Shown in pieces: positions 1 through 30,440 of a DNA stretch of 30,440 nt. This stretch comes from a virus. Within the stretch, counting starts at the first letter, position 1, and each line of letters opens with the position of its first letter. The stretch covers positions 1 through 30,440 of IMG/VR virus record IMGVR_UViG_3300044731_000442; one strand, 5' to 3'. The translations under genes were made by a program, and so were the position numbers. The notes beneath the pieces were generated by a model. It saw only the letters and a list, made by a program, of their open reading frames with translations. It did no database searches and was not told where the DNA came from.

Positions 1-86
1 CTGTTGAACTCAAAAAGGAAAAAGAAAAGCAACCAAAAGATTTCTCACGCATGACCTACGTGGAGCGTGTGTTGAACCAAAACTAA
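1..86 (+). CDS. Scaffold-like protein, 3' fragment (duplicate of the end of 29805-30389)
   Basis: Codons from position 3 to the TAA at 84-86 encode the last residues of the scaffold-like protein whose full copy is at 29805-30389. The 5' part is missing only because the window is cut here. On the circular genome this gene lies directly upstream of the major capsid gene, with a 23-base gap. Confidence 0.85.
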   Translation, partial: VELKKEKEKQPKDFSRMTYVERVLNQN

Positions 87-137
87 CAACAAAAAAGTAA
101 CAAAAAGAAATGGCAACTACTACCAATTTAACAACTA
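1..137. repeat. Terminal direct repeat, left copy
   Basis: The first 137 bases recur at 30304-30440 with one difference, C at position 11 against G at 30314. Both are third positions of a Leu codon (CTC or CTG), so the change is silent. The exact part (12-137) is 126 bases. This is what a circular or circularly permuted genome looks like after linear assembly. It gives a unit length of 30,303 bp. It could also be a true short terminal repeat, but it lies across a coding sequence and a gene start, which favours an assembly overlap. Confidence 0.9.
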
Positions 138-1003
138 CATACGCTGGCGAAGTAGCCGGTGAATGGAACCTCAAGGCATTCCTTGCAGGAGAAACTTTGC
201 AGCACATCACCGTAAAGGAGAACGTGCCAGGCAAATTGAAAGTTCGTCGAATCACCGACAACGCAACCACTTTCGCGGACCAAACATGTTCATTCACTCC
301 AACGGGCACCGTTGATTTGGATGAGCGCACGTTGACGCTTGTTGACCTTGCGATGCAACGCGAGTTGTGTAAGGTGACGTTCTACCAAGACTGGGAAGCG
401 TTGGCTGCTCAAAACGGCAACATTGGTTCAGTATCTGAGGCACTTGTCGCTACAATGGCAGGCAACATCGGAGCAATCAACGAAACCATGATTTGGCAAG
501 GTGCTGCGGGCGCAGGTGCTTACGATGGTTTTGAAACATTGTTTACTGCCGATTCAACCGTGCTTGACGTTGCTTCGCCTGCTGCGATCACCGCATCCAA
601 TGTTGTGGCCGAAATTGCAAAGACTGTTGCGACACTTCCTGTTCGCGTGCGTCGTGCCTCTGAGAAGCCAAAGTTGTACGTTGCATCCAACGTGGCCGAA
701 GCCTACCGCAATGCTCAGGCAACACTTGGTAACGGCACTTTCTTCCAAGCAGGTGGCCCTGTGTCAATGACTTGGATCGGTCAGTACGATATCGTTGAAT
801 GTCCCGGTATGAGCGACAACACAATGGTGTTTGCACAAGCATCTAACTTGTGGTTCGGTACCAACAAAACAAGCGACATGAACAACATTCAGTTGCTCGA
901 CATGCAGAACGTGACAGGCGACAAAGTGGTTCGTTACTCTGCTGACTTCTTCGGAGCAGTTCAGTACGGACGTGGTAACGAAATCGCGTTCTACACGGTC
1001 TAA
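110..1003 (+). CDS. Major capsid protein
   Basis: This 297-residue protein has no signal peptide or membrane segment and is rich in Ala, Thr, Asn and Gly, as is usual for HK97-fold shell proteins. It lies directly after the scaffold-like gene (29805-30389) and before the connector and portal genes, the usual place for the shell protein. A strong terminator follows it (1026-1056), which fits a highly expressed structural gene with its own transcript end. Its size suits the small-capsid end of the HK97 group. The ATG at 110 has only an A-rich leader (about 90-109) and no Shine-Dalgarno, typical of Bacteroidota. I infer the role from composition, size and position; no short motif is diagnostic. 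A copy of its first 28 bases lies at 30413-30440. Confidence 0.72.
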   Translation: MATTTNLTTTYAGEVAGEWNLKAFLAGETLQHITVKENVPGKLKVRRITDNATTFADQTCSFTPTGTVDLDERTLTLVDLAMQRELCKVTFYQDWEALAAQNGNIGSVSEALVATMAGNIGAINETMIWQGAAGAGAYDGFETLFTADSTVLDVASPAAITASNVVAEIAKTVATLPVRVRRASEKPKLYVASNVAEAYRNAQATLGNGTFFQAGGPVSMTWIGQYDIVECPGMSDNTMVFAQASNLWFGTNKTSDMNNIQLLDMQNVTGDKVVRYSADFFGAVQYGRGNEIAFYTV

Positions 1004-1025
1004 CCCAACTTTGACAATAACCGAG

Positions 1026-1056
1026 AAAACGCCATCCGATTGTGGTGGCGTTTTTT
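1026..1056 (+). terminator. Rho-independent terminator after the capsid gene
   Basis: A 9-bp perfect stem (1026-1034 with 1046-1054, core ACGCCA/TGGCGT) has an 11-base loop and runs into six T at 1051-1056. It begins 22 bases after the capsid stop codon. It may be partial, since the next gene starts 20 bases later and no promoter box is obvious between them. Confidence 0.85.
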
Positions 1057-1075
1057 CTAAAAACACGAAAATAAA

Positions 1076-1642
1076 ATGGCATGTATTTTAACAGCAGGAC
1101 GAGAGCTTCCTTGTAAAGAGTACTCAGGTGGCGTCAAAGAAGTATTGTTCATCGGCTCAAATCAGTTCTACGACTTCAAAGGAGCGTTGACTATCGATGG
1201 CACCAACGACAACATCACAGCAATTGCAGGATCAGCAGACACGTTTCAGGCGTTTCGCTACGATTTGAAGCCCGGTGCAGGCAACACCTTTATCGAGACC
1301 ATCGAGGCGAACGAAGAAGGTGGTATTGCCTATTCTCAGGAGTTGAATATCTCTTTGAACGGGTTTTCAAACACTTGGAGAAAAGAGTTGATTTTGCTCG
1401 CACGCAATCGCCGCCTTTTGATTGCGGTACGTGACAGCAATGAGAACTTGTGGCTCATGGGCTACGACAACGGAGCTGAAGTAACAGGCGGTTCACACGA
1501 TCGCGGTGCGGTCCTCAGTGACTTCACAGGATCGAAGTTGACATTCACAGCAATGACAACCAAACCAGCGTATGCTTTCGCAGCATTCACAACGAATCCA
1601 TTTGACAACTTCGCAGCAGTTGAAGTTAGCCCTTCATACTAA
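1076..1642 (+). CDS. Putative virion structural protein (tail-tube-like position)
   Basis: This 188-residue soluble protein has alternating short beta-type stretches, many Gly, Asn and Thr, and no catalytic motif. It lies between the capsid and portal genes and is bracketed by its own terminators (1026-1056 and 1667-1698). A single gene isolated by terminators on both sides suggests strong expression, as for a major tail tube or capsid decoration protein. I do not recognise a family with certainty. The ATG follows an A-rich leader (1060-1075) with no Shine-Dalgarno. Tail tube protein is the best guess because no other candidate for an abundant tail subunit is evident in the tail block at 17460-26524. 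Confidence 0.5.
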   Translation: MACILTAGRELPCKEYSGGVKEVLFIGSNQFYDFKGALTIDGTNDNITAIAGSADTFQAFRYDLKPGAGNTFIETIEANEEGGIAYSQELNISLNGFSNTWRKELILLARNRRLLIAVRDSNENLWLMGYDNGAEVTGGSHDRGAVLSDFTGSKLTFTAMTTKPAYAFAAFTTNPFDNFAAVEVSPSY

Positions 1643-1666
1643 TGTGATTTGGTTTATTTTGTTTGA

Positions 1667-1698
1667 AAAGAGGGTGGGTAATTGCCCACCTTTTTTCT
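1667..1698 (+). terminator. Rho-independent terminator
   Basis: GGTGGG (1673-1678) pairs with CCCACC (1685-1690) around a 6-base loop. Flanking A- and T-rich arms (1667-1672, 1691-1696) extend the stem, and a T run follows. It begins 24 bases after the stop of the upstream gene. Confidence 0.85.
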
Positions 1699-1706
1699 TA
1701 AATTTG
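1699..1706 (+). promoter_or_regulatory. Candidate -7 promoter box (TAAATTTG)
   Basis: TAAATTTG fits the Bacteroidota -7 element TAnnTTTG. It sits between the terminator at 1667-1698 and the ATG at 1714. Only seven bases separate the box from the start codon, so a transcript from it would be leaderless or nearly so. No TTG at the usual -33 distance is present, so this rests on the -7 box and position alone. Confidence 0.45.
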
Positions 1707-1713
1707 ACACGAC

Positions 1714-2103
1714 ATGGTTTATCTCAATTTCGATCAAGCGGATCAAACAGCTTACTTCACACTTGATGAGGGTCGGCAGTACTTTTCTACCACCTTCACG
1801 CATTACTTGTGCGTGCTTTGTTTTGGTGATGGAACGGTCCAACAGGCTGAAATCGCACTGGCACAAGTACTCGATGTTGTGAATGAGAACCAACGCGCAA
1901 CGGAGGTCACAATGACAACCGAAGGACTTACCAATTCGGGAGAATACCAATACTACATATACGGCCAAAATTCATCCACCAACATCAATCCGAATCATTC
2001 GTCGGTTGTTGGGCTTGTGGAAAAAGGCACTTTGATTATCCGAAATCCTGATAGCACATTTGCACCAATCGCAGGACAAAACGAATTTATCACACTAGAT
2101 TAA
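1714..2103 (+). CDS. Hypothetical phage protein next to portal
   Basis: The product is a 129-residue soluble protein without membrane segments. It has an N-terminal half with two Cys close together near residue 33, and a Ser/Asn-rich, probably beta-structured C-terminal half. Its stop (TAA 2101-2103) overlaps the portal start by one base, so the two are translationally coupled. That coupling and its place between shell and portal genes suggest a virion or head-tail joining role. I do not recognise the family. The start at 1714 is supported by the promoter-like box just upstream. Confidence 0.6.
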   Translation: MVYLNFDQADQTAYFTLDEGRQYFSTTFTHYLCVLCFGDGTVQQAEIALAQVLDVVNENQRATEVTMTTEGLTNSGEYQYYIYGQNSSTNINPNHSSVVGLVEKGTLIIRNPDSTFAPIAGQNEFITLD

Positions 2104-3881
2104 TGAGCGCACAAAATAAAATAGAGGGCCAAGGAAACAAAGCAATGCAGGTCATGCTTGCCCAGTACCAACCCGTGGCAGCAGTTGAGAACTACGACCG
2201 CAAGGGATGGCTGTCTTATGGATCGGACAACCTTTACCCGCAGTACTTGAAAAGTCTTGCAAAAACTTCACCCGTTCATGGTGCGCTAATCAAAGGTATT
2301 GCCGACATGATAGCGGGCAAATCGATAACCGCCACAAGCGTTATTGACCAAGGCAAGATGAAGGTGTTGAGGGTTGACAGGGTGTGGAGATCAATTTGCA
2401 ACGACATCGAAATGTACGGAGGGTTCTACATCGAGCGTATCAAAACACTCGACCGCCAAGGCATTGCCCGTATTGAGCACTTGCCTTTTGAAAATTGCCG
2501 CTTGTGGGTGGACGATGAGTTCAATATCTGCGGGGTTTACTACTCACGCGACTGGAGCCAAGCCAATAAAAAGATCAACAAACCAAGGCCCATTCCGATC
2601 GCAAAAAAGGACAGCGAAAACGCATCCGATGTTGTTATTTCGTTTGCCGACGAAACCACGAGCAGCCTATATCCTGAGCCATCGTATCAGTCTGCCATCA
2701 ATTACATCGAACTTGATCGCAAGATTTCGCAGTTCCACGTCAGCAATGTGATGAACGGCTTTTTCCCCTCGACCATTATATCGCTATTCAACGGAGAACC
2801 TGACCCCGTTGATAAGCAACAAATGCAATCGTACTTTAATAAGCAAACGGGTGCGGAGAATGCGGGTCAGATCATGCTTTTATTCAACGAAGCAGGCTCA
2901 ACACCCCCAACGATTGAATCATTCGGGCTTACCGATGCTGATAAAATGTACGAATCCCTTTCGCGTCAGGCAACGGAGAAAATAATGGTGGGGCATCTTG
3001 TCACAACACCGCTTATCTTCGGTATTCGTGGCGAGGGAACAGGGTTCTCATCCAACACCGATGAACTAAAGCAAGGTTTCAAAATCTTCACCGAAAACGT
3101 GATCGAGGTGTATCGCAAAAAAGCACTTGATGTATTGTCGGAAGCGACCGAAATCTATACTTTCCAAGTCACACCAAATAGCTACTTCATTGACGATCCA
3201 AAACCCGTTGAGAAGCCTGCAACGCAATTATCAAAACACGACATGACCGATGATGATGAGGACGCATGGTTGAACCACTTGTATGAGCGCGGTGAAACCA
3301 TTGACGAAGATGAATGGGAACTAGACGATGAACTAAGCGGAGAGGCGGGAGACGTTGAAACCGAAGAACAAATCCAAAAGGAAATTGCAGCGAAGAACCA
3401 AGGTGCCGTTGAAATGTACAGGGCATACGCCAACCCCGACGCGAAAAGCGAAATGGATGGAGGTATTTACAAGGTGCGTTATGGTTATCCGACCAAATTC
3501 AGCGACAACTCACGAAGATTTTGCAAGGCAATGGCGGAAGCCGCAAGCGCGGGCGTCGTGTATCGGTATGAGGATATCATTCGCATGGGCAATGAGGGCG
3601 TGAATGGAGGTTTTGCCCCTGCGGGCGAATCCACTTATTCCATTTTCCTTTACAAAGGCGGAGCGAACTGCCATCATTTTTGGTCACGAAAAGTTTACCG
3701 CCGAAAGCGTGACGCGAAAGGTAAGATATTGAAGAATGAAGGTTTGAAAAACGACGAGCGAATCAGTCAATCCCAAGCGAATAAAGCAGGCTTTGATTTC
3801 AAGGATTCGCAGTACTGGAGAAAAGCATCGACACGACCTATTGACATGCCAAATAACGGCTATAAAAACCCACAAGAATAA
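2103..3881 (+). CDS. Portal protein with extra C-terminal Cys/His domain
   Basis: This 592-residue protein would form the dodecameric DNA channel at the capsid vertex. Residues about 30-370 look like a portal of the type found in Bacteroidota phages: an early RKGWLSYGSDNLYPQYL segment, a conserved helical middle, and a late TTPLIFGIRGEGTGFSSN segment. A very acidic linker follows (about 379-425). The last 165 residues form a separate domain with an R-R-F-C motif at 471-474 and a G-G-A-N-C-H-H-F-W motif at 519-527, resembling domains attached to head morphogenesis proteins in related phages. The gene is coupled to its neighbours by one-base TAATG overlaps on both sides. I am confident of the portal call from order and sequence style, less so of the role of the C-terminal domain. 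Confidence 0.82.
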   Translation: MSAQNKIEGQGNKAMQVMLAQYQPVAAVENYDRKGWLSYGSDNLYPQYLKSLAKTSPVHGALIKGIADMIAGKSITATSVIDQGKMKVLRVDRVWRSICNDIEMYGGFYIERIKTLDRQGIARIEHLPFENCRLWVDDEFNICGVYYSRDWSQANKKINKPRPIPIAKKDSENASDVVISFADETTSSLYPEPSYQSAINYIELDRKISQFHVSNVMNGFFPSTIISLFNGEPDPVDKQQMQSYFNKQTGAENAGQIMLLFNEAGSTPPTIESFGLTDADKMYESLSRQATEKIMVGHLVTTPLIFGIRGEGTGFSSNTDELKQGFKIFTENVIEVYRKKALDVLSEATEIYTFQVTPNSYFIDDPKPVEKPATQLSKHDMTDDDEDAWLNHLYERGETIDEDEWELDDELSGEAGDVETEEQIQKEIAAKNQGAVEMYRAYANPDAKSEMDGGIYKVRYGYPTKFSDNSRRFCKAMAEAASAGVVYRYEDIIRMGNEGVNGGFAPAGESTYSIFLYKGGANCHHFWSRKVYRRKRDAKGKILKNEGLKNDERISQSQANKAGFDFKDSQYWRKASTRPIDMPNNGYKNPQE

Positions 3882-4432
3882 TGGCGGAAGTACTACTCAT
3901 ATCAGCGGACTACATTTACCAAAACACACCGACCAATGATTCGGTGGAATCGGCAAAAATATTCCCATTCATTCGTTTGGCTCAGGATAAATACATCGAG
4001 CCTGCGCTGGGAACCGACCTGCTCAACAAATTAAAGAACGATGGCGCTGGCGTGTCGGGCAATTACTTGCTACTTCGTGACGAATACGTGCGGCCTGCAT
4101 TGTGTTGGTTTGCTTACCAAGAAATGCTCCCATCGCTCAATTACAAGATTGACAACGGATCGATTGCCCAGCACAACTCGGAGAACACCACCTCCGCAGG
4201 ACTTAGCGAAATGAACGCGCTTGTCGAGCAGGCGAAGGGTAACGCTCGGTATTACGATGGCCGGCTCAAAGATTACTTGTGCCACAACTCAAATCTATTC
4301 CCCGAATACTCAACCAACAGCGGGTCGGATATTTCGCCAACACGCAAGGCCCTCAACATGTTTGAGTTCACGGGTAACAATCACGAAATGCACCGCGATA
4401 ACCTTCCAAATTATAGGAGGTTTTTGAAATGA
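3881..4432 (+). CDS. Head-tail connector (adaptor)-like protein
   Basis: The product has 183 residues, is mainly helical and soluble, and carries the pattern usual for gp6/DUF6712-like adaptors: an N-terminal ISADYIYQNTP segment, then FIRLAQDKYIEPALG, then a hydrophobic helix (VRPALCWFAYQEMLP) and a long C-terminal helix. Such proteins form the ring that docks below the portal. It starts one base inside the portal stop codon, which supports joint production with portal. Its own stop overlaps the next start (ATGA, 4429-4432). The family call is from recall of adaptors in Bacteroidota phages and could be off in detail. Confidence 0.65.
   Translation: MAEVLLISADYIYQNTPTNDSVESAKIFPFIRLAQDKYIEPALGTDLLNKLKNDGAGVSGNYLLLRDEYVRPALCWFAYQEMLPSLNYKIDNGSIAQHNSENTTSAGLSEMNALVEQAKGNARYYDGRLKDYLCHNSNLFPEYSTNSGSDISPTRKALNMFEFTGNNHEMHRDNLPNYRRFLK
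4415..4420 (+). promoter_or_regulatory. Perfect Shine-Dalgarno AGGAGG for the 4429 gene
   Basis: AGGAGG at 4415-4420 lies eight bases before the ATG at 4429. Strong Shine-Dalgarno sequences are rare in this genome, so it supports the very short gene that follows. The hexamer sits inside the coding end of the connector gene. Confidence 0.6.
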
Positions 4433-4539
4433 GCAAAAAACCCAATTACAAGCTAAAGGATCGTATCTTAGCGCAGAAAATCAACCGCATAATAAAACTT
4501 TCAAAAGAGAATGAGAACAATTCAAGCACAAAAAAATGA
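4429..4539 (+). CDS. Very small basic protein
   Basis: The reading frame encodes 36 residues and is strongly basic, with about ten Lys and three Arg. It begins MSKKPNYKLKDR and is probably one helix. Support comes from the perfect AGGAGG upstream and the four-base ATGA overlap with the connector stop. It overlaps the start of the next gene by 29 bases. I do not recognise it. A virion DNA-associated or assembly peptide is possible, but it could also act only to couple translation. Confidence 0.5.
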   Translation: MSKKPNYKLKDRILAQKINRIIKLSKENENNSSTKK

Positions 4540-4783
4540 CAATGCGTGCATCGTAGTGGACGCTTTCGGTAACGAATACTTCCGCCTTGGCAATCACGTG
4601 GCGAAAGAGCCTGTTATCCAGTTGCCATCGCGCAATAAACCAAACGTGGACGTTGAGGCTGTGGAGTTCACCGAAGATGAGGATGTGAAGATCGACGAAT
4701 CGGTTTACATCCAAGATGATAACAACATCATCTTTGATTTGATCGTTGGGCCGCGTCCGAAAAACATCAAGCGTAGAAAATGA
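4511..4783 (+). CDS. Small acidic hypothetical protein
   Basis: The product has 90 residues, soluble, with a strongly acidic middle (about residues 50-72, many Glu and Asp) and a basic C-terminal tail (last ten residues). It has no signal peptide or membrane segment. It lies between the connector gene and the lysis cassette and overlaps the start of the next gene by four bases (ATGA at 4780-4783), so it belongs to the same operon. I do not recognise the family. Confidence 0.6.
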   Translation: MRTIQAQKNDNACIVVDAFGNEYFRLGNHVAKEPVIQLPSRNKPNVDVEAVEFTEDEDVKIDESVYIQDDNNIIFDLIVGPRPKNIKRRK

Positions 4784-5103
4784 GAGTTCGGACTGCACTG
4801 GCACTTGTATTGTTTAGTATGGCTACATCGGTCGTAGGCAGTCAAATGCTCGTGCTTATTCCCGACGACATAAAAGCCACCAACACTTGGATGCTGTGCG
4901 ATGCGGTTTCCAAGATCATGTTTATTGGTGCCTTTTGGTTAGAAGCCAAAGGTGCCATAAAACATATTCTATTCGGCTGTTTGTTGATTGCGCTCAACAA
5001 CCTGATCGATGAGTTGTTCTTTGACCCGCTATTGTACGGGTTGAACGAACTTATACTCCTGCTGATTATTACTATTTACGCCACCTTCAAAATTTATGAA
5101 TGA
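4780..5103 (+). CDS. Four-segment membrane protein of the lysis cassette
   Basis: The 107-residue product is very hydrophobic, with probable membrane segments at about 5-28, 38-56, 60-78 and 84-104. The short basic N-terminus (MRVR) suggests the N-terminus stays inside. It precedes a holin-like gene (5096), a coiled-coil membrane protein (5416) and the endolysin (5946), all overlapping by a few bases. This placement suggests a holin, antiholin or other membrane lysis factor. No family is recognised, and a membrane role outside lysis remains possible. Confidence 0.6.
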   Translation: MRVRTALALVLFSMATSVVGSQMLVLIPDDIKATNTWMLCDAVSKIMFIGAFWLEAKGAIKHILFGCLLIALNNLIDELFFDPLLYGLNELILLLIITIYATFKIYE

Positions 5104-5416
5104 ATTTACAACTGAACTTTCGGCATTCATTACAAAAAGTAGCGCATTTATCGCGGCCATCGCGGTGGGTGTGGTAGCTAAAATATCAACCGAAATTCTT
5201 ATGAAAAGAAAATTGAACATGCTCCAATGGTTAGGTATCGTTGGCATCAGTGTGTTTTTTGGCTACCTCACAGCCGTGTATTGCTCCAACAACCAAATGG
5301 ACAACCAAGGCAAATGGCTGGTACCTCTTGCCACCTTATTTGGTGAAAAAATCATGATCTACCTAACCACGCATTACAAAGCTATTCTGCACAAGATCAT
5401 TAACCCTACAAAGTAA
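5096..5416 (+). CDS. Putative holin
   Basis: The product has 106 residues with hydrophobic segments at about 16-34 and 42-64 and a third, weaker one near 74-92. It ends in a Lys-containing tail. Length, segment number and the place upstream of the M15 endolysin fit a holin, which would form lesions in the inner membrane so that the endolysin reaches the wall. Its start overlaps the previous gene by eight bases, and its stop overlaps the next start by one. It resembles LydA-type holins in layout, but I cannot confirm the family by eye. Confidence 0.6.
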   Translation: MNEFTTELSAFITKSSAFIAAIAVGVVAKISTEILMKRKLNMLQWLGIVGISVFFGYLTAVYCSNNQMDNQGKWLVPLATLFGEKIMIYLTTHYKAILHKIINPTK

Positions 5417-5949
5417 TGAGCGACAAAAAGAAGGGCAAATTTTGGCAGTTTCTCAAAGAAAAAGTACAGCCAGTCATCGGTGACGCGGTTTCCATTGTGG
5501 GTGATGTGACGGGCATAGAAGCGATCGAAAAGGTTGGTGATCTACTTAATCGCCGCCGTGACGAAGATGCGAAAATTGCAGCACTTGCCGAAGAATTTGA
5601 GATGAAGCGAATGGAGTTTGAAATGGAACTCCACCGAATGGAACTGGAAGCCTTCAAAATCGAAGTCGAAGATAAGCAGTCGGCACGTTCACGGGAGGTT
5701 GAATACTTGAAAGCCACGGGCGGAAAGCGCGATTGGGTTCAAGGTGGTTTGGTTATCTTTAACATGACCACGCTTTTACTCATGCTTGTGTTTTTAGCGT
5801 TTAAGACCGTGCCGGAACAAAACATGCGAATCTTCGACATGCTTCTAGGTGGGGTGGTAGTCAGCGGTGCCAATTCGATCTACCAATATTATTTTGGATC
5901 ATCGCGTGGAAGCCGACAAAAAGACGAAACGATTTCAAAAATGAAATGA
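5416..5949 (+). CDS. Membrane protein with coiled coil, holin of 3TMs (GTA-holin)-like
   Basis: The product has 177 residues: a basic N-terminus, a charged coiled coil at about 46-98 rich in Glu, Met, Lys and Arg, then two membrane segments at about 110-130 and 139-157 and a basic tail. This order resembles the holin family described from gene transfer agents, where a helical domain precedes closely spaced membrane segments. The gene sits directly upstream of the endolysin with a four-base overlap. It could instead be a spanin-like or antiholin partner of the 5096 product. Confidence 0.6.
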   Translation: MSDKKKGKFWQFLKEKVQPVIGDAVSIVGDVTGIEAIEKVGDLLNRRRDEDAKIAALAEEFEMKRMEFEMELHRMELEAFKIEVEDKQSARSREVEYLKATGGKRDWVQGGLVIFNMTTLLLMLVFLAFKTVPEQNMRIFDMLLGGVVVSGANSIYQYYFGSSRGSRQKDETISKMK

Positions 5950-6386
5950 AACGCATCCAAGTATCTGAACACTTCTACCTCGACGAATTTATCGACCCCG
6001 TAATTTACGCGAAATGGGGCGAAAGATCGATCCAATTCATTGATCACAGGGTAATACTTGCAGCGCAGTTCGTTCGTGAAAAAACGGGGCGCCCTGTGAC
6101 CATAAACAACTGGGCAACCAAAGGCCGTTTCAAAGAAAGTGGGCTTCGAAGATTTGATACACGCACCGGTGCTTCAATGAGCCAACACAAGTTCGGGCGG
6201 GCCATAGACATAAAGGTTTCGGGAATGACCCCGCGTGAGGTCTTTGCCATTGTCAAGGCGCACGAAGATTACTTGATCGAAAACCAAATCATAACGACCA
6301 TCGAATCTTTATCCATGACCCCAACGTGGTTGCACCTTGACTGCAGGTTTACTGGCCTTGACCGATTTTTAATTGTTGAGCCGTAA
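5946..6386 (+). CDS. M15-type peptidase endolysin
   Basis: The 146-residue protein has the zinc-peptidase pattern of the M15 D-Ala-D-Ala carboxypeptidase/endopeptidase group. His81 in SQHKFGRAIDIK, Asp88 in the same motif, and His130 in TWLHLDCR are the expected zinc ligands, with Asp132 nearby. It would cleave peptide cross-links in the peptidoglycan to release progeny. There is no signal peptide, so it depends on the holin-like proteins encoded just upstream. Its ATG overlaps the stop of the 5416 gene. The 3' end overlaps a minus-strand gene by 38 bases, so the two transcription blocks run into each other with no obvious strong terminator between. Confidence 0.88.
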   Translation: MKRIQVSEHFYLDEFIDPVIYAKWGERSIQFIDHRVILAAQFVREKTGRPVTINNWATKGRFKESGLRRFDTRTGASMSQHKFGRAIDIKVSGMTPREVFAIVKAHEDYLIENQIITTIESLSMTPTWLHLDCRFTGLDRFLIVEP

Positions 6387-6666
6387 GACGAAGGTCGGGG
6401 TAAATAACGATCACGTCTTTATTCGTTGGTGATTTCATACATTGTAGGCGTTCCATTTGTTGCGACATCCACACAAACCATTGTCTCGCATATTCTTCCG
6501 CAGCAAATTGATACGCTGCTTTTGTTTCCCCGTAGTGGTCAATCTTTCCTTTTAGTATTTGATCGTAGATTGGTTCATTCATTTGTATATCTTTTTTTCT
6601 TGAGCCAGCCGTGAGGTGAAGATGGGAGTGAATAGCAATCATTTCTTCATAGGTTGGTTCTTCCAT
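6349..6666 (-). CDS. Hypothetical protein, last gene of the minus-strand block
   Basis: I chose the ATG at 6666 (105 residues) over an upstream one at 6762, because the latter would overlap the preceding gene and the A-rich leader before 6666 looks like those of neighbouring genes. The protein starts MEEPTYEEMIAIHSHLHLTA and later holds a second, related stretch (VIVIYPDLRLTAQQL), so it contains an imperfect internal repeat around a helical, Trp- and Gln-rich middle. I do not recognise it. Its last 38 bases lie antisense to the endolysin 3' end. Confidence 0.5.
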   Translation of the reverse strand: MEEPTYEEMIAIHSHLHLTAGSRKKDIQMNEPIYDQILKGKIDHYGETKAAYQFAAEEYARQWFVWMSQQMERLQCMKSPTNKDVIVIYPDLRLTAQQLKIGQGQ

Positions 6667-6681
6667 TTGTTTTCGTGTTTT

Positions 6682-6698
6682 ACCCGCGAAGGGCGGGT
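6682..6698 (-). other. Intergenic hairpin before the 6666 start
   Basis: ACCCGC (6682-6687) and GCGGGT (6693-6698) form a 6-bp GC-only stem with a 5-base loop, 16 bases before the start at 6666. A weaker GC-rich hairpin (8027-8030 with 8036-8039) lies 17 bases before the start at 8009, and the flanking bases are alike (GCGGGTGAAT). There is no T run on the minus-strand side, so this is probably not a simple terminator. RNA processing or stability is a possible role. Confidence 0.3.
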
Positions 6699-6734
6699 GA
6701 ATGAGTGATGTGATGTTGTGGGTGTATTTACAAG

Positions 6735-6959
6735 TTATAGGCAATCCTTGACATACTTCCACTTGACAACTTGTTCTCCATCTTCAAAGGTTTTGCTACC
6801 TGCATAGGACTTCCATTTCTGAAAGAAGCAAACTACTTCATACCATTCATTTTTACCCAAATCATTTTGATGGGTAATCAGGGCTAAGACAGGCTCTGAC
6901 TCATTAGGAATACCCATAGTATCGGTTCGCTGCAAGGCGGGTTTTTGTTCTTCTTTCAT
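6735..6959 (-). CDS. Small hypothetical phage protein
   Basis: The product has 74 residues, soluble, with a Trp- and Tyr-rich second half (NEWYEVVCFFQKWKSY and VVKWKYVKDCL) of beta character. This style is common among small accessory proteins of Bacteroidota phages. Its start overlaps the NinG stop by four bases, which places it in the same operon. I do not recognise a function. Confidence 0.6.
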   Translation of the reverse strand: MKEEQKPALQRTDTMGIPNESEPVLALITHQNDLGKNEWYEVVCFFQKWKSYAGSKTFEDGEQVVKWKYVKDCL

Positions 6960-7510
6960 TGTAACTCCTTTATTTTGTTTCGATATTTTTTAATCAACTC
7001 TTTTACTTCGGGAATGGTGTAGTGCCTAGAAACTTGTTTAAGTGCCTCTATCGCCTCAAATCGCTCCATTCCGATCCTCTTTATCAACCCCTCGCGGTAG
7101 GCTATCAAATTGCCGTGCAAATCTCTGTTATCATGTACACTTTGACCATGCACGTTATCCTCATGAAATCGTAGGTTCGGATATGCGCCCGTAGAATAGT
7201 AGTGACCAGCATCGTACTTGCCTTTCAATGGTCTGCCCGAACTTATACACGGCTTATCCTTATCCCTCATGCGAATATAGGTGTTAAAGACCTTTTGACA
7301 AATCTGAATGTAGTCCGAAAGCGTCATCAACTTTTCCTTGGTGCTGGCTTTCCATTCCCTATGCTCCTTCTTTTCCTTCCGTTCCCTTGCCGCCTTGTTC
7401 TTTTCTGCTACTTTCAAAGCATAGGCAACCTTGCAATCGTAGCTGTCGCACGTTGGCTTCAATGAACTGGAGGCCGTGAACTTGTGTTTGCAGATTTTAC
7501 ACTTGGGCAT
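6956..7510 (-). CDS. ninG: NinG-like recombination protein
   Basis: The 184-residue product matches the layout of lambda NinG/Rap. An N-terminal zinc-binding cluster (Cys4, Cys7, Cys21, Cys26) is followed by a highly charged Lys/Arg/Glu helix (about 30-60). A central nuclease-like segment follows, with DAGHYYSTGAYPNLRF near 100-114, a downstream NVHGQS and NRDLHGN, and then a helical C-terminus. Lambda NinG promotes RecF/Red-dependent exchange and cleaves branched DNA. This fits with the RecT and exonuclease genes encoded earlier in the same block. It overlaps the YopX-like gene by 14 bases and the next gene by four. Confidence 0.85.
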   Translation of the reverse strand: MPKCKICKHKFTASSSLKPTCDSYDCKVAYALKVAEKNKAARERKEKKEHREWKASTKEKLMTLSDYIQICQKVFNTYIRMRDKDKPCISSGRPLKGKYDAGHYYSTGAYPNLRFHEDNVHGQSVHDNRDLHGNLIAYREGLIKRIGMERFEAIEALKQVSRHYTIPEVKELIKKYRNKIKELQ

Positions 7511-8009
7511 CTTGCGAAAGTAGTTCGGGGTTATCGTAAATGTTGCCGATGACCATGTTATCGTAAGTCAGTAATGCATCAATAGAGTGATCACTGTATG
7601 CTCCATCAACCCAACCACATATTTCATTACCATTGGGATCAATATTTGTCACGGTCCAAACTTTTTGTTTTGATGTAAATTTTTGACCCGAATTATGCCA
7701 ATATACTATCCAAATTATTTGTGATTTGGGAGATTTAGCCAAAACATCCCCCTCGTAAATCTCTTTTCCGTTTTTGTCTTTGCGGACTGTGTATTGTTCA
7801 AACGATTGCCATTTATCTTTTTCAACCGCATTAATAGCATTGTTCCATGTGTCTGCGTGCTGCCGCTCCTCCATTGCCTTGGCTTGGTCACGAATTTTGT
7901 ACTTTCGTGCGGTATATTCCAAGCCATCTATGACTTCGTTTTTGTAGTCTTTTTCGGCCTTTTGCAATTCATCAAATAACCAATTGACTGCCGTTTGTTT
8001 CTTTTCCAT
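7497..8009 (-). CDS. YopX-like domain protein
   Basis: The product has 170 residues. An N-terminal helical part (about 1-65, beginning MEKKQTAVNWLFDELQ) is joined to a YopX-type domain. The YopX signature is clear: KDKNGKEIYEGDVL near 77-90 and MVIGNIYDNPELL near the end. YopX proteins form beta-rich oligomers common in phages and prophages of several phyla, and their function is unknown. The helical head is a recurring feature of small Bacteroidota phage proteins. The gene overlaps NinG by 14 bases and belongs to the accessory part of the minus-strand block. Confidence 0.82.
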   Translation of the reverse strand: MEKKQTAVNWLFDELQKAEKDYKNEVIDGLEYTARKYKIRDQAKAMEERQHADTWNNAINAVEKDKWQSFEQYTVRKDKNGKEIYEGDVLAKSPKSQIIWIVYWHNSGQKFTSKQKVWTVTNIDPNGNEICGWVDGAYSDHSIDALLTYDNMVIGNIYDNPELLSQDAQV

Positions 8010-8067
8010 TTTCGTTTAGTTGTTATGCGCACGGGGCGCGGGTGAATTGAACTGTAAGGTTGTTGGG

Positions 8068-8331
8068 TTATTGACCATCACCTACAAATACCTTGTCAAT
8101 GTCGATCCCAAAGTATTCACAAAGGTCATTCATCCATATTGCAACATAACCGTTAAGCAAACGAATGACAAGGCCGCCATCATCTGCATTGTAGTCTTTG
8201 ACCAGTTTACAAAAAGCTTCCAACTGAAAGACGTGTGGAAAAATTACAATGTCTGGCGTACCTTCATTGTCTTGACTGTGCCACTCAATGGAATTGTCAT
8301 TGATGAATTTGTAAAGCTCTAACTCACTCAT
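8068..8331 (-). CDS. Small acidic hypothetical protein
   Basis: The product has 87 residues and is acidic, starting MSELELYKFINDNSIEWH and ending in FGIDIDKVFVGDGQ. It has the look of a compact alpha/beta fold without catalytic motifs. Its start overlaps the stop of the 8328 gene by four bases. I recognise the style from phage accessory genes but no function. A 58-base gap with a GC hairpin separates it from the YopX-like gene. Confidence 0.6.
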   Translation of the reverse strand: MSELELYKFINDNSIEWHSQDNEGTPDIVIFPHVFQLEAFCKLVKDYNADDGGLVIRLLNGYVAIWMNDLCEYFGIDIDKVFVGDGQ

Positions 8332-8816
8332 TTGATCCCCTCCAGTTCTTTGTTCAACTTATCAATAGCCTCTTGATGCTCTTTGATCTTCGCTTTGATT
8401 TCACCCGCGCGGTTGTTGGGAATGCGGAAATGTGCGTAGGTTAAAAAATTACCAAAATCATTAATTTTTATTACCGCTTGCCCTTTATAAAAATCAATCA
8501 CAAACTGTTTTACAGGAGATAAGTCTTCACGATGCCTTACCTCCATTTCACAAGGTAGTTTGATCTTTGATAACTCCGCTAGTTCACGGAGTTCGGACAG
8601 GGTGATTTCTTGGCCAGACATTACAATGTTATCATAATCCACACACCTCATGGTGTTGATAAATTCATATCCGAACTCTGGATCATCTTGATATCCTTCT
8701 ACCTCGAACCCACACCCCTCTGCAATCTCTCGCATTTGGTTGTATTCGGATTCGTTTTGAATGTTGATGAAGCATCCGCATAACGGATGGGGCTTTGGGA
8801 TTGAATAGTTGATCAT
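8328..8816 (-). CDS. Hypothetical protein with helical C-terminal tail
   Basis: The product has 162 residues: a mixed alpha/beta N-terminal part and a charged helical tail (about 128-162, NNRAGEIKAKIKEHQEAI and on). The tail resembles that of the 11709-12197 product, suggesting a shared module. It is the first gene after the promoter-like pair at 8839-8870 and probably heads a small operon running to 6349. I do not recognise a function. Confidence 0.6.
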   Translation of the reverse strand: MINYSIPKPHPLCGCFINIQNESEYNQMREIAEGCGFEVEGYQDDPEFGYEFINTMRCVDYDNIVMSGQEITLSELRELAELSKIKLPCEMEVRHREDLSPVKQFVIDFYKGQAVIKINDFGNFLTYAHFRIPNNRAGEIKAKIKEHQEAIDKLNKELEGIK

Positions 8817-8838
8817 TGTGTTTTGATTTTAATTTCAA

Positions 8839-8870
8839 CAAATATAAATTATTTTTTATACACGATGCAA
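8839..8870 (-). promoter_or_regulatory. Promoter candidate, TTG-N21-TATATTTG
   Basis: On the minus strand TTG (8868-8870) is followed after 21 bases by TATATTTG (8839-8846), matching the Bacteroidota -33/-7 layout. It lies 22 bases from the ATG at 8816 in an AT-rich gap. It would start a transcript for the accessory genes down to 6349. Confidence 0.65.
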
Positions 8871-8929
8871 ATAAATTCGACGTATCGCGCTATTTGTTCG
8901 ATGAATTATGGGCTTATGGCTCGACGAAA

Positions 8930-9043
8930 TCACTTCCACAACCTCGAAACCTTACGCACGATGAAAGTCACAAGGAAAGTAAAAGCGAACACAAGGCCGA
9001 CGAAGCCGAATAAACCTGCGTAGATGTTAAGTAGATCGTTCAT
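8930..9043 (-). CDS. Tiny single-pass membrane protein
   Basis: A 37-residue frame starts MNDLLNIYAGLFGFVGLVFA, has one strong membrane segment at about 7-29, then a basic tail (VRKVSRLWK). The positive-inside rule puts the C-terminus in the cytoplasm. The ATG is 14 bases after the DnaC stop and has the same A-rich leader as other genes here. No better gene occupies the interval. Its role is unknown; a small membrane effector or superinfection factor is possible. Confidence 0.5.
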   Translation of the reverse strand: MNDLLNIYAGLFGFVGLVFAFTFLVTFIVRKVSRLWK

Positions 9044-9057
9044 TTTTGGTTGGTGTT

Positions 9058-9855
9058 TTAGCGTCTGCGGCTTTTGGCCTCTTTTGGAAAGGTAATAAGG
9101 TTGAACATTTCGCTCATCCGATCAATGATCCGTTCGCCATATCGCTCACGTAGCTGTGGTGCGGTCAGGTTGCTAATCATGTGCGTGGTCAAAGGAACTG
9201 CGGAACGATAACGGACTTCCAAAATTCTTTCCATCACGTTCTTTTGCGTTCCGAAATAGCGGCCATCGCTTTCAATACCAAGATCATCGAAGCACCATCC
9301 CGCCTTGGTGAATCCGTACCGGTTCAACTCGTGGATTTCAGAATCTTTGAAGTACTTTACAATGGCATCTTCACCTCCCTTTGCAAAAAGGGCCGCAATG
9401 TCGGAGCAGTCGGCCATACGATAGGCGTGTTTGGCCTGAGATTGCCGAAAGCGATTCATGATGAAGGTCTTTCCAATTCCTACGCCACCAAACAGGAACA
9501 ATCCCTTTTTGAGCGAATAGGATGGATCGAGCGTTTCAAAGTCCGGATCATTCCCGAAGTACAGGCACGCACGCTTGACCACCTCTTTGTTTGTCTCGTC
9601 AACGTGAAAGGTTGGGTCCTCTGAAAGTTCATCCCACAAATCCTGCGCACTGATGTCGTGAATTGTAAGCGGGGCCTCTTTGACAGCCTGCCAGTGGTTC
9701 TGCAGACGAATCTTGGCCTCTTTTGCGCGGGTGGCTTGGGCAAGGATTGCCTGTTTTTCTTCTTCGGTCAAAATCTCATGCTCCGAACTTACCGAAGTCG
9801 GCTCCGTGGGGCGCAGGTTCAATGCGTCCATTTGTTCTTTGATTGTTGTTTCCAT
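9058..9855 (-). CDS. dnaC: DnaC-like helicase loader ATPase
   Basis: The 265-residue AAA+ protein has a Walker A (GGVGIGKT, 123-130) and a Walker B (WCFDDLG, 187-193). Further on lie a TTHMISNLT segment and LRERYGERIIDRMSEMFNLI, the sensor and arginine-finger region of DnaC/DnaI loaders. The N-terminal 110 residues would contact the replicative helicase, and since no helicase gene is seen here the partner is probably the host DnaB. It lies directly after the replication initiator and overlaps its 3' end by 80 bases on the same strand. That pairing, initiator then loader, mirrors lambda O and P. Confidence 0.88.
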   Translation of the reverse strand: METTIKEQMDALNLRPTEPTSVSSEHEILTEEEKQAILAQATRAKEAKIRLQNHWQAVKEAPLTIHDISAQDLWDELSEDPTFHVDETNKEVVKRACLYFGNDPDFETLDPSYSLKKGLFLFGGVGIGKTFIMNRFRQSQAKHAYRMADCSDIAALFAKGGEDAIVKYFKDSEIHELNRYGFTKAGWCFDDLGIESDGRYFGTQKNVMERILEVRYRSAVPLTTHMISNLTAPQLRERYGERIIDRMSEMFNLITFPKEAKSRRR

Positions 9856-10507
9856 TTGTTGGTTGGTTTTTATGTGGCAAGAAGATTCCCTGCCAGTTGT
9901 TTTTAATTGAATTGTACACTGCTTCGATGAATACCGCTTCGCCCCATCGATCCCATTCGGCCATGGCTTGTTTTAGCCCAATGGCTGTGTAAGGTTTAAC
10001 GCGAAGTTGCTTCCGGTGGCTTATGTAGTCCTCCATCGCTTTGATGGCTTCTTGGCTCTTGAATGGGAAAAGTTCCATCCATTCAGCAATCGGTTTTTTT
10101 GCGGGTGCTTTTTCTTTTTCATTCTCTATTTCATTTTCATTTTCATCTTCATTTTCCATATGTTCAACATATGTTTTTGATATGTTTTTCATATGAGATT
10201 TACTCTTATTGCTATTTTTCCTATTAGCAGAGCGGCTTTCAGAATATTTCTTGCGTTTTTCAATTTCAGATTTCAAACGCTCATTGAAAAAAATGTTCGC
10301 CTCGGCGTCGAAAATGAATTTGCTTTTGACTGAGTTATGTACTTCATGTGAATTACATATGTTTTTCATATGTTTTTCAGAAATGCCACCTTTTGACGCT
10401 TGCACACAAAGGCATCGAATGTATGCGCCAACTTCTTCATTGGTCATATCGCAGACACCGGTAAAAAAGTCTTGGTGGTAAAAAAGAAATGCGGGGTCTT
10501 TCGCCAT
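9776..10507 (-). CDS. Replication initiator (DUF1376-like)
   Basis: The product has 243 residues from the ATG at 10507. A GTG at 10531 is possible but would lie in the terminator stem before the gene. The first 60 residues (MAKDPAFLFYHQDFFTG, then TNEEVGAYIRCLCVQ) have the winged-helix pattern of phage initiation proteins with a DUF1376/YdaU-like domain. A basic stretch (about 85-105) and an acidic Glu/Asn linker (about 117-133) follow. The C-terminal part (PIAEWMELFPFKSQEAIKAM, later NNWQGIF) is of the type that contacts helicase or loader. The gene contains two 11-bp repeat clusters that look like iterons (see 10157-10200 and 10334-10382). It is followed by the DnaC-like loader with an 80-base overlap. 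Confidence 0.78.
   Translation of the reverse strand: MAKDPAFLFYHQDFFTGVCDMTNEEVGAYIRCLCVQASKGGISEKHMKNICNSHEVHNSVKSKFIFDAEANIFFNERLKSEIEKRKKYSESRSANRKNSNKSKSHMKNISKTYVEHMENEDENENEIENEKEKAPAKKPIAEWMELFPFKSQEAIKAMEDYISHRKQLRVKPYTAIGLKQAMAEWDRWGEAVFIEAVYNSIKNNWQGIFLPHKNQPTNGNNNQRTNGRIEPAPHGADFGKFGA
10157..10200. repeat. Iteron-like array 1, 11-bp period
   Basis: Four units begin at 10157, 10168, 10179 and 10190, exactly 11 bases apart: CATATGTTCAA, CATATGTTTTT, GATATGTTTTT and CATATGAGATT. Eleven is not a multiple of three, so the units fall in different reading frames and the encoded protein is not repeated. This points to selection on the DNA. A run of ATTTTC-type repeats (about 10120-10156) adjoins it and is AT-rich, as a melting region would be. 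Confidence 0.7.
10334..10382. repeat. Iteron-like array 2, 11-bp period
   Basis: Units begin at 10345, 10356 and 10367 in register: CATGTGAATTA, CATATGTTTTT, CATATGTTTTT. A weaker unit stands on the upstream side (10334, GTTATGTACTT, 7 of 11 matches) and a degenerate one at 10378. The consensus CATATGTTTTT is the same as in array 1, 139 bases away in the same gene and the same orientation. The two together are a good candidate for the replication origin. Confidence 0.68.
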
Positions 10508-10519
10508 TTTTTTTGCAAT

Positions 10520-10571
10520 AAAAAAATCCACTTTCCCTTTCGTTGGTTACGGCAACTACTCAGGAAGTGGA
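10520..10571 (-). terminator. Terminator or attenuator before the initiator gene
   Basis: Read on the minus strand, TCCACTTCC (10571-10563) pairs with GGAAAGTGGA (10536-10527, one bulged A), followed by seven T (10526-10520). It stands between the ParB-like gene and the initiator ATG at 10507, so it would end most leftward transcripts before the initiator. The long loop contains GCCGTAAC (10553-10546), which is complementary to GTTACGGC (10608-10601) upstream. A pseudoknot could therefore form and tune termination. Confidence 0.6.
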
Positions 10572-10615
10572 CTTTCAATAAGTTCTTAAAATGTTCGTCA
10601 GCCGTAACTCTGACC

Positions 10616-10645
10616 ACGCAATTATACATCGAAAATCTACACAAA
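10616..10645 (-). promoter_or_regulatory. Weak promoter candidate for the initiator gene
   Basis: On the minus strand a TTTG in the AAATTTGC context is followed after 20 bases by TATAATTG, which departs from TAnnTTTG at one fixed base. It lies just upstream of the GTTACGGC arm of the leader structure. This is a low-confidence call, made because the initiator needs transcription near the terminator at 10520-10571. Confidence 0.25.
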
Positions 10646-10676
10646 GCAAATTTTCAGAGCGAATTTATTGTAAGAA

Positions 10677-11417
10677 TCAATATCTCAAATTTACCTTTTC
10701 GCGGCGGCGGTAGTTGTAAATTTCTTCGATCAAAGAAACGTACTGATTGGTAGTTGAGCAGTTAGTCATTGCAGTAGGTTGTACTTTCAACTTTTGCAGA
10801 AACTCGGTGAACTCAAAGTTTGGGTTCTTGAATAGTTGCAACATAGCCAAGATAAAAGACCTACGCTTCCATTCCTCATAAAATGGAGCGACAAGCATAA
10901 TCTTCTCGATAGTTTTGCACGCTCCGTTGTAGTTTTTAATCTTAAAATCACCACTAAAAAACACCTGGGTAGGATTGGCCAACTGAGAACCATTCAAAAG
11001 CCACATACATTCATAGTGGCCTATGCCATAGGTATCTTTGAACTCTTTATATTTGATGTAATTGTCAAGTCCTAACTTGCAGTATCCGTCCAAATAATCG
11101 TCCGAAGTCCAAGTCTTTGAGTTTTGGTTAAGGATGTGGACTTCATTCAATCCATAACCTTGGCACATGACGTAGTGCAATGGTAGATTGAGTTCTTGAA
11201 TAACATCGAAGCGGTGTTGACCATCAATGATCTCATAGTTCTCATTTACTACAATGATCGTGAATAGGTAATTCTCTGCCATCGACTTTTTCAACCGATT
11301 GATGTGGAGCAGGTTTTTGTTTCGGTTGCCATCTATTGACTTGAATAGAAAGTAATCTGTTGTCGTGTGAACTTGGTTACTATGTTTCACCATTGGTTCT
11401 ACTTTTAATTTGTTCAT
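10677..11417 (-). CDS. ParB/Srx-fold domain protein
   Basis: The product has 246 residues. The segment YEIIDGQHRFDVIQELNLPLHYVM (about 61-84) is the classic ParB-type motif with D-G-Q-H-R at 65-69. That fold binds nucleotide and in different relatives is a nuclease, a CTPase or a DNA-modification partner. The rest is helical with aromatic residues and matches no family I know. It lacks a recognisable ParB HTH, and no ParA gene is present, so plasmid-type partition is unlikely. It lies upstream of the initiator and is separated from it by a terminator. Phage proteins of this type are common in Bacteroidota, and their role is not settled. Confidence 0.72.
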   Translation of the reverse strand: MNKLKVEPMVKHSNQVHTTTDYFLFKSIDGNRNKNLLHINRLKKSMAENYLFTIIVVNENYEIIDGQHRFDVIQELNLPLHYVMCQGYGLNEVHILNQNSKTWTSDDYLDGYCKLGLDNYIKYKEFKDTYGIGHYECMWLLNGSQLANPTQVFFSGDFKIKNYNGACKTIEKIMLVAPFYEEWKRRSFILAMLQLFKNPNFEFTEFLQKLKVQPTAMTNCSTTNQYVSLIEEIYNYRRREKVNLRY

Positions 11418-11453
11418 TAATTTATTTTTGATTTTAATTGTTTATTGATATTA

Positions 11454-11699
11454 TTACCACGGGTCAATACCTTCGGCGCAAAATCTTTGTGAAATTTCGT
11501 GGTCGAAGTATTCCGGCAATGTCACCTCAACGACCTTGGAAATACCTGAGCACTCCGATTCGATGGTGAGGTAGTACCTTCCGAACTGATCTTCGGTTTT
11601 ATTGGTGATAAGTCCGCAGGTGCAGGTGTCGGGTTCCTTTTCCTTTTTACAGGACGAAATTAGCGCCAGGGCGAATAGGGTAATGGTGATCTTTTTCAT
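11454..11699 (-). CDS. Small phage lipoprotein
   Basis: The product has 81 residues. A lipoprotein signal peptide is visible: MKKITITLFALALISSC, with the lipobox Cys at 17, followed by KKEKEP. The charged residues after Cys resemble export signals of Bacteroidota lipoproteins, so the mature protein may reach the outer membrane or cell surface. The 64-residue mature part has four further Cys and one compact beta-like domain. It lies nine bases after the upstream gene in the early block, not with lysis genes, so a role in altering the infected cell (for instance superinfection exclusion, as known for phage lipoproteins such as T5 Llp) is more likely than a spanin. That role is inference. Confidence 0.7.
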   Translation of the reverse strand: MKKITITLFALALISSCKKEKEPDTCTCGLITNKTEDQFGRYYLTIESECSGISKVVEVTLPEYFDHEISQRFCAEGIDPW

Positions 11700-11708
11700 G
11701 GTGTGAAT

Positions 11709-12197
11709 CTACTTCGAATTTTCAATGGTTTCAAGTTCCTTTTGAAGTGCCTCGATCTGCTCTTTGATCTCAATAGCGCGGTGGTTGATTTCGCGGGCGT
11801 ATTTCCAGTCCGATGAATGATAAACTTTTTCGGCACCTTCAATACTTTCTGCAAAATCCCAAGTAAAAAAACGCCCATTTTTTTTATGAAAAACAACTCG
11901 TCTATACCATGTTTTTCCATCACTACTCACCCACATCACCCGTTCTTTGAATCCTCCAATATTTTCAAGATCGTCAGCGTGGATGATGGCTACGGGGTGG
12001 GTGAAGATCGATGGGTGATTGTCAATTACGGCACATTTTCCGTCCAGCGTATAATGAAACAATGTGCCATCTAGGCGTACACGAATCGGAAAGCGATTTT
12101 CATTATTTATCTCCCTGATCTCCCCTACACGTCCGTCCAAGTGGTAAGCAGGATCGCCAACCTTGGCATTTGTAAAATCTGAATTTAACTCTTTCAT
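11709..12197 (-). CDS. Hypothetical phage protein with SH3-like start
   Basis: The product has 162 residues. The first 60 (KVGDPAYHLDGRVGEIREI, then FPIRVRLDGTLFHYTLDGKC) look like a small beta barrel, a pattern seen in many unnamed phage proteins. The last 35 residues are a charged helix (REINHRAIEIKEQIEALQKE) that resembles the tail of the 8328-8816 product. It lies in the early block before the lipoprotein gene, nine bases apart. The function is unknown. Confidence 0.62.
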   Translation of the reverse strand: MKELNSDFTNAKVGDPAYHLDGRVGEIREINNENRFPIRVRLDGTLFHYTLDGKCAVIDNHPSIFTHPVAIIHADDLENIGGFKERVMWVSSDGKTWYRRVVFHKKNGRFFTWDFAESIEGAEKVYHSSDWKYAREINHRAIEIKEQIEALQKELETIENSK

Positions 12198-12208
12198 GTG
12201 ATTTGAAT

Positions 12209-12736
12209 TTATTTGTTTGTTTGATTTGTAAGCCTGTTGTAAACCTTCGCAAGTCGGCCATCCCCTTGCTGTTCAAAGATAGTGCATAAGTGCCGAACAC
12301 ATGGAACGATCAAAGCATCTTCGACCGAGATGAGTTCGTCAATCTTCTTAACCGCGTGCAAGATAGTGGAGTGGTTGTAATCCATCCCGTTTACCGAGGT
12401 CATCTGACCCAGTGTAAACCTTGTCGTGTTTCGAAGTGCCCAAAACATTATCATGCGGGCCGTTGCGTAGTTTCGGATGCGACGTTTCTTCATCCACACC
12501 CGGCTGCTCCCGAAGTACTGCTCCACAACGCTAATAATCAACACCATCTTATTGTGGTCAGCTATTCCCGCAGGCAGTTCACCTCCCTTATGCAAGAGGT
12601 GTGCGTCATTCATTGAAACCGCGATGTACTTCTTGCCATCGAAGTAAAGCATCATGGCCCGTGGTAGCTGCGCTTCATAAACAGCCACCTCCCCGACAGC
12701 GATCAGAGTGTTGGGGTCGATGTCCTCGATCTTCAT
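12209..12736 (-). CDS. DnaA domain IV-like DNA-binding protein
   Basis: The product has 175 residues. Residues about 68-136 match the C-terminal DNA-binding domain of DnaA: a first helix (VVEQYFG near 71-77), RNYATARMIMFWALRNTTRFTLGQM, and the signature helix NHSTILHAVKKIDELI (121-136). No AAA+ ATPase domain precedes it; the first 65 residues are a different, unrecognised domain. The protein could bind DnaA boxes in host or phage DNA, either helping to recruit host factors or blocking host initiation. It sits in the early replication and recombination block, with a four-base overlap with the gene upstream. Confidence 0.78.
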   Translation of the reverse strand: MKIEDIDPNTLIAVGEVAVYEAQLPRAMMLYFDGKKYIAVSMNDAHLLHKGGELPAGIADHNKMVLIISVVEQYFGSSRVWMKKRRIRNYATARMIMFWALRNTTRFTLGQMTSVNGMDYNHSTILHAVKKIDELISVEDALIVPCVRHLCTIFEQQGDGRLAKVYNRLTNQTNK

Positions 12737-12741
12737 AGTTC
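12726..12741. repeat. 16-bp direct repeat, left copy
   Basis: TCGATCTTCATAGTTC is identical to 13050-13065. On the minus strand it spans the stop of the 12733 gene and the first codons (MKI) of the DnaA-like gene. The two copies bracket the 95-residue gene exactly. Confidence 0.8.
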
Positions 12742-13020
12742 TCGATATTCGGTTACTGGTTGCATTACCTTATAGCCCTGAGACTTTAGCAGTTCAATAG
12801 CTTCTTGAATAGAATCAATATCTACGCCTAGCTTTTTCCAACGGCGGCGCGACCCATCTTGAACCGCATGCTTGTGTAGGTATTGCGCACCATACCCTTG
12901 AACTATTAGGCTGTTGTCAAGGTTATTTTTACGCAATTCTTGCGCAAATTCACGTGATGTAAAAGAATTTGGCATTTGCGCAAATGTTATCTGCATTATT
13001 TGTTTGCTTATCTTGTCCAT
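12733..13020 (-). CDS. Small basic protein, possible winged helix
   Basis: The product has 95 residues. FTSREFAQELRKNN, followed by a basic segment with SRRRWKKLG and then a helix (SIQEAIELLKSQGY), suggests a small DNA-binding fold, but I do not recognise a family. It is bracketed by a 16-bp direct repeat (12726-12741, 13050-13065) that carries the stop-start junction of its neighbours. It may therefore be a late insertion between the HTH gene and the DnaA-like gene. Its stop overlaps the next start by four bases. Confidence 0.55.
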   Translation of the reverse strand: MDKISKQIMQITFAQMPNSFTSREFAQELRKNNLDNSLIVQGYGAQYLHKHAVQDGSRRRWKKLGVDIDSIQEAIELLKSQGYKVMQPVTEYREL

Positions 13021-13049
13021 TTTGATGTTGATTTTGTTTTAATTCTGAT

Positions 13050-13065
13050 TCGATCTTCATAGTTC
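13050..13065. repeat. 16-bp direct repeat, right copy
   Basis: This is identical to 12726-12741. On the minus strand it covers the HTH gene stop and an orphan ATG AAG ATC, the same three codons with which the DnaA-like gene begins. It looks like the leftover of the original HTH/DnaA-like gene junction. Confidence 0.8.
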
Positions 13066-13263
13066 ACCCCCTATTCCTTTTTGCAAGAACTCGTGGATAG
13101 GCTTTCGGGCCTTCTTGCAGATTTTGACAAGCATGCCGTAACGAATAGTCTCCGGATTGTGGTAGTACTTCGATGCGGTTGGGTAGCTTACTTTCATCTT
13201 GTCTCCAAACGCTTGGATAGTTCCGTAGTGGAAGTCGATGAGTTGTTGGATTGGGTGTTTCAT
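13057..13263 (-). CDS. Cro/CI-type HTH regulator
   Basis: The product has 68 residues and consists of little more than a helix-turn-helix: FGDKMKVSYPTASKYYHNPETI (about 19-40), followed by GMLVKICKKARKPIHEFLQ. The recognition helix is the VSYPTASKYY region. Such Cro-sized proteins repress phage promoters as dimers. It lies inside the early operon, so it could limit the operon from a site near 15474-15503. No partner repressor is seen, so it does not by itself indicate lysogeny. The start overlaps the exonuclease stop by four bases. Confidence 0.7.
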   Translation of the reverse strand: MKHPIQQLIDFHYGTIQAFGDKMKVSYPTASKYYHNPETIRYGMLVKICKKARKPIHEFLQKGIGGEL

Positions 13264-13973
13264 TTGAAAAGGTTGTTATTCATCCATTCACGGGCTTCCA
13301 TGACCCGTTGGTAGATTCGGTTAATATCGGATTCATTTCGCTCAACGTGGATGGTGTACACGCGATCTTTTAACGGGATGTCGTTGTACTTTCCAAGTTT
13401 ATCGATTTCTTCGCAGGCCTCAATGAAGTCGGGGTGATTATCATCGATCAATCCCATCTTCCAATGTAGTTTGCGTTTCTCATCGTTCAAAAGCGTGTCG
13501 GGTGTATCTACGAGGCAATAGGCAAGCGTTGCGGATTGTGCGCCAGTTAGTGCCATATATCCAGTCAATTGCCAGTAGTACAGCTTGTTCATGTCCTTGC
13601 CACGGGTGCGGAAGTAGGTGAAGATATCCCACGAACTTTTGATGTCGATTATCTTGTCGGCATTGTCAATCGATGCACCTTGGAATAGGTCGGGTGTGCC
13701 TTTGATGTAGTCGTTGGACAGGTGCTTTTCATTCTTGGTGAAGAACTCCTTATTCACGCGGCTAAACAAAGTAATGGAATCTTCCTCAACTTGGTTTCCT
13801 TTTGAGATGTACTTGTTGAAGATTTCCGTTTTGCGACCATAAACCTCGCTTACATACACATCAGCAAGATGCGCTTTTGTGGTTTCCGAAATTGCCTCGG
13901 ACTTCGATCGCGGTTCAGTCATCAGATGCCCCAATGAGGAGCATCTGAATTTGATTTGGTCGGCGTTATTCAT
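13260..13973 (-). CDS. YqaJ/lambda-exonuclease-like recombination nuclease
   Basis: The product has 237 residues from the ATG at 13973. A GTG two codons earlier is excluded because it overlaps the Shine-Dalgarno AGGAGG at 13979-13984, which is spaced five bases from the ATG. The PD-(D/E)XK core is visible: Glu near 63-64, GTPD with Asp95, and IIDIK with Asp110 and Lys112, then a Tyr/Trp-rich segment (YYWQLTGYMALTG). It would resect double-stranded ends to make 3' overhangs for RecT, whose gene is directly upstream and overlaps it by eight bases. This pair is the phage recombination module. Confidence 0.85.
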   Translation of the reverse strand: MNNADQIKFRCSSLGHLMTEPRSKSEAISETTKAHLADVYVSEVYGRKTEIFNKYISKGNQVEEDSITLFSRVNKEFFTKNEKHLSNDYIKGTPDLFQGASIDNADKIIDIKSSWDIFTYFRTRGKDMNKLYYWQLTGYMALTGAQSATLAYCLVDTPDTLLNDEKRKLHWKMGLIDDNHPDFIEACEEIDKLGKYNDIPLKDRVYTIHVERNESDINRIYQRVMEAREWMNNNLFK

Positions 13974-14817
13974 TGGCACCTCCTAGCATTTCTATTTTGT
14001 CCACAATGTCACCTGCGATTTGGTCGATGATCTCTTTCGACAACTGACCGCGAAGGCTGTTAACCTCGTCAATGGTCGTGCAGTCAGCAAGCATCAGTTG
14101 AGCACGCTCCACTTCTTTGTCTATGTCGGCGCCAGTAACGTCGATGTATTCAACGTCGCTGCCAGTGTCATTCTTTATGATCGCTTGGTCAACTACCATC
14201 GCTGTCTGCATTTCAACCGAAAGCATGCCCCAAGTGGATAGCGTGTTTTTGAGCACGGTCTTTTTGGCCATCTTATCGAAGTCATCTTTCCAAGGGCCGG
14301 TGTTGAATGATTTGGAAAAACGCTTGCCGTGCGCAACTACTTTCTCAATGGGCCAATAGTCGAACTTTTCAAAGCCGTTGAGCATTTTGAAGTAGGCGCA
14401 ATAGCCAACGATCTTGCCCGTGCCCACGATGCTCATTTCAGCGTCTAGGACCTCGGTTAATGCGTTCCACGATTTGAACTGGTTTTCATACACCTCCACC
14501 ACGTTAATGCGAAGGTATTGCCCTGTGCGTTGTGCAAGTTCAATCAATCCTTTGTAGCCGATTTGAAACTGCGCTTTTCCCGAATAAGGCACGATCCAAG
14601 CCTTGCCCAAGGAATTATTCAAGGGAAGGTCAAGAACGGCAGCAGTAGCCGCGCAGTTGTAGATACTTGCCGCATCTGCTTTGGCCAGTAGGTTGTTGTT
14701 GGTCACAATTTGCAGAACCGATGTAATGAACTGCGGTGCGCGCTTTCCAAGGAGTTCTTGGAATTTCTTTTGTACGGAATCTTGCGCGAAAAATTCCTTT
14801 GTGGTTAAATTACTCAT
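13966..14817 (-). CDS. recT: RecT single-strand annealing protein
   Basis: The product has 283 residues and a clear RecT pattern: an N-terminal helix (FFAQDSVQKKFQELLGKRAPQFITSVLQ), NNNLLAKADAASIYNCAATAAVLDLPLN (about 40-67), then AWIVPYSGKAQFQIGYKGLIELAQRTGQ (about 73-100), and MAKKTVLKN near 200-215. It anneals complementary single strands exposed by the exonuclease encoded next. The two genes are in the usual order for RecE/RecT-type modules, with an eight-base overlap. A short acidic C-terminal extension (about 225-283) follows the core. Confidence 0.93.
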   Translation of the reverse strand: MSNLTTKEFFAQDSVQKKFQELLGKRAPQFITSVLQIVTNNNLLAKADAASIYNCAATAAVLDLPLNNSLGKAWIVPYSGKAQFQIGYKGLIELAQRTGQYLRINVVEVYENQFKSWNALTEVLDAEMSIVGTGKIVGYCAYFKMLNGFEKFDYWPIEKVVAHGKRFSKSFNTGPWKDDFDKMAKKTVLKNTLSTWGMLSVEMQTAMVVDQAIIKNDTGSDVEYIDVTGADIDKEVERAQLMLADCTTIDEVNSLRGQLSKEIIDQIAGDIVDKIEMLGGANE

Positions 14818-15193
14818 ATCCTATTACTACATAATTGGTTACACTTTTCTTTTCTTTGAACCGATCGACGAACATGTAATGCGCTGAAATGGTCACATCA
14901 TCAATCCACCGATCATCTTCGATTTCTTTGTCGTGGCGCACCATTATTTCCAAGGTAAGGAAGCCCGTTGGAATGTACTCGGTGTGGGTGTAAGTAGATC
15001 GAAGTATCTCACGCCACTCATCGGCTGAACGCAGGGCCATTACCTCACGGATCGTTTTAACAGCGAACTCCTTTTCGCCCTCGGTCATGTGTCGGTAAGC
15101 AGGGGCCTTGGGTGACATTACCGAGTGGACGTATTTGGCCCAGTCGTTAAACGGGGGCTGCTCAATGGTGGTGGTGGATTGAATCTTAAGCAT
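14810..15193 (-). CDS. Hypothetical early protein upstream of RecT
   Basis: The product has 127 residues, mixed alpha/beta, with aromatic residues and no membrane segment. A central helix (TEGEKEFAVKTIREVMAL) and a beta-rich second half (TGFLTLEIMVRHDKEI onward) are seen. It overlaps both neighbours by eight bases, so it is part of the recombination operon. Its location would suit a helper of the RecT/exonuclease pair, but I recognise no family. Confidence 0.6.
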   Translation of the reverse strand: MLKIQSTTTIEQPPFNDWAKYVHSVMSPKAPAYRHMTEGEKEFAVKTIREVMALRSADEWREILRSTYTHTEYIPTGFLTLEIMVRHDKEIEDDRWIDDVTISAHYMFVDRFKEKKSVTNYVVIGYE

Positions 15194-15434
15194 TGTCCAC
15201 CTCCTGTTCGTTATCTTCGTGATCGTTTACAAGGTCTTGGAGCAGTTGCAGGGCTTTGCAGGCGTATTTGAGGGCCTTGTAATCGCGCTCAAATAATTCA
15301 AGTGAGGTTTCGTGCGTAAATGTGTTTTCGCCATTAGCCTTTGCAGTTTCAATTTTTTTGACCATGTGCTGAACCATAACCTTGGCTTGGTCGCGCATCG
15401 ATTCGATGAGCAAGATTTTCTCTGAATTTTTCAT
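15186..15434 (-). CDS. First gene of the early operon, small helical protein
   Basis: The product has 82 residues from the ATG at 15434. A start 14 codons upstream is rejected because it would lie in the promoter. The protein is almost wholly helical (MKNSEKILLIESMRDQAKVM, later LELFERDYKALKYACKALQLL) and has an acidic tail. It is the first product made from the promoter at 15474-15503. First early genes often act on the host, but no function can be read from the sequence. Confidence 0.65.
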   Translation of the reverse strand: MKNSEKILLIESMRDQAKVMVQHMVKKIETAKANGENTFTHETSLELFERDYKALKYACKALQLLQDLVNDHEDNEQEVDNA

Positions 15435-15473
15435 GTGATAATGATTTTTTTGTGTTACATTTGTTGAACGGCA

Positions 15474-15503
15474 CAAATATAGAACAAGTTTCTTTTATAG
15501 CAA
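15474..15503 (-). promoter_or_regulatory. Early promoter, TTG-N19-TATATTTG
   Basis: On the minus strand TTG (15501-15503) and TATATTTG (15474-15481) are 19 bases apart, the best match in the window to the Bacteroidota -33/-7 promoter. The ATG of the first early gene lies 39 bases downstream of the box. It points into the long minus-strand block and away from the sigma-like gene. Confidence 0.8.
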
Positions 15504-15532
15504 GTTTTTTTTATACTTTTTTCAAAGATATT

Positions 15533-16015
15533 TTGGAAAGTTTTGAAAATCAAATAAATATCCATTACAAAAAGTGGTTGAAATTTGCCAAGAAATTGTC
15601 AAACGATGATGAGGCGGTGGATATTTTGAACGACCTATTGGAGAAACTGCTCACCCGTTACAGGGATAAGGTTGAAGAATTGTCCAAGAGGGGCGAAGTT
15701 GACAAGTACGTGTGTCGTGGGATAATGAACAAGGCACTCGACAGGCGGAGAAGCTACCGCATGGTCGAGTTGAAGATTGACCTAGTGGACCAAGGCAGCG
15801 ACGCGATGGAAGTGGAGGCAAAGATGCAGTTGATTGAGTCGGGTTTGCGTTCGCTGACGTATGGGGATCGCGCTTTGATCCGTTACGAACTGGCGAATGT
15901 GGGAACGATTAAGCAGTTGGCCGTTGAGATAGGGGAGGACCCCGAATACCTCCGCCAAAAGTTGCATAGAGCGAAACAAAGATTGAAAGAAAATATATGG
16001 CATTTAGAGCAGTAG
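15533..16015 (+). CDS. ECF-like RNA polymerase sigma factor
   Basis: The product has about 160 residues. A region 2-like helix pair (WLKFAKKLSNDDEAVDILND, then YVCRGIMNKALDRRRSY) is followed by a region 4 HTH (LTYGDRALIRYEL, GTIKQLAVEIGEDPEYLRQKLHRAKQRL). Both parts of an ECF-type sigma are therefore present. The start is uncertain: there is no ATG. I favour the TTG at 15533 because the GTG at 15452 would place 27 Phe-rich residues across the early promoter. The gene stands opposite the early operon and ahead of all rightward genes, so it could switch host polymerase to late promoters. Its end overlaps the next gene by 19 bases. Confidence 0.72.
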   Translation: MESFENQINIHYKKWLKFAKKLSNDDEAVDILNDLLEKLLTRYRDKVEELSKRGEVDKYVCRGIMNKALDRRRSYRMVELKIDLVDQGSDAMEVEAKMQLIESGLRSLTYGDRALIRYELANVGTIKQLAVEIGEDPEYLRQKLHRAKQRLKENIWHLEQ

Positions 16016-16482
16016 TACCAAGTGAAGTCCAGGCGCAGCGAATGAAGATTTGCGAGGCGTGCAAGTGGTTCAAGGATTCCACCAAGTCCTGCGGAACACT
16101 CATCACCCAAGCCTTCAAGGACAGGGTGGGCGAAGTTGACGCGGTTGAGGTCAAGGGCAATGTGGTGCGTCACTATCGCAAACCGATCAAGTTATGCGGG
16201 TGCTACATGCCTGCAAAAACGGAGCTTGCATGGGCATCGTGTCCTGCGGAAAAATGGGGCACGTTCGGCCTTGGTCACAAGGAACTGGCGCGGTTGAAAA
16301 CAATAGCCTTGGAACTCAAACGCACGGGCAGGCTTGAACTTGGTTCGGAGAAAGCGATCATGTTCAAACTTTACCTTTCAAAACTGACAGGAAAGAACGT
16401 AGAACTCACGAATTGCCCTAGTTGCATCAACGAACTCCTTGAACTATCTTTGTCAGCAACGGCAGAAATCGAAATCGAATAA
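15997..16482 (+). CDS. Cys-rich putative zinc-binding protein
   Basis: The product has 161 residues. Cys pairs at 19/22, 67/69 and 140/143, plus Cys32 and Cys82, suggest one or two structural zinc sites. KICEACKWFKDSTKSCGT and LCGCYMPAKTELAWASCPA are its most distinctive stretches, and I recall similar ones in unnamed proteins of flavobacterial phages. The C-terminal half is helical and Lys/Leu-rich. It lies just after the sigma-like gene with a 19-base overlap, so it may be a regulator of late genes. The function is unknown. Confidence 0.65.
   Translation: MAFRAVVPSEVQAQRMKICEACKWFKDSTKSCGTLITQAFKDRVGEVDAVEVKGNVVRHYRKPIKLCGCYMPAKTELAWASCPAEKWGTFGLGHKELARLKTIALELKRTGRLELGSEKAIMFKLYLSKLTGKNVELTNCPSCINELLELSLSATAEIEIE
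16422..16452 (+). promoter_or_regulatory. Promoter candidate, TTG-N20-TATCTTTG
   Basis: TTG (16422-16424) and TATCTTTG (16445-16452) are 20 bases apart and lie 41 bases before the ATG at 16494. The site is inside the coding end of the Cys-rich gene, so chance cannot be excluded. If real it would drive the late operon that starts with the DUF1508-like gene. Confidence 0.4.
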
Positions 16483-16493
16483 ATCAAACATAA

Positions 16494-16769
16494 ATGAAGA
16501 AACCACACATCAAAATCGTTGATTCCATCGCCCGACCATTCAGAGGTCAGGGATCGGCACGAAAAGTAAAGGGCTACCGCGTTCAACTCGTGGCCGGCAA
16601 TGGCGAAATCTTGCAAATCTCCGAACAACTCGAATCGGTGGCAGCCGTTAAAAAACACATTCTTGCACTTGGAAAGGTGTTCGCTATCGCAGCGGCTTGG
16701 GAACTTTGGTCAGTTGTGAAGGTAGTTGACGAAACCAAGGACAAAGTTTGGAAAAACCCGCTGCCATGA
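16494..16769 (+). CDS. DUF1508/YegP-like small protein
   Basis: The product has 91 residues. The stretch VKGYRVQLVAGNGEILQISEQLESVAAVKKHI (about 25-56) has the beta-hairpin plus helix pattern of the DUF1508/YegP unit. The biochemical function of that family is unknown. The last 25 residues form a hydrophobic then charged tail with two Trp. Its stop overlaps the next start by four bases (ATGA at 16766-16769). Confidence 0.6.
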   Translation: MKKPHIKIVDSIARPFRGQGSARKVKGYRVQLVAGNGEILQISEQLESVAAVKKHILALGKVFAIAAAWELWSVVKVVDETKDKVWKNPLP

Positions 16770-17044
16770 CCTACATCCACACACCCACGGGCCAAGTAGT
16801 CGAGGCCGTTCAATGGAAAAAAACAAACTTCAAAGAGGTTTGGACCTTGACAGGCGGGCAGGTGCAGCAGTCAAAGACTGGTGTGATGGGCATGCGCGTG
16901 AAGGGCAATTATTGGCCCATTGAGTTTGGCGAATGGGTAATCAAAACCACCGATGGAGACCTGCACGTTCATTCGGAGCGTTATTTTGAGGGGCATTATC
17001 GGCAAAAAATAGCAATCCAAGAAAATTGCGGTGTTAACACTTAG
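16766..17044 (+). CDS. Conserved small phage protein
   Basis: The product has 92 residues from the ATG at 16766. A TTG six codons upstream is less likely because ATG coupling to the previous stop is perfect. The sequence follows a pattern common in phages of many hosts: VVEAVQWKKTNFKEVWTLTGG, a central basic beta segment, then GEWVIKTTDGDLHVHSERYFEGHY. It is a small beta protein of unknown function. It is followed by TerS after six bases, with a 10-bp palindrome covering its last codons. Confidence 0.65.
   Translation: MTYIHTPTGQVVEAVQWKKTNFKEVWTLTGGQVQQSKTGVMGMRVKGNYWPIEFGEWVIKTTDGDLHVHSERYFEGHYRQKIAIQENCGVNT
17031..17040. promoter_or_regulatory. 10-bp perfect palindrome before TerS
   Basis: GTGTTAACAC is a perfect palindrome ten bases before the TerS start codon. 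It covers the last codons of the upstream gene. It may be a protein-binding site, perhaps for TerS at a packaging start or for a regulator, or it may be chance. Confidence 0.3.
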
Positions 17045-17050
17045 AGGGAT

Positions 17051-17467
17051 ATGGCACGAGGATCAGTTGAAAAACCAATATTGGGCGAATTAGGACGCAA
17101 AAAGGGCGAAATGCTCCAAGCACTCAGGCAATCGCGCGGCATTGTCAGGGCAGCGTGCGAACTCGTGGGCATCACGCGCTACCAACATGACGACTGGATG
17201 CGTGACGATCCCGATTACCGATCGTGTTATCAGTCTATCCGAGAGGACCGCACCGACTTTGTTGAAGAACAAATGATAAAGTTGATCGAAGGTGCGGAAT
17301 ATGAGGTAATGACCGAGGCAGGCATTCAGACGTTAAGGGATGCCCCGTGCAAGTCAACGATCAAGTTCTACCTAGAATCCCAAGCGAAGGGTCGTGGTTA
17401 CGTAACCCGCCAAGAAATCACAGGCGCCGATGGTGGTGCCGTCACAATAGTTTTAAGCGATGTTTAG
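17051..17467 (+). CDS. terS: Terminase small subunit
   Basis: The product has 138 residues. An N-terminal HTH (MLQALRQSRGIVRAACELVGITRYQHDDWM, about 18-48) is followed by a central oligomerisation helix (TDFVEEQMIKLIEGA) and a C-terminal segment (IKFYLESQAKGRGYVTRQEI) of the phBC6A51/TerS type. It would recognise the packaging site and stimulate the large subunit. The large subunit gene is 11 kb away and on the other strand (28374-29735), which is unusual. The stop overlaps the next gene by eight bases. Confidence 0.8.
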   Translation: MARGSVEKPILGELGRKKGEMLQALRQSRGIVRAACELVGITRYQHDDWMRDDPDYRSCYQSIREDRTDFVEEQMIKLIEGAEYEVMTEAGIQTLRDAPCKSTIKFYLESQAKGRGYVTRQEITGADGGAVTIVLSDV

Positions 17468-18116
17468 AAGAATAACCGAAGTCCTCACCAAGCCTTGGAG
17501 AACCAAGAAGGTGCAAACCGAAGGCAAGGTCTACACCATTCCCGTTTCCTTTTCTCAGGTCACACTTGGCCAGTACATCAAATGGCAAAAGGCGCAGAAC
17601 GATGCGCAGAAGTGCGCCGCAGCGATGAGCGTGCCGGTGGATGAGGTGATGAAGATACAGGCGCAGGACGTTCGGACCATCGTTGATTCGTTCTCCCTTG
17701 TCATCGAAAACGAAAGCCAGCGCCACAAGAAGATTATCCATCTGAACGGGCGCAAGTACGGATTCATTCCAAACCCGACGCGAATATCGTTCGGGGATTA
17801 CGTAACCTTGGACGACTTCAACCGCGTCACCTTCGAGCAGAACGATTGGGAATACCTTGCCAAAATGATGTGCGTGCTCTTTCGCCCCGTGACCTTCACG
17901 ATCAACGACAACTACCGAGTGGAGCCGTTCAAAGAAGAAATGCTCACCGAGAACCTTCCCGACATCCTATCAATGTCAATGGCTGACGTGAATGGTGCGC
18001 TGCTTTTTTTTTCGACCTACGAAGCCGACTTATTGACCGCTTCCCGAAGATTTTTGACGGAAGTATCGAACGAGTTGAGGAAGGAGAAGAACCCACACCC
18101 GACGACTTCGATTTGA
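17460..18116 (+). CDS. Tail assembly chaperone, short form (G-like)
   Basis: The product has 218 residues, soluble and alpha/beta. It begins with a 20-residue basic part, then KVYTIPVSFSQVTLGQYIKW and a helix-rich core. It ends in a zero-frame tail (after GALLFFSTYEADL, about 178-190) that is basic and probably unstructured. The gene precedes the tail block by the same logic as lambda G. A run of nine T at 18004-18012 near its end is a slippery site, and a well-formed frame continues in -1. Chaperones of this type coat the tape measure during tail assembly. The short form would be the major product. Confidence 0.75.
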   Translation: MFRRITEVLTKPWRTKKVQTEGKVYTIPVSFSQVTLGQYIKWQKAQNDAQKCAAAMSVPVDEVMKIQAQDVRTIVDSFSLVIENESQRHKKIIHLNGRKYGFIPNPTRISFGDYVTLDDFNRVTFEQNDWEYLAKMMCVLFRPVTFTINDNYRVEPFKEEMLTENLPDILSMSMADVNGALLFFSTYEADLLTASRRFLTEVSNELRKEKNPHPTTSI

Positions 18117-18289
18117 CCAAGTGGGGATGGCTGCACGTTTATATGTCAGTGAGCGGACGTGACTTCACGAAGTTTGAGCAGATAAGCACAATCGCAGCAG
18201 AGGAAGTGTTTACTTACATGAGTTACTTAATGGATCACAACCAATATGAGCAGTATCGCGCAAGTCAGTTACAACGTCGTTATAGATAG
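17460..18289 (+). CDS. Tail assembly chaperone, -1 frameshift form (GT-like)
   Basis: The zero frame reads CTT TTT TTT TCG at 18003-18014, containing the heptamer T TTT TTT (18005-18011). A -1 shift there joins residue 184 to 92 further codons ending at TAG 18287-18289, giving about 276 residues. The -1 frame is plainly coding: it runs RSRLIDRFPKIFDGSIERVE, then an acidic stretch, then DLTKWGWLHVYMSVSGRDF and EEVFTYMSYLMDHNQYEQYR, the usual style of the T part. No stand-alone gene start fits it well, and without it 18117-18245 would be empty. The T part overlaps the next gene by 44 bases. Confidence 0.78.
18005..18011 (+). promoter_or_regulatory. Slippery heptamer for -1 frameshift
   Basis: T TTT TTT in the zero frame lies in a run of nine T (18004-18012), followed by CGAC. 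Both tRNAs keep full pairing after slipping back one base. No strong Shine-Dalgarno stimulator is seen upstream and no strong hairpin is obvious downstream by eye. Confidence 0.75.
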
Positions 18290-19754
18290 GTTTCGAGCAT
18301 TCGCAACGGGCCACCAAATGATCAACTCGTTTTCGCACGGGCAAATCTCACTTGTGGACCTTCCCAAGGATAAAGAGTACCCCGCGATGCACGTTGTTCC
18401 CGGTCAAGTGTTGCTCGATCGCGGTCAACGGCAGTTCACTTTTGATATCTTATTCTTTGACAAGCCACGAAGCAAAGAGGACGAAAGCGACTATCAAAAA
18501 GAGGTGATAAGCGATTGCGTGCGACTTGCCGAAGATTTGTTGTACGAGATCAAAGTAGGTAACGTGTTGTTTGGAAAGGATGTTGACGTTCAATACAACA
18601 ACACGATCGATCCATTCATGGAAGGCTTCGCTCAGGTGGTTACGGGCGTCACGTTGTCGGGTATTCAGATAACGGTTCAAAACGGGTGGAACGCGTGCGA
18701 TATTCCCGCTACCTATTCACCCGGTGCAGGTAGTGGTTCGGGTGGCAGCGGTTCGGGTGCGGGTGGCATTGTTTTGAAAGTGAACAGCACCAACAACGTA
18801 ATCCAAAACGTTCTCAATCTTGTCAACGGCACCAACATCACAATTACCGACCTTGGTGATGGCCGCGTGCGAATAAGCGCAACGGGCGGTGGTGGAGGCG
18901 GTGCAGACTGGGGATCGATCGGCGGAGATATCGACGATCAAACCGATTTGATTTCGCGTTTGGATGCTATCATCACGTCGGTATCAACCGAGGCAACAGC
19001 AAGGGCGAACGCTGATGCAACATTGCAGACGAATATCAACCAAGTAGCTGCGAACCTTGCGACCGAAACCACAGCAAGGATGAATGGCGATGCGACCAAC
19101 GCCACCGATCTGACGAACCACGTCAACAACACGAGCAACCCGCACGCAACGACCAAGGCGCAGGTGGGATTGGGTAACGTGCAGAATGTGGACACAACGA
19201 CCACGGCCAACATAACCGATTCAACGAATAAGCGATTTGTGACGGACGCGCAGTTGGCAGTTGTCAATCAAACATCCAACACCAATACAGGCGACGAAAC
19301 CACCGCGTCGATCCAGTCCAAGCGACCGATCAAAACATTGAACGGAAACTCACTCGAAGGCACGGGCAATGTGGCAATCAGTCAAGTGGTAAGGGTGACG
19401 TTTACGACGCACTTAATCAGCGCGAACACTACCAATTTCATGACCACGCTTGGTCAAGTTGACGCCAACCAAGGTAACGCGCAATGGGCCGCTGAACACG
19501 CGATGACATTCACCGCTATTGTGATTCGTATTCGGACCGCAATGCCTGCGGGTGTATCTTGCATCTACACGTTACAGCGAAATGGCGTGGACACAGCACT
19601 CACTTTGACCATCCCCGCAAATAGCGCTATTGGTACATACACGGCAACAGGCAGCGTAGCCTTTGCGCAAGGTGACTTGGTGTCGTTCAAGCGTCAAAAC
19701 ACAGGGGCCTCAAACTCCGCGCAGCATCTTCAACTAGCACTTGTTTACCAATGA
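18246..19754 (+). CDS. Tail terminator-like domain fused to a tail fibre
   Basis: The product has 502 residues in distinct parts. Residues 1-155 form a soluble alpha/beta domain (from SIAQVSYNVVIDRFRAFATG to GWNACDIP) of a type that occurs alone near tail genes of Bacteroidota phages, and looks like a tail completion/terminator protein. A Gly/Ser linker spans 158-174. Next comes a fibre: a beta segment, a Gly run (214-219), two STEATARANADA-type repeats (about 247-285), and NHVNNTSNPHATTKAQVGLG (291-310), the phage tail collar/fibre repeat. The last 120 residues (VVRVTFTTHL onward) look like a receptor-binding knob. The start overlaps the GT extension by 44 bases, and the stop overlaps the next gene by four. 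Confidence 0.68.
   Translation: MSSIAQVSYNVVIDRFRAFATGHQMINSFSHGQISLVDLPKDKEYPAMHVVPGQVLLDRGQRQFTFDILFFDKPRSKEDESDYQKEVISDCVRLAEDLLYEIKVGNVLFGKDVDVQYNNTIDPFMEGFAQVVTGVTLSGIQITVQNGWNACDIPATYSPGAGSGSGGSGSGAGGIVLKVNSTNNVIQNVLNLVNGTNITITDLGDGRVRISATGGGGGGADWGSIGGDIDDQTDLISRLDAIITSVSTEATARANADATLQTNINQVAANLATETTARMNGDATNATDLTNHVNNTSNPHATTKAQVGLGNVQNVDTTTTANITDSTNKRFVTDAQLAVVNQTSNTNTGDETTASIQSKRPIKTLNGNSLEGTGNVAISQVVRVTFTTHLISANTTNFMTTLGQVDANQGNAQWAAEHAMTFTAIVIRIRTAMPAGVSCIYTLQRNGVDTALTLTIPANSAIGTYTATGSVAFAQGDLVSFKRQNTGASNSAQHLQLALVYQ
18721..18772 (+). repeat. Gly/Ser codon repeat encoding a linker
   Basis: GGT and TCG/AGC codons alternate here and encode the flexible joint between the terminator-like and fibre parts of the 18246 gene. 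The pattern marks the fusion point and is low in complexity. Confidence 0.6.
18987..19097 (+). repeat. Imperfect 36-bp repeat in the fibre gene
   Basis: 18987-19022 and 19062-19097 match at 26 of 36 bases and encode related 12-residue units (TEATARANADAT and TETTARMNGDAT). The spacing is in frame, so this is a protein repeat in the trimeric shaft. Confidence 0.7.
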
Positions 19755-20248
19755 TAGAAGATTTCGCACAACGGGTAATAGAACGGGCGCGTTTTAACTT
19801 AAAAGTGAAACGCTCGATCAACGGCAAGATGCGCAACAGGTACGCAAGCGGAAAGCTGTACAATTCATTGACGTTTACCATAAATTACAAAGCCCGTTCA
19901 ACCGAGATATTGTTCGGTGCCAGCGGTGAAGCGAAGTATTATGCTGACGTTGTTGAAGAGGGTCGAAAGCCAAACTCCAAGCCACCGCCAGTTAAAAAAA
20001 TCATGGATTGGATGGAGGAAAAACCCGTTCGTTTACGCGGCCCGAAAGGAGGGTTCGTTAAAACCACTCCCGAAGGTTTGAGGTCGGCAGCATTCGCAAT
20101 AGCCAAGGCCATAGGAAAACGCGGGATTGTAGGCATTCACTTTATGAAGGATGCGATCGAAGAAGAACTACTGGCAGCGGGCGAAGATTTTACCAACCAA
20201 TTAGTGAAAGATTTACAAATTAAAATAGATACAATCGAATGGCGATAA
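19751..20248 (+). CDS. HK97 gp10-like head closure/tail completion protein
   Basis: The product has 165 residues. The order of features fits the gp10 group: an N-terminal basic helix (DFAQRVIERARFNLKVK), a GKLYNSLTFTI strand segment, then GEAKYYADVVEEGRKP, the conserved Tyr-Ala-x-x-V-E-x-G core (about 60-72), and a C-terminal FMKDAIEEEL helix. Such proteins join head and tail or complete the tail tube. The start overlaps the fibre stop (ATGA), and the stop overlaps the next start by ten bases. Confidence 0.72.
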   Translation: MIEDFAQRVIERARFNLKVKRSINGKMRNRYASGKLYNSLTFTINYKARSTEILFGASGEAKYYADVVEEGRKPNSKPPPVKKIMDWMEEKPVRLRGPKGGFVKTTPEGLRSAAFAIAKAIGKRGIVGIHFMKDAIEEELLAAGEDFTNQLVKDLQIKIDTIEWR

Positions 20249-21588
20249 CAATTCATCAAGAACCAAACGCTCACTCAGCAATAAGTACACCACTCATCAT
20301 AGTGGCGTCAAGCACTAATTCAGGAAATGAAGGATTTTCGTATGGAGTAAAAGTAACCGCCAATGGTATTGCTACGGACTTCGTTGTTCAACCAAATCCA
20401 AATGGCTATTTGATTTTTGACTTTCGAGAACCCGCAAAGACTTTCATTCGAAATGTGCCAATGCCATTTGGTATAGCGGATGAAAACATTAGTATCCATT
20501 CTGCTCGATCTCAGTTTTATCCAAACATACTGGAGGCAAGCAATGGTTACTACAAGTATAATGGACTTGTAACATTTAACGTCACAATTAAAGAAGGCTA
20601 TCTTATTGATGGCGTGTTTACATTAGTTGATGATACAGAGGTTCTATCTTCAACGGTGGTTTACAATTTCACGAATTTCGGAATCAACAGCGGCTATAAC
20701 CCACAGCTACTTCCTTTGATTGATCATTCAAATGGTGATCAATCGTATCTTATGAGTGATCGCCTACACTCAACACATCAATTTTACCTAGACGCAGCCT
20801 ATGGCTTGAACCTTGACAACACGGTTTACATACCAACATACGAAACCGATTGGGGAGTGTTTACAATTCGTCAGTACGATGGTACGTCTATTGCGGATAA
20901 CGCAAAGAAAGTGAAGTTGTCAATCCTACCGAACACAGGACCGCCCGTATCATTTACGATAGACATGGCTTATGAGGAGACATTTTCACACCTTGGCCTG
21001 TACCCTGCCAACCTAAACACATCAACGATTGATGGTATTCTTAAACCACAAGATTATCCAAATTGGAAAGCGATTTATTTCCAAATCTTGAATGATGACG
21101 ACGAACAAGTTTCCGTTACATACATCATGTACAATGCACAGCGCGCAAACATGTGTTATGGCGACCAAACAAAAATCCGTTTGGCTTGGGTCGGTCGTCG
21201 TGGTGGTTGGGAGTATTTTAATTTCTGCCAAAACTCTTTCGACGAGTATGTTACCGAGAAAAAGATCGCTTACAGGGTGATTGGAAACTACGGAGACGTG
21301 GCAAGCGGAACCCCTTTCGCGTTCAACACCTTTGACGAATCCGAAATTGTCACCGACATGGCCGTTCAGAAATTCGTGAACGCCTCATCCGATTGGGTGC
21401 AGGATGGAGAACGTGAATTCTTGAAAGGACTATTTTTGTCCAAACAAGTACACTGGGTTCAAGATGATGGCTCACACATCCCCGTGATCGTTCAATCCGA
21501 TGGCTACCAAGTGAAGAAAGTGTACGGAAGCGGCCCATTATTCAAACTTGACATCAAAGTGAAAATAGCACAAGAACAATTCAACTAA
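20239..21588 (+). CDS. Tail structural protein, Dit-like candidate
   Basis: The product has 449 residues, beta-rich, without membrane segments. The N-terminal two thirds are made of Ig-like or beta-sandwich stretches. The C-terminal part (YGDQTKIRLAWVGRRGGWEYFNFCQNSFDEYVTEKKIAYR, about 305-345) resembles the conserved core of distal tail proteins in Bacteroidota phages, where a Gly-Gly-aromatic pattern recurs. It stands before the large tail-tip protein, as Dit usually does. The first two thirds are more AT-rich and use codons unlike the neighbours, which suggests a mosaic gene. Dit is an inference from place and pattern. Confidence 0.55.
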   Translation: MAITIHQEPNAHSAISTPLIIVASSTNSGNEGFSYGVKVTANGIATDFVVQPNPNGYLIFDFREPAKTFIRNVPMPFGIADENISIHSARSQFYPNILEASNGYYKYNGLVTFNVTIKEGYLIDGVFTLVDDTEVLSSTVVYNFTNFGINSGYNPQLLPLIDHSNGDQSYLMSDRLHSTHQFYLDAAYGLNLDNTVYIPTYETDWGVFTIRQYDGTSIADNAKKVKLSILPNTGPPVSFTIDMAYEETFSHLGLYPANLNTSTIDGILKPQDYPNWKAIYFQILNDDDEQVSVTYIMYNAQRANMCYGDQTKIRLAWVGRRGGWEYFNFCQNSFDEYVTEKKIAYRVIGNYGDVASGTPFAFNTFDESEIVTDMAVQKFVNASSDWVQDGEREFLKGLFLSKQVHWVQDDGSHIPVIVQSDGYQVKKVYGSGPLFKLDIKVKIAQEQFN

Positions 21589-21589
21589 A

Positions 21590-24556
21590 ATGGTACTTTT
21601 AACCTGCACACTAGACAACGGCGATAGCTTGGTTCTTGACCTTTACGGAAGCGAAAAGGTGGCTATGAACCTTGCCTTTACCGAACCCGCGAAACTCGAA
21701 ACAAGCGGCAGTTTTTCGCAGGTATTCAGAGTGCCTGGCACCGATCGAAACTTGGAGTTCTTCGGGCTACTGACCAATGCAAATGTGGTGACGGATTTCT
21801 CTTTTCACAAAAAGGTTAAGGCGGTATTGACCGTTGACACCATTCCCGTAAGTGTCGGCCATGTGCAGGTTCTTCGCGCCTATCTTATCCGAGGTACTTA
21901 TTCAGAGATTGAGATAAATTTTTACGCGGAAACACCCGACCTCACACGGGCGATTGGCAGCCTCATGTTTTCGGACGTTGATTGCTCGGACCTTGAACAC
22001 GATATGACCTTTGACAACGTGGTGAATGGTGCCACAAATGGCGAATGGGTCTATTCACTTTGCGATCGTGGTTACAAATTAAGCGAACAGGGCGAAGTCG
22101 GCACACGTCCGATCGTGTCAACCGAAAGTCCGATCTATCCGAGCGAAATGACTTTGATGCTGCAGGAGTATTGGCTCTTTGACAAGATCATTCGTTCTGC
22201 GGGGTTCACGTATGAACTGCCCGACATCCAACCGAAGATGGAGGCGGTTCATGTTCCGTGGCTAAATTCCAAGTGGAACAAGGCCACAACGACACCCGCG
22301 CAATACTTGTTCAGTGCTTACCTATCCTCAAACCTTTCCGTTGGCGCAAATGCCTCGGTTGACGTTACGGGACTTACCGAAACGCTCGACGCGAATGGTG
22401 ATTTGAACGCAACAACTGGCGTTTATACTGCACCTTTCACGGGGTGGTTTACGTTTCGTTTATGGGCAACCAACGACCCAACGGCATCGAGTGGTATTGC
22501 CTCGAATTACAGGCGCATGAGGCTTGTGGATAACGTGACCAACGTCGTGTTATACTCACAGCAAACGTCACCCACCAACGGAACGATCACCCGCAACCTT
22601 CAGTCAAGCGAAGTTACCCTGCTACTGGATGAAGGTCAGCAAGTGATAATGGAGGTTTACAACCAAGCGGCGGGCAGTTTTCTTTCGGGTGGTGATCTTG
22701 CCACAGGAACAGGGTGGGCATTGACCAATACATCGGATGCGCTAGCGGGATTGACGTTTGATTTTTCAAAGAACGCTCCCAACGTGCGGCAGATCGATTT
22801 CATTGTTGACGTGTTGAAGAAGTACAACATGGTGGCCGTGCCTGACCGAAATATTCCAACGAAGATTTTGTTCCAACCTTTCGGTGATTACATCGGAAGC
22901 GGGGCGGTTCAAGATTGGACCGATAAATTGGATCTTAAAAAAGACATTGTAATCAGTCCAACCACCGACTACCAACAAAAGCAACTTACTTTCACCTACA
23001 CCAAGGGCAACGACGCGGCCTCGGAACTATTCAATAAGGAAGGGAAGCGGGTGTATGGCGACTACAAGATCGATGGATTTACGATTGACCCAACGGACCA
23101 CCCCAACGACTTCGCGCAAGGGTCAAACGTGGTTCAACTCACAGCACAATCTACCCCTTGCAACACGGTCAACGGAACGGGCGTGGTGATTGCGAAGTTC
23201 GTGGACGCTGCGGGAGAGTTCAACGATCCCGGACTGCGGTATCTTTACCCATCGGCGTCCACCAACATGATCGCGTTGTACAACGAAGTGACGGGAGCAG
23301 GTGAACTTGTGAATGGCATCAACTGCCCATGCCACTATTCGACAGCGGATGCGAATGTGGATGATGAAGATTTGAACTTTGCACCCGAAACTCCGTTGCA
23401 TTTGATCGTTGCAAACCCGTTCAACAACCTATTCAATCAGTATTACAGGCCATATCTGAACGAACTATATTCGCCGAGCGCACGTCGCATGACCGCGTTC
23501 ATGAACTTGAATATAAACGACATTATTTCGTTCCGATTTAGCGACAAAATTTGGATCATTGATTCATGGTGGAGGCTACTTTCTATCTCGAATTATGAGA
23601 TAGGTCAAAACGAAAGCGTCCAATGCGAGTTCATTAAGTTGATCGATAGCCAAGTGGACTGCGATTTCACCCCGACATCCATCACAACGGGCGGCATCGT
23701 TCAGTTCACCGGGTTGGATGGTGAACCTAGTTTCGGTGATGAAGATTGCTGCGTGCGTTACGGCTATAACTGGAACCCATCAACGTCCAAGTGCTATGCG
23801 TTTGGAGGCGGTACGGGCCGACCCGACAGGCCCAACGGAGTAACGACTGAAATTACGGGCGGTAACATGGGTTTGGCGTTCGATCAAAGTTCACAGGCTG
23901 CGAGGTATTCGCTTGTTATGACGAACCGGTCCGATGTTTCGCCCGATTCTTTGTTCGGCATGTTCGCGGGTTCAAATATCACAATCGAAGATGGCAACCC
24001 GCACGCTCTTATGGTGGGTGAAAGCCTCTTTTTGAAGCGAAATAAAAACGGCGGTGCTGTCCTTGGTAAAAACACACGGGCGGTCCACGGAGGTTTGCAT
24101 CTTGGAGGCGGGTGGATGAATAACGACTATTCCAAACCTGCGGGCCAGTCTCAGTACGGGGTGATCCAATACACGGGTGAAGGTAACTTTGTGAACAATA
24201 CTTCCGCTATTCCAATTTTGATTGAAGGTTATGAGCATTTGAACACCGATGATGACGTGGTGTTGAATTGCGTGCTTAGTGTGTCGGTTATGCAATGGAA
24301 CCCAGCGACAAGTGTTGTCGTTGATACACGCATCGCTCAGTTTGCTTTTGCCGCGTTCAAAGTGGCGGGCGAATCCAAGAAGTCAACTATCCATAAACAA
24401 TTCGATTTTGGAGGGTTGCACGCGCTCGATCTGACCATTGACAACACGACCAACACCGATGAGTTGAGGTTTGCCATAACCATGGGAGGCGGTGGGCATC
24501 CGTACAACAACATGAAGATCGCAGCTACTTTAATCTATACGCAAATCAAACAATGA
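21590..24556 (+). CDS. Large tail-tip/baseplate protein
   Basis: This 988-residue protein is the largest of the genome. The N-terminal 300 residues (LDLYGSEKVAMNLAFTEPAK, then ETSGSFSQVFRVPGTDRNLE) are of a type I know as the main tail-tip protein of Bacteroidota phages, taking the place of Tal. A Ser/Thr-rich beta insert (about 245-385) follows. The next core reaches about 700 and ends in a Cys-containing joint (DEDCCVRYGYNWNPSTSKC, about 716-734). The last 230 residues are Gly-rich (VLGKNTRAVHGGLHLGGG) and look like a trimeric fibre tip. One base separates it from the previous gene, and it overlaps the next by four. It probably contacts the host surface. Confidence 0.68.
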   Translation: MVLLTCTLDNGDSLVLDLYGSEKVAMNLAFTEPAKLETSGSFSQVFRVPGTDRNLEFFGLLTNANVVTDFSFHKKVKAVLTVDTIPVSVGHVQVLRAYLIRGTYSEIEINFYAETPDLTRAIGSLMFSDVDCSDLEHDMTFDNVVNGATNGEWVYSLCDRGYKLSEQGEVGTRPIVSTESPIYPSEMTLMLQEYWLFDKIIRSAGFTYELPDIQPKMEAVHVPWLNSKWNKATTTPAQYLFSAYLSSNLSVGANASVDVTGLTETLDANGDLNATTGVYTAPFTGWFTFRLWATNDPTASSGIASNYRRMRLVDNVTNVVLYSQQTSPTNGTITRNLQSSEVTLLLDEGQQVIMEVYNQAAGSFLSGGDLATGTGWALTNTSDALAGLTFDFSKNAPNVRQIDFIVDVLKKYNMVAVPDRNIPTKILFQPFGDYIGSGAVQDWTDKLDLKKDIVISPTTDYQQKQLTFTYTKGNDAASELFNKEGKRVYGDYKIDGFTIDPTDHPNDFAQGSNVVQLTAQSTPCNTVNGTGVVIAKFVDAAGEFNDPGLRYLYPSASTNMIALYNEVTGAGELVNGINCPCHYSTADANVDDEDLNFAPETPLHLIVANPFNNLFNQYYRPYLNELYSPSARRMTAFMNLNINDIISFRFSDKIWIIDSWWRLLSISNYEIGQNESVQCEFIKLIDSQVDCDFTPTSITTGGIVQFTGLDGEPSFGDEDCCVRYGYNWNPSTSKCYAFGGGTGRPDRPNGVTTEITGGNMGLAFDQSSQAARYSLVMTNRSDVSPDSLFGMFAGSNITIEDGNPHALMVGESLFLKRNKNGGAVLGKNTRAVHGGLHLGGGWMNNDYSKPAGQSQYGVIQYTGEGNFVNNTSAIPILIEGYEHLNTDDDVVLNCVLSVSVMQWNPATSVVVDTRIAQFAFAAFKVAGESKKSTIHKQFDFGGLHALDLTIDNTTNTDELRFAITMGGGGHPYNNMKIAATLIYTQIKQ

Positions 24557-24744
24557 TAGAAGGGTTCGACAAACAAACGATAACACGTTGCCGCAAATTG
24601 GTTGAGGGTGGGCTATTCCCAACGGACGAGTTCAAGGTAAAGCACAATAAGCACATCCCCGCGTGGATGCTGTTTACCTATTGGGCGTGCATGGCTGTAT
24701 GGGTGTGCGCCATTGCATTAATCACATGGAGGTGTTATGGCTAA
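24553..24744 (+). CDS. Small single-pass membrane protein
   Basis: The product has 63 residues, with a soluble basic first half and one membrane segment at about 38-59 rich in Trp, Cys and Ala. It overlaps the genes on both sides (four and eight bases), and the Shine-Dalgarno of the tape-measure gene (GGAGG, 24728-24732) lies in its coding end. A membrane protein between tail-tip and tape measure could help DNA entry or be a tail-tip component. The family is not recognised. Confidence 0.6.
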   Translation: MIEGFDKQTITRCRKLVEGGLFPTDEFKVKHNKHIPAWMLFTYWACMAVWVCAIALITWRCYG

Positions 24745-26524
24745 AGATTTTCAAGTCAAGTTAACGGTTGATACCAACGGGGCGGTCCAAAACATGGATC
24801 AGTTTACTGCTGAAGTTGAGGCGGTCAATAACGCTACGGTCAACCTTAAAAAGGAACTGCGGGCCATTCAGATGGAACTTTCCAACATGGACCCCAACGA
24901 TGCGAAGTTCGATGAGTTGTCAGCCAAAGCGGGTGAACTAAAGGACCGAATCAACGACGCTGCGGAGGCCATCAGTGCGAATGCCGGTAATGCGTTTGAA
25001 AGTTTGGGCAACAACGCTCAAAACCTTGCGAGCCGTTTGATTAATCTCGATTTCGAGGGTGTTGGTCAGTCGGCTCGTGGTATGGCTGCGAGCGTGAAGA
25101 ACATCGACCTCAAAGCGATGACGCAAGAACTCGGTGGGGCTATCAAAGGATTTGCGCAGCTTGGAAAAGCCCTGCTCATGAACCCGATCTTTGCCATCGG
25201 TGCGGCCATTGCTTTGGTGATTGCCAACTTTGAAGAACTCAAAGGGCTTGTGGATGGGGTGTCAAGTTCGCAAAGAGAATCCCTTGCGCTTGCAGAGGAT
25301 AACGCGGCAGCGGCACAACGACAACTCGACCTCATTGGGCAATCGGAAAACATACTTCGACTTCAAGGCAAGAGCGAAAAGGAGATTTTACAACTGAAAA
25401 TGGCCCAAACACAAGCGGCCATTGACGAGCAAAAGATCGTAATTGCGGGCCTTGAATCTATACAGCAGTCACAAATCCAAGCAGCCGAAAGGAACAAAGG
25501 TTTTTTGATGGGCATTTTGCAATTCATCACCGCGCCGCTTCGGATGTTGGCACTCACAATCGATGGCATCGGTCAAAGTCTTGTGAATTTGGGTGTACTT
25601 GAAAAAGGTTTCGGCCTCACGCAAATGATGGATGAAGGTGTGAACTGGCTTGCAAACCAAGTGTTCGATCCTGAGGCTGTGAAGAAAGAAGGTGATGCCA
25701 CCATTCAAGCGGCTAAGGATAAGCTGTTGGCATTGGAGAACCAACTCGCAGGCCATCAGTTGTCGGTGAATAAAATCAATTCAGACGCAGCCAAGGCGCA
25801 AGCGGAAGCCGACAAGATCGCAGCGGAGCAAAAGAGGGTTCGAGATCAACAGGCGGCCAATCAACAACTGACCGACATTAAGGCGCGAAACGATGCAGAA
25901 ATTCAACTTGCAACAGCACGGGGTGATGGGCTTATTCGCGTTGAACAAAACACGCAATCGCAACTCAGTAAAGTGGTTGCAGAGGCAGAGGCACAACGTC
26001 AGGCCGAGCGTGCGCGGAATATCGAGTTTGCCAAACAAAATGCGGCCAATGGATTGAACGCACTCGCCGCTTTGAACGAAGCATTCAGCGGGCAATCAAA
26101 GAAGCAACAGGAGGCAGCGTTTAAGCGACAAAAGGCATTGAACATCGCACAGGCGTTGATTAATACCTATCAGTCAGCGACAGCGGCCTATGCGTCTCAG
26201 ATCATTCCCGGCGATCCATCCTCACCCATTCGCGCAGCCATCGCCGCAGGTATTGCCGTGGCAAGTGGTTTGGCGCAGGTAAAAAAGATCAGTTCAACAA
26301 GATTTGAGGGCGGTGGTTCGTCAGGCGGTGGAGGTGCTTCGGGCGCAGGATCAATAGGTGGCGGCGCCAACACTCAGTCGGGTGTGCCTACGTTCAACCC
26401 TATTGACACGAATTTCTTGGGCAACAGGCCGCCACAAACCGCGCAGGCGTATGTACTTGCGGGACACGTGAGCAATGCTCAGGACGCGAATGAAAAAGTA
26501 AAGAATCTCGCACGACTTGGATAA
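24737..26524 (+). CDS. Tape measure protein
   Basis: The product has 595 residues. A coiled-coil start (DQFTAEVEAVNNATVNLKKE to about 80) is typical for tape measures of Bacteroidota phages. Two hydrophobic stretches at about 146-164 and 257-280 and a long charged helix (about 355-460, rich in Ala, Gln, Lys and Glu) follow. A C-terminal part has many small residues and a Gly-rich segment (about 533-552). By the usual rule of 1.5 angstrom per residue the tail would be near 90 nm. It spans the tail tube and leaves with the DNA. It comes after the tail-tip genes, the reverse of the common order. Confidence 0.85.
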   Translation: MAKDFQVKLTVDTNGAVQNMDQFTAEVEAVNNATVNLKKELRAIQMELSNMDPNDAKFDELSAKAGELKDRINDAAEAISANAGNAFESLGNNAQNLASRLINLDFEGVGQSARGMAASVKNIDLKAMTQELGGAIKGFAQLGKALLMNPIFAIGAAIALVIANFEELKGLVDGVSSSQRESLALAEDNAAAAQRQLDLIGQSENILRLQGKSEKEILQLKMAQTQAAIDEQKIVIAGLESIQQSQIQAAERNKGFLMGILQFITAPLRMLALTIDGIGQSLVNLGVLEKGFGLTQMMDEGVNWLANQVFDPEAVKKEGDATIQAAKDKLLALENQLAGHQLSVNKINSDAAKAQAEADKIAAEQKRVRDQQAANQQLTDIKARNDAEIQLATARGDGLIRVEQNTQSQLSKVVAEAEAQRQAERARNIEFAKQNAANGLNALAALNEAFSGQSKKQQEAAFKRQKALNIAQALINTYQSATAAYASQIIPGDPSSPIRAAIAAGIAVASGLAQVKKISSTRFEGGGSSGGGGASGAGSIGGGANTQSGVPTFNPIDTNFLGNRPPQTAQAYVLAGHVSNAQDANEKVKNLARLG

Positions 26525-26525
26525 C

Positions 26526-26533
26526 TATATTTG
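26526..26533 (+). promoter_or_regulatory. Candidate -7 box TATATTTG before the prohead protease
   Basis: TATATTTG is four bases before the ATG at 26538, immediately after the tape-measure stop. If used, the transcript would start at or near the first codon (leaderless). No TTG at the -33 distance is seen. The same octamer stands before three minus-strand genes. Confidence 0.45.
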
Positions 26534-26537
26534 AACC

Positions 26538-27125
26538 ATGGAAAAGAAAAAGAAAATAATCTTCGACCTCAACGAACTAGAGGATATCGGAGTGTACGCA
26601 ATTTCTATCGTAAAGAACCCCGCGATTGAAGCGGGATTTGTTGCGTTGTCAGCGCATGATGTGAAATTGAAGATTGACGAAGAACGCCGAATGATCTACG
26701 GCCCTGTTCTCATCCCCAACAAAGAGATCATTCGCATTGACGAGAAAGGAGAGGAATATTTTATCGAGTTTCCCGAACCCACTATTCGCAAGGCACAAGA
26801 GCAGTTCTTCAAACAAATGCGCCAACAACAACACACTTACGAGCACCAATTTAGCATCGATGGGTTGACAGTTGTCGAATCTTGGATCAAAGAAGGGCCA
26901 AGCGACAAATCGGTTCAACTTGGGATGGACTACCCCGAAGGCACATGGTTCGTAGGATCGAAGGTTGACAATGCCGACGCATGGGAGCGCGTGAAAAAGG
27001 GCGAAGTAACAGGGTTCAGCATCGAGGGAAAGTTCTCAGAAAAAGATGCGGAGTTGTCACGGGAGAGCCGTATCATTGCAGAAATCGAGCAAATCATAAA
27101 CCACAATAATAATGGCAACCATTAA
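26538..27125 (+). CDS. XkdF-like prohead protease
   Basis: The product has 195 residues of the XkdF type. Features are an N-terminal basic part, a YGPVLIPNKEIIRIDEKGEE strand, EQFFKQMRQQQHTYEH with His103, and VTGFSIEGKF with Ser161. His and Ser are spaced as in prohead proteases, which remove scaffold during capsid maturation. It has the EGTWFVGSKVDNADAWERVK segment typical of XkdF. The gene is far from the scaffold and capsid genes on this map and follows the tape measure. It overlaps the next gene by 14 bases. Confidence 0.82.
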   Translation: MEKKKKIIFDLNELEDIGVYAISIVKNPAIEAGFVALSAHDVKLKIDEERRMIYGPVLIPNKEIIRIDEKGEEYFIEFPEPTIRKAQEQFFKQMRQQQHTYEHQFSIDGLTVVESWIKEGPSDKSVQLGMDYPEGTWFVGSKVDNADAWERVKKGEVTGFSIEGKFSEKDAELSRESRIIAEIEQIINHNNNGNH

Positions 27126-28224
27126 CACCCTTGTCCGCTTAGGACTGCCGCTATCGTTTGAACAGCACGATGGCATCTTTGTAGAATCGAAACGCATTGA
27201 CCCAGTGCTGACCGAGTTCTACGAATACCGAACCAACCCCACGACACGACGCCGTGAAAAAACACTCGTCGAACGCACGCTCATGCCACAAGTGACCATC
27301 CCCACGCGGCCAATCAAAATGATGGCTTTGAACTTTTTGTCGGAGCAAATTTCGGCGTGGAATTACCGCGTTGTTTCCGACAACCACCTCAGAAAAGAAG
27401 GCAGCGTAAAAGTGATCGAAGTCGGTCCGCTTGCCGGCCAAGAAGTACGATTTGATGGCGGCGATATCATCATCGAAAACGGAGTGATGCGCCGCGAATA
27501 CGACAGCCCGTACACCAATGTGGATCGCACAGGGCAGCCCGCGCAGGTCGTTACGCTTCGTGTTCGTGAACGCCACCGCTTTGTGATGCGTCAAGTCAGC
27601 GGCACCAACGTAACCGAGACATTCAAGGATTCGTTCGTAAACACGTCCAAGGTCTTTACCAAGGATCAAATCGAAGCAATGGGATTCTCAGGGCAACTAC
27701 TTGCTGACTACACCTCGCATGAATTTACGTTGACCCGACCAAACGAAGCCACGCACCTATTGAACGTGTCGACCGATTTGGAGCCAATGGGAGAGGGTAT
27801 GTATTGGCCAAATGCGTACTTCAACGGACGCGATGAATCCACTTTCAACTTCCATTCGCTTATTCCGCATTACGCTACGTCAACGCCTGACTTCGTTTAC
27901 CGAATCCGAGCCTACGACACCTCGACAAACGCGGACTATCCCGCACCGAACTATTCAGGTATGGGTAACTACGGCAAGTGCCTCGACATCGCGTTCGAAA
28001 ATGAGGATGTGAAACCCGTTCGCGTGCTATTTGGTGACGTTCAACGAACCGAAATCCACAACGGGGTAGATGAACTTGTTATCACGTTCAAGTCGGGCAC
28101 GTCACGCGCAGCCATTGGCATGGCAATCGAATACAAACCGCTTGATGGTAAGAAGGTTGAAAACGAAATGTACATCAACTGCTTGACAGGAGAGCGTACT
28201 TTGCGTATCTTTGACCTCGGTTAG
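27112..28224 (+). CDS. Unrecognised protein, probably virion
   Basis: The product has 370 residues, soluble, mixed beta-rich, with no catalytic motif or membrane segment. The middle (about 95-170) has beta segments (GQEVRFDGGDIIIENGVMRR, VVTLRVRERHRFVMRQ). The last 130 residues contain an aromatic-rich part (YWPNAYFNGRDESTFNF) and end RTLRIFDLG. It is the last gene of the rightward block before a strong terminator and shares a 14-base overlap with the protease gene. A decoration, minor capsid or tail-associated role is likely from location only. Confidence 0.55.
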   Translation: MATINTLVRLGLPLSFEQHDGIFVESKRIDPVLTEFYEYRTNPTTRRREKTLVERTLMPQVTIPTRPIKMMALNFLSEQISAWNYRVVSDNHLRKEGSVKVIEVGPLAGQEVRFDGGDIIIENGVMRREYDSPYTNVDRTGQPAQVVTLRVRERHRFVMRQVSGTNVTETFKDSFVNTSKVFTKDQIEAMGFSGQLLADYTSHEFTLTRPNEATHLLNVSTDLEPMGEGMYWPNAYFNGRDESTFNFHSLIPHYATSTPDFVYRIRAYDTSTNADYPAPNYSGMGNYGKCLDIAFENEDVKPVRVLFGDVQRTEIHNGVDELVITFKSGTSRAAIGMAIEYKPLDGKKVENEMYINCLTGERTLRIFDLG

Positions 28225-28256
28225 TAAGGTTTAGTTTACGCATAGTGTAAGAAAAG

Positions 28257-28286
28257 AAGGTCGGCCAAACGAGGTTGACCTTTTTT
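28257..28286 (+). terminator. Strong terminator of the rightward late block
   Basis: A 10-bp stem (28257-28266 with 28273-28282, two G-U pairs) has a 6-base loop and six T at 28281-28286. It ends the rightward operon 32 bases after the last gene. Confidence 0.88.
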
Positions 28287-28289
28287 GTT

Positions 28290-28297
28290 TATCTTTG
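28290..28297 (+). promoter_or_regulatory. Candidate -7 box TATCTTTG
   Basis: TATCTTTG fits TAnnTTTG and is followed by GCACC, a context I often associate with Bacteroidota promoters. It lies between two terminators in a gap without genes. No TTG stands at the -33 distance. Confidence 0.45.
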
Positions 28298-28302
28298 CAC
28301 CG

Positions 28303-28372
28303 AAGTGAAATGATTTTAGTTTTTGCATTCAGAACGAAAAATGGCCTCCGAAACGTCGGGGGCTTTTTTTTT
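28303..28372 (+). ncRNA. Possible small RNA between box and terminator
   Basis: If transcription starts from the box at 28290-28297, the product would be about 70 nt and end in the hairpin at 28344-28372. No coding frame in it is convincing; a 32-codon frame from 28310 runs through the terminator. No family is recognised. Confidence 0.3.
28344..28372. terminator. Terminator between late block and TerL, possibly bidirectional
   Basis: GCCTCCGA (28344-28351) and TCGGGGGC (28356-28363) form an 8-bp stem (one G-U) with a 4-base loop, followed by nine T (28364-28372). On the minus strand a short T run (complement of 28337-28341) follows the same stem, so it may also end the TerL transcript. It lies just beside the TerL stop. 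Confidence 0.8.
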
Positions 28373-28373
28373 G

Positions 28374-29735
28374 TCAAACATACCAATACTTCCCCGTGGA
28401 CTTATTGACCTCAAAGAACATTCGCATCATTACCGCATCAGCGTAGTCGGGAGATCGATTTAACTTCGATTTGATTTCATCCTTCGAACTCACGGCGCGT
28501 TTCTTGTCCTCTTTGGTACGATCACGCACAAGGTCAAGTTCCTTTATTAGTTCGTCACGCTTTGAGTTGTCGTGGATGAATACTTTGTTGTCACGGACCA
28601 TCGACGCCAGTTTGAAATAGCACTCGGATTTAAGGTTCGAATAATGCACCGAATCCTTTGCGCTCGATCCGTTGTTGAACTCCTTGCACCGGAGCAATCC
28701 CGCCACACCAATACCAAGCCCATCAGCGTCAACGATCACGTTGTTTAACCGAACCCCGTTTTCAGTTGCGAGCACTCGAATGATATCAGCGACTTCGTGC
28801 GGGTACTTGTGGTTGTATTCGTAGAATCGCATGAGGTGTAACCCCTTCCAAAGACAAATCACCGTCCTATCGTTGCCCATTGCAGCGGGATCGCACGTTA
28901 TGTAGCCATCACCACTTGCCTCAACGTCCTTTGTGAACATCTGAAGCATTGACTGGGTGTCGAATAGTAGGTCGGGCGAATCGTCGTAGTCCCAGTCACC
29001 AAGTGCCAAACGCTTATAGTCACGTTCGCTAAGTGATTTGAGGGTTTCTTCGTACACGTCGCGGTCTTTCATCTTTGTGTTGTCACCCAACAAAGAAGGG
29101 ATAAACGCTTTGTTGTACGGCAATTCGTTGTTTTTCCAAGGGCTGTAATAATCGTTCTTCAAAAAACCAACGGAAGGGTTGCATGTCATCAAAAGTTTAG
29201 GTTTATTGCGGTTTGTAAAATCGTTCGGTTTCTCATTAAAATCACTTTTCGGGTAAACACCGATAAGGTTTTTTCTTAATCGAACGAACGCCGTGTTTAC
29301 TGCTTTTGCCGTGCAAAGTTGAGCCTCGTCAATGAATGCGTCAGCCCCTTCCAATGAACCTAGATAGTTATAGTTCGGGTCTCTTGGTCTATAATCAAGC
29401 GGGTGAAATATGATGTTGCTGCCATTGAAAAAATCAATCACATGGTCTTGCCCGTTGTATGTGTAGTCCCTGCCTTCCTTTAACTTACACAAGTCAAGAA
29501 CCTCCCAAAAAGTGACCATTGTAGTGAGGCGAAGTTGTTTCAATTCTTCACGGAATATAATACCTGTTGTCTTTGGGTATTTAAGCCTCCGGGCAAGCTG
29601 CCAATAACACCCAAGAAAAGATTTGCCACCTCCAGCAGCGCCCCCAAACAACACCATTGTCTGATGGCTTGACCAATGAAGTAGTTGCATCGCCTGCTGT
29701 TGCTTTTCGCTCAGTTCTATTTTGATCTTCTCCAA
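28374..29735 (-). CDS. terL: Terminase large subunit
   Basis: The product has 453 residues with the two standard parts. The ATPase has Walker A GGAAGGGKS (31-39), Walker B AFIDEA (133-138) and coupling motif TCNP (184-187). The nuclease has CDPAAMGND with Asp282, VDADGLG with Asp336/338, and SPDYADAVMM with Asp430 and Asp433. It cuts concatemers and drives DNA into the prohead. The start is a TTG at 29735; no in-frame ATG stands between it and the upstream stop. It is the only minus-strand gene among the late genes, with its own promoter box (29767-29774). TerS is 11 kb away on the plus strand. Confidence 0.95.
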   Translation of the reverse strand: MEKIKIELSEKQQQAMQLLHWSSHQTMVLFGGAAGGGKSFLGCYWQLARRLKYPKTTGIIFREELKQLRLTTMVTFWEVLDLCKLKEGRDYTYNGQDHVIDFFNGSNIIFHPLDYRPRDPNYNYLGSLEGADAFIDEAQLCTAKAVNTAFVRLRKNLIGVYPKSDFNEKPNDFTNRNKPKLLMTCNPSVGFLKNDYYSPWKNNELPYNKAFIPSLLGDNTKMKDRDVYEETLKSLSERDYKRLALGDWDYDDSPDLLFDTQSMLQMFTKDVEASGDGYITCDPAAMGNDRTVICLWKGLHLMRFYEYNHKYPHEVADIIRVLATENGVRLNNVIVDADGLGIGVAGLLRCKEFNNGSSAKDSVHYSNLKSECYFKLASMVRDNKVFIHDNSKRDELIKELDLVRDRTKEDKKRAVSSKDEIKSKLNRSPDYADAVMMRMFFEVNKSTGKYWYV

Positions 29736-29766
29736 ACTTTTATCAATGTTTTTTTATACGCCTTCA

Positions 29767-29774
29767 CAAATATA
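29767..29774 (-). promoter_or_regulatory. TerL promoter -7 box TATATTTG
   Basis: On the minus strand TATATTTG lies 31 bases before the TTG start of TerL, in the divergent gap between TerL and the scaffold-like gene. The first ten bases (TATATTTGTG) equal those of the early promoter at 15474. No TTG is present at the -33 distance. Confidence 0.6.
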
Positions 29775-29804
29775 CGGCAGCTAAGTTTTAAGAAAAAAGA
29801 ACAC

Positions 29805-30389
29805 ATGAGTATCAAAGCAAAAATTCAAGAAGTTCTCGACAAATGGAAAGTCCAGTTGAGCGTTGAAGAACCCAAAAAAGTGGAACTCGCAGCCACGGCA
29901 AAAGCGGCTGACGGCTCTGAGATCGGTACACCCACAGCGTTCGAAGTTGGCGCGGAAGTGTACGTGATGATCGAAGATGCGCCACAGGCAGTTCCTGATG
30001 GAGAAATCGCAATGGAAGATGGCAGCATTGTCGTTGTGAAAGACGGCAAGATCGAATCCATCACACCGAAGGCAGAAGAAATGTCAAGTGACGTTCTCGC
30101 AGCGTTTGAAAAGTTGGCCGAACGTGTAAGCGTTTTGGAAGGACAGAATTCAGCGCAAGCCACCGAACTTTCAACAGCCAACGAAAAGATTGCCGAATTG
30201 ACCACCAAACTTTCAGCAGCCGAAAAGAAAGCGGTTGACGCTGAAAAGAAAGTGGTGGAACTTGGAAAGCAAGCGGCCACTGCATCGGTAAAGGATAAGA
30301 CCGCTGTTGAACTGAAAAAGGAAAAAGAAAAGCAACCAAAAGATTTCTCACGCATGACCTACGTGGAGCGTGTGTTGAACCAAAACTAA
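29805..30389 (+). CDS. Scaffold-like capsid assembly protein
   Basis: The product has 194 residues from the ATG at 29805; an upstream in-frame ATG is inside TerL and is rejected. It has an N-terminal helix (SIKAKIQEVLDKWKVQL), a beta-like middle with DGEIAMEDGSIVVVKDGKIE (about 66-85), a coiled coil rich in Ala, Glu and Lys (about 95-165), and a basic tail with a conserved end (FSRMTYVERVLNQN). Coiled coil, acidic middle and place immediately before the capsid gene fit a scaffold, the probable substrate of the XkdF-like protease. The phage-encoded middle motif recurs in capsid-adjacent proteins of Bacteroidota phages. Confidence 0.72.
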   Translation: MSIKAKIQEVLDKWKVQLSVEEPKKVELAATAKAADGSEIGTPTAFEVGAEVYVMIEDAPQAVPDGEIAMEDGSIVVVKDGKIESITPKAEEMSSDVLAAFEKLAERVSVLEGQNSAQATELSTANEKIAELTTKLSAAEKKAVDAEKKVVELGKQAATASVKDKTAVELKKEKEKQPKDFSRMTYVERVLNQN

Positions 30390-30440
30390 CAACAAAAAAG
30401 TAACAAAAAGAAATGGCAACTACTACCAATTTAACAACTA
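30304..30440. repeat. Terminal direct repeat, right copy
   Basis: This repeats 1-137 with one silent change (30314). It holds the end of the scaffold-like gene and the first bases of the capsid gene. Confidence 0.9.
30413..30440 (+). CDS. Major capsid protein, 5' fragment
   Basis: The first nine codons of the capsid gene, identical to 110-137, are cut by the window end. It is the same gene as 110-1003 on the circular map. Confidence 0.85.

Follow-up and report, generated by a model that had tools for sequence, protein, structure and literature searches.

A probable replication origin inside a phage initiator gene, with matching iterons in the linker and in the codons of a predicted helix-turn-helix

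In bacteriophage lambda, iterons and an AT-rich tract lie in the middle of gene O, between the parts encoding the DNA-binding and C-terminal domains, and the loader gene P is next to it (PMC7466680). The Rep protein of plasmid pSK41 binds, through a winged-helix N-domain, Rep boxes located centrally in rep, and the linker encoded by this origin is dispensable; in a chimeric Rep of pPR9, the N-domain and the origin were exchanged as a unit (PMC5703833). The phage locus analyzed here resembles lambda O and ori-lambda, as well as the lambdoid Stx phages, in its layout of iterons, AT-rich tract, and loader gene, and it resembles the RepA_N proteins pSK41 Rep and pPR9 Rep in having central intragenic boxes and linker DNA as origin. 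However, the iterons of lambda are 18 bp long and follow each other at steps of ~20–24 bp (lambda record), whereas the phage locus has a hexamer core at 11 bp, and the codons of the lambda O N-domain hold no iteron copy (best match 9/11, the null level), whereas a second array is found there in the phage gene. The RepA_N proteins, for their part, are plasmid initiators with a C-domain that contacts the DnaG primase, and their boxes are described as central only. To judge from the sequence, a description of the phage locus as a lambda-O-like, and also pSK41-Rep-like, intragenic origin appears largely right; new here are a repeat unit of only 11 bp, a second array in the helix-turn-helix (HTH) codons, and the switching of this array together with the linker array. 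No published description of these iterons was found in the open-access literature.

The window, by which we mean the whole stretch of DNA analyzed, is a virus record of 30,440 bases. It carries the same 137 bases at both ends (1–137 and 30304–30440, one mismatch) and is therefore probably a complete genome, either circular or terminally redundant. The initiator gene (9776–10507, minus strand, 243 codons) matches PHROG_678, "replication initiation O-like" (1e-11), and its end is overlapped by the gene directly downstream, which encodes a DnaC-like helicase loader (9058–9855, minus strand; PHROG_50 at 2.6e-16 and PHROG_3277 at 2.6e-12), as in the lambda-O type of layout. The first-pass annotation had proposed that initiator, iterons, and loader are arranged as in lambda, and both matches, along with the confinement of the repeats to the gene, support this. 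Several relatives also carry a gene for a DnaC-like loader or a DnaB-like helicase downstream of the initiator, and others carry a gene with no recognized function. The loader protein retrieved one distant relative only from the viral contigs, and the sole match to the window initiator among named phage records was an unannotated fecal contig. A relative in a contig of Flavobacterium caseinilyticum has an N-domain 73% identical to that of the window initiator, which supports the Bacteroidota host that had been suggested for this phage. Directly upstream of the initiator gene lies a gene for a ParB-like protein (10677–11417, minus strand; PHROG_12305, 6e-28).

Relatives of the window initiator share a conserved start, MAKDPAFLFY. 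AlphaFold2, run with 67 relatives, predicted a confident, winged-helix-like N-domain (residues 1–97), a low-confidence linker, and a C-terminal helical domain. The N-domain is modeled as helices at residues 11–18, 23–39, 44–50, and 54–61, a hairpin at 65–74, and a long helix at 76–97. In this predicted model, helices 44–50 and 54–61 followed by the hairpin form a winged-helix layout, in which we infer residues 54–61 to be the recognition helix. Among viral predicted structures, the window model matched DUF1376/Lin1244-like proteins and replication proteins (E 1e-4 to 1e-2), and this is the likeness to DUF1376, to Lin1244/Lin1753 (DUF4373), and to PHROG_9327, "primosomal protein." Fold matches in the PDB were weak, many of them winged helices, with solved plasmid-type initiators at Z about 3; Foldseek of the window model against the PDB returned nothing below E 0.001, and a PDB sequence search with the family profile gave no match. 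The window initiator had no Pfam match, neither to DUF1376 at the curated cut-off nor to RepA_N (PF06970). Its relatives match DUF1376 weakly, and one distant relative (L084) alone passes the cut-off. A C-terminal domain type with the motif KDWKAAVRTW, present in relatives, also occurs in DUF4373 phages of Vibrio and in the initiator of a Porphyromonas phage. For DUF1376, Lin1244, and Lin1753 proteins, an internal origin was not found in the literature searched. In one relative (L013), a Pfam toxin helical domain weakly matched the charged linker and the segment that follows, far below the cut-off, and was taken as chance.

Within the initiator gene, the hexamer CATATG recurs in two arrays at the coordinates and with the exact 11-base period reported in the first-pass annotation, all steps within each array being 11 bp. 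The N-terminal array (10345–10372, minus strand) has three units, reading on the gene strand CATATG (10367–10372), CATATG (10356–10361), and CACATG (10345–10350); it occupies codons 46–55, inside the codons of the predicted HTH (10325–10378, minus strand; AlphaFold2 helices 44–50 and 54–61). The linker array (10157–10195, minus strand) has four units, reading CATATG (10190–10195), CATATC (10179–10184), CATATG (10168–10173), and CATATG (10157–10162). Exact CATATG thus starts at 10157, 10168, 10190, 10356, and 10367, with one degenerate unit per array (on the window strand, GATATG at 10179 and CATGTG at 10345). What the first-pass annotation missed is that the two arrays are separate elements, one in HTH codons and the other in an unstructured linker. 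It had also assigned both arrays a common 11-mer, of which the CATATG core and the 11-bp spacing hold; the full CATATGTTTTT has just three exact copies (10168, 10356, and 10367), is not enriched across the window at ≤2 mismatches (21 seen, 17.5 expected), and includes a T-rich spacer that varies among relatives, in which only hexamer and spacing are conserved. Gene nucleotides 136, 147, and 158 match CATATG at ≥5 of 6 bases in 95, 100, and 82% of 39 relatives, respectively; the weaker flanking units proposed at 10334 and 10378 (gene nucleotides 169 and 125) do so in 0% and are not upheld. A count across the window found CATATG confined to the initiator gene, with none scattered elsewhere: there are five copies in 30.4 kb (~6 expected by chance), and all five lie within 216 bp of this gene. 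Simple arithmetic puts such clustering, with every one of five sites in 216 of 30,440 bases, far beyond chance.

The AT-rich, ATTTTC-type tract said to adjoin the repeats is located at 10110–10156, directly beside the linker array on its C-terminal side, and is conserved in relatives. On the gene strand, it consists of GAAAAT repeats (TRF: period 6, 7.8 copies) that encode ENEDENENE, with GAA and AAT codons conserved in relatives, and we presume it to be the DNA unwinding element. Among all 100-bp stretches of the genome, 10127–10226 ranks second lowest in stability. The least stable, 15475–15574, lies between divergent gene blocks, contains a 16-bp tandem repeat (15485–15515), and is a candidate promoter or regulatory region. 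Cumulative GC skew has its minimum near 13 kb, not 10.2 kb, which was counted against an origin at 10.2 kb, although switches in gene direction near 6.4 and 15.4 kb confound skew and make it uninformative here.

The first-pass annotation had reasoned that a period that is not a multiple of three rules out protein repetition. This argument does not stand, since three 11-bp steps make 11 codons; therefore, synonymous-codon shuffles were used, and these led to the same outcome. In the window initiator gene, five lag-11 pairs were seen against 1.6 under synonymous shuffling, and five were reached in 8 of 1,000 shuffles. Over 21 dereplicated genes, shuffled within each gene, 78 pairs were seen against 32.5 ± 4.4 (maximum 45). 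Codon choice at both arrays is also nearly fixed, the repeats being kept at silent sites in relatives: in class 1, the CATATG class, isoleucine is ATA in 48 of 50 genes at the HTH and in 42 of 42 in the linker, where tyrosine is TAT (55/55) and histidine is CAT (61/61), and in class 2, arginine at the HTH is AGG (11/11) and serine is TCG (10/11). By these synonymous-codon tests, there is selection on the DNA beyond that on the protein. The arrays could instead be a by-product of a repeated peptide, HMxNI...Y..HMENENEN, perhaps from internal duplication of the HTH segment, and the first units of the two window arrays are indeed in the same frame, so that HMKNI is encoded twice. We consider this hardly credible, however, because (i) the protein-preserving synonymous nulls are exceeded, (ii) the linker is predicted to be disordered, (iii) two relatives carry arrays at non-homologous places, and (iv) the class 2 repeat is read in different frames, as Thr-Ile-Arg at the HTH and as Lys-Pro-Leu-Gly in the linker.

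The relatives sampled comprised 35 close viral contigs and, at greater distance, 48 GTDB genome loci and two sets of viral loci, each set being the best 80 of >500 viral-contig matches in a scan; the relatives entering the counts are not independent of each other. A set of 22 related records, 736,601 bp in total, contains CATATG-N5-CATATG 42 times; 37 of these pairs are inside the initiator gene. The other five are all from one relative (L033), where they lie upstream of the initiator gene at a distance of ≤142 bp; the HTH codons of this relative are without an array. In another (L034), the first array begins ~10 codons closer to the gene start. Such movement of the arrays speaks for an element of the DNA and against a feature of the protein. 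In the CATATG class as a whole, the hexamer is mostly found at gene nucleotides 136, 147, and 158 and then in the linker ahead of the GAAAATGAAAAT tract. Loss of the repeats in relatives, named in the first-pass annotation as evidence against an origin, is seen in part: the linker repeats are kept throughout the class, but about a quarter of its members lack a clean N-terminal array. Four Bacillota relatives (L048, L049, L055, and L059) have no HTH copy of their iteron by counts of matching pairs, which serve better than a best-shared-11-mer test, too blunt for AT-rich genes.

It is also conceivable that the arrays are primarily an operator, at which the initiator or a phage repressor shuts off the replication operon, with the true origin elsewhere. 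Autorepression by the initiator is common in iteron plasmids, and in L033 the extra CATATG pairs, at 11-bp steps (2859–2975), are 43–142 bp upstream of the initiator gene at 3001, a possible place for a promoter. Yet the linker array lies within the gene in every case, ~300 bp in, with a conserved AT-rich tract after it, which is the layout of a melting origin; moreover, operator and origin functions could coexist. We therefore regard a primary operator role as unlikely.

At least three iteron classes share a common layout. Class 2 linkers carry ACCATTAGG/ACCTAATGG and class 3 linkers carry GCCACGGCA/GCCGTGGCA, both in the same linker position as in the CATATG class and with a similar AT-rich tail, and a few further repeat types occupy the equivalent position with a tail alike. 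Relatives with ACCATTAGG and GCCACGGCA carry their own iteron in the HTH codons as well as in the linker. With classes assigned from the linkers only (62, 11, and 20 genes in classes 1–3), matching of HTH-coding DNA to linkers of its own class exceeded the level of synonymous shuffles by factors of 2.0 (class 1), 5.65 (class 2), and 4.55 (class 3). Cross-class matching was ~0.8 to 1.6, except for a value of 3.4 between class 5 linkers and class 2 HTH codons, whose motifs overlap; classes 4 and 5 (3 and 5 genes) were too small for the class test. Class 2 genes read ACCATTAGG in frame 0 at the HTH and in other frames in the linker, so that the information is in the DNA, and neither protein repetition nor in-frame duplication explains it. 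In these sequences, the identity of the iteron switches between lineages in HTH and linker together.

When iteron class is mapped on a tree of the N-domain with the HTH columns excluded, 11 changes are needed, compared with 36 under shuffled labels, on few columns and with modest support. This agreement suggests that it is the N-domain that reads the iterons. C-terminal types, sorted by simple pattern classes only, recur across iteron classes, which suggests that N-domain and origin form one module. Another protein, such as host DnaA or a phage protein with DnaA domain IV, might read the iterons in place of the initiator, and the window does encode a DnaA domain IV match (3.7e-8). Nevertheless, CATATG does not resemble a DnaA box, and iteron identity tracks the initiator N-domain, which together make a different reader very improbable. 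The protein with this match (12209–12736, minus strand; 175 aa; Bac_DnaA_C, above cut-off) is without the ATPase part and might bind host DnaA boxes. DnaA boxes themselves were rejected as an explanation, as they are not enriched in the window (3 found, 4.9 expected) and are absent from the initiator gene.

The repeats are thus very probably the initiator's own landing sites. From the architecture of the locus, and with sequence as the basis throughout, the following steps can be proposed: (i) the winged-helix-like N-domain would bind the CATATG iterons, with bound copies aligned on one face of the DNA by the 11-bp step, which is one helical turn; (ii) binding at the four-unit linker array would melt the adjoining (GAAAAT)n tract; (iii) the C-terminal domain would recruit the helicase via the DnaC-like loader encoded next; and (iv) the array in the HTH codons would serve as an auxiliary binding cluster, either as part of the origin or as a site of self-repression. 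Taken as a whole, this account of an origin embedded in the initiator gene, with iterons bound by the N-domain, melting in the linker, loader recruitment, and an auxiliary HTH array, appears to us a well-favored explanation of the locus. It would provide a likely origin and mechanism for phage initiators that form a widespread and largely unnamed group in Bacteroidota, Bacillota, and other hosts. One piece of DNA is also under a double constraint here, the protein code overlapping a putative binding site inside the predicted DNA-binding domain. With the iteron readable from the gene alone, the specificity of an initiator would be predictable from its sequence.

More tentatively, and with somewhat greater doubt than belief on our part, there may be a large family of phage initiators in which the origin-reading HTH is encoded by DNA that is a copy of its own target sequence at the origin. 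Reader residues and site bases would then share one DNA, so that any change in origin specificity would have to alter reader and site together, and the recognition code could be read from the numerous reader–site pairs that occur in nature.

The intragenic-origin plan may extend to initiators whose N-domains are of other types. In Vibrio phage 1.167.O, inspection by eye of the region encoding the initiator linker (L168, 2900–3000) showed two copies of GGACAGCAGACGAAACA, a direct repeat of ~20 bp, before an AT-rich tract; in this initiator, which looks unrelated, the linker is possibly another intragenic origin.
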